DNA from: Bacterioplanoides sp. SCSIO 12839
GTDB lineage: Bacteria > Pseudomonadota > Gammaproteobacteria > Pseudomonadales > Oceanobacteraceae
Reading direction: 5' to 3'
NCBI RefSeq assembly: GCF_024397975.1
Contig: NZ_CP073745.1
Location: forward strand, 956,501-1,020,500
DNA length: 64,000 nt
Shown: piece after piece, positions 1 to 64,000 of the stretch
Numbering within the stretch: position 1 is the stretch's first letter
Layout: every line of letters begins with the position of its first letter
Notes under the pieces: model-generated
Told to the model about the DNA's origin: nothing
What the model saw: the letters and a program-made list of their open reading frames with translations, nothing else
Database searches by the model: none
Position numbers and translations under genes: made by a program

Positions 1-666
1 AAGTTCTCTGATGATGCTGATCAGAAAAAACACGCAGATGCGATGCTGGCACTGTTAACTCCAGTTGCTAAAGCGTTCCTGACAGACAATGCACTGGAAT
101 CAGCGATTGCTGGTCAGCAAGTCTTCGGTGGTCATGGCTTTATTCGTGAATGGGGTCAGGAGCAGCACGTTCGTGATATCCGTATTACCCAGATTTACGA
201 AGGTACTAACGGCATTCAGGCACTGGATCTGATGGGTCGTAAAGTCGTTGGTAACAACGGTGCATTCTACAAACTGTTTGAACAGGATGTGAATGACTTT
301 GTTGCAACACAAGCGGGTAACGAAGCGATGGCTGAGTTTATCGAGCCTCTGAAAGCCGCTCTGGAAAATCTGAACGACCTGACTCAATGGGTTATCGATC
401 GTGCTCAGAACAATCCAAACGAGATTGGTGCAGCATCCGTTGAATACCTGATGGTATTTGGTTATACCGCTCTGGCTTACATGTGGGCAAAAATGGCGTC
501 TGTTGCATTGGATAAGCAAGACGACAAGTTCTACAAAGCGAAAGTATCGACGGCACGCTTCTACGTTAAGCGTCTGCTGCCACGTTACATTGGTCTGACT
601 GCTGCTGTAAAAGGCGGTTCTGAGCCATTGTTCGAGCTGGAAGAAGAGATGTTCGAAACGGCTTAA
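1..666 (+). CDS. Acyl-CoA dehydrogenase, C-terminal part (5' end outside window)
   Basis: The reading frame is open from base 1 and ends at the TAA at 664-666, so the gene starts before the window. The visible 221 residues are the C-terminal half of a flavin-dependent acyl-CoA dehydrogenase, which carries out the first step of fatty-acid beta-oxidation. The stretch GGHGFIREWGQEQHVRDIRI followed by QIYEGTNGIQALDLMGRK is the family signature, and the Glu of YEGT is the usual catalytic base. About 130 residues follow this motif, as in the roughly 600-residue long-form dehydrogenases with an extra C-terminal helical domain. Substrate chain length cannot be judged from this part. Confidence 0.92.
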   Translation, partial: KFSDDADQKKHADAMLALLTPVAKAFLTDNALESAIAGQQVFGGHGFIREWGQEQHVRDIRITQIYEGTNGIQALDLMGRKVVGNNGAFYKLFEQDVNDFVATQAGNEAMAEFIEPLKAALENLNDLTQWVIDRAQNNPNEIGAASVEYLMVFGYTALAYMWAKMASVALDKQDDKFYKAKVSTARFYVKRLLPRYIGLTAAVKGGSEPLFELEEEMFETA

Positions 667-689
667 TTGCGTTTCTGAATCTCAGACAC

Positions 690-719
690 AAAAAAAGCCA
701 CCTTCGGGTGGCTTTTTTT
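690..719. terminator. Bidirectional intrinsic terminator
   Basis: The stem AGCCACC/GGTGGCT has a 4-nt TTCG loop and is flanked by an A-run and a T-run. It can therefore stop the dehydrogenase transcript on the plus strand and the hibernation-factor transcript on the minus strand. The two genes converge here. Confidence 0.9.
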
Positions 720-734
720 GTGTCTGCTGTTTGC

Positions 735-1082
735 TTATACCGTGGCTGCACGCCGGTTTTTGTCGACACGCTTGTCGTGGATTTTGCGGATTTTTCGTTG
801 TGCTTTGTCAAACGCGTCACGTACCGCAACATACATATCTTCATGGTCGGTGTTGTCGTGATTGTCATTTGTGATGGCTACCGTCTCACCCGGCAAGCCG
901 ATTTCCAGTGATACATGCGCCAGCTTACCTTTGTTGCTGTGGTTGTGTGGCATAGCAACAACCGCCCGGATACCCGTGATGTCATCAAATGTGGAGGTGA
1001 GTTTGCCTGATTTTTCCCGAATGGTTTGCTCAATACCGTCTGAATGTTCGATGTCGCGAAAGCTGATTTCCAAACCTTTCAT
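735..1082 (-). CDS. Ribosome hibernation promoting factor / RaiA family
   Basis: A 115-residue protein of the HPF/RaiA (YfiA) family. Members bind the 30S decoding centre in stationary phase and silence or dimerise ribosomes. It has the usual order: an N-terminal MKGLEISFRDIEHSDGIEQTIREK strand and helix, a central beta sheet, and a second helix VRDAFDKAQRKIRK followed by a basic C-terminal tail. The length fits the short forms (about 95-115 residues) and lacks the long-HPF dimerisation domain. The start is supported by an AAAGGAG ribosome site 5 bases upstream on the minus strand. The choice between HPF-like and RaiA-like activity cannot be made from sequence alone. Confidence 0.88.
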   Translation of the reverse strand: MKGLEISFRDIEHSDGIEQTIREKSGKLTSTFDDITGIRAVVAMPHNHSNKGKLAHVSLEIGLPGETVAITNDNHDNTDHEDMYVAVRDAFDKAQRKIRKIHDKRVDKNRRAATV

Positions 1083-1256
1083 GGTCGCTCCTTTTGTTAA
1101 GTCCGTTTTAAGAATGGATGATTCAGCGACGGATGACCATGCCTTAGGTCAACTATTTATAACGCACCAGAAGTTCCAGTAGTTTTGTTTTGAGCAGGCG
1201 GGCAACTCCTGGTTTCTGTCTATACTGAGATGTAACACGGACCTTGCGAGCACATT

Positions 1257-1781
1257 ATGCATCCTCTGATCGCCTTTTATTCGGGCCAGAACACCGACCA
1301 TCGTGGCAGGACACTTTCTGGAATTCTGGCTTTCTCTGATAATGAGCTTGAGAGCTGTCATGACTATATTCAGTGGTTATTCCCACTGACCAGCCTCAGC
1401 GCTTATAACCCCGAAGCGCCCGTCGTTTCTGATGCTGTGGCGGAGGCATTTCGATTGGATCATGACCTGCAGTTAGAACTTCATCGTTCACTGTTACGCA
1501 TGCTGGAGTTTTATGGCGTGTTATTGCGGGAAACCCCTCAAGGCTTTGAGTTGTTGGTGCCTGATGACGTAGCTCAGTTTCACTGGATGACGCCGGATAA
1601 CCATAACCACAAGCGTTTAACTCGCATTATTGCATCGCTGAAGTTATTTGGTATGGACACGCACGCCAGTGCCTTATGGCAAGGGTTGGAACAGCTCGCA
1701 GTGGCGTATCCGCAATGCATTTCTTCGGCCACTCTGACCCATTGGCGTCTTGCTGCATTGGGGGTTGATGATAGCCTGTGA
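1257..1781 (+). CDS. Opioid growth factor receptor-like (OGFr_N) protein
   Basis: A 174-residue soluble protein. The segment CHDYIQWLFPLTSLSAYNPEAPVV near residues 38-60 is the hallmark of the OGFr N-terminal domain, named after a eukaryotic receptor but common in bacteria with no known function. The rest is predicted helical, with a conserved-looking KRLTRIIASLKLFGM segment. There is no signal peptide or membrane segment. It is followed 35 bp later by a HAD phosphatase on the same strand, so the two may be co-transcribed. The biochemical role is unknown. Confidence 0.75.
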   Translation: MHPLIAFYSGQNTDHRGRTLSGILAFSDNELESCHDYIQWLFPLTSLSAYNPEAPVVSDAVAEAFRLDHDLQLELHRSLLRMLEFYGVLLRETPQGFELLVPDDVAQFHWMTPDNHNHKRLTRIIASLKLFGMDTHASALWQGLEQLAVAYPQCISSATLTHWRLAALGVDDSL

Positions 1782-1816
1782 TAGTCTTCACGGCTCATTA
1801 TTAACGAGCGTTGCGG

Positions 1817-2485
1817 ATGCGGGTATATGATTTGCCTGTTGTCTTTTTTGATCTCGATGATTCTCTGATTAATAAAGATGCGAACAGCCTTTGGATTAAA
1901 TGGCGCTTTAAGCGCGAGCGTTGGGCGATGGTTGAAGCCATGCAGGCCTTGGCTTCGCTGTACCGTGCCTATAAAAAAGGCAGCGTCACTCATTCTCGCT
2001 TATCTAACTATTATCGCACCCGAACGCGGGGCATGACCCTGTCAGAGTACCAGCAACGGGTTGACGAGTTCTTCACCGAACGTGGCAATTTCCATATTTA
2101 CCCACAGGCCGCGTCTTTATTGTTTGCTTATAAGCGTCAGGGAACCGAACTGGTCATGATTACTGGCTCTGATGACGTCGTTGCCAGAGCGTACGCCAAA
2201 GAATTGGGTATTCCACATGTCATCAGTAATCGCTTGTGGGAGAAGTCGGGAGAAATTCTGGGGCTGCAGCAACCCATGTGTTACGGCGAAGGAAAAGTAG
2301 AACTGGCGCGTCAGTTTCTTGCTGATCGGGGGCTGGATTTTAGTCATGCCGCTTTTTATACCGACAGTCACTCCGATGCCCCGTTACTTGAAAAAGTCGC
2401 ACAGCCCGTTGTGTTAAATCCAAATGAAGCGCTGCGGGATATGGCGCTGCAACGTCATTGGCCCTGTCTCGATTGGCGTAATTGA
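1817..2485 (+). CDS. HAD-superfamily (subclass IB, SerB-like) hydrolase
   Basis: A 223-residue haloacid-dehalogenase-fold phosphatase. Motif I is FFDLDDSL, with the nucleophile and acid/base Asp at residues 12 and 14. Motif II is the MITGSDD region near 113-118, and motif IV is FYTDSHSDAPLL near 180. A helical cap lies between motifs I and II, as in SerB and related HAD-IB enzymes. The ATG at 1817 is preferred over a TTG six bases upstream. Substrate is not evident; relatives act on phosphoserine, histidinol phosphate or lipid phosphates. Confidence 0.8.
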   Translation: MRVYDLPVVFFDLDDSLINKDANSLWIKWRFKRERWAMVEAMQALASLYRAYKKGSVTHSRLSNYYRTRTRGMTLSEYQQRVDEFFTERGNFHIYPQAASLLFAYKRQGTELVMITGSDDVVARAYAKELGIPHVISNRLWEKSGEILGLQQPMCYGEGKVELARQFLADRGLDFSHAAFYTDSHSDAPLLEKVAQPVVLNPNEALRDMALQRHWPCLDWRN

Positions 2486-2512
2486 TTATGCCCATTGCCA
2501 GCTGATTGACGC

Positions 2513-2540
2513 TTGTCGCAAGCGCCTTATCTGGTATAGT
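2513..2540 (+). promoter_or_regulatory. Candidate sigma-70 promoter of the trp operon
   Basis: TTGTCG (2513-2518) and TATAGT (2535-2540) are separated by 16 bp. A dyad, GCTTG-TCG-CAAGC (2511-2523), overlaps the -35 element and could be a protein-binding site. Initiation would fall near 2547, upstream of the candidate leader peptide. Confidence 0.5.
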
Positions 2541-2582
2541 TTCACCACCCAATCACATTTCCCCTGATTATCGGAGATCGCG

Positions 2583-2645
2583 GTGTTTTTCCAATACAAC
2601 CGCCCGTTACAGCAGGGTCAGCATCTGACCCAGCGATGGTATTAA
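2583..2645 (+). CDS. Candidate trp leader peptide
   Basis: A 20-codon reading frame begins with GTG at 2583, six bases after a GGAG ribosome site (2573-2576), and ends in Arg-Trp-Tyr-stop (CGA TGG TAT TAA). It lies between the putative trp promoter and trpE. Its only Trp codon sits immediately before the end, in the loop of a terminator-like hairpin. This layout suits a leader that senses charged tRNA-Trp. Only one Trp codon is present, fewer than in enteric trpL. Translation is inferred. Confidence 0.55.
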   Translation: MFFQYNRPLQQGQHLTQRWY

Positions 2646-2659
2646 CGCAGTCACTTTTT
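2615..2659 (+). promoter_or_regulatory. Candidate trp attenuator (competing hairpins plus T-run)
   Basis: Two mutually exclusive structures share one strand. Hairpin A is GGGTCAG-CAT-CTGACCC (2615-2631). Hairpin B pairs TGAC (2626-2629) with GTCA (2650-2653) and GCG (2633-2635) with CGC (2646-2648), and is followed by TTTTT at 2655-2659. B resembles an intrinsic terminator and A would prevent it. A ribosome stalled at the Trp codon (2637-2639) would cover the loop of B. Confidence 0.45.
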
Positions 2660-2729
2660 CTGTGATGTGGATCTGTGCCTGAAAATCGGCTGCCACCGTG
2701 TTAACCAAACGAGTCTCCAAAGGTTTTAT

Positions 2730-4217
2730 ATGACACCGCAACAATTCCAGACCCTGGTTGAACAGGGCTATAACCGTATACCGGTCGCACGCCAGGTACT
2801 GGCTGACCTGGATACGCCGTTAACAACGTTTCTTAAGCTGGCTGCTCAGCCTTATACCTACTTACTTGAGTCGGTTCAGGGTGGTGAAAAATGGGGGCGT
2901 TACTCCATTATTGGTTTGCCATGCCGTGAAATCCTGAAAGTGTATGGTCAGCAAATCCAGATCGAAAAAGACGGTAACATCGTCGAACAGTTCGAGGTGG
3001 AAGATCCGCTGCAATACATCAGCGAATTTCAGCAGCAGTTTAAGGTGCCAACACTGGACGGCCTGCCAAAATTTGACGGCGGTTTAGTGGGTTATTTTGG
3101 CTATGACACCATTCGTTATATTGAGCCTAAATTAAAGGCAAGCTGCCCGAAAGACGATCTGCAGACGCCGGATATTTTATTGATGGTGTCGGAAGAAGTG
3201 GTGGTTTTCGATAATCTCAGCGGTAAGCTGCATTTAATTGTGATGGCTAATCCTGCGGTTGAAAATGCTCTGGAAAAAGCCGAGCAACGCATTGAACAAC
3301 TGCGTCAGCAAATTCGTACACCCTACCAGGGTGATATTGGTCAGCCGCTGGCGGAACCTAAAAATGTCGCCGAAAGTGATTTCCGTTCTATGTTTGGTGA
3401 ACAGGAATTTATGGATGCAGTGGATAACATCAAAGAATATGTGTTATCCGGTGACATTATGCAGTGCGTAATTTCTCAGCGAATGCAGGTGCCGTATTCC
3501 GGCGACCCGGTGAATATTTACCGCGCGTTACGCACATTAAACCCTTCTCCTTATATGTATTGCCTGAATTTAGGCGATTTTCATGTGGTGGGCTCTTCTC
3601 CGGAAATTCTGGCACGCTTAGAAGATGGTGAGGTAACGGTTCGTCCAATCGCTGGTACTCGTTACCGTGGTCAAACCGAAGAAGAAGATCAGGCGCTGGA
3701 AGCGGAATTATTAGCTGACCCGAAAGAAATTGCCGAACATTTGATGTTGATTGATTTAGGCCGTAACGATGTCGGTCGTGTGGCACAAACCGGCGAAGTC
3801 GAAGTGACCGATCAGATGGTCGTGGAGCGTTACAGCCATGTGATGCACATTGTCTCCAACGTCAAAGGTAAAGTGAAAGACGGCATTACCGCGATGGACG
3901 TATTGCGAGCGGTGCATCCGGCAGGCACGTTGAGTGGTGCGCCTAAAATCCGAGCGATGGAAATTATCGATGAATTTGAATCCACCAAGCGCGGTGTTTA
4001 TGGCGGCGCAGTGGGTTATTTAAGCTGGAACGGCAATATGGATACCGCCATTGCGATCCGTACTGCTGTGATTAAAGATGGTGTGCTGAATATTCAGGCT
4101 GGCGCCGGTGTGGTAGCGGACTCTGTGCCGCGTCTGGAATGGAAAGAAACCATGAATAAAGGCCGTGCGATGTTCCGCGCGGTGGCCATGGCAGAAGCCG
4201 GACTGGATCAGGAATAG
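2730..4217 (+). CDS. trpE: Anthranilate synthase component I
   Basis: A 495-residue chorismate-using enzyme. With TrpG it makes anthranilate, the first committed step of tryptophan synthesis. The [15 protein letters not shown] stretch near residues 46-60 contains the LLES element that binds feedback-inhibiting tryptophan. The C-terminal chorismate-binding domain carries [22 protein letters not shown] and [18 protein letters not shown], all typical of TrpE rather than PabB. The ATG at 2730 is chosen because an AAAGG site precedes it and residues from MTPQQFQTL match the usual TrpE start; an in-frame GTG at 2667 would add 21 non-family residues. trpG follows after 11 bp. Confidence 0.97.
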
Positions 4218-4228
4218 GAGACCACATT

Positions 4229-4813
4229 ATGTTAGTCATGATCGATAATTACGACTCGTTTACTTACAACGTGGTTCAGTATTTTGCTGAGCTGGGCGCT
4301 GATGTAAAAGTGTTCCGTAACGATGAAATTACCATCGAACAAATAGAAGCATTAAATCCCGATCATTTAGTGATTTCGCCAGGGCCATGCACCCCGAATG
4401 AAGCGGGTATTTCGATGGCGGCGATTAAACACTTTGCCGGTAAATTACCGATCCTCGGGATTTGTTTAGGTCATCAGAGTATTGGTCAGGCATTTGGTGG
4501 CGATATTATTCGCGCTGGCCGGGTGATGCACGGTAAAACCTCGCCGATTCACCATAAAAATACGGGTGTGTTTGCCGGGTTAACCGAAGGCTATAACGCC
4601 ACCCGTTATCACTCGCTGGTCATTGATAAAGACACCATTCCGGATTGTCTGGAAATTACCGCCTGGACCGAAAATGAAGATGGCAGTATGGAAGAAATTA
4701 TGGGTGTGCGTCATAAAGAACTGGCCATTGAAGGTGTGCAGTTCCACCCGGAATCCATTCTGACCGAACATGGCCATGATTTATTGGCCAATTTCCTGAA
4801 AACCACGATTTAA
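4229..4813 (+). CDS. trpG: Anthranilate synthase component II (glutamine amidotransferase)
   Basis: A 194-residue class I glutamine amidotransferase that supplies ammonia to TrpE. The nucleophile elbow GICLGHQ places the catalytic Cys at residue 79, and VQFHPES near residues 171-177 supplies the His and Glu of the triad. The N-terminus [19 protein letters not shown] is the family start. A close paralogue, PabA, serves folate synthesis, and in many species one protein serves both. Its position between trpE and trpD supports the tryptophan role. Confidence 0.96.
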
Positions 4814-4827
4814 ACACGGGAGAAAAC

Positions 4828-5874
4828 ATGGACATTAAACAAGCATTGGCCCGTGTGGTTGAGCAGCAGGATTTAACCACCGACGAAATGACCGCGGTTA
4901 TGCGCCAGATTATGACCGGTGAATGTGACGACGCTCAAATCGGCGCATTTTTGGTTGCGCTGCGTATGAAAGGTGAAACCATCGACGAAATTGTGGGTGC
5001 CGTTACCGTTATGCGTGAGCTGGCCAGCGGTGTAAAAGTCGAAGCTGACAATGCAGTCGATATTGTTGGCACCGGCGGCGACGGTGCCAATCTGTTTAAT
5101 GTGTCCACCGCGTCCTCCTTTATTGTTGCCGCTGCGGGTGGCCATGTGGCTAAGCATGGCAACCGTGGTGTGTCTTCCAGCTCAGGCAGTGCTGATTTAT
5201 TAGAAGCGGCGGGTGTTAACCTGGCGTTAAATTCTGATCAGGTTGCTGAATGCATTAATCAACTGGGTGTGGGCTTCATGTTTGCACCACAGCATCACAG
5301 TGCCATGAAACACGCTATTGGCCCACGTAAAGCGTTAGGTCTGCGTACCATCTTTAACGTGCTTGGCCCGATGACCAATCCGGCTGGTGTGAAAAACCAG
5401 TTAATTGGTGTGTTCAGTAAAGACTTAGTGCGCCCGGTTGCCGAAGTATTACAGCGCTTGGGTGCGGGTCATATTATGGTCGTTCATTCCAAAGACGGTC
5501 TGGATGAAATTTCTCTGGCGACGGAAACTTACGCCTGCGAATTAAAAAATGGCGAAATTCGCGAGTTTGAAATTAAGCCTGAAGATGTCGGTCTGGAACG
5601 TCAGGACTTAGCTGGTCTGAGCGTGAACAGCGCTGAAGAAAGCTTGGCGTTAATTAAAAATGCACTGCGTAAGCGTGATAGCGACGCGGCGAAAAAAGCA
5701 GCGGATATGTTAGCGATTAATGCCGGTGCAGCGATTTATGTCGCGGGCTTAGCGGTCAGCTTTAAAGACGGTGTTGATATGGCGGAAGATGCCATCTACA
5801 GCGGTATGGCGTATGAGAAAATTCTCGAGCTGGTGAGTTTCTCAACTTATATTGTTGAAGACGGCCAGGCGTAA
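4828..5874 (+). CDS. trpD: Anthranilate phosphoribosyltransferase
   Basis: A 348-residue enzyme that joins anthranilate to PRPP. The glycine-rich PRPP-binding loop [14 protein letters not shown] lies near residues 82-95. [19 protein letters not shown] and the anthranilate-site segment [22 protein letters not shown] follow, as in the family. Length is standard (about 340). It stands alone and is not fused to TrpG as in E. coli. It lies 14 bp after trpG and 14 bp before trpC, indicating one transcript. Confidence 0.97.
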
Positions 5875-5888
5875 CAGAGCAGAACACA

Positions 5889-6689
5889 ATGAACACTCCA
5901 ACTATTTTAAAAAAGATCCTGGCGACAAAAGAACAGGAGATTGCGGCACGCAGCAAAACAGCGCCGTTAGCCGAAATTAAAGCGCAAGCAACAGATCGTG
6001 ATGCATCTGAACTGCGTGGTTTTTATCGCTCTATGAAAGCCAAAGTGGATGCGGGTTTGCCAGCGGTTATTTCTGAAATTAAAAAAGCATCTCCTTCCAA
6101 AGGTGTGCTGCGCGAAAACTTTATTCCGGGAAAAATCGCAGAATCGTACGAGCAAGGCGGTGCGGCCTGTTTATCGGTATTAACCGATCGTGACTATTTC
6201 AAAGGTCATGAAGATTATTTGGTCGCCGCTCGTAATGCCTGTTCATTACCGGTGATCCGTAAAGACTTTTTAATCGACCCATACCATGTTTACGAAGCAC
6301 GTATATTGAATGCAGACTGCATTCTGCTGATCGTCTCGGCATTAAGCGATATGCAATTACAAGATTTGGCTGGCTTAGCAGAAGAGCTGGGAATGGATGT
6401 GCTGGTGGAAGTGCATGACGGTGAAGAGTTGCAATCCGCACTAAAACTGTCGACACCATTGGTAGGTATCAATAATCGTAACCTGCACACGTTTGAGCTG
6501 ACCTTAGATACAACGTTGGGCTTATTAAAAGACGTTCCATCGGATCGTTTGCTGGTGACAGAAAGCGGTATTCTGGTGCCGGACGACGTGAAGTTGATGC
6601 GTGACCACAATGTTCATGCTTTTCTGGTCGGGGAAGCCTTTATGCGTGCAGATGAGCCAGGCGAAGAGCTGCAAAAGCTGTTCTTCTGA
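5889..6689 (+). CDS. trpC: Indole-3-glycerol phosphate synthase
   Basis: A 266-residue TIM-barrel enzyme that closes the indole ring. Catalytic motifs are visible in order: [15 protein letters not shown] (residues about 59-73), [54 protein letters not shown] and VTESGI. It is monofunctional, without the C-terminal TrpF domain of E. coli. It ends the trpEGDC block; trpF and trpBA are not in the window. Confidence 0.97.
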
Positions 6690-6702
6690 CCATCCTCCCA
6701 GA

Positions 6703-6733
6703 AACAAGCGCTGTGACTTTTGCAGCGCTTGTT
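6703..6733 (+). terminator. Hairpin at the end of the trp operon
   Basis: A perfect 11-bp stem, AACAAGCGCTG/CAGCGCTTGTT, with a 9-nt loop starts 14 bp after the trpC stop. No clean T-run follows, so it may be a Rho-assisted terminator or an RNA-stabilising 3' end rather than a strong intrinsic terminator. Confidence 0.6.
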
Positions 6734-6848
6734 CCCCACGCTTCTTTACCTCTCCACTTTTCTTTACTTCTTCACTCTGACGTTTTTCGCCATCACTTGT
6801 TATATTGAAATCATTCTTGTCTGACTATTTTTTCTGACACGCGAGGGA

Positions 6849-7211
6849 ATGATGAAAACTTTCAGAAAAACACTCTCCGTTATATTTTTGGTGTTAGTGC
6901 TGTTATCGCTGCTGGCAATGTTATTTCAGGGCTTTCAACTTATTCCCGCATTATTGTCTTCCGGTTGGTTGATAACCGCAGCAGCACTGCATTCTGTCGG
7001 TGGTAAACCCGGGCGTATTATCGGTTATGTGGCCAGCCTGGGCGTTATGGGAACGTTTGGTCTGGTGATGCAGATCAGTATGAGTCTGGAGCCGAATTCG
7101 CATGATGCGTTTGGCGGGTTTGTTGTTTCTTGTGCCGGGATTTTGTTGGGGCTATTGGCCGCAATCGGAATTTATTCTGCGGCCAGAGATGAAAAGCAAC
7201 ATTCAGCGTAA
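6849..7211 (+). CDS. Small integral membrane protein, function unknown
   Basis: A 120-residue protein with about four hydrophobic segments: near residues 8-28 (LSVIFLVLVLLSLLAMLFQGF), 30-46, 55-78 and 85-112, followed by a short charged tail, RDEKQHSA. No family motif is recognisable. It begins at ATGATG after a GAGGGA site. It sits alone between the trp operon and a convergent BLUF gene, so context gives no hint of function. Confidence 0.65.
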   Translation: MMKTFRKTLSVIFLVLVLLSLLAMLFQGFQLIPALLSSGWLITAAALHSVGGKPGRIIGYVASLGVMGTFGLVMQISMSLEPNSHDAFGGFVVSCAGILLGLLAAIGIYSAARDEKQHSA

Positions 7212-7227
7212 TACGAGTTATCCGCTG

Positions 7228-7653
7228 TTATGTGCGAATACCGGAAGTCTGCTCAACCGCTTCCTTAAGGAAGCGTAGCGCCCCGGTATTGGTCATGGCA
7301 TAAGGGTCCAGATCATTCACACCGGAATACTTAAGAATCAGCTCCTGAGTGATCTTAGAATCTGGCACGTAATACATATCCCACTCGCCAAAATCACGCT
7401 CATCAATGTATTGATAACACATCAGTTCCACTTCTTTATGACGCTTATCCTGGATGATGCGGTTGTAGATCAGATTGACCTGAGAACGTGACCCTTCCAG
7501 GCACTGCATAAAGTACTTCCGGTTAAAGCACAGGCAACCTGTCACCAGGTGGCGGTGATTGTGCTCCTGAGCGCTTTTAATCACCGATTCCAACTCAGAA
7601 TCGTTCCAGTCTTCGGTCTTTTTGCTGGCATAAATCAGGCGAACGAGAGGCAT
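7228..7653 (-). CDS. BLUF-domain blue-light sensor
   Basis: A 141-residue stand-alone BLUF protein that binds FAD and switches its hydrogen-bond network in blue light. The key residues are present with exact family spacing: Tyr8 in RLIYAS, Asn32 and Gln50 in FMQCLEG (the AppA residues Tyr21, Asn45 and Gln63 show the same +24 and +42 offsets). A C-terminal extension of about 45 residues contains two short helices, as in short BLUF proteins. No output domain is fused, so it must signal through a partner. Neighbours do not identify that partner. Confidence 0.92.
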   Translation of the reverse strand: MPLVRLIYASKKTEDWNDSELESVIKSAQEHNHRHLVTGCLCFNRKYFMQCLEGSRSQVNLIYNRIIQDKRHKEVELMCYQYIDERDFGEWDMYYVPDSKITQELILKYSGVNDLDPYAMTNTGALRFLKEAVEQTSGIRT

Positions 7654-7797
7654 AGTTGGCTCCAGATGGTCTTAGTCTCTTCAGACTTTAGCTCAGCATG
7701 AAAGATGTGCCAGTCGGGAAGAGGGCTCAGCTTATCTGGCTCCCCCGCTCCGCGTGTCAAACTTAGTTGGTACAATGCAAAGATTGATTTTTATACG

Positions 7798-7830
7798 GTT
7801 AAAATTTAACCTGTACGGAATAATGTACAG
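7798..7830 (+). promoter_or_regulatory. Candidate YefM operator/promoter region
   Basis: An interrupted palindrome, GGTTAAA-A-TTTAACC, is followed by CTGTAC (7811-7816) and GTACAG (7825-7830). The second arm contains TGTACA, the core motif known for E. coli YefM operators. The pair lies 36 bp before the yefM start, as expected for toxin-antitoxin autoregulation. Confidence 0.6.
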
Positions 7831-7865
7831 TGTTGGTTCGGGCCTGGTGGTTCGATGGAGAAACG

Positions 7866-8120
7866 ATGGACGCTATCAGCTATACCGCTGCCCGCGCTAA
7901 TTTGGCAAAAACGATGGAACAGGTCTGCAACGATCATGCTCCGGTGATTATTACCCGCAAGAGTGAAGAACCTGTGGTGATGATGTCTCTGGAAGACTAT
8001 CAGGCAATGCAGGAAACCACCTATTTGTTACGCTCACCGGCCAACGCCCGGAATCTGCTGGAATCGATTGCTGAGTTAGAGAGTGGGCAGAGTGCAGAGC
8101 GTGTTCTACTCGAAGATTGA
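7866..8120 (+). CDS. yefM: YefM/Phd-family antitoxin
   Basis: An 84-residue antitoxin. The N-terminal part (MDAISYTAARANLAKTMEQVCNDHAPVIITRKSEEPVVMMSLEDYQAMQET) is the Phd/YefM DNA-binding fold; the C-terminal tail is the acidic segment that wraps the toxin. The ATG at 7866 follows a GGAG site and gives the standard length; an upstream in-frame start would add 12 residues with no family match. The toxin gene follows after 21 bp. TGTACA motifs upstream suggest autorepression. Confidence 0.93.
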   Translation: MDAISYTAARANLAKTMEQVCNDHAPVIITRKSEEPVVMMSLEDYQAMQETTYLLRSPANARNLLESIAELESGQSAERVLLED

Positions 8121-8141
8121 TTGAAGATTGGGGATCGAAGG

Positions 8142-8396
8142 ATGAAACTGATCTTCTCCAGCAAAGCCTGGGAAAGTTACCTCTACTGGCAATCCACCGA
8201 TAAGAAAATGCTGAAACGGATTAATGCATTAATCAAAGAGATTCAACGCACACCGTTTGAAGGTACTGGCAAGCCAGAGCCGTTAAAGCATGGCTTAATG
8301 GGCTATTGGTCACGCCGGATTAATGATGAGCACCGGTTGGTTTATAAGGTGGAAGACGGTGCTGTGCTGATAGCGCAGCTTAGGTATCACTATTAA
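8142..8396 (+). CDS. yoeB: YoeB-family mRNA interferase toxin
   Basis: An 84-residue ribosome-dependent endoribonuclease that cuts mRNA in the A site. All known active-site residues are in register with E. coli YoeB: Glu46, Arg65, His83 and Tyr84, the last two forming the C-terminal HY. The toxin therefore looks intact. The ATG at 8142 (MKLIFSSKAWE) is the family start; an in-frame TTG at 8121 is rejected. It forms an operon with yefM immediately upstream of the retron island. Confidence 0.95.
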   Translation: MKLIFSSKAWESYLYWQSTDKKMLKRINALIKEIQRTPFEGTGKPEPLKHGLMGYWSRRINDEHRLVYKVEDGAVLIAQLRYHY

Positions 8397-8456
8397 TTTT
8401 GGTTGAAGTTGGGTATCCCAACCTACTAATCGCTAAACCACCGCTACATTCGTAGG

Positions 8457-8574
8457 CTGGGGTGAGTGGAGCGAACCCCAGAGGCAGTGATTTTCGCCAT
8501 TGGTGATGCTATTGAGTACTGTGGATAAAGAGCCGGAAGCTGTGATGCGGGCGTTGGGGCGAAATTCACTGCCT
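8457..8574. repeat. Nested inverted repeats between yoeB and the retron
   Basis: A small hairpin, CTGGGGT/ACCCCAG (8457-8463 and 8475-8481), is followed by a larger inverted repeat: 8482-8498 matches the reverse complement of 8558-8574 at 16 of 17 positions, with 59 bp between the arms. The first part resembles widely scattered intergenic GTAGGCTGGGGTGAGC-type repeats of gammaproteobacteria. There is no coding potential here. It marks the left edge of the accessory island. Confidence 0.6.
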
Positions 8575-8579
8575 GCAAA

Positions 8580-8609
8580 TTGATGCTGTGTATAAGTTGA
8601 GGTAGACTC
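8580..8609 (+). promoter_or_regulatory. Candidate retron promoter
   Basis: TTGATG (8580-8585) and TAGACT (8604-8609) are 18 bp apart, each matching the sigma-70 consensus at 4 of 6 positions. Initiation 6-7 bases later would fall at 8615-8616, at the start of the a1 repeat of the ncRNA. Confidence 0.4.
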
Positions 8610-8614
8610 AAACT

Positions 8615-8757
8615 ACTCTTTAGTGTTGGACTTAATTGTCTAGTCGGGTGTTTAGCCAGACTCTAACTTATTGAACGGCTTTATGGTTGCGAGATATCTC
8701 AACCTAAACTCGTTCCTCGTTTAGGTTTCGATATCTCGCGACCTTCTAGTAAAGAGT
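8615..8757 (+). ncRNA. Retron msr-msd non-coding RNA
   Basis: The RNA is bounded by complementary a1 (ACTCTTTA, 8615-8622) and a2 (TAAAGAGT, 8750-8757). The G directly after a1 (8623), in the context TTTAG, is the likely 2'-5' branching guanosine by analogy with Ec86. The msr part contains a stem AGTCGG/CC-A-GACT (8642-8662) whose loop holds UUU, a feature recognised by retron RTs. The msd part is a long hairpin with arms at 8685-8709 and 8719-8743 (25 nt each, three non-Watson-Crick positions, one of them G-U) and a 9-nt loop. The RT gene follows 52 bp downstream. The exact RNA and DNA ends need experiment. Confidence 0.85.
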
Positions 8758-8795
8758 CGGCTTAGGGGAGTGATCCCCTAGGCCGTTTTATTTTC
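8758..8795 (+). terminator. Terminator-like hairpin between retron ncRNA and RT gene
   Basis: CGGCTTAGGGG (8758-8768) pairs with CCCCTAGGCCG (8775-8785) over 11 bp with one G-T pair and a 6-nt loop, followed by TTTTATTTT. It abuts a2 directly. It looks like a strong intrinsic terminator placed before the RT start, so it may release the ncRNA and limit read-through into the protein genes. Confidence 0.75.
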
Positions 8796-8809
8796 TATTG
8801 GACGTTGAT

Positions 8810-9742
8810 ATGAGCTTAATAGCCAACATAGCTAGAGAGTCAAAAAAAACAGAAAAGGAAGTATTATCTTTCCTAAGAAATGCTCCAAATAAATACAAAG
8901 TTTATAAAATACCGAAGAGAACCTCTGGATTTCGAATTATTGCGCAACCTGTTGCAGAATTGAAAGAGTATCAGAGAATCTTCGTCGGTCTCGATAAATT
9001 CCCCGTCCATTCTGCTGCTATGGCATATAGAAAAGGAATAAGCATCAAAGATAACGCTTATCATCATAGAAATGGCAGGTATTTGTTAAAGATGGACTTG
9101 GAGAATTTCTTCAATTCAATATCAAATTCTCTATTCTGGAAAGTTTGTAAAGACAATGGCCTTGCTTTTGATGAGTTTGATCGCTTTACAATGGAAAAGC
9201 TTCTTTTTTGGAATCAGAGGAAAACTAATAGGCGTGGTTTGATCCTTAGTGTTGGTGCACCTAGTTCTCCTTATCTTTCGAATTTTATAATGTATCTCTT
9301 TGATAGTGAGATCGCGAAATACTGTGAAGATAATGGAATTATTTATAGTAGATATGCCGATGATTTAACGTTTTCAACAGAAAGTAAAGGCATATTGTTT
9401 CAAGTTCCTCGTATTGTTGAATCTGTATTAAAACGAGTTTTTGGTAGAAATATTATCGTAAACTCTGGAAAAACTGTATTTTCATCTAAAGCACATAATA
9501 GGCATGTGACTGGCATAACTATTACTAATGAAGGGAAGCTATCTCTTGGTCGGGATCGAAAAAGATATATCAAACATCTAGTCTTTAAATTTATTTCGGG
9601 AAATGCTGCTGATGATGAAGTTACTTACCTTCAGGGGATACTGTCGTTCTCAAAGTATGTTGAACCAAACTTTGTAAAGTCTCTGGGTGAAAAATACTCC
9701 GTTGATGTCATTGATAAAATAATGGAAATAAAAAATGGCTAG
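8810..9742 (+). CDS. Retron reverse transcriptase
   Basis: A 310-residue RT that would copy the msd part of the upstream ncRNA into branched msDNA. Diagnostic motifs, numbered from the ATG at 8810, are: retron-type NAYHH at residues 82-86, the catalytic YADD box at 182-185, and the VTG triplet (RHVTGITI) at 233-235, which contacts the msr RNA. LSVGAPSSPYLSN is RT motif 4. Length is normal for retron RTs, with no fused effector. The ATG is chosen over a TTG 12 bases upstream. Codons are AT-rich compared with the flanking trp and gcv genes, indicating horizontal acquisition. The last 8 bases overlap the ATPase start. Confidence 0.95.
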   Translation: MSLIANIARESKKTEKEVLSFLRNAPNKYKVYKIPKRTSGFRIIAQPVAELKEYQRIFVGLDKFPVHSAAMAYRKGISIKDNAYHHRNGRYLLKMDLENFFNSISNSLFWKVCKDNGLAFDEFDRFTMEKLLFWNQRKTNRRGLILSVGAPSSPYLSNFIMYLFDSEIAKYCEDNGIIYSRYADDLTFSTESKGILFQVPRIVESVLKRVFGRNIIVNSGKTVFSSKAHNRHVTGITITNEGKLSLGRDRKRYIKHLVFKFISGNAADDEVTYLQGILSFSKYVEPNFVKSLGEKYSVDVIDKIMEIKNG

Positions 9743-11327
9743 AAAGGATAGGGTAAAATTCCAATTGGTTAAAAAAGCCAATAAAGGAAACCTCCAATCG
9801 ATATATCAGTTATATAAGCACTGTATTAATCCTAAGAATGAAGATGATCCGGATACTATACGTAAATGTATTAGTGATATGGATAAGATAGTTCGAAGTA
9901 ATTCTTGTCTTTTAGGAAGTGCCGATTTTAAGGATTTTAGGAAGCTAAGAGAGTTTTCTATATCTTTTGAGAGCGATATTACTGTCATTGTTGGTGATAA
10001 TGGTTGTGGTAAAACAGCCATTTTAGATGGAGTTGTTAGATCTCTCTCCTGGTTGGTTAACAATATCGAGCGAGAGAAAGTTAATGGAAAGACCATTTTA
10101 GATAGTGATATTAATGTTCATTGTGATGATTTTTCGGAAATCAGGGCTAAGCTAATTTTGGACAGGAATAGCATATTTAATGTCTCTGTGGCGAAGCCAG
10201 TCGAAGGTTTACCTGCTAAAAAAGATGGGAATTATGTTGAGGTAAAAGACCTAGGGTCTGTGTATAGGTTAATTAATGGTCTTGAACAATTAGACCTTCC
10301 TGTGTTTGCAAATTACAACGTAACTAGGAGTTCAACAAAGTTATCAGCCCACAATTTTGAAACCTTTCATTCAGATATTCGAAGTAATCGGTTTGAAGCT
10401 TATCAAGGCTTCGGTAATGAGCAGGATATATCTACTGAATTTGCTCAAAAGTACATAATGCTTCACAACTTGAGTTCAAACTCTGAAACTTCCAAGCTTC
10501 AAGAAGAGATTGAAAATCTAAAATCTTTGATTGCGGATATGTATGATGGAGAGGAAGTCGATCCAGAAGACAGATTAGTAAAACGACTTGAGTTAAAGAA
10601 AGAAGAACTCTCTAGCTTATACGAAAAATCTTTTTCGAAGGAGTACTCTCGTAATCTGGAGCTTGTGAATGATGCGATTGAGAAGGTTGTACCAAGTATA
10701 AAATCACTGCGTATTGATCGAAGTTCTGGTTTTCTCAGGCTAATTGTTGATAGCTTTGGAGTTGCGGTCAATGTGACACAGATATCGAAAGGCCAACAAG
10801 TTATGCTGGCTTTGGTGGGGGATTTAGCTTTGAAGATGATCGGACTTAATCCTCATATGGAAAACCCCCTGAGTGCATCAGGTATCGTATTTATTGATGA
10901 AATTGACCTACACCTCCATCCATCTTGGCAACAATCAGTATTACTAAACCTTCAAGACGTTTTTGAAAACTTACAATTTATAGTTACCACTCATAGTCCT
11001 CAAGTTCTGTCTACTGTAGAGGCGAGGTGCATCCGCCAAGTTATAGATGATGGAACTGGTGCGCTAGTTGCTAAAACCCCTGACTTCCAAACTAAGGGCG
11101 TCACAAGTTCAGATATTCTGGCAGAGATTATGGGGACTGTTTCAATTCCGGAAAATGTAGAAGAAGCTCAATGGGTAGAATCTTTCTATGGATACCTAAG
11201 GAGCAATGACATCGAGCGTTATTCGTCAATGCTTTTGAAGATTAAAGAGCATTTTGGAGAAGATCATCCTATTGTAGAGGAATGTGAAAGTAATATTCGA
11301 ATTTCCCAAATGCGTTTAGAGGATTAA
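9735..11327 (+). CDS. Retron-associated PtuA-like AAA/ABC ATPase
   Basis: A 530-residue ATPase of the Septu PtuA/OLD-like group. The N-terminal about 45 residues (KKANKGNLQSIYQLYKHC) resemble the short helical repeat seen on retron-linked PtuA. Walker A is GDNGCGKT at 87-94. A coiled-coil insertion spans about residues 250-305. A signature-like SKGQQVMLALVGDLALKM precedes Walker B at about 383-391 (GIVFIDEID), followed by HLHPSWQ and the switch TTHS at 418-421. All ATP-handling motifs are intact. Translation is coupled to the RT by an 8-bp ATGGCTAG overlap. In Ec78-type retrons this ATPase with the HNH partner forms the toxic effector held inactive by msDNA. Confidence 0.92.
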   Translation: MARKDRVKFQLVKKANKGNLQSIYQLYKHCINPKNEDDPDTIRKCISDMDKIVRSNSCLLGSADFKDFRKLREFSISFESDITVIVGDNGCGKTAILDGVVRSLSWLVNNIEREKVNGKTILDSDINVHCDDFSEIRAKLILDRNSIFNVSVAKPVEGLPAKKDGNYVEVKDLGSVYRLINGLEQLDLPVFANYNVTRSSTKLSAHNFETFHSDIRSNRFEAYQGFGNEQDISTEFAQKYIMLHNLSSNSETSKLQEEIENLKSLIADMYDGEEVDPEDRLVKRLELKKEELSSLYEKSFSKEYSRNLELVNDAIEKVVPSIKSLRIDRSSGFLRLIVDSFGVAVNVTQISKGQQVMLALVGDLALKMIGLNPHMENPLSASGIVFIDEIDLHLHPSWQQSVLLNLQDVFENLQFIVTTHSPQVLSTVEARCIRQVIDDGTGALVAKTPDFQTKGVTSSDILAEIMGTVSIPENVEEAQWVESFYGYLRSNDIERYSSMLLKIKEHFGEDHPIVEECESNIRISQMRLED

Positions 11328-11352
11328 AAGATTATACAAGGATGGTTGTACT

Positions 11353-12012
11353 TTGAAAAAGTTAAGTAGATCTGGAAGACCTGATGTATTAGGGCGATTT
11401 AGCTACCGAATTCATACATGGGATAAGGACGTAACCAAGGCCCATAAAAAAAAGATCTGGGAAAAAATTGATCTCATGCAATTCGGTACATGCTGTTACT
11501 GTGAATCAAAGGCAGTGCGAGGTAATGGGCATATTGAACACTTTTTCCACAAGGGAGAAAAAAATGGTATTGCTCATTACAAGTATATGACCTTTGATTG
11601 GACTAATTTATTTGGATGTTGCGGACTTACAAACGCTCCACATTGCGGTCACTATAAAGACAGAGAAGGTGAGAGTGGCCCTGGGGATTATGATCCTAAC
11701 GATCTAATCAAGCCAGATACAGAAGACCCTTTGAAATACCTTCAATTTGATAAATCTGGTGCCGTAAATAAAAGAGAAGGCTTGTGCGCTGGAGATGCGA
11801 AGAAGGCTGATGAAACGATCCGAGTGTTGAATTTAAATTGTGGCACTTTGAAGCAAGCTCGTAGAAAAAAAATAGCAATTTATTCTAAAGAGTTAGAAGT
11901 AATACTTCAGTTATCTGATGAAAGTTTGCGAAACATTAAGCGACAACAATTGAAACAGTCTATCTTTGGTAAAGAATTTCAAGCGTCTATTATTGACGCT
12001 AATATGATTTAA
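11353..12012 (+). CDS. Retron-associated PtuB-like HNH nuclease
   Basis: A 219-residue HNH endonuclease. A zinc-binding CCYCE (residues 47-51) precedes the core GHIEHF (59-64), DWTNLFGCC near 87-95 and a second cysteine/histidine cluster, CGHYKDRE. This is the PtuB/HNH arrangement paired with PtuA in Septu and type I-A retrons. The start is a TTG at 11353, ten bases after an AAGGA site; the upstream ATG at 11342 is closed by a stop. It lies 25 bp after the ATPase gene and ends the operon. It is expected to be the nuclease effector; its target (DNA or tRNA) is not visible from sequence. Confidence 0.9.
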   Translation: MKKLSRSGRPDVLGRFSYRIHTWDKDVTKAHKKKIWEKIDLMQFGTCCYCESKAVRGNGHIEHFFHKGEKNGIAHYKYMTFDWTNLFGCCGLTNAPHCGHYKDREGESGPGDYDPNDLIKPDTEDPLKYLQFDKSGAVNKREGLCAGDAKKADETIRVLNLNCGTLKQARRKKIAIYSKELEVILQLSDESLRNIKRQQLKQSIFGKEFQASIIDANMI

Positions 12013-12018
12013 AATAAA

Positions 12019-12050
12019 CCCCGCTAACTTCTCAGCTAGCGGAGTTTTTT
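12019..12050 (+). terminator. Terminator of the retron operon
   Basis: CCGCTA (12021-12026) pairs with TAGCGG (12037-12042), with further partial pairing inside, followed by a T-run to 12050. It ends the retron transcript opposite the convergent gcvP gene. Confidence 0.8.
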
Positions 12051-12080
12051 AATGTCTTCCGTTTTTAAGAAGAACGAGGA

Positions 12081-14993
12081 TCAGTCCTCGTAATTCTCAA
12101 TCGCCGGACAAGAACAAATCAGGTTACGGTCACCGTACACATCATCAATACGGCCAACGCTTGGCCAGAATTTATGTGCGCCCAGGTCTTTAACCGGATA
12201 AGCTGCCAGTTCACGGGAGTAAGGACGTTCCCAATCACCGGTAACCACTTCAGCCGTGTGAGGTGCGTTTTTCAGCGGGTTGTTTTCCGCGTCTAACTCA
12301 CCACGTACAACCGCATCAATCTCGCCTTTAATCGCAATCATAGCGTCGGCGAAACGATCAATCTCAGCCTGAGACTCAGACTCGGTCGGCTCAATCATAA
12401 AGGTACCCGCAACCGGGAACGACATGGTTGGAGCGTGGAAGCCATAGTCCATCAGACGCTTAGCGATATCCACTTCGGTGATACCGGTTTCGGCTTTGAT
12501 CGGACGCAGGTCAACAATACATTCGTGTGCCACGCGGCCGTTCTGACCAGAGTACAGAATCGGGTAGTGCGTGCTCAGACGCTTGGCCAGGTAGTTGGCT
12601 TTCAGCAGTGCGGTTTGAGTCGCTTTACGCAGGCCGTTGCCGCCCATCAGGGTAATGTACATCCAGCTGATGTTGAGGATCGAAGAAGAACCGTAAGGCG
12701 CTGCGGATACCGCACCGTTACCTTTGGATTCGTTATCGATCGGACGTACCGCGTGGTTCGCCACAAAAGGTGCCAGGTGTGCTGCCACACCAATCGGACC
12801 CATACCCGGGCCACCACCACCGTGTGGGATCGCGAAGGTTTTGTGCAGGTTCATGTGGGTTACGTCAGCACCGATATGACCCGGTGAGGTGATGCCTACC
12901 TGAGCGTTCAGGTTAGCGCCATCCATGTATACCTGGCCGCCGTGCTCATGAATCAGGTCGCAGATTTCACGGACGCCTTCTTCATAAATACCGTGGGTCG
13001 ATGGGTAGGTCAGCATTAAGCAAGACAGTTGATCGCCCAGCTCTTCCGCTTTGGCTTTCAGGTCGGCGAAATCAACGTTGCCGTCTTCATCACAGTCGGT
13101 CACAACCACACGCATAGAGGCCATTTGCGCTGATGCCGGGTTAGTGCCGTGGGCAGAGCGAGGAATCAGGCACACGTTACGGTGGCCTTCGCCACGGCTC
13201 TCGTGGTATTTCTTAATCGCTAACAGACCCGCGTATTCACCCTGTGCACCGGAGTTCGGCTGCATACAAATAGCCGGTAAGCCAGTCGCTTGTTTCAGGT
13301 AGTCGTCCAGCTCAGCAATCATCTGCTCGTAGCCTTCAGTCTGAGACTGAGGCGCGAACGGGTGGATATTGCCGAATTCAGGCCAGGTGACCGGAATCAT
13401 TTCGGTGGTGGCGTTCAGCTTCATGGTACAAGAACCCAGCGTGATCATGCTGTGGTTCATTGCCAGGTCTTTTGACTCCAGACGCTTCATGTAACGCAGC
13501 ATCTCATGTTCAGTGTGATGGCTGTTGAAGGTCGGGTGAGTCAGGAATTCAGTATTACGGGTAACGTTTGCTGCGATGCTGGTGCTGCCGTTGGCGACGA
13601 TGTCAGCGTCCAGTGCGTAAACGTCCAGGCCGTGGCCTTCGCCAATGATTACGTCGAACAGTTCAGCAACGTCTTCGGCAGAAGTCTTCTCACTCAGGGT
13701 CACACCCAGAGTGTTAGCGTCGATACGCAGGTTCAGTTCAGCGGATTCAGCACGTGCCAGAACCGCATCACGGTCAGCCACTTTCACGGTTAAGGTGTCG
13801 AACCACTGGTTGTTGGTAATCTCGATACCTTTGCTTTGCAAGCCTTTCGCTAGAATATCGGTCAGGCGGTGGATGCGACCAGCGATGGTTTGCAGACCTT
13901 TAGGACCGTGGTAAACCGCGTAGAACGCAGACAGGTTTGCCAGCAGCACCTGAGCAGTACAGATGTTGGAATTGGCTTTCTCACGACGGATATGCTGTTC
14001 ACGGGTTTGCAGCGCCATACGCAGCGCAGGTTTGCCCTGAGCGTCGATCGAAACACCGATAATACGGCCAGGAATCGAACGCTTGAAGCTGTCTTTAGTG
14101 GCGAAGAACGCAGCGTGCGGGCCACCAAAGCCCATTGGTACACCGAAGTGCTGGGCGTTACCCAGTACGATGTCGGCGCCCATTTCGCCTGGTGCTTTCA
14201 GCATGATCAACGCCATCAGGTCGGAAGCAACCGCTGCCATGGCGTTCTTTTCGTGCAGAGCCGCAATCACATCAGTCAGATCGATCACTTCACCGTCTAC
14301 GCCCGGGTACTGGAGCAGCGCACCGAATACATCGGCGTTGGCTGCTTCAGCCGCAGGACCTACCTGTACGTCCCAACCGAATGCTTCGGCACGGGTTTTC
14401 ACCACGTCGATGGTTTGTGGCAGGCAGTTTTCATCCAGGTAGAAGGTGTTGGATTTGTTCTTACGTACGGATCGTTTGATCATTGCCATGGCTTCCGCCG
14501 CGGCAGTACCTTCGTCCAGCAGGGAGGCGTTAGCCAGTTCCATACCGGTGAAGTCGATTACCATTTGCTGGAAGTTCAGCAGAGATTCCAGACGACCCTG
14601 TGCGATTTCCGGCTGGTAAGGCGTGTACGCCGTGTACCAACCCGGGTTTTCCATCACGTTACGCAGGATCACCGGTGGAATAATGGTGTCGTGGTAACCC
14701 ATGCCGATGTAGCTTTTAAAGACCTTGTTTTTTGCAGCCAGAGACTTGAGGTAGTTCAGGGCTTCAAACTCGGTGCGGCTGTCAGCGATATCCAGGAATG
14801 GCTCCTGAAGAATATCAGCCGGTACAATTTCTGCGGTCAGTGCGTCCAGAGAGTCAGCACCAATGCTTTGCAGCATGGCGTTTTCTTCGCTGTGATCAAT
14901 GCCAGCGCCGTCGGAACCAATATGGCGGCCAACAAAGTTGTCGCGTTGTTCCAAGTCTTTCAAGGTGTGAGTGTTTAAAGACAATGTGGTCAT
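12081..14993 (-). CDS. gcvP: Glycine dehydrogenase (decarboxylating), P protein
   Basis: A 970-residue PLP enzyme that decarboxylates glycine and passes the aminomethyl group to the lipoyl arm of GcvH. It is the single-chain form with both halves fused, at the usual length (about 950-970). The cofactor lysine is Lys718 in [18 protein letters not shown]. The N-terminal FVGRHIGSD segment and the central [13 protein letters not shown] motif are family markers. It is the last gene of gcvT-gcvH-gcvP, with a terminator-like hairpin separating it from gcvH. Confidence 0.98.
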
Positions 14994-15019
14994 GGGATGT
15001 CTCGTACGTCTTTATGTCA

Positions 15020-15063
15020 GAAAAGAAAAAGCCCCGGTTGTGCAGAAGCAAGGCCGAGGCTTT
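15020..15063 (-). terminator. Terminator-like hairpin between gcvH and gcvP
   Basis: Read on the minus strand, AAAGCCTCGG (15063-15054) pairs with CCGGGGCTTT (15037-15028), one pair being G-T, followed by TTCTTTT. It lies downstream of gcvH and upstream of gcvP in the same direction and could lower gcvP transcription relative to gcvTH. Confidence 0.65.
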
Positions 15064-15095
15064 TGATATTTACGGAAACTCAGATACCTAAGGTA

Positions 15096-15479
15096 TTAGT
15101 TGCACTCAGCTTCGTATTGATCAGCAGTCAGCAGGCCGTCGTAATCGCCTTCGTTCGCTGGCTTGATCTTGAAGAACCAGGCTTCGCCGTATGGGTCTTC
15201 GTTTACTTTTTCCGGAGCGTCTACCAGGTCTTCGTTGATCGCTACGATTTCACCAGAGATGGGTGCGTAGATGTCGGAAGCGGCTTTTACAGACTCAACA
15301 ACTGCGATGTCATCGTCAGCGGCAACTTCGGTGCCCACTTCTGGCAGCTCAACGAATACTACGTCGCCCAGCTGTTCTTGTGCGAAGTCGGTAACACCAA
15401 CAGTGATGGTGCCGTCTTCTTCTTTACGCAGCCACTCGTGGGATGCAACGTATTTTAATTCTGTAGGGATATTGCTCAT
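15096..15479 (-). CDS. gcvH: Glycine cleavage system H protein
   Basis: A 127-residue lipoyl carrier protein. The lysine that receives lipoate is in [20 protein letters not shown]. The fold starts at [46 protein letters not shown], typical of GcvH. Length is standard. It shuttles the aminomethyl group from GcvP to GcvT. A good GGAGAAA site precedes the start on the minus strand. Confidence 0.98.
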
Positions 15480-15583
15480 CAGTTTTCTCCGTACGGTCTG
15501 ACGCTTTTTAAGTTCGTATTAAGTTGGTGGATAAAGACGCGGCAGAAAATAATCTGACGCGTCGTTATCGGAATTCTTTGGGC

Positions 15584-16681
15584 TTACTCAAAAACCTTCT
15601 TACCGTTACGTACAAACGGCAGTTTCACAACGCGGGCAGGAATCAACTTGCCACGCATTTCAATTTCACAGCTATCGCCGGTACCTTTAGGTACACGCGC
15701 CATTGCAATCGAGTGCTGCAGGCTAGGGGAGAAGGTACCTGAGGTCACTTCACCTTCACCGATGCCATCGACAACCACTTTCTGGTGAGAGCGCATCACA
15801 CCACGGGTCTCCAGCACCAGACCAACCAACTTTGGAATATCGCCTTTGGCTTTCTCTTCTTCCAATGCTTTACGGCCAATAAAGTCACGCTCGGCTGGTT
15901 CCCAGGCGATGGTCCAACCCATGCCTGCTTGTAATGGGCTGATGGTTTCGTCCATATCGTTGCCGTACAGGTTCATACCGGCTTCTAAACGCAGCGTATC
16001 GCGCGCGCCCAGGCCAGCAGGCTGAACACCGGCATCGACCAGTGCTTGCCAGAAATCAGCGATTTCGGCTTCTGGCACCATAATTTCTAAGCCGTCTTCA
16101 CCGGTATAGCCGGTACGGGCAAAGAACCAGTCGCTCTGTGGCAGACCCTGGAAGATCTTAAGGCTACCAACCAGTTCAGCTGATTCCGGCTTAACTTGTT
16201 TCACTTTGGCAATGGCGTTTGGACCTTGCACCGCCACCATCGACAATTCCGGGCGCTCAGTTAAAGAGACTTCAAAGCCTTTGCTTTGTTTGTCCATCCA
16301 CTCCAGATCTTTTTCGCGCGTTGCACAATTCACAACCGTACGGTACCAGCCGTCCATGTTGTAGACGATCAGGTCGTCGATGACGCCGCCATCTTCGTTC
16401 AGCATGCCGGTGTATAACGCTTTGCCAGTGTCTTTTAACTTATCGACGTCGTTGGCCAGCAGTTTTTGCAGGAAGGCTTTGGCATCGCTGCCTTTTACAT
16501 CAACGATGGTCATGTGGGATACATCAAACATACCCACATCTTCGCGTACGGCGTTATGTTCCTGAATCTGAGAGCCATAATGAATTGGCATATCCCAGCC
16601 ACCAAAATCAACGATCTTACCGTTGGCCTCAACGTGCTTGGCGTACAGAGCCGTTTGCTTTCCCGCCGCTTGATTACCCAT
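15584..16681 (-). CDS. gcvT: Aminomethyltransferase, T protein
   Basis: A 365-residue folate-dependent enzyme that releases ammonia and makes methylene-tetrahydrofolate. The N-terminal [34 protein letters not shown] segment is the GcvT signature. [11 protein letters not shown] and [18 protein letters not shown] follow, with the conserved [22 protein letters not shown] in the second domain. It is the first gene of the minus-strand gcv operon, so the operon promoter should lie in 16682-16996. Confidence 0.97.
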
Positions 16682-16996
16682 AGAGTCCTGTCCTGCCTGT
16701 TCGTGTTTGTTTGCCCGGCGCTTGTTTTCACACGGTATGTGTACTCAGCGTTTGCTCAGTGAGTGATTGTCGGGCAACCATAAAAAAAGGTCGGGCAGTA
16801 TAGCGCTTAAGTCGAGCTTAATCATCCTTTTTGGTTACAAAGTTGCACCATGGTACACAAATTGGTTTGGTGGGCCTGAGGCCAGTGAATATCCGGGCTT
16901 TCAGTCCCGTTATTACATGCGAAGTTGTCTGGGTAGTTAAGTTTTGGGTGATTCGGTTGAGTTGCTCAGTACTGATCGGATGCCTGTGAATTCAGA
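16682..16996. other. Intergenic region upstream of gcvT, no gene seen
   Basis: These 315 bases lie between the gcvT start and the TetR gene stop, both on the minus strand. It should hold the gcvT promoter. The stretch just before gcvT (minus strand, 16682-16725) has CGCCGGGCAAAC and CAGGCAGGACAG, which recall parts of a glycine riboswitch, but the 5' GGAGAG helix is not found. No tRNA or reading frame of note is present. Confidence 0.5.
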
Positions 16997-17677
16997 TCAG
17001 CGAACAATGCCACGAATGCTGAGACGAACATGGCTGTTCAGTAAGGTGTCAAAGTCTGAAAAAGCGACCTGGCGATCGTAAAAGCCATCGATCGCGAGTG
17101 CAGCAAAACCATGAATGTTTGACCAGCAGGTGGTTGAGAGAATCTGCGGATCTTCATCGAGTAATTCTTGTTGTTGTATACCGGCTTCGACCAGTTGCTT
17201 CAAAATGCCAAAGGCTTTTTGCCCAGAGTCAATCAGGTCTGGGTATTCCGCCCGATTTTCGATGCTGGGGCCAAAAACCAGTTTGTAGCGCTCAGGGTTG
17301 TGAATGGCAAAGTTCAGATACGCTTTGCCAGCGGCTTCAATGTTTTTGGTTGCGGAGCAGCTCGGATCAATTAAAGCGCGGGTAGCTTGCGCCAATTCTT
17401 CAAAGGTTTGTTTAGCGATTTCAACCAACAGGTGGTTTTTGTCCTGAAAGTGGCGGTACGGAGCGGTTTGAGAAACCCCCACCTTGCGTGCCAGGCCTCG
17501 CAAACTCAGCTTTTCAACACCGGCTTCACGAATCAGCTCAACCGCGGCCTGCAGCAGTGCTGCCCGCAAATTACCGTGGTGGTAACTGCCCGGGCCTCTT
17601 TTCTCGCTGTTATGACTGTCGTTATTGAGGCCGCTGTCGGCGGTAGGTGTGGAAGGGGTGTTCATCAATGGGTCCAT
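16997..17677 (-). CDS. TetR-family transcriptional regulator
   Basis: A 226-residue repressor. A disordered N-terminal tail of about 30 residues leads to the TetR helix-turn-helix (GNLRAALLQAAVELIREAGVEKLSLRGLARKVGVSQTAPYRHFQDKNHLLVEIA). The C-terminal ligand domain contains the WSNIHGFAALAIDG element of the WHG-type TetR subfamily. It is divergent from an RND efflux adaptor gene, with 147 bp between the starts, so it most likely represses the pump and is induced by a substrate. The start could also be an ATG 12 bases further in. Confidence 0.9.
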   Translation of the reverse strand: MDPLMNTPSTPTADSGLNNDSHNSEKRGPGSYHHGNLRAALLQAAVELIREAGVEKLSLRGLARKVGVSQTAPYRHFQDKNHLLVEIAKQTFEELAQATRALIDPSCSATKNIEAAGKAYLNFAIHNPERYKLVFGPSIENRAEYPDLIDSGQKAFGILKQLVEAGIQQQELLDEDPQILSTTCWSNIHGFAALAIDGFYDRQVAFSDFDTLLNSHVRLSIRGIVR

Positions 17678-17739
17678 CTGAGTCTCTGCCTGTCATTCAA
17701 TCCAAGTATGGTGTTGCTGTCAATCGAGTTGTTGACGCT

Positions 17740-17779
17740 GTAAACATGGATGTCATAACATGTGTTCATCGTAAACATG
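17740..17779. promoter_or_regulatory. Candidate TetR operator: repeated GTAAACATG
   Basis: GTAAACATG occurs at 17740-17748 and again at 17771-17779, 31 bp apart (three helical turns), with an AACATGTGTT segment between them. The repeats lie in the divergent promoter region between the TetR gene and the efflux adaptor and are the most likely regulator sites. Confidence 0.45.
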
Positions 17780-17824
17780 CAATATATCGAGCCACATTAA
17801 TCGGCAATTTATAAGAGGCAATTT

Positions 17825-18904
17825 ATGTTTTTCATTGCAGATTTATTTTCTTCGCTGAGCCAGCGCCGCATTCGTTCCTTGTGTATTCCTGTGTTGTTAC
17901 TGAGCGTGTTCAGTATGCCGTCGTGGTCGCAGGCACCACTGCCGGTTGAGGTGATGGAATCTCAGGTGGTGGAATATGCCCGCGACATTCATATCAGTGG
18001 TTTGCTGGAGAATAAATCAGAGCAGACGCTGGCTTTTAAAATCGCGGGTTTAGTTCGCAAAGTTGTCGTCGACGATGGTCAATGGGTGAAAAAAGGACAG
18101 GTATTAGCGTCGCTTGATCTGGAAGAGATTGATGCGCAGGTGGCCAAGGCCGAATCGGTATTGGGTAATGCTGAGCGTAATCTGGAACGTTTTAAATCGT
18201 TGCAGGGGTCTAATGCACTCTCCATTGATCGTTTGCAGCAGGCGGAAACTCAGGTCGATGTGGCACGTTCCGATTTAACCGTCGCCCGCTTTAACCAGCG
18301 CCATGCCGTTATTCGTGCGCCTTCTGCCGGTCGTATTTTAAAGCGCTTTATTGAGCCGAATGAGCTGGTATCGATTGGTAAGCCTGCATTTGTTTTTGCT
18401 TCCAGCAACACCGGCTGGGTATTACGGGCAGGCGTAACCGATCGCGATATTGTCCGCCTGGCGTTAAATGATAAAGCGACCGTCTGGTTTGATGCGTATC
18501 CGGGTGAGATCTTTGCTGCGCACATCAGTGAATTAGCAGGCCGTGCTGATGCCACGCAAACCTTTGAGGTGGAGCTGCGTTTGTCTGGCAATAATCAACA
18601 GGGAATTCAGCGCACACTGTTAGCCGGTTTTGTTGGTAAGGCGTCGATTATGCCGAGCGAACGAACTCAGGCATCTTTATTACCGGTTTCTGCGATGGTG
18701 AAAGGTGAAGCGGGTGGTGTGGATATTTATACCGTGGTAGATGGTGAGCCGGTCAGTCGTCATTTACCGCTGATTGGTCTGGATGGCGAATATTTAGTGG
18801 TTACCGGACTGGAAGCAGGGACTCAGGTGATTGTTGCTGGTGCGCCTTATGTTCAGCCTGGCCGCAAACTGAATATTCTGAATCAAGCCATTGCCAACCA
18901 ATAA
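17825..18904 (+). CDS. RND efflux periplasmic adaptor (membrane fusion protein)
   Basis: A 359-residue periplasmic adaptor that links an inner-membrane RND pump to an outer-membrane channel. A hydrophobic export signal lies at about residues 19-36. The lipoyl half-motifs (LAFKIAGLVRKVVVDDGQWVKKGQVLASLDLEEIDAQVAKAES and VIRAPSAGRILKRFIEPNELVSIG) flank a short helical hairpin, and a beta-barrel and membrane-proximal domain follow. It is 22 bp before the pump gene. No outer-membrane channel gene is next to it, so a shared TolC is likely. Confidence 0.93.
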   Translation: MFFIADLFSSLSQRRIRSLCIPVLLLSVFSMPSWSQAPLPVEVMESQVVEYARDIHISGLLENKSEQTLAFKIAGLVRKVVVDDGQWVKKGQVLASLDLEEIDAQVAKAESVLGNAERNLERFKSLQGSNALSIDRLQQAETQVDVARSDLTVARFNQRHAVIRAPSAGRILKRFIEPNELVSIGKPAFVFASSNTGWVLRAGVTDRDIVRLALNDKATVWFDAYPGEIFAAHISELAGRADATQTFEVELRLSGNNQQGIQRTLLAGFVGKASIMPSERTQASLLPVSAMVKGEAGGVDIYTVVDGEPVSRHLPLIGLDGEYLVVTGLEAGTQVIVAGAPYVQPGRKLNILNQAIANQ

Positions 18905-18926
18905 CGTCAGGAAGCGGAGATAAACC

Positions 18927-21900
18927 ATGCAGTTACCGGCGTTAGCTATTCGTAATCACCAGTTTACTCTGGTGATGTTTTTATTGTTGGTGTTGTTGGG
19001 GGGGGTGTCGTTTTTCACCATGCCTCGTTCTGAAGATCCACAATTCGATTTTTCGGCAGCCATTATTAAAGTCGTGAACCCGGGCACCACACCTCTGGAT
19101 ATGGAAAAGCTGGTGGTCGATCCGATTGAATCTGCCATTAATGAGTTGGATGACCTGAAAGATATTAAAACCAGTGTTGAAGATGGCCTGGCGGTTATTC
19201 GGGTGGAGTTTTTATACGGTACTGATCCCGAAGATAAATACGATGACGTCGTGTCGGCCGTTGCTCAGGTGCGGGATCAATTGCCAGACGGTATTGTCGA
19301 TTTAAGCATTAATAAAATTTCACCCTCAGATGTGAATACATTGCAGCTGGCATTGGTGTCTGAGATTGTCAGCTATAAAGAATTAAAACGTCACGCTGAA
19401 GCACTGGAGCAGCGACTTGAGCGAGTTTCTGGTGTTAAGCGGGTGGATGTTGATGCGCTGCCTAAATTAGAAGTTCAGATTCAGGTCAATCAGCAAACCG
19501 TTAATGGTATGGGCATCAGCCTGGATGAAATTCAGCGTGCGGTTGCAACGGCTGCGCAAAATTTACCGGGCGGTCATGCCAACGCCGGGCCACGACGCTT
19601 CACGGTTCGTACCAGTGGCGATTATGAATCACTGGATGCCATTGGTGAGACGGTCGTTCGTGCCCGTAGCCTCAATGCTGGCAACGACAGTACTGTTGGA
19701 CGTTTTATTTATTTGCGCGATATTGCAGAGATTTCGTTAACCGAAAGTTTGCCCAGTTACCGCGCCAAATTAAATGGCCGCCGGGCGGTGTTTATCTCGG
19801 TGGTGCAGCGTGAAGGCACACAAATTTTTGATGTGATGGCAGGTATTCAGGCGGCATTGGATCAGTATGTTGAAAAACGCCTGTCTGACAATATTGAAGT
19901 TCATACGGTCATGGATCAGAGCCAGAGCGTTAAAAAACAAATCAGTGGCTTTTTTGATAATTTAAATCAGGGGCTGATTCTGGTCGCTGTGCTGTCTGTG
20001 GTTGTGCTCGGTTTTAAACCGGCACTGGTCGTGGTGACGGCGATTCCTCTGTCGATTTTTATTGCCATTGGTTGGGTGGATTTAACCGGCTTTGGCCTGC
20101 AACAAATGTCGATTGTAGGGCTGGTGATTGCACTAGGGTTATTGGTCGATAACGCCATCGTGGTGGTGGAAAATGTAGCACGCCATTTACGCGATGGTGA
20201 CTCTCCGAAAGAAGCAGCAATTGCAGGCAGTTCTCAGGTGGCCTGGGCCGTTGCCAGTGGTACGTTAACCACGGTTTTATCGTTTTTCCCGATGTTATTA
20301 ATGCAAAACGGCTCTGGTACGTTTATGCGGGCGATGCCGGTTACTGTGGTATTAACATTGTTTGCTTCATTGTTAATTGCTTTAACGCTGACGCCACTCA
20401 TTGCCAGTCGTTTAGGTTCGGCAGCGAGCAAAACCACTAAAGCACAAGCCAAGCTGGAAACCATAGCTGCTGGCCCTTATAACCATTGGCTGAATCGTGC
20501 TCTCAGACATCCGGCCAAAGTGTTGGTTATTTCTTTTGCTTTATTATTTGGCAGTTTATCGCTATTCCCGTTTATTGGCGTGAGCCTGTTTCCGAAAGCT
20601 GAAAAACCAATGATTCTGGTGAATATTGATATGCCGGAAGGCACGGGTTTTGAACAAACTCAAATCATGGCTGACCGGGTTGAAGCCATTGTTTCTGAGC
20701 ATGAATTGGTCGTGGATATTGCTCAGAACGTTGGCCGTGGTAATCCACGTATGTATTACAACATTTTCCCGGCACGACAAACGGTGAATTATGCTCAGCT
20801 GTTTGTCACCTTAAAGCAGGGAGATTTGCCAACGGTTGAGCCTATGGTAGCAGCCTTGCGCAACGAGTTGGGTAATATTGCCGGTGCACAAATTATCGTA
20901 AAAGAACTGCTGCAAGGCCCTCCGGTTGAAGCCCCGGTGGCTATTCGTATTATTGGGGAAGACCTGGATAAAATTCAGGCGGTTTCAAGAGATATTGCCG
21001 ATATTATGGATCGAACGCCGGGCATTGTGGGTGTGGATAATCCAGTTGGCAAATTCAAAGTCGATTTAAAGGTGGATATTAATCGCGATAAAGCCGCCAT
21101 GCTGGGTATTCCGCTGAACAGTATCGACCGAACAATTCGTACCGCACTGGTGGGGTTACCAATGGGTGTATACCGTGATGATGACGGTGAAGAATACGAC
21201 CTGGTATTACGCCTATCCGAATACCCACGCCCTGAATTAGCGACCTTTGATGATATTCAGATCGCCACGGCCACAGGCCAGCTGGTGCCATTGCGACAAG
21301 TTGCTGAAGTGAAGCCTGAAACCAGTATTGCTCGCTTCCAACATTACGATACTGAACGTATGGCTCGTATCACGGCGGATGTGTTGCCCGGTTTCACAAC
21401 TGAGGTGGTCACTAATAAGGTGATTGAGCAATTGGATCAATACGCCTGGCCGGATGGCGTACGGTATGCCGTGGGCGGTGAACAGGCAAACCGTAAAGAA
21501 GCATTTGGTGGTATGGCAAAAGCGCTGATTCTGGCCGTGTTTGGTATCTTCGCGGTATTGGTGTTGCAGTTCCGCTCATTTATTCAGCCACTGATTGTTT
21601 TTGCTGCCATTCCGTTTGCGTTAATTGGTGCATTTTTAGCGCTGTTCCTAACCGGCTATACCTTCAGTTTTACCGCCTTTATTGGTTTAACGTCGCTGGT
21701 GGGAATTGTAGTAAATAACTCGATTATTCTGGTCGATTATGCAAACCAGATGCGCCGCGAAGGCATGGAGCAATTAGAAGCGATTGCCGCCTCTGCCCGT
21801 ACGCGGTTTGTACCGATTGTATTAACGACATTAACGACAATTGGTGGTTTATTACCGCTGACATTATCCGGTTCCAGTATGTGGTCACCGATGGGCTGGG

Positions 21901-21995
21901 CCATTATTGGTGGCTTACTGGTATCAACTTTACTGACTCTGATTGTGGTGCCGGTGCTGTACCGTTATCTGGGGAAAATGCCTGACCAGGACTAA
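18927..21995 (+). CDS. RND-family efflux pump, inner-membrane permease
   Basis: A 1022-residue proton-driven exporter with two repeats of six membrane helices and two large periplasmic loops. The first helix is near residues 12-32. The transmembrane-4 proton-relay region reads GLVIALGLLVDNAIVVVENV. Sequence type is the multidrug (HAE-1-like) class rather than the metal-exporting class. Length is near the AcrB norm, slightly short. It forms a two-gene operon with the adaptor, under the divergent TetR. Substrates cannot be read from sequence. Confidence 0.95.
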   Translation: MQLPALAIRNHQFTLVMFLLLVLLGGVSFFTMPRSEDPQFDFSAAIIKVVNPGTTPLDMEKLVVDPIESAINELDDLKDIKTSVEDGLAVIRVEFLYGTDPEDKYDDVVSAVAQVRDQLPDGIVDLSINKISPSDVNTLQLALVSEIVSYKELKRHAEALEQRLERVSGVKRVDVDALPKLEVQIQVNQQTVNGMGISLDEIQRAVATAAQNLPGGHANAGPRRFTVRTSGDYESLDAIGETVVRARSLNAGNDSTVGRFIYLRDIAEISLTESLPSYRAKLNGRRAVFISVVQREGTQIFDVMAGIQAALDQYVEKRLSDNIEVHTVMDQSQSVKKQISGFFDNLNQGLILVAVLSVVVLGFKPALVVVTAIPLSIFIAIGWVDLTGFGLQQMSIVGLVIALGLLVDNAIVVVENVARHLRDGDSPKEAAIAGSSQVAWAVASGTLTTVLSFFPMLLMQNGSGTFMRAMPVTVVLTLFASLLIALTLTPLIASRLGSAASKTTKAQAKLETIAAGPYNHWLNRALRHPAKVLVISFALLFGSLSLFPFIGVSLFPKAEKPMILVNIDMPEGTGFEQTQIMADRVEAIVSEHELVVDIAQNVGRGNPRMYYNIFPARQTVNYAQLFVTLKQGDLPTVEPMVAALRNELGNIAGAQIIVKELLQGPPVEAPVAIRIIGEDLDKIQAVSRDIADIMDRTPGIVGVDNPVGKFKVDLKVDINRDKAAMLGIPLNSIDRTIRTALVGLPMGVYRDDDGEEYDLVLRLSEYPRPELATFDDIQIATATGQLVPLRQVAEVKPETSIARFQHYDTERMARITADVLPGFTTEVVTNKVIEQLDQYAWPDGVRYAVGGEQANRKEAFGGMAKALILAVFGIFAVLVLQFRSFIQPLIVFAAIPFALIGAFLALFLTGYTFSFTAFIGLTSLVGIVVNNSIILVDYANQMRREGMEQLEAIAASARTRFVPIVLTTLTTIGGLLPLTLSGSSMWSPMGWAIIGGLLVSTLLTLIVVPVLYRYLGKMPDQD

Positions 21996-22007
21996 CGAGG
22001 TTTGGAG

Positions 22008-22135
22008 TTAAGTGACTTTGGATCTAAGTGACTTTGGATCTAAGTGACTTGGGATCTAAGTGACTTGGGATCTAAGTGACTTGGGATCTAAGTGACTTGG
22101 GATCTAAGTTACCTTGGAGCTAAGTCATTTTAGAA
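22008..22135 (+). repeat. 16-bp tandem repeat array
   Basis: About eight head-to-tail copies of a 16-bp unit, CTAAGTGACTTGGGAT. Copies at 22040-22103 are identical, the two before them differ at one or two bases, and the last two are degenerate. Each junction contains GATC, giving six GATC sites at exact 16-bp spacing (22021, 22037, 22053, 22069, 22085, 22101). The array lies between the pump stop and the LuxR-type gene start. Confidence 0.95.
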
Positions 22136-22197
22136 TCAGGGACTTTGGCCTTAACAGAATTATTCAGGCATGCTGTAAGGCCATTTAACTTCAGTAT

Positions 22198-23241
22198 GTG
22201 AATCAACGGATGAACGGCACAAATACGACCTTATCGAATGCCTCTGAAGCCTGTGCTACGGATCAGGAGTTGGTTGCGTATTTGTTAGAGGTTGATGCGG
22301 CTGATTTTTGGCAAAAATTTGCCGAGAAGTTAGTTGTTTTATGGTCGTTGGATTACTGTGCCGTATTTCGCTTCTGGCCAGCAGAATCGTCAGTGCTGGG
22401 GTATTCTGCTACTGACGGTTTTCAATGCCGCCAACCGGATTACCCCAGTACGTTATCTGAAGTCATTCAGCCTTGTGTTGATCGGGGTGATTTAACCATT
22501 CATATTGCTGGGGCGCATTGCCAGGTTGTTGCGGTTGATCAGTACTGCACTGTGGCTCTGGTTCTGAAGGATTGCGATGAAATCCGCTTAAATAATCTGA
22601 TGCCTTATGTGGTGAGTGCCGTTCAGTTAGAGCACAGATTGCAGGCCGCGAAAAATTCCAGTGAACTTGATCGTATGCGTATTCAGGCTGTTTTTAATCA
22701 GTTTCGGATACCGGTAGCAAGTTTGGATGAGTCTGGAAAGCTGATTGTGCAGAACGATAAAATGCGTCGTTTAACAGAGTCTGGTGTATTAAATCCTGAA
22801 AGTTTAATGCCTGCTAATATTCCATCTTTAGTGCACGGTACGGTCAAAGCTTTCGCAAATAATACTGCTCTGAAAAAGCAGGCTACTGTTGAAAATGACC
22901 TTGCAGCCATATATCAATTTGACATGGTGCTTACTGATGGCAGTCAGGCGAAGATGGTGCTGCAACAGGATGAACAGGGGGAATGGCTTCTCTACTTGCT
23001 TAGTTCAAAATTACTGGATGCTATGAGTGAAGATAAGCTTTGTGACTTGTTCGGGCTGACTCAGCGGGAAGCACGCTGCGCTTATCTGTTTGTTTGTGGT
23101 AAGTCGGTAACTGAAATTGCTGAGTCTGAAGGGCGTAGTGTGCATACGGTACGTGAGCAGTTGCGCTCCTGCTACAACAAGACCAACAGTAAAACCCAGT
23201 TGCAATTCATCAGTTTGATGGCCAGCTTGCCGGGTTGTTAG
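22198..23241 (+). CDS. LuxR-type transcriptional regulator
   Basis: A 347-residue protein. The C-terminal about 60 residues form a LuxR/FixJ helix-turn-helix (LFGLTQREARCAYLFVCGKSVTEIAESEGRSVHTVREQLRSCYNKTNSKTQLQFISLM). The N-terminal part looks like a GAF/PAS sensory region with no recognised ligand residues. A GTG start at 22198 is used; an in-frame ATG at 22210 is an equal choice. It converges with a similar regulator 20 bp downstream; both end in (S/R)LPG-type tails, suggesting distant paralogues. The 16-bp tandem array lies 60-190 bp upstream. Confidence 0.85.
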   Translation: MNQRMNGTNTTLSNASEACATDQELVAYLLEVDAADFWQKFAEKLVVLWSLDYCAVFRFWPAESSVLGYSATDGFQCRQPDYPSTLSEVIQPCVDRGDLTIHIAGAHCQVVAVDQYCTVALVLKDCDEIRLNNLMPYVVSAVQLEHRLQAAKNSSELDRMRIQAVFNQFRIPVASLDESGKLIVQNDKMRRLTESGVLNPESLMPANIPSLVHGTVKAFANNTALKKQATVENDLAAIYQFDMVLTDGSQAKMVLQQDEQGEWLLYLLSSKLLDAMSEDKLCDLFGLTQREARCAYLFVCGKSVTEIAESEGRSVHTVREQLRSCYNKTNSKTQLQFISLMASLPGC

Positions 23242-23261
23242 CCTGAAAAACAGTTTTGGCT

Positions 23262-24437
23262 TTAGCCGGGTAACGCACGCACTAAGCTCACTAACTCTAC
23301 CTGGCCACGAACTCCACTCTTACGATAACAGCTGGTAAGCTGCTCTGTGACGGTTTCAACCGATTTCTCCAGTGTTTGTGCAATGTGTTTTACCGCCATT
23401 CCTTTTGCAAGCAACTGGCAACAGCGAGCTTCACTATTGGTAAAGTTAAACAGCTTATTCAATTTAAGTGGATCAATTTCATATTGGTTGTTTAAATCAA
23501 TGGCATAAACAATGGCACCAATAAAGGTTTGTTGCTGCTCTTCATTGTGCTCTGTTAATGCCTGTGCCTGAAGGTTGAACTGAGTATCACCTTTCTTAAA
23601 AATAACATCCTGAGGTGTATAAACCAGGCTGGTGCCTTTGGCCTGACAGATACTTTCTGTGATATTTACATATATATCGCGGGTCACTTCGCTACTGCCA
23701 AAACAGACCTGGCGATTTGCGCCCAGAGAAAACCTATCCTGATCAAAAAAGTGCGTTCGCATCTGCTCATTAATCATCACCGCTTCACCAAACTCATTAA
23801 ACAGCGCGGCAGCAAACGGAAGCTGATTAACCGCTTGCTGTAATCGGTCGGAGTCTTTGGTGCAATCGGCAATCATTAAACGCAAATCCAGTGCTTTTTT
23901 GATTAATGGTGCTAAGGCGTCAAGGCGTTCAATTTCTTCTGTTGTGTAGTGCCCAACGCTATGTGATCGTGTGTGATTAATTGCAAGGATGCATTGATCT
24001 TCACGTATAAACGCACAAGCAGAGCCTGCCAGTATGTCCTGAGGGTCACACCAACCTTTAAAAAACTTAGAGTTTTCAATCTCATTGATTGGGCTGTGTA
24101 AGCTGGTGGAATAAAAGGTTTGCACTGGCCATTGATGAAGGGCGGCCTGCAATGGATCGAGGTGAATATATTCCTCGACATACAGTTGATAAAAATGCTC
24201 ATTCGGTGGCGATCCGGCCCATTCCTGAAAGCGTATGTCCATCGTTGTTGGGTTGTAAGCGTATAAATGGCAAGAGCGTAATTGAAAGTGATCAGCAAAT
24301 GTCGTCAGGAAAGTATCCCAGCCATTGATTTGATGATTGGCTTCAAAAAGTAACTGAACCAGATGTTGGTCTTGTGGTGCGATGTTCTTTATTGGCGCTT
24401 CTGCCTGCACTTCCTGGCTAACTGGACGACGTGACAT
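23262..24437 (-). CDS. LuxR-type transcriptional regulator
   Basis: A 391-residue regulator with a C-terminal LuxR helix-turn-helix (LFNFTNSEARCCQLLAKGMAVKHIAQTLEKSVETVTEQLTSCYRKSGVRGQVELVSLVRALPG). The N-terminal 200 residues resemble an autoinducer/GAF-like sensory fold (LRSCHLYAYNPTTMDIRFQEWAG), and a PAS-like linker follows near LPFAAALFNEFGEAVMINEQM. It is convergent with the preceding regulator. No quorum-signal synthase gene is nearby, so the signal is unknown. Confidence 0.85.
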   Translation of the reverse strand: MSRRPVSQEVQAEAPIKNIAPQDQHLVQLLFEANHQINGWDTFLTTFADHFQLRSCHLYAYNPTTMDIRFQEWAGSPPNEHFYQLYVEEYIHLDPLQAALHQWPVQTFYSTSLHSPINEIENSKFFKGWCDPQDILAGSACAFIREDQCILAINHTRSHSVGHYTTEEIERLDALAPLIKKALDLRLMIADCTKDSDRLQQAVNQLPFAAALFNEFGEAVMINEQMRTHFFDQDRFSLGANRQVCFGSSEVTRDIYVNITESICQAKGTSLVYTPQDVIFKKGDTQFNLQAQALTEHNEEQQQTFIGAIVYAIDLNNQYEIDPLKLNKLFNFTNSEARCCQLLAKGMAVKHIAQTLEKSVETVTEQLTSCYRKSGVRGQVELVSLVRALPG

Positions 24438-24580
24438 CGTTTTCAGGGTTCCTGTTTATCGTTATCTGGCCTATTTTATTGCCATAATTTTTAGTCAGTG
24501 TATACCCCGGTTTTTTGGGGTAGCCGCATCGATGTGTGAAATTTAGCATGGCGTGATTCTATAATCTGTAGGGAAATAGC

Positions 24581-25732
24581 ATGTTACGTAATACGTTTGC
24601 TCTGATGTTGGTGCTGATGTTAACTGCCTGTGGTGCGGAGTCAGACAGTGGTCCGGATTCTGGAGCTGATACTGGCTCAGGTGAGGGTGATAGTAACCAA
24701 GATGGTTTACAACAAGCTGATTTCACTAGCTCACCGAATTATTTTCAACTTTCGTTAACCAGAAACCAGACGGCCAGCAGTGGTTTTAAAGTGAACCGGC
24801 GAGGCTCTGCTTCACAATCAACTAATGCTTATGATCAAAGCGGCACTTCATTCAAAACAAATATCGAGATCATTACGGTTGACCCAGACAATAACCTGGT
24901 TTCAGGTTCTTCATACGTCAGCTTGAGCAAGTGTTGCAAAGATCCAGCTGATCGCAAAGAGAGTGATATTGGGGTGGTTACGCGCTTATCCGTCGAGGTG
25001 AAACTGGATAAAGACAATAGTCCGGAAGTTTTAGGCAATGGCACCGTACTTAATCAGGATAATGCCAGTTTTTATTTATCCTTTTCGCAAATAGAAGGTG
25101 AGTATCGACGCTTGCATTATATTGATGATAGGCATTATGAGTCGTTGCCCGAATCATTCAGTCAGCCGGTTTTAATTGATGAGAGATGGTATGACTCACC
25201 TGAAGAGCTCTTTAATTTTGTTATTTACAATAAAGAATATTCGACGTCATCCAGCTTTGATCAGGGTGGTTTAGAGTTGCTGGATATTGAGCTCAAAGTT
25301 AATGGTGCCATCCAGTCTGAAAGCAGCTCGAGAGAAGACGAGGCTGAAATTGCACTGGATGCCAGCTTTATGATCAACGGGGAACGTTATGAGCTTTCTT
25401 CTCTGACCCGATATACCGATGGTCACGAAAAGTATTATTCAAATATTTTAGGAAGTGGCTACACCGAAGTGGCTCAGGTGAAGGTTGATGCTAATGGTGC
25501 AACAGTTATTCAGAATAGCGATAACTATGATAGTGGCTCTGGCAGTGATGGCAATAGCGACTCCATTGATTGTGACAGTGCCTGGTCAGGTCCGAACGAT
25601 ATTCAGGCCAGTAGCTTTTGTTCAGCGGCTTGTTTATACGCCGGCCAGAATAACCAGCAAGGTGTTTCTCTGTCTTGCCAGCAGTTGGATAGCGCGTTTG
25701 GTTTAAGGTCGAGTTGCAGTGTTTGTAATTAG
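24581..25732 (+). CDS. Putative lipoprotein, function unknown
   Basis: A 383-residue secreted protein. The signal peptide MLRNTFALMLVLMLTAC ends in a lipobox (LTAC) with the lipidated Cys at residue 17. A Ser/Gly/Asp-rich linker of about 35 residues follows. The body is acidic and predicted to be beta-rich. The C-terminal 45 residues hold six cysteines (DSAW, SSFCSAACLYAGQNNQ, LSCQQ, SSCSVC), probably forming disulfide bonds in the periplasm or outside the cell. No known family is recognised. Confidence 0.7.
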   Translation: MLRNTFALMLVLMLTACGAESDSGPDSGADTGSGEGDSNQDGLQQADFTSSPNYFQLSLTRNQTASSGFKVNRRGSASQSTNAYDQSGTSFKTNIEIITVDPDNNLVSGSSYVSLSKCCKDPADRKESDIGVVTRLSVEVKLDKDNSPEVLGNGTVLNQDNASFYLSFSQIEGEYRRLHYIDDRHYESLPESFSQPVLIDERWYDSPEELFNFVIYNKEYSTSSSFDQGGLELLDIELKVNGAIQSESSSREDEAEIALDASFMINGERYELSSLTRYTDGHEKYYSNILGSGYTEVAQVKVDANGATVIQNSDNYDSGSGSDGNSDSIDCDSAWSGPNDIQASSFCSAACLYAGQNNQQGVSLSCQQLDSAFGLRSSCSVCN

Positions 25733-25745
25733 TCTCTCTGGAATA

Positions 25746-26507
25746 TTATTTCTGATAACTATCCAGATCCAGGGTTGGAGAAAAGATAAAGGGTTGAGGT
25801 AGCTCATTGGGTGTTGGCGGAAAAGGATTTGCGGCCAACACCGCTTTTTTTACCCAGTCGTCAGTGACCGGATTGCCGGAGCTTCCAATAATCTCAACCT
25901 GTGTGGCAATTTGCCGATACTGAATCGTTAACCGTAGGCGGACTTTACCGCTCATCTCTGCCGGAGCAATTAACCGACGGTTTAAGTGTTCCAATAATCG
26001 CTGAACATAATCACGCTCGACCGGATCACTGATTTGCTGAGTCTGAGCTTTGTGTTTCTCTTCGGTTTTTTCAATCGCACTTTGGTTTTCACTTTCCTTC
26101 GATGTGGGTTGTGGCCGCTCAATCGGTGTCATCTGCTCAGGTGAGCGGATTTTTTTCTCACTATCAGTTGCCGTCACTACCTCTGTTGGAGGTTGGAGAG
26201 GGGGGACTTCCCGTTGTTCTGGTGTTTCAGGCTCGGCTGCTGCCTGTTCCGGTTGTGGCGCCGGTTGAGGAATGTCTTCGGGTGGTTGAGTCGAGTCTTC
26301 CGTACTGATGCTGGTCGCTTTTTGCTCTTGTTGCTCGGTTTGATTTTTTTTATCGGGAGACTGCAGTGGTTGCGTCATCAGCTGTGCCTGAAGGACTCTG
26401 GCCGTCTGTGCTGGCTCTTCCGCGCGTTGATAAAATACCACGGCACCATGAACCAGCAGTGAAAGCATCAATGCCAGAATAAATGTGTGATTAGCCTGAA
26501 GTGCCAT
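25746..26507 (-). CDS. TonB-like energy-transducer protein
   Basis: A 253-residue protein with the TonB layout: one N-terminal membrane anchor (HTFILALMLSLLVHGAVVFY, residues 7-26), a long Pro/Glu/Gln/Lys-rich periplasmic spacer (about 40-160), and a C-terminal TonB-like domain (YVQRLLEHLNRRLIAPAEMSGKVRLRLTIQYRQIATQVEIIGSSGNPVTDDWVKKAVLAANPFPP). No exbB/exbD genes are adjacent, so it may use a complex encoded elsewhere or be one of the lone TonB-domain proteins involved in the cell envelope. Confidence 0.82.
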   Translation of the reverse strand: MALQANHTFILALMLSLLVHGAVVFYQRAEEPAQTARVLQAQLMTQPLQSPDKKNQTEQQEQKATSISTEDSTQPPEDIPQPAPQPEQAAAEPETPEQREVPPLQPPTEVVTATDSEKKIRSPEQMTPIERPQPTSKESENQSAIEKTEEKHKAQTQQISDPVERDYVQRLLEHLNRRLIAPAEMSGKVRLRLTIQYRQIATQVEIIGSSGNPVTDDWVKKAVLAANPFPPTPNELPQPFIFSPTLDLDSYQK

Positions 26508-26583
26508 GTATGATATCAGCTCCGATTTAGCAGATTGCGATCACAACGTATTGAACCAGAAAAATCAATAAAGGAGTTTTAAG

Positions 26584-27186
26584 ATGAGCGTATTAGTAGG
26601 TAAGCAAGCCCCTGATTTCACTGTACCAGCGGTACTGGGCGATGGCAGCATTGTTGATGAGTTTTCTTTGTCTGAAACCATCAAAGGCAAATATGCCGTT
26701 GTATTCTTCTACCCACTGGATTTCACCTTTGTATGTCCGTCTGAGCTGATCGCTCTGGACCACCGTATGGACAAATTCAAAGAGCTGGGTGTTGAAGTGA
26801 TCGCTGTATCGATTGACTCTCACTTCACTCACAACGCATGGCGTAACACTGACATCAATGCCGGTGGTATTGGTCAGGTTAAGTACACTATGGCTGCAGA
26901 CATTGATCACGGTATCTGTAAAGCCTACGACGTTGAGACTGCTGGTGGTGTTGCTCTGCGTGGTGCTTTCCTGATCGACAAAGAAGGTCTGGTACGTGCT
27001 CAGAACATCAACGACCTGCCACTGGGCCGTAATATCGATGAGCTGGTACGTCTGGTTGAAGCACTGCAATTCCACGAAGAGCACGGTGAAGTTTGCCCAG
27101 CTGGCTGGAATAAAGGCGACAAAGGCATGAATGCTTCTCCGGAAGGCGTTGCTGAGTACCTGTCTGCTGAGTCTGACAAGCTGTAA
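26584..27186 (+). CDS. Typical 2-Cys peroxiredoxin
   Basis: A 200-residue AhpC/Prx1-class thiol peroxidase that reduces hydrogen peroxide and organic peroxides. The peroxidatic Cys51 lies in FYPLDFTFVCPSE and the resolving Cys171 in EVCPAGWNKG. The C-terminal segment EYLSAESDKL is present. The sequence is closer to eukaryotic-type Prx than to E. coli AhpC. There is a strong AAGGAG site, and codon use is unusually regular, suggesting high expression. No ahpF is adjacent, so thioredoxin is the likely reductant. Confidence 0.95.
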   Translation: MSVLVGKQAPDFTVPAVLGDGSIVDEFSLSETIKGKYAVVFFYPLDFTFVCPSELIALDHRMDKFKELGVEVIAVSIDSHFTHNAWRNTDINAGGIGQVKYTMAADIDHGICKAYDVETAGGVALRGAFLIDKEGLVRAQNINDLPLGRNIDELVRLVEALQFHEEHGEVCPAGWNKGDKGMNASPEGVAEYLSAESDKL

Positions 27187-27201
27187 GCGTTTTCAGATGC
27201 T

Positions 27202-27229
27202 AAAAAAACCCGCAAGTGCGGGTTTTTTT
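27202..27229. terminator. Intrinsic terminator after the peroxiredoxin gene
   Basis: The stem AACCCGCA/TGCGGGTT with an A-run on the left and a T-run on the right works in both directions. It serves the peroxiredoxin gene and the convergent cyclic-nucleotide/rhodanese gene. Confidence 0.9.
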
Positions 27230-27253
27230 ATGCCTGTTTTTCAGCGTTGAAGA

Positions 27254-28276
27254 TCAATCGCTGAGGTGCTCATCAAAACGCAGCACTTTGGTTTGAAAGC
27301 CAGCCTCATTGAGAATATAGGCCGCCGCTTCGCCACGGGCTTCCCCAGTAGTCACATAAACAAACTCAGGAGAAAGCCCAGGTAGTTCACTGCGCAGTTT
27401 GGCCAAAGGGATGTTCCTGGCTTTGGGGAGCGGATGGGCGATGGACTCCTGGCGGGTGCGGACATCAATCACTATGGTGCCCGTGTCTCCATCTTCAATC
27501 AATTCGTGTAACTGCGCTTCGTTGAGGTATTCCAGTACCGGGTTTTTCAGCAGGCGATTAAAATCGTCCTGCGTTAATACCATCAGTTCACCATCGCTCG
27601 ACATTGTTACGGTCGCATTGCGTGGTAAGGCACTGTTTAGCGCATCTTCACCAAATAAGGTGCCAGTGGTAATGGCGGCCAGGGTTTCAGGCTTGCCATT
27701 ATTCATGCGGGTAACTACAGCTTTACCGGATTTGATGACGTAACACTCCTGCCCGCTATCGCCTTCTTTGATAATCACTTCACCCAACGCAACACGGCGC
27801 TCATTAAAGCGCATCAGCAGCTGCTGAATGTTGGCGGGTGGAATTCGGTTAAACAGCCGGGAGGTGAGTAAGGCTTCGAGCCAGTCGGCTTCTTCATCCT
27901 GCTCTTCATAAGATTGACGTAACTCAGACCAGGTGGTTATCAGTTCCAGATACTGGCGTTTGATCGAGAAGAAGCTGCAGGCGGACTGAGTGATGGCGGC
28001 ACAGCGATGAACGGGGTGGCTGCTGTCGAGCGCCAGGAAATTTTCATCTTCTTCACCATGAATTTTGGTGATATTGAACTGATCGTCCGCCAGATCCAGT
28101 TCACCACTGAGCAAAAAATGGCACTCGTCATCTTCAACGCCCCGTTTGAACAGAATTTGTTTGCTGTTCAGTTGGTGGTAGCGAAAGTGCGGCATGAGTT
28201 CCTCGATGGTTGCTTCGGACAATTCATCGAAGGGAACAAAATGCTGGATTTGCTCAATGCGTAACGTGCTTTCCAT
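27254..28276 (-). CDS. Double cyclic-nucleotide-binding domain protein with degenerate rhodanese domain
   Basis: A 340-residue protein with three modules. Two cNMP-binding folds lie at about residues 10-115 and 135-245; the second has GEVIIKEGDSGQECYVIKSGKAVV and GTLFGEDALNSALPRNATVTM, a nearly standard phosphate-binding cassette. The C-terminal about 90 residues are rhodanese-like (IVIDVRTRQESIAHPLPKARNIPLAKLR), but the active-site loop reads VYVTTGEARGEAA with Thr where the catalytic Cys belongs. It is therefore unlikely to transfer sulfur. It has no DNA-binding helix-turn-helix, so it is a signalling or adaptor protein rather than a Crp-type regulator. Confidence 0.82.
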   Translation of the reverse strand: MESTLRIEQIQHFVPFDELSEATIEELMPHFRYHQLNSKQILFKRGVEDDECHFLLSGELDLADDQFNITKIHGEEDENFLALDSSHPVHRCAAITQSACSFFSIKRQYLELITTWSELRQSYEEQDEEADWLEALLTSRLFNRIPPANIQQLLMRFNERRVALGEVIIKEGDSGQECYVIKSGKAVVTRMNNGKPETLAAITTGTLFGEDALNSALPRNATVTMSSDGELMVLTQDDFNRLLKNPVLEYLNEAQLHELIEDGDTGTIVIDVRTRQESIAHPLPKARNIPLAKLRSELPGLSPEFVYVTTGEARGEAAAYILNEAGFQTKVLRFDEHLSD

Positions 28277-28358
28277 ACGTCTCTTCTGGTCTGCTTAAGT
28301 GGCCGATCTTTCGACCGACCTGGTGGCTGTGCACATTAAGCATAGCAAAGCTCACGCA

Positions 28359-29072
28359 TTAAACTGTTGGCAACGTCAGGCAATCTGTAATGGTTTGTAG
28401 CTGCTCCGGTTGTGTTCGGTCGATGCCCGCAACATAAGGTGTATGGCCGAGTAACGGGATTTGACGATGTTCAAACCACTGGCGCAGAAAGGCCAGGTTT
28501 CCGGCTTGAGCCTCCATATCAGCGGATAGACTGTTCGCGACCCAGCCAACCAGTTTGGCGCCGCAGTTCTGAATCACCTGGGCACTGAGTAGCGCATGGT
28601 TGATACAGCCCAGGCGCAGACCCACTACCAGAATCACTTCGGCATCCAGCTCACCCGCAAAATCGGCCAGTGTTTCAGTGTTGTTGAGAGGGACTAACCA
28701 GCCGCCAGCGCCTTCAACCAGTTGAAAATCAGCCGCTACGCTTAAGCCGGGTTGGCAGGCGGTTAACAAATCATTGCAGGAGAGGGCGGTGTTTTCCTGC
28801 TCTGCGGCAATATGAGGGGCAATGGCCGCTTGAAGGGCAATAGGGTTATGACGTGAGTATTCCTGTTGTTCGGTGCTGTATTGGCGCAGCAGCTGTGCGT
28901 CTTCATTTTGCCATTGAAGACCATTATCCGTTTTGACAGATTCACAACCGGCGGCAACCGGTTTTAAACCGAATGTTGTGAGGCCTTGTTGCTGCGCTTT
29001 TTGCAGCAGCGCGGAAGAGACCAGGGTTTTTCCGGCATCGGTATCAGTACCGGTTATAAAGTAGCGTTTCAT
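28359..29072 (-). CDS. bioD: Dethiobiotin synthetase
   Basis: A 237-residue ATP-dependent ligase that closes the ureido ring of dethiobiotin. The P-loop is GTDTDAGKT at residues 7-15. The substrate-binding GLKPVAAGCE and VEGAGGWLVPLNNTE follow in order. It is the last gene of the minus-strand bioF-H-C-D block, separated from bioC by a 157-bp gap holding a structured repeat. Confidence 0.96.
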   Translation of the reverse strand: MKRYFITGTDTDAGKTLVSSALLQKAQQQGLTTFGLKPVAAGCESVKTDNGLQWQNEDAQLLRQYSTEQQEYSRHNPIALQAAIAPHIAAEQENTALSCNDLLTACQPGLSVAADFQLVEGAGGWLVPLNNTETLADFAGELDAEVILVVGLRLGCINHALLSAQVIQNCGAKLVGWVANSLSADMEAQAGNLAFLRQWFEHRQIPLLGHTPYVAGIDRTQPEQLQTITDCLTLPTV

Positions 29073-29125
29073 TCGTTATCCCATCATCTCCCCAATGGAC
29101 AGATTTAAATCATCAAATATTTACG

Positions 29126-29218
29126 AGGCCGATGCTTTCAATAGCAGCAACAGGATGTTGCGGTAGCCCGGCAGGCACAGGGATGTGCCTTCGGGGCGGC
29201 GGCTGAAAGTATTGGCCT
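29126..29218 (-). repeat. Structured intergenic repeat, copy 1 (twin hairpin element)
   Basis: A 93-bp element with imperfect 15-nt outer arms (29126-29140 and 29204-29218, two mismatches). Read on the minus strand it contains hairpin GGCACA-TCCC-TGTGCC (29189-29174), an enclosing CCCG/CGGG stem, and hairpin GCAACA-TCC-TGTTGC (29161-29147) followed by TGCT. The same architecture and core sequence recur at 63832-63930. It lies between bioC and bioD. Confidence 0.85.
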
Positions 29219-29229
29219 TGTGAATATGG

Positions 29230-30084
29230 TTAACTTTTGCGTAAAACCAGCCAAAGCACTTGATAACTCACCGGTAACTTTCCGTGCTCATCACGCGGGT
29301 AAAACTGATCAAGCAACCTCAAAGCGGCACGGCCACCAAGGCCAGATTTTCGGCCCGAGTTCACATTCGTTGCACCAATGGCTTTTAAGCTGCGTAATAA
29401 CTCAGTGAGCGAATCATAATGCTCGGTTAAACATTCCTGATGTTGAGAAATCACTTCCAGGTTTAATTGCTCACAAATATTAAGCAACCGCTGTTTTTCA
29501 ACAAATTGATTCACATGTGGGCGCTCATCAATCTGATGCCAGGCATCACTTAATTCCTGCTGAGTACCGGGTAATAAGGTTGCAATGGCGAGTGTTGAAT
29601 CGGGCGCTAATACCCGTTGCCACTCATGTAAGGTGTGTAATGGGTTTTCACTCCACTGCAGCATCAGGCTGGAAAAAATTCCCTGCTTACTCGCATCGTG
29701 AAAGGGTAAAACATCGGCATCAGCCTGAACAAATTCCAACTGTTGAATCAGCGACGACTGGGAAAATTGTTGCTGAGCAAACTGCAGCATACCTTCAGCC
29801 AAGTCGACACCGGTAACATGACGAATCCCAGTATTCAATAACGGCTTAAATGCAGCGCCCGTGCCACAACCAATGTCCAGCCAGTGGCCTAAATCGTTAT
29901 TGGGCTTCTGCGGTAAAAAGGTTAATAACCGCTCAATCGCTTGCTGCTGAATGGTAGCTGCCTGGTCATAGCTGTTGGCGGCGCGGCTGAACTGACGAGC
30001 AACTTGTTTTTTATCACGAGTCTGATGTGTGTCTTTTGCCCATTTATTTTGATTGGTCAGGGCATCCAGATTAATCACCGTCAT
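29230..30084 (-). CDS. bioC: Malonyl-ACP O-methyltransferase
   Basis: A 284-residue SAM-dependent methyltransferase that methylates malonyl-ACP to start pimelate synthesis. Motif I is WLDIGCGTGAAFKPL, with further SAM-site segments GVDLAEGMLQFA and FVQADADVLPF. The N-terminal KKQVARQFSRAANSYDQAATIQQ is typical of BioC. It overlaps the end of bioH by 14 bp, so the two are translationally linked. Confidence 0.94.
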   Translation of the reverse strand: MTVINLDALTNQNKWAKDTHQTRDKKQVARQFSRAANSYDQAATIQQQAIERLLTFLPQKPNNDLGHWLDIGCGTGAAFKPLLNTGIRHVTGVDLAEGMLQFAQQQFSQSSLIQQLEFVQADADVLPFHDASKQGIFSSLMLQWSENPLHTLHEWQRVLAPDSTLAIATLLPGTQQELSDAWHQIDERPHVNQFVEKQRLLNICEQLNLEVISQHQECLTEHYDSLTELLRSLKAIGATNVNSGRKSGLGGRAALRLLDQFYPRDEHGKLPVSYQVLWLVLRKS

Positions 30085-30865
30085 ACGCTACTCCTGATAT
30101 TTGAGCTTCCAGCTGGTGGAGAGTCTGTAAAACCTTGTTTTTGCCGGGTTCAGTTAGAAAAAAAACATGACTTTTTTCGTCACAATAAAAAGCCGGGGAG
30201 AGTTGGCGTGGATTAAAACCATCCTGCTCTGAATAACCGTGCAACTGCTGAGCCTGTAAGGCTGGCAGTGTCTGGTAATTCAGCCAGCTCAACGAATGAA
30301 TCAATGTGGCTTCATCGCTGACTTGACGATTGGCAAGCTCACGCATTAATTCCCGAGCATTGTCAGCGTATTGGGTACATAAACCTAAAAAGCGTTTGGC
30401 GGTTTTGGTCGGAAACTTTTCTAAGCTGGCAGAAAAAGTGGCAAATGTTTTCGGTTCCATGCCTTGTGCTGAAATAGTAGGTGTTGACGGTTTGAGTTCT
30501 GAAGTGCCGGCCTCTTGTAAAAACCGTTCGCCCGTTGCCAGTGTTATTAATGCAATTGGCATATCCGATAATTGCTGAAACGCCTGAGCACAATGTACCG
30601 CTAGGGCGCCACCTAATGACCAGCCAATAAAAATGACATTTTTAAACGAGGTTGTGCTTTGGTTTATTTGAATAAACTGTACTAACTCTTGGGCCGATTG
30701 CTGAGCGAACTCAATCAACTCCCCTTTTTCTGGGTAATTTATCCCTAAATGTGTCGCTGGAATATCACGGTACAATGGCTCAAAAACACTGGCCTGAAAA
30801 CTCCAGCCGGGAAACCAGCAATACAAGGTTTGGGTATTGTCGTTATGTAACATAGCCCAGTTCAT
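30071..30865 (-). CDS. bioH: Pimeloyl-ACP methyl ester esterase, BioH-like
   Basis: A 264-residue alpha/beta hydrolase that removes the methyl ester once the pimeloyl chain is complete. The nucleophile elbow GWSLGG places the catalytic Ser at residue 83, one residue from E. coli BioH Ser82. The oxyanion region is CWFPGWSFQASVF. It lies between bioF and bioC and overlaps both (4 bp with bioF, 14 bp with bioC). Sequence divergence from E. coli BioH is substantial, so the call leans on context and motif. Confidence 0.85.
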   Translation of the reverse strand: MNWAMLHNDNTQTLYCWFPGWSFQASVFEPLYRDIPATHLGINYPEKGELIEFAQQSAQELVQFIQINQSTTSFKNVIFIGWSLGGALAVHCAQAFQQLSDMPIALITLATGERFLQEAGTSELKPSTPTISAQGMEPKTFATFSASLEKFPTKTAKRFLGLCTQYADNARELMRELANRQVSDEATLIHSLSWLNYQTLPALQAQQLHGYSEQDGFNPRQLSPAFYCDEKSHVFFLTEPGKNKVLQTLHQLEAQISGVAYDGD

Positions 30866-32031
30866 TGCATCACCTGCTCTAATGCAGTGAGCAAGGCGTC
30901 AATTTGTTCGCGGGTATGATTGGCGGTTAGAGTGATGCGCAAGCGAGCACTGCCTGCAGGCACCGTCGGTGGGCGAATAGCACTCACCCACAAGCCTCGC
31001 TGTTTTAAGGCTTCGCTTAATGTCAGTGCTTTATCCGCATCACCAATTAATAAAGGCTGAATGGCCGATTCGGATGGCATTAGCGGCAGATCAATTTCAC
31101 CAGCCCGCTGGCGAAAATAACGAATATGCTGGGTTAATTGTTCGCGCCGTTGAGGCTGCCTCATTAATTCCAGATTAAATAACATGGCTTCTGCCAGTGC
31201 GGGTGGCAGTGCCGTGGTGTAAATATACGGTCGGGCAAACTGAATTAAATAATCGATCAATTCCTCACTACCAGCGACAAAGGCACCATAGCCGCCAAGT
31301 GCTTTACCCAGTGTGCCAACATAAACCGGTAACTGTTCCGGTGTTAAGGCAAAATGATCACGAACACCATTGCCCTGATTTTTTTCTTTTGACCCAAGAA
31401 TGCCTAAACCGTGGGCATCATCAATCATCAATAGGGCATTGTGCTTTTCGGCAATATCACTGAGCTGGCGGACATCGGCCAAATCACCATCCATGCTGAA
31501 AATACTGTCGCTGACAATCAGCTTTTCACCGCTGTCTTCGGTTGCATTTTCAAGCATATTATTGAGCTGAGTGTAATCGGCATGGCGATAACGTAATAAT
31601 TTAGCCCGGCTTAATTGAGCACCATCCAGTAGTGAAGCGTGGTTGAGTTTATCCTGAAAAATCAGGTCGCCACGTTGTGCCAGTGCGGCAATGGTACCAA
31701 CATTGGCCATAAAACCGCTGGAGAATAACAAGGCACGTGGGTAGCCGGTGTAATCGGCTAGTGCCTGTTCTAATTCATGGTGTGCTTGAGTATGGCCACA
31801 CACCAGATGGGAGGCACCGCTGCCGAGGTTCCATTTGTGGGCTGCTTGAGCCAGTGCTTCACCACCTTCACACGCCAGACCAAGGTAATCATTTGAGCAA
31901 AAGTTGATCAGCTGTTGGCCGTTAATTTCTACCATCGCTTGCTGCGGGCTGTCTAATGAGACGCGGCGGCGGCGCAGATGCTGTTCATCGCGCTGTTGCA
32001 GGGCGTGTTGAATGCGTTGGTTCCAGCTCAT
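30862..32031 (-). CDS. bioF: 8-amino-7-oxononanoate synthase
   Basis: A 389-residue PLP enzyme that condenses pimeloyl-ACP with alanine. The cofactor lysine is in VGTLGKALGGYGAFV, preceded by LLMIDDAHGLGILG and FCSNDYLGLACE. Length is standard. It heads the minus-strand bioF-H-C-D block and faces bioA across a 157-bp divergent promoter region. bioB is not in this window. Confidence 0.97.
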   Translation of the reverse strand: MSWNQRIQHALQQRDEQHLRRRRVSLDSPQQAMVEINGQQLINFCSNDYLGLACEGGEALAQAAHKWNLGSGASHLVCGHTQAHHELEQALADYTGYPRALLFSSGFMANVGTIAALAQRGDLIFQDKLNHASLLDGAQLSRAKLLRYRHADYTQLNNMLENATEDSGEKLIVSDSIFSMDGDLADVRQLSDIAEKHNALLMIDDAHGLGILGSKEKNQGNGVRDHFALTPEQLPVYVGTLGKALGGYGAFVAGSEELIDYLIQFARPYIYTTALPPALAEAMLFNLELMRQPQRREQLTQHIRYFRQRAGEIDLPLMPSESAIQPLLIGDADKALTLSEALKQRGLWVSAIRPPTVPAGSARLRITLTANHTREQIDALLTALEQVMQ

Positions 32032-32086
32032 TGGGCAGGGGATTCCTCAATCATGGAAGGTAATCATGATAAATGCGCCAAACCAG

Positions 32087-32119
32087 TGGTCAACTAGACT
32101 GTCGTTTGTAGGTTTACTG
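32087..32119. promoter_or_regulatory. Candidate BirA operator between bioF and bioA
   Basis: TGGTCAACT (32087-32095) and GGTTTACTG (32111-32119) are separated by 15 bp. They match the BirA half-sites TTGTAAACC and GGTTTACAA at 6 and 7 of 9 positions, with the known N14-15 spacing. The location between the divergent bioF and bioA starts is where BirA acts in enteric bacteria. Confidence 0.55.
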
Positions 32120-32188
32120 GATGCGGGTTAGTCGTCATCATTATGACCGAGAGAATAAATCACCGATCATCTGGCCTCAGGAGTGTAT

Positions 32189-33484
32189 ATGTCTGACTTT
32201 CAACGCAGCGTCGATCTGGATTTTGATCGTGAGCACATCTGGCATCCGTACAGTTCAATGACCACGCCGGGCAATATCTGGCCGGTGAAAAGTGCCAGTG
32301 GTGTACGTTTAACGCTGGAAGATGGTCGTGAGCTGATTGATGGCATGTCATCCTGGTGGTGTGTGGTTCATGGCTACAATCATCCACGTTTAAATGCGGC
32401 AGCGGCCGAACAACTACAACACATGAGTCATGTGATGTTTGGTGGCTTAACTCATGCGCCAGCGGTTGAACTGGCCAAGCGCTTGGTTAGCATCACGCCG
32501 GATGGTCTGGATAAAGTGTTTATTGCCGATTCCGGTTCGGTGTCAGTTGAAGTGTCCATTAAAATGGCGATTCAATATCAACACGCGCGCGGCAAGCCCA
32601 ATAAAAATCGCTTACTGGCATTAGAGCATGGCTACCATGGCGATACCTTAGGTGCTATGTCTGTGTGTGACCCGCAGCGGGGTATGCACCATTTATTCTC
32701 CGGCATTTTGCCGCAGCAGTTTTTTGTACCGGCACCACAAACGCCATTCGATGGTGACTGGAACCCGGATGATATTCTACCGCTGCGTCACAAGCTGGAG
32801 CAGCATCACAATGACATTGCCGCTCTGATTCTTGAGCCGATTGTGCAGGGCGCGGGTGGCATGCGTTTTTATCACCCGGAATATTTACGCCAGGCACGGG
32901 CATTATGTAACGAATTTGATGTGTTATTAATTGCCGATGAAATTGCCACCGGCTTTGGTCGCAGCGGTAAGTTATTCGCGTGCGAACACGGTGATATTAC
33001 CCCGGATATTTTATGTGTTGGTAAAGCCATTACCGGCGGTTATATGAGTCTGGCGGCCACGCTGGCAACCACTCATGTGGCAGAAACCATCAGCAACGGC
33101 GAAGCCGGGTGTTTTATGCATGGGCCAACTTTTATGGGTAATCCGCTGGCGTGTCGGGTGGCGTGTGAAAACATCGATTTATTAATCGAAAACGATTGGC
33201 AGGCTCAGGTTTCTCGTATCGAAAAAGGCTTGGAGAAAGGTCTGGCGCCGGCACGTGAATTAACCAGCGTCGCAGATGTTCGTGTATTGGGTGCCATTGG
33301 TGTGATCGAAATGAAACAGCCGGTGGATATGGCAACTCTGCAACCGGCTTGTGTCGAACGTGGTATCTGGATCCGCCCGTTTGGTAAGCTGGTGTACGTG
33401 ATGCCGCAGTTTGTGATGAGTGATGAGGACTTGGCGCAGCTGACGGCAGGCATGGTGGGGGCGTTAAGCGATTCCATGAGTTAA
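32189..33484 (+). CDS. bioA: Adenosylmethionine-8-amino-7-oxononanoate aminotransferase
   Basis: A 431-residue class III aminotransferase that makes 7,8-diaminopelargonate using S-adenosylmethionine as amino donor. The N-terminal [16 protein letters not shown] and [16 protein letters not shown], the [13 protein letters not shown] segment and the PLP lysine in [18 protein letters not shown] are all typical of BioA. The ATG at 32189 is preferred over a GTG at 32183 because of a CAGGAG site at 32178-32183. It is divergent from the bioFHCD block. Confidence 0.97.
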
Positions 33485-33494
33485 AAGGTAAAAG

Positions 33495-33525
33495 GCAGAG
33501 CATTACAGTATTTGTAATGCTCTGC
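33495..33525. terminator. 13-bp hairpin after bioA
   Basis: GCAGAGCATTACA (33495-33507) pairs perfectly with TGTAATGCTCTGC (33513-33525) around a 5-nt loop. It lies between the convergent bioA and lipoprotein genes. No T-run follows on either strand, so it may act as a transcript end or stabiliser rather than a classical terminator. Confidence 0.6.
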
Positions 33526-33533
33526 GAGCCGGG

Positions 33534-35072
33534 TTAATTGATTTCTATAGGCTCAGGATTATCAGAGATAGATCCCTCATTGTCTTCATCATCATTGTCA
33601 GCTACTGCTATCGTGCAGTTTTCTGGTAATGTCGCCTGGCCCAGAGTTAGATAGCGGTAAGTAAATGACTCTTCGTCTATGTCAGCGAAAAACGCGTCAC
33701 TGGCTTGTAGCTGGCCATTCTCAATACGCATTCCCGTTGGCAAATAACTGATTGACAACGGGTAACCGATGCAACGAGTAGTATCTTGGTAAGTTTCCAG
33801 GTAATAGGCGATGATCAAATCGTCACGAATGACCAGATAGCCTTCACTTGATGACTCTTCAGGCAATTTCCAAGTGCCAGTGTATTGATTTAGCGGCACT
33901 TTTGCTGACAATGTTGCGTTTAAAGTGCTGTCTACATTAATGGTCGTAATAGCATCAACACTGGCATCATCGGCATTCAGATCTTCATCTGCATTACCAT
34001 TGCTTTGGTTTGCATCAAAGCTGCCGGTATAACGATCGACTTCATCACCTTGCGCAACAACCACTGAATAATCAGTATCGGCATCCCCATCAAAATAGTG
34101 AACAAAAACCTTATATTCACCTTCTGGCATTTGATACTGGAAAGTAATATTTTCAGGCCCATAAGCTTCGGTATTATCGTAATCCAGCCAGCCTAATGAA
34201 CTTTTGGATAACCTATCCGCGTAATAAATTTTATTGCTGTTTGGCTCAACAACCCACAGGTCAAGGTCAGTTTGTGTATTCCAGGTTAATGAAATCTGGA
34301 TTGGTGCTGTGGCAACGGCTTCAACATTTAGAGCCAGCTCCTGAATACCCACCCAATTACTTTCGTCTGTCAGATCAATATCATCGATGCTATCAACGGT
34401 TGTGATGCTTTCGTTAACCAACAGCGGGTAGATTCGTAACTTGAGGTCTTCAAGGCTTGACTCAAGGTTGAAGTCATCGATGCTCCAGCCCTGAATGGTG
34501 ACTTCAGTCGTGCCAGTCATCGCGGTATTTTCATTGATTACCGGTGACTCGAGTGTTGTGATCGCCGGTCTTAAGTATTTTGTGGCTTTGGATTTCTTGG
34601 TATCAGCCAGGGCTGCAGAAGACGTTGTAAAAGCTGATGCTTGACTGCTTGACTGTTGTGCTGGAATGAACAGCTGGCTGCTATCCGGCAACTCAATGAT
34701 GTATCCACCTACTTTTTTACCGCTGGGTACCTGATCCTCAGGCACACTCAAGGCGAGCTGATAGTTGGAGTTTGCGGTTACAACGACTGATTCCACATTC
34801 GATGAGTCAACAGAATCCAGCGAATCAGGTATGGAGTCACTTGATACCTCAACTTGCTGGGCGTTCGGAATACTGATTGCGTCAGAAATGTTGTTGCTGG
34901 TTACCTGCTCAGGTTCCGTTTTTTCTTCAGGCTCTTGCTGACCCCCTTGTTGCCCATCAGGGTTCGTTGTCGGGTCTTCCTGGAGTGGTTGTGGGTCAGA
35001 GCTGCCACCAGATCCGCCGCCACAGGCGGCCAGGATTGAAGAGGTTAATAAAAGAAGCGGAATTTTTTTCAT
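33534..35072 (-). CDS. Putative lipoprotein with YfaP/DUF2135-like domain
   Basis: A 512-residue exported protein. The signal peptide MKKIPLLLLTSSILAAC has a lipobox (LAAC, Cys17) followed by a Gly/Ser/Pro/Glu/Gln-rich linker to about residue 60. A central segment near residues 255-345, ISLTWNTQTDLDLWVVEPN...YQMPEGEYKVFVHYFDGDADTDYSVVV, resembles the YfaP/DUF2135 beta-sandwich found in secreted bacterial proteins. The C-terminal 130 residues are predicted beta-rich and end in an acidic tail. Function unknown; a surface or periplasmic role is likely. Confidence 0.75.
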   Translation of the reverse strand: MKKIPLLLLTSSILAACGGGSGGSSDPQPLQEDPTTNPDGQQGGQQEPEEKTEPEQVTSNNISDAISIPNAQQVEVSSDSIPDSLDSVDSSNVESVVVTANSNYQLALSVPEDQVPSGKKVGGYIIELPDSSQLFIPAQQSSSQASAFTTSSAALADTKKSKATKYLRPAITTLESPVINENTAMTGTTEVTIQGWSIDDFNLESSLEDLKLRIYPLLVNESITTVDSIDDIDLTDESNWVGIQELALNVEAVATAPIQISLTWNTQTDLDLWVVEPNSNKIYYADRLSKSSLGWLDYDNTEAYGPENITFQYQMPEGEYKVFVHYFDGDADTDYSVVVAQGDEVDRYTGSFDANQSNGNADEDLNADDASVDAITTINVDSTLNATLSAKVPLNQYTGTWKLPEESSSEGYLVIRDDLIIAYYLETYQDTTRCIGYPLSISYLPTGMRIENGQLQASDAFFADIDEESFTYRYLTLGQATLPENCTIAVADNDDEDNEGSISDNPEPIEIN

Positions 35073-35225
35073 GAAACAAATCCTTATTTCAGTTTCAGGG
35101 GGCCGTTATTGTTATACTCTGTTTATATGAGTGTCAATATTACTGGCCTGTTATGTTTGAACTTTCTCCTGACTAAGCTGTCCTCATCTTGATCCATCTC
35201 TGATAACACTATTCAGGTAATTGTT

Positions 35226-36050
35226 GTGCCCAGCATTGTAAAGACGTTATTTTTCCGATCTAAACCCTTAGTTGACCAGGCCACCGCCGAGTGGGTGTTC
35301 GAAACATTTTCCTGGGCATTACAAACCTTTGATGCAGAGGAATTCTTTCAGCGCACGCAACTTATTCAGCCAAACAATGAGTTCTTTCCCGGGCGTGTTG
35401 CCAGCGTAGAGGAAAAAGCCGCTAATATTTTTCAGCATACACAGCGTTATGCCGGGTTGAATCACTGGCCGCTGCAGTTGTTATCGACACAACAATTACA
35501 GGCAGATCCTCAGTGTCAGCTGCCTCCTGCGCCACAACCGATGTTGGAGCACATAACGCGTGATTCACAATTAAATACGACCAACGAATTAATTCCCACC
35601 GATCAGCCATTACAGGTATTTTATAATCCGCAACAAACGTTAAAGCCCGAAGATATGGCCGCCAGTTATGCTCATGTATTAGCGCAGCATATGGTGGTAC
35701 AAGGGCGGGTATTGCCACCGGGTGGGCAGGAATTATTTGCCGAAGCCAGTGAATTATTAGCAGGCTTTATGGGCTTTGGTGTGTTGCTGGCTAACTCGTC
35801 GTATACCATTCGTGGAGGGTGTGGCAGCTGTTACAACGCTATGGCTAATCGTCAACCGGCATTAACCGAATTCGATAATGTATTTGTGTTGGCGCTATTT
35901 TGTCGGTTAAAAAATATTGATAACAAAAGCGCGACCCGCTACCTGAAAAAACACCTGCATAAACCTTATAAAATGGCGTTAAAACAAATTGACAGCTTTC
36001 CTGATCAAGTTTCCCGCTTGCAGGCTATAAAACTCAACGATTGTCTCTGA
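35226..36050 (+). CDS. Conserved-looking hypothetical protein
   Basis: A 274-residue soluble protein not recognised as any family. It has no signal peptide or membrane segment. Notable features are a Trp/Phe-rich N-terminus (WVFETFSWALQTFDAEEFF), a Pro/Gln-rich middle, and a C-terminal part with RGGCGSCYN (two cysteines three apart) followed by FCRLKNIDNKSATRYLKKHLHKPYKMAL. It starts with GTG. Its 3' end overlaps the convergent norR gene by 17 bp. The overall composition resembles real proteins, so it is unlikely to be spurious. Confidence 0.6.
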   Translation: MPSIVKTLFFRSKPLVDQATAEWVFETFSWALQTFDAEEFFQRTQLIQPNNEFFPGRVASVEEKAANIFQHTQRYAGLNHWPLQLLSTQQLQADPQCQLPPAPQPMLEHITRDSQLNTTNELIPTDQPLQVFYNPQQTLKPEDMAASYAHVLAQHMVVQGRVLPPGGQELFAEASELLAGFMGFGVLLANSSYTIRGGCGSCYNAMANRQPALTEFDNVFVLALFCRLKNIDNKSATRYLKKHLHKPYKMALKQIDSFPDQVSRLQAIKLNDCL

Positions 36051-37623
36051 CAGTTTTAATGACCTGAATATCCAGCCGTTTTGCCAGGCGCGATAAGTTT
36101 GCACGATCAATACCCAGCTGACGAGCGGCGGCGGCCCAGTTTCCTTGATTTAACTCCAGCGCTTGTAAAATAATCTGGCGCTGAAAATCTTCGGTTGCTT
36201 GTTTCAGACTGACGTTGATATCGATGTTGAAGCTTGTGTCGATGATGGCGTTTGTTTTAGGAAGGGGATTTTCAATCATAGTTGAATGCAGCTCTCCCAT
36301 ATCTACCAGATTAATCGTCACCATCGCGGAATGCGGCTGACGACTGCGCGCTTTTAATGCAGCACGATTAATACAATGCTCAAGTTCACGAATATTACCG
36401 GGCCAGTCGTACCGATTAAGATAGGGTATAACATCGTGATCAAATTTAACCTGGGTCAGTTTTAATTTGCGGCGCATCAGTTCTACAAAATAGCCGCTTA
36501 ACAGTACAATATCTTGTTTACGCTGACGTAAAGGCGGTACGGTTAGCGGGTAGACACTTAAGCGATGATATAAGTCGGCTCGGAAGCGCTGGCCTTCGAC
36601 TTCCTGTTGTAAATCTCGGTTGGTTGCTGCAAGAATCCGTACATTCACCTGATGGGTTTTATCCTGGCCAACGGGCTGAATTTCCTGGCTTTGTAACGCT
36701 CGTAATAATTTACTTTGAACGGCCAGCGGTAACTCGCCAATTTCATCAAGAAATAAAGTACCACCGTTGGCAATGGTGAATTTTCCCGCCCGGCTTTGGC
36801 TGGCTCCGGTAAAGGCGCCTTTTACGTGGCCAAATAATTCACTTTCGATTAAATTTTCCGGCAGAGCCGCGCAATTCACATATACCAGAGGGCCATTACG
36901 ACGCCGTGATTGTTGGTGGATGGTTCGGGCAACTAGCTCTTTGCCAACCCCCGTTTCTCCATAAATCAGTGCGGTGAAATCTGACCCGGAAACAATATCA
37001 ATTTCACGTTTTAAACGTTGCATGGCATCACTTTCGCCGATCAGTTCGCCCCCATCTTTGGTTAATGCCTCTTGGGTTAGTTCTTCGACAACCGCTTTGG
37101 CGTGGCTGGCATCACGTTTAAACCACTCTAACGTCAGCGCATTTTTTAATGCGGCAGCTGAAATGGCAGAAATAATATCCAGTGTACGTTCAGGAATATC
37201 ATCAAACTCGTCAGGTGTCAGACTGTCGAGGGTTAATACCCCGATCAGATTGCCATCAAACAGCAAGGGAAGTCCCATGCAGGAATGCACGGGTAAATCA
37301 CCTTCCATTGCCATTAATAAGCCGTCGTAAGGGTCGGGCAATTCCGACTTACTACTGAAGCGCACCGGTGACTTCGCCTGGCAGATTTCAACAAAACGTG
37401 GATGCTGCTGAATCTCAAAACGCCGCCCTAACACTTCTGCTGTTAACCCCTGTTGCGCCAGCGGTTTGAGATGCTCGCCTTGCAGCGTCAGGAGGACAAC
37501 GGCATCACAGTTAATGGCTTTGCGGATATGGCTCAGTAAACGTTCAAACCGGTCGTCTGTGATCAGGCTATGGCTCAAGTCGATGGCAAGCTCAATCAGG
37601 GTGTTCAGAGAGATACGACTCAT
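36034..37623 (-). CDS. norR: NorR-type nitric-oxide-responsive sigma-54 activator
   Basis: A 529-residue bacterial enhancer-binding protein. An N-terminal GAF domain (about 1-170), which in NorR holds a non-haem iron that senses NO, is followed by a sigma-54 AAA+ domain with Walker A GETGVGKE, the sigma-contacting GAFTGA loop and FLDEIGELPL. A Fis-type helix-turn-helix ends the protein (NQGNWAAAARQLGIDRANLSRLAKRLDI). It is divergent from an nnrS gene whose promoter region holds two GT-N7-AC sites and a sigma-54 promoter, supporting the NorR assignment. Confidence 0.93.
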   Translation of the reverse strand: MSRISLNTLIELAIDLSHSLITDDRFERLLSHIRKAINCDAVVLLTLQGEHLKPLAQQGLTAEVLGRRFEIQQHPRFVEICQAKSPVRFSSKSELPDPYDGLLMAMEGDLPVHSCMGLPLLFDGNLIGVLTLDSLTPDEFDDIPERTLDIISAISAAALKNALTLEWFKRDASHAKAVVEELTQEALTKDGGELIGESDAMQRLKREIDIVSGSDFTALIYGETGVGKELVARTIHQQSRRRNGPLVYVNCAALPENLIESELFGHVKGAFTGASQSRAGKFTIANGGTLFLDEIGELPLAVQSKLLRALQSQEIQPVGQDKTHQVNVRILAATNRDLQQEVEGQRFRADLYHRLSVYPLTVPPLRQRKQDIVLLSGYFVELMRRKLKLTQVKFDHDVIPYLNRYDWPGNIRELEHCINRAALKARSRQPHSAMVTINLVDMGELHSTMIENPLPKTNAIIDTSFNIDINVSLKQATEDFQRQIILQALELNQGNWAAAARQLGIDRANLSRLAKRLDIQVIKTVRDNR

Positions 37624-37686
37624 CGCGTGATACTCGGAAGAGGGCAGTATAGGGATATTGTGAGTGAGTGTTTATAACATCATGTA

Positions 37687-37722
37687 GTCATAATGACATT
37701 TTATTTTTGTAGTCAATATGAC
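37687..37722. promoter_or_regulatory. Two candidate NorR-binding sites
   Basis: GTCATAATGAC (37687-37697) and GTCAATATGAC (37712-37722) are near-identical dyads that match the GT-N7-AC core of NorR sites. Their centres are 25 bp apart. They lie 53 bp upstream of a sigma-54 promoter, a normal enhancer distance. Confidence 0.75.
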
Positions 37723-37774
37723 TATTTTGGGGTGGTGTTAATTGTAATGCATTGAAATATAAGAAAAAATAGTC

Positions 37775-37790
37775 TGGCATGGAATTCGCA
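37775..37790 (+). promoter_or_regulatory. Sigma-54 promoter of nnrS
   Basis: TGGCATGGAATTCGCA matches the -24 (TGGCA) and -12 (TTGCA, here TCGCA) elements with correct spacing. Transcription would start near 37802, 24 bases before the nnrS start. Confidence 0.75.
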
Positions 37791-37825
37791 GTTGGATTGA
37801 TACGATTGAGTGTGAGACTGATCAA

Positions 37826-39037
37826 ATGTTTCCTGACTTCCGCTTGAAGCCATTTCATCCTGATGCACCGCTTTGGCATCTGGCTTTTCGGCCGCTTTTT
37901 TTACTTGCTAGTATTGTCTCCGTTTTAGCCTTGGTGGCTTGGATGGGCATATTAAATTCCTGGTCTCCCTGGCAGCCGGTTTTCAGCCCGGTGTTATGGC
38001 ACATTCACGAAATGATCTTTGGGTTTGCATTAACAATTGCCGCCGCCTTTTTATTAACCGCGGTGCAAACCTGGACCGGGTTGCGTAGTCTGCATGGTAA
38101 AAGCCTGATGTTACTGGTGGTTATCTGGTTACTGATCCGGCTATTGATCTGGCAGCCTTGGTGGGCTGTGAACAAGGTATTGATATTGGCAATTTTGTTG
38201 CTGCAAGCTAGTTGGTGGCTGATTGTTATTAGTTGCTTTAGCCGCTTGTTAATACGTTCTGTCAATCAGAGAAACTATTTTATTATTCCATTGTTGGCCA
38301 TTATTACTGGATTAAATCTATTATTTATTCACCTGTCTTACGGTGGTTTTTTTAACGAAGCTCTACATATCAGCAAAAGTGTTATTTTATTTTTTTGTGT
38401 GATAATCACTGTTATATCCGGCCGGGTTATTCCTATGTTTACCCGTAACGGCTGTCGTATGGCAGGAGTGGAAACCGATATTAAACCAACTCCTCGTCTT
38501 GATCAGGTGTTAGTGTTGTTATCGTTTATTGCAGCCAGTAGTTATTTATTCAGTGGTTGGATCAGAGAAATTTCCGACCTTGGCGTTGAATGGTTAGTGT
38601 TTCTGGTTGGTATTCTGCACATTTATCGGCAATCACATTGGCAGCCTTTGAAGACCATTTATATTCCGTTGTTGTGGTCGTTACACCTTTCGTACTGTTT
38701 TCTGGCTATGGGGCTAATAGCCGTTTTTATCAGTGAGGCATCACCTATCATCCGCAGTGGCGATGCCTTTCACCTGATAACCGTAGGCACTTTAGGTGGT
38801 ATGATTTTGGCGATGATTGCGCGGGTGTCATTAGGGCATACCGGCAGGCCACTGGTTGCCAGTCGATTAATCAGTATCGCGTTTGCTCTGATTTTTATCG
38901 CTGCGCTTATTCGTTTCCTTTTTCCCATGTTTCAACTCGCGTTATGGGGGTGGAATCTTTCAGTTGTGTGTTGGGGCATCGCCTTTTCATTATTTTGTTA
39001 TGTTTACTTTCCCATCTTAACCAAAGACCGCGTTTAG
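37826..39037 (+). CDS. nnrS: NnrS-family haem/copper membrane protein
   Basis: A 403-residue integral membrane protein with about 12 hydrophobic segments. The N-terminal HPDAPLWHLAFRPLFLLAS, the WHIHEMIFGFALTIAAAFLLTAVQTWTG segment and the late ISGRVIPMFTRNG element are NnrS hallmarks, with conserved histidines thought to bind haem. NnrS proteins lessen nitrosative stress. The sigma-54 promoter and NorR sites upstream indicate NO-dependent expression. No NO reductase gene is in the window. Confidence 0.93.
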   Translation: MFPDFRLKPFHPDAPLWHLAFRPLFLLASIVSVLALVAWMGILNSWSPWQPVFSPVLWHIHEMIFGFALTIAAAFLLTAVQTWTGLRSLHGKSLMLLVVIWLLIRLLIWQPWWAVNKVLILAILLLQASWWLIVISCFSRLLIRSVNQRNYFIIPLLAIITGLNLLFIHLSYGGFFNEALHISKSVILFFCVIITVISGRVIPMFTRNGCRMAGVETDIKPTPRLDQVLVLLSFIAASSYLFSGWIREISDLGVEWLVFLVGILHIYRQSHWQPLKTIYIPLLWSLHLSYCFLAMGLIAVFISEASPIIRSGDAFHLITVGTLGGMILAMIARVSLGHTGRPLVASRLISIAFALIFIAALIRFLFPMFQLALWGWNLSVVCWGIAFSLFCYVYFPILTKDRV

Positions 39038-39044
39038 AATGAGA

Positions 39045-39080
39045 AAAGCACCAGGCTCTGCGAGTCTGGTGCTTTGCTTT
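39045..39080. terminator. Intrinsic terminator after nnrS
   Basis: AAAGCACCAG (39045-39054) pairs with CTGGTGCTTT (39066-39075), followed by GCTTTTT. It separates nnrS from the convergent beta-propeller gene. Confidence 0.8.
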
Positions 39081-39104
39081 TTAGCTAAAAACTACAGGTT
39101 ATGA

Positions 39105-40421
39105 TTACTGAGCCAACGCTAAATCATCCGGTTGTTCAATCACCAAATGACCGGTACGAATACGTTGAGGGTGATCACCCACCGGGAAGCTGGCGACTTC
39201 TTTTGCTGTTTCAAATGAAATAACCGACACACGATCCTGCTGGCTCACCGATACATAACAATGTTTACCATCGGCACTTTCAGTTGACCAATATGGCTTG
39301 GCATCCAGTGGGTGCTCTTTCATCAGCGAAACAGTTTTGTATTCAAAACTATCGCGCTCAACAATGGCGGCATAACCCGACATAGTGCCCGCGACGCATA
39401 ATTTATCGCCACTGCTGTTCATGGCTAAGCCGTGATGGGCAGAATTTAATTGATAATCGCGGGTGCTCATTTCAGCAATCACTTGTGGAACCGGCAACTC
39501 GATACGGCGAGTTACTTTTTGTTGTTCTATATCGTATTCAAAAAAGCCGTGGTAAAACGATACCTGCAGATAAACAAATTTTCCGTCAGGTGCGACGGCC
39601 ATAGGGCGCACTGCACTGTCTACCCATGGGAAACCAAATTCTTCCAGCTTCTCTCCCATATCCACTTGTTGCAGGACTTCGTACGTTTCAGCATCCACCA
39701 CCTGAAAATAGCGGTCGCCTTTAATCCAATCTAGCCAGGACGTGGTAAAAGGCACATAAACCTTGCCGATGCTGGCGTGGTAAATCAGTTTGCCATCGGC
39801 AGAATAGGTATTTTCATGGGGCTGATCACCGGATTCAAAGCCACCTTTAATGGCCCCGGTTTCAGTATCAATCGCGTGGACTTTACGTGCGGTGGATGCA
39901 GACACCAGAAAGGTTTTGCCATCGGGTGAAATCGCTGCATGATCGGAGCGGGAGCCTTCGATGGGCGTGCGCCATTTGATTTCACCGCTGTTCACATCCA
40001 GAGCAACCACATCGGCAAAGCTGGGGCGGGAAATAAACAGATAGCGGCCATCGTTGGAGGTAAACATATCGTCAACCATCTGATGATTGCCTTCACCAAT
40101 CACTTCTTTAATAAAGGTTGAAGTGATCCAGCGCTTGATGCTGCCATTCAGTTCCTCCAGACGTTCGGCTTTATCCGGTACGGCATTGAGTTTTTTAATA
40201 CGCTGAAAGGTGTGGGGGTCGTAAATATCAATGGTGCCATCCCAGTTGTTGCCCACCACAATCACATCACGGGCACCGTCGGGTTTTGGCTTGGCATGAG
40301 GATTATGTGCAGTATGTTGGTCAGCACCATCGGTGATTTGAGGATTGACAATGTCAGCCGCTTGAGAGAAAGAAAAACTGGCGGTTAATGCCACCGCCAG
40401 AGCGCATTTGATCAGCTTCAT
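39105..40421 (-). CDS. Exported YncE-like beta-propeller protein
   Basis: A 438-residue protein with a cleavable signal peptide ([21 protein letters not shown], cleavage near residue 21). The mature part is a repeat protein of the seven-bladed YncE/surface-antigen type: repeated units such as [78 protein letters not shown] and [39 protein letters not shown]. It is likely periplasmic. It lacks visible haem or quinone sites. Some relatives are associated with amine dehydrogenases, but no such gene is nearby. Confidence 0.8.
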
Positions 40422-40559
40422 AGGAGTACCTTGTAGGTTTTATTATTAGAGTGATGGTACTCACTATACCCGATCAGTGCGCAGCGGTAGTGACTTTAGC
40501 GGCCAATATTTTTGACCGCTGAGGCCAGTAAAGAAGAAATCGCTATACGAGTACCTTGC

Positions 40560-41363
40560 TTACTTCTGCTGCTGAATAATCAGCTGCTTCAACTCCTGAA
40601 TTTCAGCCTGTAAGTCTTCAATGGTCGCTTTGCCTTCGGCCTCCTCTTGTTCCGCACGCTCGCGGGCGTGTTCATCTTCCAGCACATTCACGACGATACC
40701 AATCACCATATTGAGGAAGGCGAATGCGGTCAGAAAGATAAAGGTGAGGTAATAAATCCACGATAGCGGGTAGGTGCCCATGGTTTCGTACATCACATCG
40801 GTCCAATCTTCAAAGGTCATCACCCGGAACAGCGTCAGTAATGAAATAGAGATATCGCCCCATAGCTCAGGATTGATCTGAGCAAAGAAGGTCGAGCCTA
40901 CGGCGGCGTAGATATAGAAGATGATAAACATCAGCAGCAGGACATAACCCAGTTGCGGCAGCGCCCGCAGCAGTGAGTTCAGCAGGGTGCGCAGCTCCGG
41001 AATGATCGATACCATCCGCAATACCCGGAATATCCGTACCAATCGGCCAATCAGTGCCATATCGCTGTTTTCAATCGGAATCAGGCTGACCACCACTACC
41101 AGAGTGTCAAACACGTTCCAGCCATTATGGAAGAAGCGCTTTTTATTTGGCTCGGCAATAAACCGCACGATGATCTCAAACAGGAAGATCACGGTGATAC
41201 TGGCATCCAGCCATAGCACGACTTGCAGTATCTTCTCTGGGATGACGTAGGTTTTGGCGCCAATCAGCAATGCTGAAATGATGATGACGGACACCACAAA
41301 CAGTTCGAAGAGTTTGTTATCGCGCAGCTTTTGAGAGGCCGCCTGAATTGCCTGAATATTCAT
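40560..41363 (-). CDS. Voltage-gated cation channel, bacterial single-domain type
   Basis: A 267-residue six-helix channel subunit of the NaChBac/NavAb fold, active as a tetramer. The voltage sensor S4 reads RLVRIFRVLRMVSIIPELRTLL, with Arg every third position. The pore has the selectivity loop TFEDWTD at residues 183-189, compared with TLESWS in sodium channels. S6 is FLTAFAFLNMVIGIVVNVLEDE, followed by a charged C-terminal coiled coil (about 225-267) that would hold the tetramer together. The extra Asp residues in the filter suggest calcium permeation is possible. Confidence 0.9.
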   Translation of the reverse strand: MNIQAIQAASQKLRDNKLFELFVVSVIIISALLIGAKTYVIPEKILQVVLWLDASITVIFLFEIIVRFIAEPNKKRFFHNGWNVFDTLVVVVSLIPIENSDMALIGRLVRIFRVLRMVSIIPELRTLLNSLLRALPQLGYVLLLMFIIFYIYAAVGSTFFAQINPELWGDISISLLTLFRVMTFEDWTDVMYETMGTYPLSWIYYLTFIFLTAFAFLNMVIGIVVNVLEDEHARERAEQEEAEGKATIEDLQAEIQELKQLIIQQQK

Positions 41364-41729
41364 AGTCTGAGGGTAAGTTGTATAAAGTTGCTCGGAGGTC
41401 GAGAGTTAGCGTGAACGGCATCATAAACCAGCTTGGTGGATCGGCGGAAGTCGGAGGAGGGGATGCCCGTGCAGAGCCGTGTTATGGCTTGGTTGTTGGT
41501 AATTACTTACATAAATGCTCGATCGTAAAGTTAGTATTCACTTCATATAGCAAAATTTTATATATCATCGAGTTGGTGGTCACTAACTTAAGAAGTTACT
41601 TTAACTTTGCGTCTTAGATGGAACAGTCTGTTCAGATTTTACCCTCCACAAATTCCCACCATTCTCTCCCACTTAGCTAAGTCATTGTGAAATAAAGCAA
41701 AATTCTGCAATAACAGCATGGTAGCTGGC
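41364..41729. other. Intergenic region before the mra promoter, no gene seen
   Basis: This stretch between the divergent channel gene and the mra promoter has no convincing reading frame, tRNA or rnpB. It contains a purine-rich segment with several GGA triplets near 41445-41465 and an AT-rich segment from 41515 to 41600. The channel gene's promoter should be in the first part. Confidence 0.5.
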
Positions 41730-41758
41730 TTGCAAAAGGCATAGGTGCTTCCTATAGT
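41730..41758 (+). promoter_or_regulatory. Pmra promoter of the division/cell-wall cluster
   Basis: TTGCAA (41730-41735) and TATAGT (41753-41758) are separated by exactly 17 bp. Transcription would begin near 41765, directly at the MraZ boxes and about 150 bases before mraZ. Confidence 0.8.
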
Positions 41759-41767
41759 GTAGTTATG

Positions 41768-41792
41768 TGGATGATAGTGGGTAATTGTGGAG
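41768..41792 (+). promoter_or_regulatory. MraZ operator boxes
   Basis: Three TGGNN repeats (TGGAT, TGGGT, TGGAG) begin at 41768, 41778 and 41788, each separated by 5 bases. This is the known MraZ recognition pattern. Their position right after the start site suggests repression by MraZ of its own operon. Confidence 0.8.
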
Positions 41793-41915
41793 TCTCTTTA
41801 AGCTGCAGTGGAGATTCATGGAATTACCGGGGTAAAACACCTGGTGTTAGTGCTTACTATCGCTGCAAAATAAGAATTACCCAATTTATAAACAGAAGGT
41901 CACAACGGAAGGCAT

Positions 41916-42371
41916 ATGTTTCGGGGGCTACATACGATCAATCTGGATGCTAAAGGGCGTCTGGCGATCCCGACCAAATATCGGGAACCGCTGGCCGAGC
42001 TCTGTGGTGCCCGTTTGGTAGCCACCATTGATACCGAAGAGCGCTGTTTGTTGGTGTATCCCATTAATGAGTGGGAAGAGATTCAGAAAAAAATTGAAGC
42101 GCTGCCCAGTTTTAACCCGGTTGCCCGTCGTATTCAGCGTTTGCTGATTGGTCATGCAACGGATCTGGAACTGGACGGCAGTGGACGAGTGCTGTTACCG
42201 CAACCTTTGCGGGAATACGCCGGTTTAGAAAAAGAAAGTGTGCTGGTTGGTCAGGGCAAAAAGCTGGAACTGTGGAGCAAAGCTCAATGGGAAAGCCGTC
42301 GAGATGACTACCTGGATATGGTGAGCCAGCCAGATCAGCTACCGGATGAATTACAGAGCTTGTCGTTATGA
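41916..42371 (+). CDS. mraZ: Transcriptional regulator MraZ
   Basis: A 151-residue protein with two SpoVT/AbrB-like repeats: MFRGLHTINLDAKGRLAIPTKYRE and HATDLELDGSGRVLLPQPLREYAGL. MraZ forms a ring and binds direct repeats in the mra promoter; three such boxes lie 124-148 bases upstream. It is the first gene of the mra/dcw cluster and overlaps rsmH by 4 bp. Confidence 0.97.
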   Translation: MFRGLHTINLDAKGRLAIPTKYREPLAELCGARLVATIDTEERCLLVYPINEWEEIQKKIEALPSFNPVARRIQRLLIGHATDLELDGSGRVLLPQPLREYAGLEKESVLVGQGKKLELWSKAQWESRRDDYLDMVSQPDQLPDELQSLSL

Positions 42372-43324
42372 GTTTACAAGGCACAAATTTAGAAGATTTT
42401 TTACATACCACGGTATTGCTGGAAGAAACCGTCGACGGTTGCGTGACCAATCCAGATGGTGTGTATGTTGACGGAACCTTTGGCCGTGGTGGTCACAGCC
42501 GTTTGTTGTTAAGCAAGTTATCCGATAACGGTCGTTTGATTGGGTTTGATAAAGATCCATTGGCGATTGAGTCGGGCAAAGCGTTAGAGCAGGAAGACAG
42601 TCGCTTTCAGATTGTGCAGTCCAGTTTCGCCGAGATGAAAACCGAATTAGCGCGCTTAGGTATTTCTGAGGTAGACGGGATTTTGCTCGATCTGGGAGTG
42701 TCCTCTCCCCAGCTTGACGATGCTGAACGTGGTTTCAGCTTTTTACGTGACGGCCCTTTGGATATGCGTATGAATCCGGATGCCGGAATCAGCGCCGCTG
42801 AATGGCTAGAGCAAACCCCGGAAAAGGAAATCGCCCGGGTATTAAAAGAATACGGCGAGGAGCGTTACGGTAAACGCATTGCTAATTGGTTGAAAAAAGC
42901 ACAAGCCGAAGAACCGATTACCACTACCTTACGATTGGCTGAAATTGTAAAAGCGGCGAACCCGAACTGGGAGCGTCATAAGCATCCGGCAACCCGTGCG
43001 TTTCAGGCGATTCGAATCGCGGTGAATAATGAGCTGGGTGATCTGGAAAATGTACTGGGTGAATCGGTCGAATTATTGGCTTCTGGCGGTCATCTGGCAG
43101 TGATCAGTTTCCATTCGCTGGAAGATCGTATGGTGAAGCGATTCATTCGTGCCCAGGAAAAAGGCAAGGATGTCCCGGTGGGTATTCCCCTAACGGATGA
43201 TCAGTTGGGCAAAACCATGAAGCGAGTTGGTAAAGCGATTATGCCAACCAAAGAAGAAATTGAGCGCAATGCCCGCTCCCGTAGTGCGGTATTGCGGGTG
43301 GCTGAGCGTTTAAACAAACAATAG
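42368..43324 (+). CDS. rsmH: 16S rRNA (cytosine1402-N4)-methyltransferase
   Basis: A 318-residue SAM-dependent methyltransferase (formerly MraW) that modifies the decoding centre of 16S rRNA. Motifs include HTTVLLEETVDGC, VDGTFGRGGHSRLLL (SAM binding), LLDLGVSSPQLDDAERGFSF and HLAVISFHSLEDRMVKRF. Length is standard. It is translationally linked to mraZ by an ATGA overlap. Confidence 0.97.
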   Translation: MSLQGTNLEDFLHTTVLLEETVDGCVTNPDGVYVDGTFGRGGHSRLLLSKLSDNGRLIGFDKDPLAIESGKALEQEDSRFQIVQSSFAEMKTELARLGISEVDGILLDLGVSSPQLDDAERGFSFLRDGPLDMRMNPDAGISAAEWLEQTPEKEIARVLKEYGEERYGKRIANWLKKAQAEEPITTTLRLAEIVKAANPNWERHKHPATRAFQAIRIAVNNELGDLENVLGESVELLASGGHLAVISFHSLEDRMVKRFIRAQEKGKDVPVGIPLTDDQLGKTMKRVGKAIMPTKEEIERNARSRSAVLRVAERLNKQ

Positions 43325-43332
43325 GCGCAAGC

Positions 43333-43635
43333 ATGGATGCTGAACAAATGGCCGATCAGGATATCTGGCTAAAGCGAAGTTTGTCTGTGTTGCCCTGGAT
43401 GTTGTGGTTGCTGGTTGTGGTTATTGCGGCTTTGCAGATTTCTCAGGTACATAAACACCGCGGTTTATTAGCGCAGTGGCAACAGCTGGATCAGCAGCGC
43501 CTGGAGTTGTTACAGGAACACACGCGTTTATTGCTGGAAATCAGCACGTTAACCGCACACGGACGAATTGATCAGCAAGCACGTAAGCAACTCAATATGA
43601 CAGAAGCGCAAGACGTACAAGTCTGGCAACTTTAA
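43333..43635 (+). CDS. ftsL: Cell division protein FtsL
   Basis: A 100-residue single-pass membrane protein. A short cytoplasmic tail, one membrane helix (VLPWMLWLLVVVIAALQIS, about residues 16-34), then a periplasmic coiled coil (HRGLLAQWQQLDQQRLELLQEHTRLLLEISTLTAHGRIDQQARKQLNM) match FtsL, which joins FtsB and FtsQ in the divisome. The call depends on this topology and on position between rsmH and ftsI. Confidence 0.9.
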   Translation: MDAEQMADQDIWLKRSLSVLPWMLWLLVVVIAALQISQVHKHRGLLAQWQQLDQQRLELLQEHTRLLLEISTLTAHGRIDQQARKQLNMTEAQDVQVWQL

Positions 43636-43674
43636 AACAGAAACGTTCCATTTATTTAAGAGGTTTTTGCAAGC

Positions 43675-45432
43675 ATGACAACCGAACCCCAACCCACAAC
43701 AAGCGGAATTGCCCGCTGGCGCTTTGCGCTGGTGATGGCAGTGTTTGCCGCGTTGTTGTTGGCGGTGCTGGTTCGGTTGGTCATGCTGCATACGGTTGAC
43801 CAGCCGTTCTTATTTGAGCAGGGCGAAAAGCGTACTGTACGTTCAGAATTACAACCTGCCAGCCGGGGAAAAATTGTTGATCGTCATGGTCGGCCACTGG
43901 CTGTTAGCACGCCGGTTGTTACCTTATGGATTAATCCACAGCAAATTAATTTACAGCAAGTACCGCAGCTTGCTAAATCGCTCGGGCTTAATAAAAAAAA
44001 TCTGCTGAAAAAAGTAGAGAGAGCGGCCGGAAAAGGCCGCTCTTTTATTTATTTAAAACGTCAGGTTGAACCTGAACTGGCTCAGCGGGTGTTAAATTTA
44101 GGCGTTAGTGGTGTATACGGTGATCATGATTTTCGCCGTTATTACCCGGCCTCTGAAGTCACTGCGCACACTCTGGGCATTGTGAATATCGACGGTCAGG
44201 GACAAGAGGGGCTTGAGCTGGCTTTTAATGAGTATTTATCCGGACAAAATGGTTCGCGCCGGGTTGTTAAGGATTTATACGGTAACGTTATTAAACAGCT
44301 CGAAGCGAATGATGTGCCGCAGCCGGGCAAGGATTTACACCTAACGCTGGATCTTCGTTTGCAATATCTGGCGTACCGTGAATTAAAAGCCGCAGTGACG
44401 TCACACAATGCCAAATCCGGTTCAGCAGTGTTGCTGGATGCACGTAATGGTGAAGTGTTGGCGTTGGTGAACCAGCCATCCTATAACCCGAATAACCGCT
44501 CACAATTAAAAGCCAATCATATGCGAAACCGGGCGCTGGCGGATTTAATTGAGCCGGGTTCAACCATGAAGCCATTTACGGTAGCCGCAGCATTAGATTC
44601 TGGCCGTTATGCGCCGTCGACGGTACTGAATACAGCGCCGGGTTATATGCGGGTTAAACATAAAACCATTCGTGACCATCGTAATTATGGCGAGCTGGAT
44701 ATTACCGGTGTAATTACCAAATCTTCCAATGTGGGTGTGACAAAACTGGCGCATAACCTGGGTGCGGAAAAAATTTGGCGTTTTTTCCACGATGCCGGCA
44801 TGGGTACCGCATCAGTACTGGGTTTTCCGGGCGAAGCGGTGGGTACGTTACCGTACCCGGAGCAAATGGATGATTTGCGTTTAGCCACCATGTCATACGG
44901 TTATGGTTTGTCATTAACACCGTTGCAATTGGCGCAGGCTTATACCAGCTTCAGTCAGCAAGGCTGTCGTCAGGCGGTGCGTTTATTAATGCTTGAAGCG
45001 GCTGAAAATACCCCGGGATGTCAGCGGGTGATGAAGGCAAAAACCGCACGCCAGGTATTGGATATGATGGAAACGGTGATTTCGGTAAAAGGTACCGGTC
45101 GTCGTGCCATGGTTAAAGGCTACCGGGTCGCGGGTAAAACCGGTACCGCGCATAAAGTTGGCCGTGACGGTTATGAAGATTCTGCTTACACCGCCATTTT
45201 TGCCGGTGTTGCGCCGGTTTCAGACCCAGAGCTGGTGCTGGTAGTGGTAGTCGATGAGCCACAAGGGCGTGAATATTATGGCGGTGAAGTCGCAGCGCCG
45301 GTTTTTTCCAGAATTATGGAGCAGGCATTGCGTTTGCGTCAGGTTGCTCCGGATGATCAGAAGACAAAAACAATCGTGGTAAATAAGAAAAAAGCAGCCC
45401 CTCAATTGATTGCTAAAGGGGGCGCCGCATGA
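43675..45432 (+). CDS. ftsI: Peptidoglycan transpeptidase FtsI (PBP3)
   Basis: A 585-residue septal transpeptidase. One N-terminal membrane anchor (about residues 15-38) leads to the pedestal domain (RGKIVDRHGRPLAVS) and the penicillin-binding domain. Active-site motifs are STMK with Ser296, SSN at 350-352 and KTGT with Lys488. It cross-links septal peptidoglycan with FtsW. A terminator-like hairpin lies inside the coding sequence at codons 116-127. The last 4 bp overlap murE. Confidence 0.97.
   Translation: MTTEPQPTTSGIARWRFALVMAVFAALLLAVLVRLVMLHTVDQPFLFEQGEKRTVRSELQPASRGKIVDRHGRPLAVSTPVVTLWINPQQINLQQVPQLAKSLGLNKKNLLKKVERAAGKGRSFIYLKRQVEPELAQRVLNLGVSGVYGDHDFRRYYPASEVTAHTLGIVNIDGQGQEGLELAFNEYLSGQNGSRRVVKDLYGNVIKQLEANDVPQPGKDLHLTLDLRLQYLAYRELKAAVTSHNAKSGSAVLLDARNGEVLALVNQPSYNPNNRSQLKANHMRNRALADLIEPGSTMKPFTVAAALDSGRYAPSTVLNTAPGYMRVKHKTIRDHRNYGELDITGVITKSSNVGVTKLAHNLGAEKIWRFFHDAGMGTASVLGFPGEAVGTLPYPEQMDDLRLATMSYGYGLSLTPLQLAQAYTSFSQQGCRQAVRLLMLEAAENTPGCQRVMKAKTARQVLDMMETVISVKGTGRRAMVKGYRVAGKTGTAHKVGRDGYEDSAYTAIFAGVAPVSDPELVLVVVVDEPQGREYYGGEVAAPVFSRIMEQALRLRQVAPDDQKTKTIVVNKKKAAPQLIAKGGAA
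44020..44054 (+). terminator. Terminator-like hairpin inside ftsI
   Basis: AGAGCGGCC (44020-44028) pairs perfectly with GGCCGCTCT (44035-44043) around a 6-nt loop, followed by TTTATTTATTT. It fits the form of an intrinsic terminator but is fully inside the ftsI reading frame on the coding strand. When ftsI is well translated, ribosomes should prevent it from forming. Confidence 0.55.
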
Positions 45433-46946
45433 CCATCGTGGCAATGAAATTATCGCAGTTAACTCAGGGGAATCCTTACATTCCGCCGGAGTGGGATCGA
45501 GAAATAAAACACATTCGTATTGATAGCCGTGATGTGACTGCCGGGGATGTCTTTATTGCCCGTCATGGCAGCCAGCAAGACGGTCGGGTTCATATTCTGG
45601 ATGCCGTTAAAAACGGTGCGGCTGCGGTACTGGCTGACGGTGAAATTGCGTTTGAATGTGTTGGTTATGAGTTAGTTGATGGTGGTGTTCCGGTTTTTTC
45701 GGCACCGGGATTATCACAGCAAATTGTTGCCTTATCGGAGCAACGCTACTCACAAAATAAACAGATGCCTTTAATTGCGGTTACCGGTACCAATGGCAAA
45801 AGTTCTGTCACTCAATATATTGCTCAGTTAACCACGACGTTAAATAAAAACGCGGGTGTAATAGGTACCTTGGGTAATGGTATTTGGCCGGATTTAGAAG
45901 CCACCCGTAATACCACCCCGGATATTACTGTGGTTAAGCGTTCTTTGTATGCCATGGCTGAACAGAATGCAGAGTTAGTCGCGTTAGAAGTATCGTCACA
46001 TGGGTTAGAGCAAGGCCGGGTTACCGGGCTGGAATTTCATACCGCTATCATGACCAACCTGACTCAGGATCATCTGGATTATCATGGTGATATGGATGGT
46101 TACTTTGCCGCAAAAGCCAAATTATTCCGTGATTATCCACTGCAATATGCACTGATTAATAGCGATGATGAATATGGTCAGCGGTTATTAAATGAATCAG
46201 AAAATGCTGCTGAAAAAGTCTACTCCTACGGTCGTAAAGAAGGCTCGGATATTTTTTATTCTCAGCCTGTGTATCAATCCGGCTGGTTGACGTCTGAATT
46301 AACCACACCCTGGGGGCAGGGTATGGTGAAGTTGCCATTAATTGGTGATTTTAATATGGCAAATGCGGTTGCTGCGATTGCTGCCTTGTGTCTGCAGGGT
46401 TTTGATTTTTCTGAGCTATTAGCAGCTGCCGCCACATTGAATGCCGTTGATGGTCGCATGGCGTTATACCGTCGTGTAATCAATAACGGCACTCCGTCGG
46501 CAGTAACGCAGCTAGCCGTCGTGGATTTTGCCCATACACCGGATGCGTTAGCCAATGTAATGCAGGCACTTAAGAGTGTAGCCGCACAGCAGGCTTTGGT
46601 ATTTGGTTGTGGCGGAGATCGTGATCGCAGTAAGCGTTCTTTAATGGCCGACGTGGCAGTGAATTCAGGAGCTGATGTTTGGCTGACTGATGATAACCCT
46701 CGCACAGAAGATCCACAGCAGATCTTTGCCGATGTATTAACAGCAAAGGGCAGTGAGCAATTTCACACGCAACATGATCGAGCTCAGGCCATTGCTGAGG
46801 CGGTTAATTCCGACGCTGAATTGGTTGTTATTGCTGGCAAAGGCCATGAAAACTATCAGGATGTGGCTGGTGTGAAACATCCATATTCTGATGAAGCTGT
46901 CTTGCTGAACCTCGGGTTTCAAAAAGCCGGAGGTCAAGATGCTTAA
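45429..46946 (+). CDS. murE: UDP-MurNAc-tripeptide synthetase
   Basis: A 505-residue Mur ligase that adds the third peptide residue, normally meso-diaminopimelate in Gram-negative bacteria. The ATP site is AVTGTNGKSSVTQ. SSHGLEQGRV and DHLDYHGDMDGYFAAKAKLF are MurE markers, and TDDNPRTEDP carries the DNPR motif that selects diaminopimelate over lysine. A later in-frame ATG at 45444 is an alternative start. It overlaps ftsI by 4 bp and murF by 8 bp. Confidence 0.97.
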   Translation: MTIVAMKLSQLTQGNPYIPPEWDREIKHIRIDSRDVTAGDVFIARHGSQQDGRVHILDAVKNGAAAVLADGEIAFECVGYELVDGGVPVFSAPGLSQQIVALSEQRYSQNKQMPLIAVTGTNGKSSVTQYIAQLTTTLNKNAGVIGTLGNGIWPDLEATRNTTPDITVVKRSLYAMAEQNAELVALEVSSHGLEQGRVTGLEFHTAIMTNLTQDHLDYHGDMDGYFAAKAKLFRDYPLQYALINSDDEYGQRLLNESENAAEKVYSYGRKEGSDIFYSQPVYQSGWLTSELTTPWGQGMVKLPLIGDFNMANAVAAIAALCLQGFDFSELLAAAATLNAVDGRMALYRRVINNGTPSAVTQLAVVDFAHTPDALANVMQALKSVAAQQALVFGCGGDRDRSKRSLMADVAVNSGADVWLTDDNPRTEDPQQIFADVLTAKGSEQFHTQHDRAQAIAEAVNSDAELVVIAGKGHENYQDVAGVKHPYSDEAVLLNLGFQKAGGQDA

Positions 46947-48351
46947 GCCGTTTTATTTATCCGACGTGATGGCTTTGCTGAATGGCAGCCTGATTCAGGG
47001 AGCCGATTGTGAAATATCTGGTGTTTCCACTGATACCCGTACCATTCAGCCCGGTGACTTATACATTCCATTAAAAGGTGAGCGTTTTAACGGCCATCAC
47101 TTTATTGCTCAGGCTCAAGCGGCGGGTGCAGTCGCTGCATTGGTAGACGAAGACATCGATAGTGCCGATTTTCCGGATTTGCCATTGGTTAACGTGCCGG
47201 AATGTTTATTCGCGCTGGGTCAAATTGCACAATATCAGCGTCAGCAGTTTACCGGCCCGGTGGTGGCGGTGACTGGCAGTGCCGGTAAAACCAGCGTGAA
47301 ACAATTAATGGCCAATGTGTTAAGCCAGCAATTTAATACCTGGATGACACAAGGCAACCTGAATAATCACATTGGTGCACCACTGACATTACTGGCGCTT
47401 CAGCCGCAACATCAGGCGGCCATGATTGAGCTGGGTGCCAGTGGCTTAAAAGAAATTGGCTATACCGCACAATTTGTTTTACCGCAGGTTGGTATTATCA
47501 CCAATGCCAGTGCAGCGCACCTCGATGGTTTTGGCAGCCTGGAAGGCATTGTAAAAACCAAGGGTGAATTAATTGATTTTATTCAACCGGGTGGCTGCGC
47601 GATTCTGAATCGTGATGATGTGTATTTCTCTGACTGGCACCAACGAGCACAACAGCGTGGGTTGAATATTCTGACCTTTGGTTTTGCTACAGAGGCGGAT
47701 GTGCGTGCCGATAACGTGCGCACTGGTTTGAATGGCAGCGAATTCAACCTGTGTTTGCAGGGTGAATCTTACACTGTGCGTTTGCCGTTATTAGGTGAAC
47801 ATAACGTGCGTAATGCATTGGCGGTTGTTGCTGCCGCGGTTGCGCTGGCTATGCCTATGGAAAAAATTATTGCCGGACTGGAAAGTGCGGAGGCTTTTTC
47901 GGGTCGTTTACGCTGGTGTGATGGTGCTCAGCAACAACGTATTCTGGATGACAGCTACAACGCCAGCCCAGCATCTGTTTTTGCTGCTGTTGATGTACTC
48001 GCTAATGCTGAACACAGCTGGCTGGTACTGGGGGATATGGCAGAGCTGGGTGATGATGCTGAAAACATTCATGCTGATGTTGGTGCTTACGCACAGCAAG
48101 CGGGTATTAAAAACCTGATCGCAACGGGTCATTACAATAAAAAAACCGTTGCCCGGTTTAACCGCAGTCAAGACGAAATCAATCAGGATGATACACAAGC
48201 CAACGGAATCTGGTTTAACAGCCGTGATGAGCTGATAACGTATTTACAACAACAGACCTCGGCAAGCGATGTATTGCTGATTAAAGGGTCGCGTAGCGCT
48301 GGTATGGATCAAGTCGTTAAAGCGCTGTGTATTGGGGAAGAGGAAGACTGA
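46939..48351 (+). CDS. murF: UDP-MurNAc-pentapeptide synthetase
   Basis: A 470-residue Mur ligase that adds D-Ala-D-Ala to the tripeptide. The ATP loop is [16 protein letters not shown]. It also shows [31 protein letters not shown], the [11 protein letters not shown] segment and [10 protein letters not shown], all typical of MurF. Length is slightly above the E. coli enzyme. It is followed by mraY after 1 bp. Confidence 0.97.
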
Positions 48352-48352
48352 T

Positions 48353-49435
48353 ATGTTGCTATGGCTGGGAGACTGGTTAGCACAATTTCACACAGGTTTT
48401 GGTGTGATTAACTACCTGACATTACGGGCGATTTTGTCGGTAATTACCGCTTTAATTGTGTCCATGTTATTGGGACCTGTGGTGATTCGTAAGTTACGCG
48501 AATACCAGATTGGTCAGGCAATTCGTGAAGTTGGCCCAAAATCACACTTAAGTAAAGCTGGTACACCAACCATGGGTGGTGTGCTGATTTTATTGTCGAT
48601 TGCTGTCAGTACTCTGTTGTGGGGTGACCTGGAAAATCGTTTTGTCTGGGTTGTGTTATTAGTCACATTGTTTTTTGGTGCTATTGGTTGGGTCGACGAC
48701 TATCGCAAAGTGGTGGAGAAAAACTCACGAGGCCTGCCAGGTCGCTGGAAATATTTCTGGCAATCAATGTTTGCCCTGGTGGCCGCAGCGTATTTATTTT
48801 ATTCCGCACAAAGCCCGCAAGAAACACAGCTGGTGGTGCCTTTCTTTAAGGATGTGATGCCGCAACTGGGTTTGATGTTTGTGGTATTAACCTATTTTGT
48901 GATTGTGGGTTCCAGTAATGCAGTGAACTTAACCGACGGCTTAGATGGCTTAGCCATTATGCCAACCGTGATGGTGGCGGCAGCGCTGGGCGTATGTGCT
49001 TATCTTGCCGGTAACGTAAATTTTGCTGATTACCTGCACATTCCATACATCGCCGGAGCGGGTGAGTTAGTGGTTTTTTGTGCAGCGATGGTTGGAGCGG
49101 GTATTGGCTTCTTGTGGTTTAACACTTACCCGGCTCAGGTGTTTATGGGCGATGTGGGTTCCCTTGCATTAGGTGCGGCGTTGGGTGTTGTTGCCGTGAT
49201 TATTCGTCAGGAAATCATTCTGTTTATTATGGGCGGCATTTTTGTTGCTGAAACTGTGTCGGTTATTTTGCAGGTAGCCTCCTTTAAATTAACCGGTAAA
49301 CGTATCTTCCGTATGGCACCGCTGCATCATCACTATGAATTAAAAGGTTGGCCGGAGCCGCGTGTGATTGTGCGCTTTTGGATTGTAACCATCATTCTGG
49401 TGCTGATTGGTCTGGCAACATTAAAAATTCGTTAA
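48353..49435 (+). CDS. mraY: Phospho-MurNAc-pentapeptide transferase
   Basis: A 360-residue membrane enzyme with about ten helices that makes lipid I. Family motifs are [13 protein letters not shown], the catalytic-site [22 protein letters not shown] and the loop [17 protein letters not shown]. The ATG at 48353 gives the usual MLLWLGDWL start; a longer form from 48332 would overlap murF and adds unrelated residues. A GAGGAAG site precedes it. Confidence 0.97.
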
Positions 49436-49455
49436 TGGGTTATTGAGACATTTAA

Positions 49456-50871
49456 ATGGCAACCACTGAAATGGCAACCGCTGCAAACACCAAACGCATG
49501 ATTATCGGACTGGGCTTGTCCGGGTTGTCGTGTGCACGCTTTGCGCAGCGTCAGGGGTGGTCATTTGATTTATGTGATAGCCGTGAAACGCCGCCGGGTC
49601 TGGCAGATATTCAGCAGGAATTCCCTCAGAGCCGTATTTATTGCGGTGATTTAGAAGGTGACTTATTAGCCTCTTATGATGAATTGATTGTCAGCCCTGG
49701 CGTTGCCTTAGCTGAGCCTGCTATTCAGCAGGCAATTGAAGCGGGGGTCGCGATTTCTGGTGATATTCAGTTGTTCAAAGAACATGTGAATAAACCTGTT
49801 ATTGCCATTACCGGTTCCAATGGCAAAAGCACGGTGACATCACTGGTTGGCGACATGTTGAATCATTGCGGTGTTAAGGCGCTGGTTGGCGGTAATATCG
49901 GTTTGCCAGCGTTGGATTTAACCAATGAACAGGAAGCCGATATTTATGTATTGGAGCTATCCAGTTTCCAGTTGGAAACCACCACGAATCTGAATGCTGA
50001 GGTAGCCACCATTCTGAACCTGAGTGAAGATCATATGGATCGTTATCAGGGAATGAAGGACTACCTGGCTGCGAAGCAACGTATCTTTCAGGGTGCAAAG
50101 AATGTTGTTGTTAATAGCGATGATCAGGCAACAATTCCAGATCATTCAGCTCGCAATATCACCTTTTCGCTAAGCAGTAATGGCGCATCGCGTTTTTACC
50201 TGAAAAATCACCAGGGTGTTGATTGTTTATATTGTGACCAGCAACGTTTGTTGTCGGCGGATGAAATTAAAATCAAAGGTCGACATAATTTAGCCAACGT
50301 ATTGGCGGCACTGGCGCTGGTTGATGCTGTGTGTAAAACACTGGGTATTCAGCTGGAGCAAACATTACCTGCTATCCGTGAGTTTCCGGGTCTAGCTCAT
50401 CGCTGTCAGTGGGTTGGAAACCTTAACGGTGTCGATTGTTACAACGATTCCAAAGGCACTAATGTGGGATCAACCTTAGCTGCTGTAAATGGTTTGGGTG
50501 TGGGTGCCAAAGGCAAAATCTGGTTGTTGGCCGGTGGTGTCGATAAAGGCCAGCGGTTTGATGAATTGGTTCAGCCCTGTCAGCAGTATGTGGCTGAAAT
50601 ATTGTTATACGGACGTGATGCCAACAATATTCAGCAAGACTTTATGCAGGACGGCAAAGCCTTGTGTGAAAGCCGCATTTTTGAGTCGATGGATCAGGCT
50701 TTTGCGGTTGCACTTGAGAAATCGAAAGCAGGAGATCTGATTTTATTGTCTCCGGCCTGTGCCAGTTTCGATCAGTTCACTAACTATGCTGTTCGCGGTG
50801 AATATTTCCGTCAATTGGTGACGGATGCAAGTGCGGATGTAAATGTTGCTAGTGAGGTGCAACATGACTGA
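49456..50871 (+). CDS. murD: UDP-MurNAc-L-alanine:D-glutamate ligase
   Basis: A 471-residue Mur ligase that adds D-glutamate. The N-terminal Rossmann part is IGLGLSGLSCARFA. The ATP loop is AITGSNGKSTVTSLVGDML, followed by VLELSSFQLE, LNLSEDHMDRY and the C-terminal NDSKGTNVGSTLAAV. Length is slightly above E. coli MurD. It overlaps ftsW by 8 bp. Confidence 0.97.
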   Translation: MATTEMATAANTKRMIIGLGLSGLSCARFAQRQGWSFDLCDSRETPPGLADIQQEFPQSRIYCGDLEGDLLASYDELIVSPGVALAEPAIQQAIEAGVAISGDIQLFKEHVNKPVIAITGSNGKSTVTSLVGDMLNHCGVKALVGGNIGLPALDLTNEQEADIYVLELSSFQLETTTNLNAEVATILNLSEDHMDRYQGMKDYLAAKQRIFQGAKNVVVNSDDQATIPDHSARNITFSLSSNGASRFYLKNHQGVDCLYCDQQRLLSADEIKIKGRHNLANVLAALALVDAVCKTLGIQLEQTLPAIREFPGLAHRCQWVGNLNGVDCYNDSKGTNVGSTLAAVNGLGVGAKGKIWLLAGGVDKGQRFDELVQPCQQYVAEILLYGRDANNIQQDFMQDGKALCESRIFESMDQAFAVALEKSKAGDLILLSPACASFDQFTNYAVRGEYFRQLVTDASADVNVASEVQHD

Positions 50872-52126
50872 GCTGATCGCATCCATAAAATCCACATCAT
50901 TCAAACAATTTACCGACCGGTTAAGCTGGCAGCCACGAAGCCGACTTTTTTTCCCATGGTTGGCGCTGATGTGTCTGGGGTGGTTGATGGTGGCATCGGC
51001 CTCTACTGGTATTGCTGAATATTACACCGGTAACGAACATTATTTTGCCATTCGTCATGTGGTGTATCTGGTGCTGGGCATTAGCGCACTATTTGTTGTT
51101 AGTCAGATTCCATTACGTTGGTGGAGTCAGGTGGAACCATTGTTGTTATTGATTGCATTTATGGGACTCATTCTGGTGTTTGTGCCCGGTATTGGCCATG
51201 AGGTAAACGGTAGTCAGCGCTGGTTAAACTTAGGTTTTATTAAAATTCAGGCATCAGAAATTGCCAAACTGAGTGCAGTATTCTTTATTGCCGGATACCT
51301 GGTGCGCCGTAAAGATGAAGTCCAGCAAAGCTGGAGTGGTTTCCTTAAACCGTTTCTGATCCTGGGTGCCATGGTGTTTTTATTGCTGATGGAACCCGAT
51401 TTTGGTGCTGTGGTTGTATTAATGGGAGCAGCATTGGTTCAGCTTTTTCTGGGTGGTGTAAAAGCCGGACAATTTTTCCTGTTGTTAACCATTACCCTGA
51501 TTCTCAGTGCTGTTGCGCTGACGGCTGAAAGTTATCGGGTTGAACGGTTGATGGCGTACTTAAATCCCTGGTCGCCAGAACATGTTTATGGCACAGGTTA
51601 TCAGTTGACGCAGTCACTCATCGCGTTTGGTCGTGGTGAATGGTTTGGCGTTGGTTTAGGTGAAAGTGTACAAAAATTGTTTTACCTGCCTGAGGCGCAC
51701 ACCGATTTTGTTTTTGCTATTTGGGCTGAAGAAACCGGTTTGGTTGGTGGTGTGCTAGCTCTGGCTTTATTGGCTTGCCTGATTGGTTTTATCTGGCATA
51801 CAGCCTGGAAGGCGCAACAACAAGGTCAGTTGTATGGTGCGTATGTGGCACTTGGGATTGGCGCGTTATTAGCGCTGCAGATCATTATTAATCTGGGTGT
51901 GAATATTGGGTTGTTGCCAACAAAAGGGCTGACACTGCCGTTTTACAGTTATGGTGGCAGTAGTCTTTTGGTTTGCTGTGCCATGGTCGGTATTGTGATG
52001 CGTGTTGCTCATGAAATTGATAACCCATCGTTAGTTGTTGAAGAAGAAAAGCCCGTGGCTGGTAAAAAGCGTAGTAATAAAGAAAAGTCTTCTCAAAAAA
52101 GCAAAAAGGAGCGGAATCATGACTAA
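50864..52126 (+). CDS. ftsW: Peptidoglycan glycosyltransferase FtsW
   Basis: A 420-residue SEDS-family polymerase with ten membrane helices that polymerises septal glycan strands with FtsI. The SEDS signature VNGSQRWLNLGFIKIQASEIAKL is at about residues 115-135. The LPEAHTDFVFAIWAEE loop and LPFYSYGGSSLLV follow in order. The ATG at 50864 with an upstream GAGGT site is preferred over 50843. A Lys/Ser-rich cytoplasmic tail ends the protein. It overlaps murG by 8 bp. Confidence 0.97.
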   Translation: MTELIASIKSTSFKQFTDRLSWQPRSRLFFPWLALMCLGWLMVASASTGIAEYYTGNEHYFAIRHVVYLVLGISALFVVSQIPLRWWSQVEPLLLLIAFMGLILVFVPGIGHEVNGSQRWLNLGFIKIQASEIAKLSAVFFIAGYLVRRKDEVQQSWSGFLKPFLILGAMVFLLLMEPDFGAVVVLMGAALVQLFLGGVKAGQFFLLLTITLILSAVALTAESYRVERLMAYLNPWSPEHVYGTGYQLTQSLIAFGRGEWFGVGLGESVQKLFYLPEAHTDFVFAIWAEETGLVGGVLALALLACLIGFIWHTAWKAQQQGQLYGAYVALGIGALLALQIIINLGVNIGLLPTKGLTLPFYSYGGSSLLVCCAMVGIVMRVAHEIDNPSLVVEEEKPVAGKKRSNKEKSSQKSKKERNHD

Positions 52127-53180
52127 AACCGTTCTTTTTATGGCGGGTGGAACCGGTGGGCATGTCTTTCCTGCATTAGCGGTTGCGAAGGAAATGAAAG
52201 CACGTGGCTATGATGTTCAGTGGCTGGGAACTGCCAATGGTATTGAAAAAGATCTGGTGCCTGCTGCGGGTTACCCACTGCATTGCATTACGATTGCCGG
52301 CTTGCGCGGCAAAGGCAAGTTGGGATTAATCAAATCACCATGGTTAATCGCCAAAGCCATCTGGCAAGCACGGAAAATTATTAACAAAACTAAACCGGTT
52401 GCAGTATTGGGTATGGGTGGTTATGCCACTGGCCCTGGCGGAGTAGCGGCAAAATTAGCGGGTATTCCTCTGCTTATTCATGAGCAAAATGCCTATGCCG
52501 GTATGACCAATAAATTATTGCATAAGATTTCTGACCAGAGCCTGCAAGCTTTCCCCGGGGCGTTGGACAATGCCTTGGTTACCGGTAACCCGGTTCGTGG
52601 CGATGTTTTTGCGATCAGTAATCAGATTTCTTCAGATTCTGAACGGTTAAAAGTGCTGGTTGTTGGCGGTAGCCTGGGGGCAGTTGCGTTGAATACTACT
52701 GTGCTTGAAGCTATGCAGGGCCTACCGGAAAATCAACGCCCGGAATTATGGCATCAGGCAGGGAAACGCAATATAGATGCGTTGCAGCAGGATTATCAAC
52801 AAGCCGGAATCCAAGCAAAGGTTACGGCTTTTATTGAGGATATGGCAGCGGCTTATCAATGGGCTGATTTAGTGGTGTGTCGTTCCGGTGCATTAACCGT
52901 GTCTGAAATTGCGGCAGCGGGTAAAGCCGCAATTTTTGTCCCTTTTCCATTTGCCGTAGACGATCATCAAACCGCAAATGCTGGATTTTTAACCGAGCGT
53001 GGTGCCGGTGTGTTATGCCAACAAAAAGAGTTAACACCTCAGTGGTTGGCGGCACAATGGTTAGCATATCAGGCGGATAAAACAGTGTTACAGAAAATGG
53101 CTGACACAGCACGCCAGTTGGCCAAGCCCGATGCGACTGCTCAGGTAGCGGGCTGTATTGAAAGTATATTGAGAGATTAA
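52119..53180 (+). CDS. murG: UDP-GlcNAc:lipid I N-acetylglucosaminyltransferase
   Basis: A 353-residue GT28 glycosyltransferase that converts lipid I to lipid II on the inner membrane. The N-terminal loop MAGGTGGHVFPALAVAKE, LGMGGYATGPGG, LLIHEQNAYAGMTNK and the C-terminal VVCRSGALTVSEIAAAGKAAIFVPFPFAVDDHQTANA are characteristic. The ATG at 52119 gives the usual start and follows an AAAGGAG site inside the end of ftsW. Confidence 0.97.
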   Translation: MTKTVLFMAGGTGGHVFPALAVAKEMKARGYDVQWLGTANGIEKDLVPAAGYPLHCITIAGLRGKGKLGLIKSPWLIAKAIWQARKIINKTKPVAVLGMGGYATGPGGVAAKLAGIPLLIHEQNAYAGMTNKLLHKISDQSLQAFPGALDNALVTGNPVRGDVFAISNQISSDSERLKVLVVGGSLGAVALNTTVLEAMQGLPENQRPELWHQAGKRNIDALQQDYQQAGIQAKVTAFIEDMAAAYQWADLVVCRSGALTVSEIAAAGKAAIFVPFPFAVDDHQTANAGFLTERGAGVLCQQKELTPQWLAAQWLAYQADKTVLQKMADTARQLAKPDATAQVAGCIESILRD

Positions 53181-53183
53181 AAC

Positions 53184-54638
53184 GTGAGTCTTAAAACAAA
53201 TACACTGACCCATTTAATTCCGGAGATGCGCCGGATTCGCGGTATTCACTTTGTGGGTATTGGTGGTGTTGGCATGTGCGGTATCGCGGAAGTATTGTTA
53301 AATCAGGGCTATCAGGTTTCGGGCTCTGATTTGCGCGACAGTGTTGCCACTGAACGTCTGGCTGATATGGGGGCAAAAATATTTATCGGTCATGACAGTG
53401 AAAATGTTGAACAGGCCGATGTATTGGTTGTATCTACCGCTATCGATGAAAACAATCCGGAAATTAAAGCCGCGATAGAGCGCCGGGTGCCGATTGTTCG
53501 TCGTGCTGAAATGCTGGCTGAATTAATGCGCTTTCGTCATGGTATTGCCGTTGCCGGCACGCACGGCAAAACTACCACCACCAGTTTGGTGACTTCGATT
53601 CTGGCGGAAGGAAATTTTGATCCAACCTTTGTTATTGGTGGAAAATTAAACAGTGCCGGTACCAATGCTCGTTTGGGCGGTAGCCGTTATCTGGTTGCGG
53701 AAGCGGACGAAAGCGATGCCAGTTTTCTACACTTACAACCCATGGTATCGATCGTTACCAATATTGATGCTGATCATATGTCGACCTATGACGGTGACTT
53801 TGAAAAGTTAAAGAATACCTTTGTTGAATTTTTACACAATCTGCCATTTTATGGCCTCGCTGTATTGTGTATTGATGATGACAATGTACGTTCCATTTTG
53901 CCTAAAGTCAGTCGTCAGTTTGTTACTTATGGTTTTTCTGATGATGCTGATTATCGTGCTGTTGATTTAACTCAGGATGGCATGTTTACCCGTTTTACCG
54001 TGCAGCGTCCTGGTGATAAAGCGGATCTTGATATTCGTGTGCGGATGCCGGGCAAGCATAATGTATTGAATGCGTTGGCTGCGATTGCAGTAGCCGATGA
54101 TGAAGGCGTTGCTGACAACGCGATTCAGACAGCACTGGAAAAATTTGAAGGTGTTGGGCGCCGTTTTCAGGTGTGTGGCGAATTCCCGCTGCACGAAGGC
54201 AATGTCATGTTAGTGGATGATTATGGCCATCATCCACGTGAATTAGAGGTGACGTTAGAAGCGATCCGCAATGGTTTTCCTGATCGCCGTCTGGTGATGT
54301 TATTTCAGCCTCATCGTTACAGCCGTACCCGTGATTTATACGAAGATTTTGTTCGGGTGTTATCACAAGCGGATGTGTTGTTATTAATGGATGTTTACCC
54401 GGCCGGAGAAAAACCGATTGCCGGTGCTGACGGGCGCTCGCTTTGTGGTTCTGTTCGCCAGCGTGGTGCGGTTGATCCGGTCTTTATTGAACGTGATGAG
54501 TCGGTGAAACAACCATTGTGTAATGTATTGCGCCCGGGTGATTTATTACTGACCCAGGGAGCCGGTAATATTGGTGCACTGGCAGTGCAATTAACCAATG
54601 AGTTGCCGCTGTGGTTAGCTGAGCAGGAGAAAGCCTGA
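53184..54638 (+). CDS. murC: UDP-N-acetylmuramate:L-alanine ligase
   Basis: A 484-residue Mur ligase that adds the first residue of the stem peptide. [18 protein letters not shown] is the N-terminal nucleotide fold and [17 protein letters not shown] the ATP loop. [14 protein letters not shown] and [14 protein letters not shown] are further markers. The start is GTG, 3 bp after murG. It overlaps ddl by one base (TGATG). Confidence 0.97.
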
Positions 54639-55570
54639 TGAGCGCAACCGAATTAGGAAAAATTGCAGTATTAATGGGTGGTAATTCCGCTGAGCGCCCG
54701 ATATCACTGAACAGCGGTAATGCGGTTTTTCAGGCATTAAAACAAGCCGGACAGGACGTTACTGCGATTGATATTCAAGGGCATGCCATTGCTCAGCTAA
54801 CGGATGCTGAATTTGATATTGCCTTTATTGCTCTGCATGGCCGTGGCGGTGAAGACGGTACCATTCAGGGCGTACTGGAATGGTTGGATAAACCTTATAC
54901 CGGCAGTGGTGTGATGGCATCTGCGTTAGCGATGGATAAGTGGCGAACTAAATTAATCTGGCAGGCGGCCGATTTACCAACTCCGAAAGCTGTTCTGTTA
55001 AATGACCAGTGTGATTGGCAGGCGACTATTGAATTATTAAATCACAACGCAATTGTTAAACCGGCGCGTGAAGGTTCCAGTATTGGTATGCGTCGTGTTC
55101 ATACGGCGGAAGAATTAAAACAAAGCTTTGAATTTGCCAGTCGATACGATGCGATGGTTTTGGCTGAACAATGGGTGTCGGGTGCTGAGTTTACGGTTGC
55201 TATTGTGGGTGATAACGCATTACCTGCAATTCAATTAAAGACCAGTCATGAGTTTTATGACTATGACGCAAAATATCAGGCTAACGATACCCAATATTTA
55301 TTACCCTGTGGTTTAACCGAAGAAAAAGAAACGGAATTACAGCAACTGGCATTAAAGGCATTTGATCTTTTAGGGTGTGAAGGCTGGGGTCGCATCGATG
55401 TGATGCAAAATGGTGAAACCGGAGAATTCTGGTTATTGGAAGCCAATACCAGTCCGGGTATGACAGACCATAGCCTGGTACCAATGGCAGCTAAGGCAAC
55501 CGGATTGTCTTTTGCAGATTTGGTTATTAAATTGTTACAACAAGCTAAGTCCCGGGCAACTGAGGCTTAA
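54638..55570 (+). CDS. ddl: D-alanine:D-alanine ligase
   Basis: A 310-residue ATP-grasp enzyme that makes the D-Ala-D-Ala dipeptide used by MurF. KIAVLMGGNSAERPISLNSG, FIALHGRGGEDGTIQGVLEWL, VKPAREGSSIGM and the metal-binding LLEANTSPGMTDHSLVPMAA are typical. The length and position in the cluster fit the DdlB type. It is linked to murC and ftsQ by one-base overlaps. Confidence 0.96.
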   Translation: MSATELGKIAVLMGGNSAERPISLNSGNAVFQALKQAGQDVTAIDIQGHAIAQLTDAEFDIAFIALHGRGGEDGTIQGVLEWLDKPYTGSGVMASALAMDKWRTKLIWQAADLPTPKAVLLNDQCDWQATIELLNHNAIVKPAREGSSIGMRRVHTAEELKQSFEFASRYDAMVLAEQWVSGAEFTVAIVGDNALPAIQLKTSHEFYDYDAKYQANDTQYLLPCGLTEEKETELQQLALKAFDLLGCEGWGRIDVMQNGETGEFWLLEANTSPGMTDHSLVPMAAKATGLSFADLVIKLLQQAKSRATEA

Positions 55571-56325
55571 TGATGAAAAAAGGTGCATTAACAGGGGCAA
55601 CCCGGGTTGTGGAAAAACAACCACGACAGTGGCAGTTACCCAAAATTAATGTGTCTTGGGTCATGGTTCCACTTTTAATAACATTGTTGGGGCTGGGTGG
55701 CCGTTGGGTGTATCAGAGTTGGCCAATAAACAGTATTGAAGTGGAAGGGCAATTCAGCTTGTGGGAGCCAGATTTAATTGCCCAGCAATTAACCTGGTTA
55801 AAGCGTGAAAGTTTTTTTTCAGTCGATTTGCAGCAGGTTTATCAGCAGGTTGATGATTTGCCATTAATTGATGTGAAGCGGGTAAAAAAAGCCTGGCCAG
55901 GAACCATTGTGATTCATGTACATGAAGATATTCCAATGGCGATCTGGAATGGTGAAGAAATATTGACGGTGTCTGGCGATATTTTGCCGCGTCCGGCTTT
56001 TGTTCGTGGCGAAAAAATGGCACGTATGCGTGGTAGTTCTCAGTATGCTCATGAAGCCATGAGAAATTACCGTCGCTTGCATCAAATGTTAAAAAAAAGT
56101 CAGGTCAGTGTGGTTGAATTAGAAGTATCTGAGGTGGGTTCTATCTCAGTTTTATTATCCAACTCGTGGAAGGTCGAGTTTGGACGGCATTATTTTGAAG
56201 AAAGAATGAAGCGGCTGGATGGATTATTAAATACCTTGCCTGAAGAGCAGGTTGTCGCTGTTGATTTACGTTATGGCAAGGGGGCCGCAATAGAATGGCA
56301 CCCGGTTAAGGAGATGGATTCATGA
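55570..56325 (+). CDS. ftsQ: Cell division protein FtsQ
   Basis: A 251-residue bitopic membrane protein that bridges early and late divisome parts. A membrane helix (VSWVMVPLLITLLGLGGRWVY, about residues 29-49) is followed by a POTRA domain (INSIEVEGQFSLWEPDLIAQQLTWLKRESFFSVDLQQVYQQVDDLPLIDVKRVKKAWPGTIVIHVHEDIPMAIWN) and a beta domain. The start is ATGATG at 55570; the second ATG is equally possible. It overlaps ftsA by 4 bp. Confidence 0.95.
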   Translation: MMKKGALTGATRVVEKQPRQWQLPKINVSWVMVPLLITLLGLGGRWVYQSWPINSIEVEGQFSLWEPDLIAQQLTWLKRESFFSVDLQQVYQQVDDLPLIDVKRVKKAWPGTIVIHVHEDIPMAIWNGEEILTVSGDILPRPAFVRGEKMARMRGSSQYAHEAMRNYRRLHQMLKKSQVSVVELEVSEVGSISVLLSNSWKVEFGRHYFEERMKRLDGLLNTLPEEQVVAVDLRYGKGAAIEWHPVKEMDS

Positions 56326-57557
56326 ATCAGGTACAACAGAAAAATATGGTCGTTGGCCTGGATATCGGTACATCAAAAATTGTTGCTGTTGTTGGTGAAG
56401 TCAGTGAAGACGGTGCAATTGAAGTTGTGGGTTTAGGAACCAGTCCGAGCCATGGTTTGAAAAAAGGGGTCGTCGTTAATATTGACTCTACCGTGCAATC
56501 GATTAAACGCGCCGTTGAAGAAGCAGAGCTGATGGCAGGGTGCCGTATTCATTCGGTTCATGCCGGTATTGCAGGCAGTCATATTCAGTCGATGAATTCC
56601 CACGGTATTGTTGCGGTGCGCGATCGCGAAGTCACTCATATGGATATTGAGCGCGTAATTGATGCAGCTCAGGCCGTCGCTATTCCGCAAGACCAACGTA
56701 TTTTGCACGTTTTGCCACAAGAATACGTAGTCGATTTTCAGGAAGGAATCCGTGAGCCGGTTGGCATGTCAGGGGTGCGCCTGGAGGCAAAAGTTCATCT
56801 GGTTACCGGTGCGGTAAATGCGGCGCAGAATATTGAGCGCTGTATAGAGCGTTGTGAGCTGGAAGTCGATGATCTGGTGTTGGAACAATTAGCCTCCAGT
56901 TATTCGGTATTAACCGATGATGAACGCGAATTAGGCGTGTGTATGGTGGATATTGGTGGTGGTACCACGGATATTGCTATTTTTACCGAAGGCGCCATTC
57001 GCCACACTGCGGTAATTCCAATTGCCGGTGATCAGGTAACCAATGACATTGCGATGGCGTTGCGAACTCCAACTCAACATGCCGAAAAAATTAAAATTAA
57101 ATACGCGTGTGCTTTAACACAACTTGCCAAAGCGGACGAAACCATCAAGGTGCCGAGTGTTGGTGACAGGCCGCCGCGTGATTTATCACGACAAGCGCTG
57201 GCTGAAGTGGTTGAGCCGAGATATGACGAATTATTTACTTTAATTCAATCGGAATTGCGCCGCAGCGGATATGAAGATTTGGTTGCAGCGGGCATTGTTC
57301 TGACCGGCGGTACCGCCAAGATGGAAGGGGTGGTGGAATTGGCCGAAGAAATATTCCATATGCCGGTTCGTCTGGCACGTCCGCACAGTGTTTCCGGCTT
57401 ATCGGATGTGATTAATAATCCGATTTATTCGACCTCTGTTGGGTTGTTATTACACGCGGTAAAACAGCAGGAAAACCGGGCTTTACGACATCAGGGAAAA
57501 AATGATGAAAAATCGGCATTTTCCCGCATAAAAGATTGGATTAAAGGCAATTTTTAA
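56322..57557 (+). CDS. ftsA: Cell division protein FtsA
   Basis: A 411-residue actin-like protein that anchors FtsZ to the membrane. The ATP-binding motifs are VVGLDIGTSKIVAVVGE, MVDIGGGTTDIAIF and GIVLTGGTAKMEGVVELA. The C-terminal amphipathic membrane-targeting helix is SAFSRIKDWIKGNF. Length is near the E. coli norm. ftsZ follows after 37 bp with its own strong ribosome site. Confidence 0.97.
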   Translation: MNQVQQKNMVVGLDIGTSKIVAVVGEVSEDGAIEVVGLGTSPSHGLKKGVVVNIDSTVQSIKRAVEEAELMAGCRIHSVHAGIAGSHIQSMNSHGIVAVRDREVTHMDIERVIDAAQAVAIPQDQRILHVLPQEYVVDFQEGIREPVGMSGVRLEAKVHLVTGAVNAAQNIERCIERCELEVDDLVLEQLASSYSVLTDDERELGVCMVDIGGGTTDIAIFTEGAIRHTAVIPIAGDQVTNDIAMALRTPTQHAEKIKIKYACALTQLAKADETIKVPSVGDRPPRDLSRQALAEVVEPRYDELFTLIQSELRRSGYEDLVAAGIVLTGGTAKMEGVVELAEEIFHMPVRLARPHSVSGLSDVINNPIYSTSVGLLLHAVKQQENRALRHQGKNDEKSAFSRIKDWIKGNF

Positions 57558-57594
57558 GATTAAATATTAATCGCGCGCGGAAGGAGATAAAGCG

Positions 57595-58770
57595 ATGTCT
57601 CAACAAAGAGAAGGGGATATGTTCGAGCTAGCAGATGATTTACAACAAAATGCCGTGATTAAAGTGATCGGTGTTGGTGGTGGTGGCGGTAACGCTGTCC
57701 AGCATATGGTTGATGGCCACATTGATGGTGTCGATTTTATATGTGCCAATACAGATTCTCAGGCACTGCGTAATGTTGGCTCACGTTCCATTATTCAATT
57801 AGGTAATGGCCTGACCAAAGGTTTAGGTGCTGGTGCGAATCCGGAAGTTGGCCGACAGGCCGCTTTGGAAGATCGTGAACGAATTGCAGAAGCTCTGCAG
57901 GGCGCCGATATGGTGTTCATTACTGCAGGCATGGGTGGCGGCACCGGAACCGGTGGTGCACCTGTTGTTGCTGAAGTTGCCAAAGAAATGGGAATTCTTA
58001 CTGTAGCGGTTGTTACTAAGCCGTTCCCGTTTGAAGGTCGCAAGCGCATGACAATTGCAGACCAGGGCCTGAAGCAACTGGCTGAAAACGTAGATTCACT
58101 GATTACTATCCCGAATGAAAAACTGCTTTCTGTGATGGGAAGTGGCACGACATTGCTGGATGCTTTTAAAGAAGCAAACAATGTACTGCAGGGTGCTGTA
58201 CAGGGAATCGCTGATCTGATTACTCGCCCGGGTATGATCAATGTTGACTTCGCTGACGTTCGTACAGTGATGTCAGAGATGGGTCAGGCAATGATGGGTA
58301 CTGGCATTGCAAGCGGTGAGAACCGTGCGCGTGAAGCAGCTGAAAAAGCAATTGGTAGCCCATTATTAGAAGATATCGATTTACAGGGTGCTCGTGGCAT
58401 TCTTGTTAATGTTACCGCAGGCTTTGACTTGTCACTGGGTGAGTTCAGTGAAGTTGGCGGTGTCATTGAAGAATTTGCTTCTGATAATGCCACGGTTGTT
58501 GTTGGTACGGTAATGGATCCGGAAATGTCGGACGAGTTACGCGTCACTGTTGTTGCAACGGGTTTAGGTCAGGCTCAGGCCGAAGAAGCTCCAGTGCCTG
58601 CAGAAACCAAAGTTGTGGTTGATAACACGGTGAAAGCTGAAGTTCAGGAACGCCCGGTTGCCGGTGTTGCTGCTGAAGGCTCTGCTGTTCCAAAGGCAGA
58701 CCCAAACAGTGACCTGAATTACGACAGCATCATGGATATCCCTACCTTCTTACGCCGTCAGGCCGATTGA
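57595..58770 (+). CDS. ftsZ: Cell division protein FtsZ
   Basis: A 391-residue tubulin-like GTPase that forms the division ring. The tubulin signature is [20 protein letters not shown], and [17 protein letters not shown] begins the GTPase fold. The disordered linker near residues 320-375 ends in the C-terminal peptide [11 protein letters not shown] that binds FtsA and ZipA. An AAGGAG site before ATG predicts strong translation. Confidence 0.98.
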
Positions 58771-58785
58771 GCCAATTATGTAGCG

Positions 58786-58829
58786 AATTGCAAACCACCT
58801 CTGGCAGGTTTGCAATTTGCTGTTATAAT
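58786..58829 (+). promoter_or_regulatory. Overlapping hairpin and lpxC promoter
   Basis: AATTGCAAACC (58786-58796) pairs with GGTTTGCAATT (58807-58817), an 11-bp stem shortly after ftsZ. CTGGCA (58801-58806, in the loop) and TATAAT (58824-58829) form a sigma-70 promoter with a 17-bp spacer. The hairpin that could end or stabilise the ftsZ transcript thus overlaps the -35 region of an lpxC promoter. Confidence 0.65.
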
Positions 58830-58882
58830 CCCGGCATCTAAAATTTGGTTAAAAAACGCCCAAGATTGGCAGGAATGTCTCT

Positions 58883-59791
58883 ATGATTCAGCAACGTACA
58901 CTTAAAAATACAATCCGCGCGACTGGCGTAGGCTTGCATTCAGGAGAGAAAGTCTACCTGAAGCTGAAGCCTGCACCGGTTAACAGCGGTATTGTATTTC
59001 GTCGTGTTGACCTGGATCCGGTTGTAGATATTCCGGCAAATGCTCTGAGTGTGGGTGAAACAACCTTATCTACCACGCTGGTAAAAGACCATGCGAAGGT
59101 TGATACCGTTGAACACCTGTTATCCGCAATGGCCGGATTGGGCATTGATAATGCCATTGTTGAATTGAGTGCTCAGGAAGTGCCGATCATGGACGGCAGT
59201 TCAGGTCCGTTTGTATTTCTGATTCAATCAGCAGGTCTTGCTGAACAAGACGCTCCAAAGCGTTTTATCCGTATCAAGCGCAAGGTTGAAGTTCGTGACG
59301 GTGATAAAGTGGCTAGCTTTATTCCTTACGAAGGCTTTAAAGTCAGCTTTGAAATCGACTTCGATCATCCTGTGTTAAAGCAGAGCGTTCAGAAAGCCAG
59401 CCTGGACTTTTCTTCAACATCTTACGTTAAAGAAGTCAGCCGTGCTCGTACCTTTGGTTTTACTAAAGATATCGAATATATGCGTTCTAAGAACCTGGCT
59501 CTGGGTGGCAGCGTTAAAAACGCCATTGTTGTAGATGACTACCGTGTTGTTAATGAAGATGGTCTGCGTTACGACGATGAATTCGTGAAACACAAGATTC
59601 TTGATGCTGTTGGCGATTTGTATTTACTGGGGCACAGCCTGATTGGTGAATACGTTGGCTATAAGTCAGGTCATGGTCTGAACAATTTATTGCTGCGCGA
59701 ACTGCTTCAGCAAGAAGATGCTTGGGAATTTGTAGAGTTTGCTGAAGAAGGTGCTCCAATTTCTTATATGCGTCCTGCCGCAGCCGGCTAA
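58883..59791 (+). CDS. lpxC: UDP-3-O-acyl-N-acetylglucosamine deacetylase
   Basis: A 302-residue zinc enzyme, the committed step of lipid A synthesis. [24 protein letters not shown] starts the family; the zinc ligands are in [16 protein letters not shown] and [22 protein letters not shown]. The [11 protein letters not shown] segment follows. Presence confirms a Gram-negative outer membrane. It has its own promoter, so it is at least partly independent of the dcw transcript. Confidence 0.98.
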
Positions 59792-59835
59792 AATATGATT
59801 TACTAACTGATACAGGATTTTCATGGAGAATCCGC

Positions 59836-59870
59836 ACACAAGGGCCATACTTAGATGGCCTTTGTTGTGT
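59836..59870 (+). terminator. Hairpin after lpxC
   Basis: GGCCAT (59843-59848) pairs with ATGGCC (59855-59860), extended by ACACAA (59836-59841) with TTGTGT (59865-59870). Only a short T stretch follows. It likely marks the end of the lpxC transcript. Confidence 0.6.
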
Positions 59871-59929
59871 TTGCAGCAGAGCTTTTTGTTTTAACGCTGC
59901 TACTTCTGTAGTTGGGAAGCCTAAGATTT

Positions 59930-60880
59930 ATGAACATTATCATCGTTGGTCGTCGTCACGGAGAGTCCAAAACCTATACGCTTGGCAGTACTGCTAAGGC
60001 GGTTATGGTTGGTTTTCTGTTTGCGTTGCCGTTTGCGATGGGGGCTTCTGGCTATTGGTTAGCCGAGCGTTTAGCGGATGAAGGTATTTTTGATTTAAAT
60101 GCCGCTAAAGCATGGGAACGAGACCTGGACATGCAGCGCCAGGAGTTACAGCAAATCCGTAAGCAAACCGATCAGGAGCTGGAAGCTCTGACGCTTAAAC
60201 TGGCAGAATTACAAGGTAAGCTGTTGCGTCTGGACGCTCTGGGTGAGCGTTTGGTTGATGTCTCCGATTTGCACGCCGAAGAATTCGACTTCTCCGCATT
60301 ACCTGCCGTTGGTGGCCCGGATATTACCAATACCAATCTCATGGCAGGCTTAGGTGAAGCTTATCATTCTCCTGAAATCAGTCAGGTTCTTGATGAGCTG
60401 GCTGAACGAATCGATAGCCGTGAGCAGCAGCTGGAAGTCTTAGATGATCTGATGTCAGCAAACAAGCTGAGTTCAGATACCTTTGTCGCTGGCCGTCCGA
60501 TTACTAAAGGCTGGATGTCTTCTCGTTATGGCAAGCGTACCGATCCATTTACCGGTCGTTTGGCTTGGCATGCGGGTGTCGACTTTGCGGGTAAAATGGG
60601 CGCTGATATCGTTTCGGTCGCTTCGGGCGTTGTAACCTGGTCTGGCCCGCGTTATGGCTATGGCAAGCTGGTTGAAGTCAATCATGGCAATGGCTACAAG
60701 ACGCGCTATGCCCACTGTAAAGAGTTAAAAGTGAACGTGGGTGACGTTGTTCGCAAAGGCGATACCATCGCATTAATGGGCAGCAGCGGTCGTTCCACTG
60801 GACCTCATGTTCACTTTGAAGTGTATAAAAACGGTCGCACTGTCGATCCTGCCGCTTATATTCATCGCAAGCCGCGATAA
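59930..60880 (+). CDS. M23-family peptidoglycan endopeptidase (LytM-like)
   Basis: A 316-residue membrane-anchored protein. An N-terminal membrane helix (AVMVGFLFALPFAMGASGYWLA, about residues 25-46) and a coiled coil (about 60-105) precede a C-terminal M23 domain (about 205-310). The metal ligands are visible in WHAGVDFAGKMGADIVS and TGPHVHFEVYKNGRTVDPAAYI, with YAHC between, so the peptidase looks active rather than degenerate as in NlpD or EnvC. The ATG at 59930 is chosen over TTG at 59912. It lies where secM sits in E. coli, upstream of secA. Confidence 0.9.
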   Translation: MNIIIVGRRHGESKTYTLGSTAKAVMVGFLFALPFAMGASGYWLAERLADEGIFDLNAAKAWERDLDMQRQELQQIRKQTDQELEALTLKLAELQGKLLRLDALGERLVDVSDLHAEEFDFSALPAVGGPDITNTNLMAGLGEAYHSPEISQVLDELAERIDSREQQLEVLDDLMSANKLSSDTFVAGRPITKGWMSSRYGKRTDPFTGRLAWHAGVDFAGKMGADIVSVASGVVTWSGPRYGYGKLVEVNHGNGYKTRYAHCKELKVNVGDVVRKGDTIALMGSSGRSTGPHVHFEVYKNGRTVDPAAYIHRKPR

Positions 60881-60995
60881 TTTCTTCTGCTCAATACGCT
60901 TGTCATTATTCTGGGTTATAAGTAGCCTGTAGCACAATTGTGTTATAACGCCAGGCCCAGCGCCGCTTTATTTAGTTTCGGATAATCATAAAACC

Positions 60996-63737
60996 ATGAT
61001 CGGTAATCTTTTTCGTAAGATCTTCGGCAGTAAAAACAGCCGTGAACTTAAACGTATGGGCAAAATTGTTGCTCAGATCAATGCTCTGGAAGAAGGCCTG
61101 AAGGCACTTTCAGATGATGAATTAAAAGCCAAAACTGCAGAATTCAAGCAACGTATCGAAGCCGGTGAAGCGCTGGATAAGTTATTGCCGGAAGCCTTTG
61201 CGGTTTGTCGTGAAGCCAGTGTGCGTGTGATGGAGATGCGCCACTTTGATGTGCAAATGATCGGTGGTATCACCTTGCATGAAGGCCGCATTGCTGAAAT
61301 GCGTACCGGTGAAGGTAAAACTCTGGTCGCAACATTACCCAGCTATTTGAATGCCCTGACAGGTGAAGGTGTTCATGTCGTTACTGTGAATGATTACCTG
61401 GCTCGCCGTGATGCCGAGTGGAATCGTCCTCTGTTTGAATTTTTGGGTATGTCTGTAGGCATCGTTGTGCCTGGCCAGAACCCGATTGAAAAACGTGAGC
61501 AGTATCAGGCCGATGTTGTATATGGTACGAATAATGAATTCGGTTTCGATTACCTGCGCGACAACATGGCGTTTTCTCTTGCCGACAAGGCTCAGCGCAA
61601 ACTGAACTTTGCGATTGTCGACGAAGTTGACTCGATCCTGATTGATGAGGCACGTACACCGTTGATTATTTCAGGGCCTGCTGAAGACAGCTCTGAGATG
61701 TATCGCGCCATTAATGAATTGGTTCCGAAGCTGGAAAAAGGTGAAGAAGTTGAAGAGGGCAGTGAAGCTGTCGCTTCTGGCCACTTTATTGTTGATGAGA
61801 AGCAACGTTCGATTGAGCTGACCGAAGAAGGCCATGAATTTGTTGAAGAATTATTGACCGAAGCGGGCATTTTGAAAGAAGGTGAAAGCCTGTACGCGGC
61901 GACCAATCTGAATTTGTTGCACCATGTCCACGCGGCCTTAAAAGCACATGCGGTTTATCAGAAGAACGTCGACTATATTGTTCAGCAAGGTCAGATTGTA
62001 ATCGTTGATGAACACACCGGCCGTACCATGCCGGGTCGTCGCTGGAGTGAAGGTCTGCACCAAGCGGTTGAAGCTAAAGAAGGTGTTCAGATCCAGGCCG
62101 AGAGCCAAACACTGGCTTCGACGACTTTCCAGAACTACTTCCGCTTATATAACAAACTGGGCGGCATGACGGGTACCGCTGATACCGAAGCCTTTGAATT
62201 TCATCAAATCTATGCGTTGGATGTTGTGGTTATTCCAACCAATAAGCCGATTCAGCGTATCGACTATAACGATGTTATTTATGCCACTCAGCGTGAAAAA
62301 TACGATGCGGTTGTGGAAGAAATTCGTGAAGTGATTGCACAACAACGTCCTGTTTTGGTGGGTACCGCGTCGATTGAATCATCTGAATATATCTCTCAGG
62401 TACTGCAAAAAGCGAAAGTGCCTCACAATGTATTAAACGCGAAAGAAAATGCTCGTGAAGCTGAGATCATTGCTCAGGCCGGTCGTCCGGGAGCGGTGAC
62501 CATTGCGACCAATATGGCAGGCCGTGGTACCGATATTATGTTGGGTGGTAACTGGGAAGCTGAAGTTGCTGAGCTGAACGAGCCATCACAACAACAGATC
62601 GATCAGATCCGTTCGGAGTGGCAGGTTCGTCATGATGGTATTTTAGAAGCCGGTGGTTTGCATATCATTGGTACCGAACGCCATGAATCGCGTCGTATTG
62701 ATAACCAGCTACGTGGTCGTTCTGGTCGTCAGGGTGATGCCGGTTCAACGCGTTTCTTCCTGTCGCTGGAAGACAGCCTGATGCGTATCTTTATGTCTGA
62801 GCGCATGCGCGGCATGATGCAGGCACTGGGCATGAAGGACGGTGAGTCGATCGAACATAAGATGGTCACCAATGCCGTCGAAAAAGCTCAGCGCAAAGTG
62901 GAAGGCCGTAACTTCGATATTCGTAAGCAGCTGCTGGAGTACGATGATGTCGCAAACGATCAGCGCCGTGTTGTTTACGAGCAACGTAATGACCTGATGG
63001 CGATGGAAGATATTTCGGGTGTGATCGCTAATATCCGTCAGGATGTTGTGGCAGATGCTATCGATAGCTATATTCCGCCTCAAAGTCTCTCCGAGCAATG
63101 GGATATCGCTGGTCTTGAGGCACACCTGAAAGCGGAGTTTGATATTGAACTGCCGGTTCAGCAGTGGCTGGATACAGAAGAAAAACTGTATGAAGAGCCG
63201 CTACGAGAACGTATTCTGGAAAGCATCCAGAAAGCGTACGAAGATAAAGAAGCGGCGGTGGGTGCTGGCCCAATTCGTATGTTCGAGAAGCAGGTGATGC
63301 TGCAGATTCTTGATAACCTATGGAAAGAGCATCTGGCAACTATGGATCATCTGCGTCAGGGGATTCACCTGCGTGGCTATGGTCAGAAAAACCCTAAGCA
63401 GGAATATAAACGTGAATCTTTCACTCTGTTCCAGGAACTGCTGAAAAATATTAAACACGAAACCATCCGTATTTTATCTCATGTGAAAGTGCGTGAAGAA
63501 GAGGAGGTTCGTGAAATGGAAGAGCAACGTCGTGCTCAGGCTGAAGCGCAAGCGCAACAGGCGAATTATCAGCATGACGAAGCAGCTTCAGCCATTACCG
63601 GCGAAAAGCCTCAGGAAAAGGCTGAAGAGGAAACGGCACAACCGTTTACGCGTGATGGGCAAAAGGTTGGCCGTAATGACCCATGTCCATGTGGCTCTGG
63701 TAAAAAATACAAACATTGTTGCGGCAAGCTGAATTAA
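60996..63737 (+). CDS. secA: Preprotein translocase ATPase SecA
   Basis: A 913-residue motor that drives proteins through SecYEG. Walker A is [12 protein letters not shown], Walker B is [13 protein letters not shown], and helicase motif VI contains [15 protein letters not shown]. The preprotein cross-linking and scaffold domains are complete. The C-terminus holds the zinc motif [13 protein letters not shown], which binds SecB. Length is within the family range. Confidence 0.98.
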
Positions 63738-63781
63738 GGTTCCTGAGTCTGTTAATAGACTTTAATGCAAACAGTGTTTGA

Positions 63782-63815
63782 AAATATGCAGCCGATTGGC
63801 TGCATATTTGTTTTT
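63782..63815 (+). terminator. Intrinsic terminator after secA
   Basis: AAATATGCAGCC (63782-63793) pairs perfectly with GGCTGCATATTT (63798-63809) around a GATT loop, followed by GTTTTT. Confidence 0.85.
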
Positions 63816-63831
63816 AATATAGACAGAATAT

Positions 63832-63930
63832 CGCTATTGATATTTTTCTCTCGCCGCTCAGAAGCGACATCCCTGTCGCTGCTGAGCTAACGCAACATCC
63901 ATGTTGCTGCTGCGAAAAACATCAATACCG
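63832..63930 (+). repeat. Structured intergenic repeat, copy 2 (twin hairpin element)
   Basis: A 99-bp element with outer arms at 63832-63848 and 63914-63930 (15 of 17 complementary). Inside are hairpin GCGACA-TCCC-TGTCGC (63864-63879) enclosed by a GCTCA/TGAGC stem, and hairpin GCAACA-TCCA-TGTTGC (63892-63907) followed by TGCT. It is the plus-strand counterpart of the element at 29126-29218, with compensatory differences in the stems. Confidence 0.85.
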
Positions 63931-63977
63931 CTATTCTTTGCGTTAACGAAAAAACGCATCGAAAAGAAGAGATAAAA

Positions 63978-64000
63978 ATGGCTGTTAATTTCGAAGTATT
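63978..64000 (+). CDS. Start of a gene cut by the window edge
   Basis: An ATG at 63978 after a GAAGAGA site opens the frame MAVNFEV. In Pseudomonas and relatives argJ (glutamate N-acetyltransferase) follows secA and also begins MAV, so argJ is the likely identity, but seven residues are not enough to prove it. Confidence 0.4.

Follow-up and report, generated by a model that had tools for sequence, protein, structure and literature searches.

The TwoAYGGAY RNA motif was described by Weinberg et al. in 2010 as a candidate cis-regulatory RNA (PMC2864571) and has been an orphan candidate since. Rfam holds it as RF01731, annotates it as Cis-reg and places it in clan CL00106 together with CsrB; binding by CsrA has already been proposed in print (PMC4333381). 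The element analyzed here shares with RF01731 the three-way junction, the two hairpins with GGA loops and the poorly conserved outer stem, but it occurs in about 85 randomly oriented intergenic copies with private stems. Hairpins with GGA loops are also common to the CsrB/RsmB-type CsrA sponge RNAs (RF00018); each of those is one transcribed gene carrying many GGA hairpins, whereas here there are two hairpins per copy at ∼85 unlinked, randomly oriented sites lacking promoter-like signals. Like REP/BIME elements with RAYT (TnpA-REP), the copies are dispersed intergenic hairpins that lie behind genes and rarely between divergent ones, and they share with REP/BIME the inverted pairs, the stem subfamilies with paired changes and the G.T pairs (PMC3733652, PMC8266576). 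The likeness to integron attC sites is one of working mode, in that the structure persists through changes of sequence and the active form is one folded strand of DNA (PMC3053210). Replication template switching within hairpins is reported to yield multi-base compensatory changes and inverted loops (PMC8794818); both signatures are present here, with an additional strong asymmetry on the head's own strand that needs selection.

An earlier note on the window, the whole 64,000-nucleotide stretch of DNA analyzed, had described two elements with one architecture. That observation is correct and understated: both elements are members of a family already named TwoAYGGAY, with the same head on the AYGGAY strand (the strand whose loops hold GGA) and, in each, paired 24-nt outer arms. 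The two are oppositely oriented. Copy 1 occupies 29117-29227 with its AYGGAY strand on the plus strand, between bioD (28359-29072, minus strand) and bioC (29230-30084, minus strand), and is antisense to both genes. The element reported at 29126-29218 is thus real and slightly longer, because its outer arms extend over 29117-29140 and 29204-29227. Copy 2 occupies 63825-63937 with its AYGGAY strand on the minus strand, directly 3′ of secA (60996-63737, plus strand). The names bioC, bioD and secA are presumptive, being recognized from the protein sequences without a database search.

The AYGGAY strands of both copies carry a common head, composed of H1 (GCAACA(N)GGATGTTGC), a 4-nt junction, H2 and a CGGCG; H2 is in both cases a stem, a symmetric internal loop, a second stem and an NGGA loop. 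In copy 1 the 5′ arm (29117-29140, plus strand, 24 nt) is 83% complementary to the 3′ arm (29204-29227, plus strand). Between the arms lie H1 (29147-29161, plus strand; GCAACA-GGA-TGTTGC), which is supported by the predicted fold and by helix covariation over 31 copies, the junction (29162-29165, plus strand), whose sequence GGTA reads GTAG with the next G, and H2 (29166-29197, plus strand), in which GCCC..GGGC surrounds GGCACA-GGGA-TGTGCC as judged from fold, covariation and inverted repeat. In copy 2 the 5′ arm (63914-63937, minus strand, 24 nt) is 88% complementary to the 24-nt 3′ arm (63825-63848, minus strand); H1 (63892-63907, minus strand; GCAACA-TGGA-TGTTGC) is supported by the fold, and H2 (63856-63887, minus strand), with GCTCAG..CTGAGC around GCGACA-GGGA-TGTCGC, by fold and inverted repeat. 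The AYGGAY strand of copy 1 (plus) folds at -61.1 kcal/mol, with a z-score of -7.2 against dinucleotide shuffles, and its opposite strand at -42.1 kcal/mol. The corresponding values for copy 2 are -54.9 kcal/mol (minus strand, z -7.6) and -45.2 kcal/mol.

At E≤1 the Rfam model has 38 hits in the 3.90-Mb genome, and 14 control genomes gave no hit. Its gathering cut-off of 43 bits is reached by 16 copies genome-wide, among them copy 2 at 47.3 bits; the model misses many copies, including copy 1. A head-only covariance model, R1, which has 73 positions, was built from 31 of the copies that it finds; its E-values are rough. R1 gives about 85 places in the genome; copy 1, at 96.9 bits, is among its best matches, and copy 2 scores 73.1 bits. 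The copies are mostly intergenic and the element is about 115 nt long. Over the 31 copies, 95.2% of the stem cells are paired and 13 of the 19 pairs show compensatory changes; the covariation score of 0.402 compares with 0.123 ± 0.012 after shuffling and was reached in 0 of 500 shuffles. The further copies and the covariation across them that the earlier note had looked to are both present, and the covariation backs a head made of two GGA-loop hairpins in a three-way junction. The GGA is found in 81 of the 85 H1 loops and 81 of the 85 H2 loops, and almost every member of the main subfamily spaces the two by 28 nt. In one copy (L086, G000:C1:1166893-1166992), a duplication of H1 and the junction brings the number of GGA hairpins on the single stem to three.

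The outer stem, about 20-24 bp long and present in nearly every copy, has a different sequence in each. The arm pairing score has a median of 12, compared with 1 when arms were swapped between copies, and the 99th percentile of the swapped arms is surpassed in 93% of copies. Only a handful of 10-mers are common to the arms of different copies, nearly all of them from overlapping neighbours. In most copies the stem ends about 20 bp past a T/A run adjoining the head. Terminal inverted repeats alike between copies, as in MITEs, were not found, the arms being private to each copy, nor were attC-type R′ and R″ boxes at the stem base, where the copies have no common sequence. Mobility of a folded strand, which the earlier note had put forward beside selection on structure, finds no trace in the arms. 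No two copies have arms in common save overlapping neighbours, so that no recent transposition of the whole element is visible, and many sites are common to the sister species.

Other hairpins with GGA loops were met close to the copies. A second dispersed twin hairpin (..GAATACATCCCTGTAGGCTCG.. and relatives), which has no Rfam match, often adjoins TwoAYGGAY copies (L003, L009, L014, L068 and L093). Another GGA-hairpin sequence, AAAATGCAGGATGC...AGGTACATGGATGTACCT, lies within hairpin loops of two copies, in H1 of L095 (G000:C1:3174254-3174361) and in H2 of L100 (G000:C1:3489060-3489149), as if it targeted hairpin tips.

The neighbouring genes, which were called with a simple codon-usage caller, run in the same direction on either side of 64 of the 85 copies; they converge on 13 copies and diverge from 3. 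The stems tend to start 0-30 nt 3′ of a stop codon, a placement similar to that of REPs (PMC3733652). The AYGGAY strand is sense to the neighbouring genes in 34 copies and antisense in 30, and the ratio in the sister species (G001) is 11:13. The copies show no replication-direction bias for any assumed origin, and there is no enrichment of sigma-70-like promoters upstream of the AYGGAY strand.

Mismatches in the arms are distributed unevenly between the two strands. Read on the AYGGAY strand, all arms together contain 174 G.T and 39 A.C, a tolerance of G.T that does not by itself separate RNA from single-stranded DNA; per copy, G.T is in excess in 67 and A.C in 4. When every kind of mismatch is given the same score, 102 G.T face 4 A.C at stem positions 8-17, and G.G:C.C over all stem positions is 31:1. 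Composition alone would give a G.T:A.C ratio of about 1.8 to 1, and the asymmetry in this genome goes beyond it. The arms in the sister species have a ratio of 71:13, of which the excess over composition is not significant in the gap-free subset. The AYGGAY strand is predicted to be the more stable one in 78 of 85 copies here, in 29 of 30 in the sister species, and in 10 of 13 and 12 of 13 in two further genomes (G192 and G120); this advantage is significant in each of the latter three, and in another genome (G059) the stabilities of the strands show no significant difference. The G.T:A.C ratio is 68:13 in sense copies and 62:17 in antisense copies. Folding of the AYGGAY strand is thus constrained whichever direction the neighbouring genes or replication take. 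Because the asymmetry is equal in sense and antisense copies, the orientation random and replication bias absent, the constraint is on the element's own strand and comes neither from a neighbour's mRNA nor from the direction of replication. The selection on structure suggested earlier is therefore borne out, specifically for one folded strand.

About 38 copies are present in the sister species, the one species of the genus used for ortholog comparison, and many of them occupy the same intergenic positions as in the present genome. Among 22 alignable ortholog pairs, changes on both sides of a stem position left it paired in 27 cases and unpaired in 6 (control expectation 49%, p = 1e-4). Roughly one pair in three has the head in opposite orientation, and several of these pairs still have recognizably homologous arms (among them 2971063, 3708236 and 2035122). 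Where the head is inverted, its subfamily tends to differ as well, so that inversion and replacement look the same. Where the sister species lacks the element, the site is partly deleted, has decayed or does not align; one site, at 1322313, is ambiguous. The well over 100 copies in the two species amount to a natural experiment on hairpin evolution: pairing and head flips can be traced against a stem sequence that is free to drift.

Class-wide, the family was detected in 13 of 185 sampled genomes at E≤1e-4. Several of these genomes have many copies, which often form inverted pairs separated by a few hundred bp, and the same sporadic, multi-copy distribution with frequent inverted pairs is seen within the organism's own taxonomic family. 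An exact-pattern scan of GTDB and IMG/VR contigs, among which this genome and its near relatives are absent, gave no match. The heads in other genomes lie inside larger, conventional repeats, and one of their loops is often CGA instead of GGA. Inverted head pairs about 200-250 bp apart (L147 and L149-L155, in genomes G012, G017, G002, G018, G013 and G009) make up a composite repeat that is conserved across several genera, with no called gene in the interior. In G192 a variable yet paired arm segment is flanked by conserved inner and outer sequence. Because conserved sequence lies outside the variable arms, the arms in G192 belong to the element itself rather than to host DNA gained at insertion; the private arms of the present copies may be the end of a gradient.

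The REP-like reading offered in the earlier note holds in that the element is a dispersed, strand-specific hairpin found at ∼85 sites. Membership in REP proper is not supported. GTAG precedes H2 in 36 of the 85 copies, a partial likeness to REP/BIME, in which the GTAG tag beside the hairpin is conserved in over 90% of members in most families (PMC3733652); the length of about 115 nt and the private 24-bp outer stem also set the present copies apart from REPs. The search for a REP-type (Y1) transposase that the earlier note had called for gave no Y1_Tnp match in this genome or in the sister species, and the presence of Y1_Tnp in relatives does not track element copy number; REP/RAYT was rejected on these two results. 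Integrons were also considered. Unlike attC systems, the present genome has no integron integrase (0 matches at E≤1e-30), and the copies lie outside cassette arrays and in both orientations. Integron integrase genes are present in 15 of the 18 searched genomes of the order, this genome not among them. One genome (G003; L142, L143 and L144) contains arrays, all on one strand, in which almost identical repeats about 300-400 bp long each carry a TwoAYGGAY-like head. An integron array was rejected as an explanation, since these same-strand arrays are tandem repeats rather than cassettes and the genome under study is without IntI.

The reading we lean towards, with somewhat less than even confidence, is that TwoAYGGAY is an old, non-autonomous, dispersed REP-like element that works in the form of a folded single strand, and more likely as DNA than as RNA. 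The folded strand would be recognized by a protein through its stem and its pair of GGA loops; with their fixed spacing, these loops, together with the junction and the common stem length, resemble a binding site for a dimeric protein. The working strand would more probably be DNA that is transiently single-stranded, as in the REP/RAYT or attC/IntI systems, than part of a neighbour's transcript, because half of the copies are antisense, have no promoter-like signal and are equally constrained. An alternative that we consider rather unlikely is that the copies are transcribed and that a CsrA dimer bridges the two GGA loops of the RNA, which would serve as a dispersed sponge or as local 3′-UTR regulators. 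The published proposal (PMC4333381), the clan shared with CsrB, the near-universal GGA in both loops and the presence of csrA in the genome speak for it, as do the fixed 28-nt spacing, which lies within bridging distance for two loops, and the tolerance of G.U, as in RNA; the match of the GGA loops to CsrA sites is at the same time a point against a DNA strand. A CsrA-binding RNA would, on the other hand, place GGA on the transcribed strand, whereas gene orientation is random in both species, antisense copies are constrained equally, promoter-like signals are not enriched upstream, and one loop is often CGA in other genomes. On balance a folded DNA strand would appear to fit the orientation and the strand specificity better than CsrA and RNA do. 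The data suggest that TwoAYGGAY behaves as a dispersed genomic element without a preferred gene direction in which one strand is still constrained to fold. This combination is hard to square with a simple CsrA sponge, and the choice between RNA and single-stranded DNA is now testable.

A further reading gives the copies no function at all: they would be ancient inserted hairpins whose pairing persists only through template switching, which copies arm onto arm and flips the head. Both signatures reported for that process (PMC8794818) occur here. We nevertheless regard this as improbable, since template switching restores perfect pairing and follows the direction of replication; it leaves unexplained why copies of random orientation have more G.T than A.C on the strand of the head, and why they have GGA loops and a common stem length. 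About equally improbable, in our estimate, is that the head alone is the mobile unit, inserting at hairpin tips or making an inverted copy of its target, and that the arms are host DNA. This would agree with heads that are alike on arms that have nothing in common, with ortholog pairs in which the inverted head often differs in subfamily while the arms are homologous, and with the two copies that hold another GGA-hairpin element inside their own loops. It would need near-perfect 20-bp host hairpins at some 80 sites, which are unexpected; conserved sequence lies outside the variable arms in G192; and the sister-species sites lacking the element are deleted, decayed or unalignable, apart from the ambiguous one. 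Target duplication as the origin of the arms has no clean support and is disfavoured by G192.

Returning to a folded single DNA strand, template switching across the stem during replication would probably supply the two-sided changes and the head flips, and selection on the AYGGAY strand would then filter the variants. Template switching is given the part of a source of variation under selection because alone it cannot explain an asymmetry tied to the orientation of the head. The enzyme that spread the element may have been lost. Several points weigh against this reading: neither Y1_Tnp nor an integron integrase was found as a mobilizing enzyme; mobility alone does not explain pairing kept at fixed sites; the copies have no arms in common, as recent transposition of the whole element would leave; the strands in G059 are not significantly different in stability; and the gap-free G.T excess in the sister species is not significant. 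A broader proposition, which we think possible but doubtful, is that TwoAYGGAY represents a class of elements defined by one folded DNA strand, with a conserved two-loop head on a stem whose length is common to the copies and whose sequence is free and specific to each. Such an element would be kept at fixed sites by the constraint on its strand, could have its head inverted in place, and would be dispersed by an enzyme acting on folded single strands. If so, the Rfam TwoAYGGAY ‘RNA’ would be a DNA element.

The window also contains a retron. Rfam msr matches at 8615-8679 with 73.9 bits and is followed at 8682-8794 by an STnc400-like hairpin, which scores under the Rfam cut-off and is probably the retron msd. 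After msr and msd, an open reading frame of 314 amino acids (8798-9742, plus strand) stands in the place of the retron reverse transcriptase.
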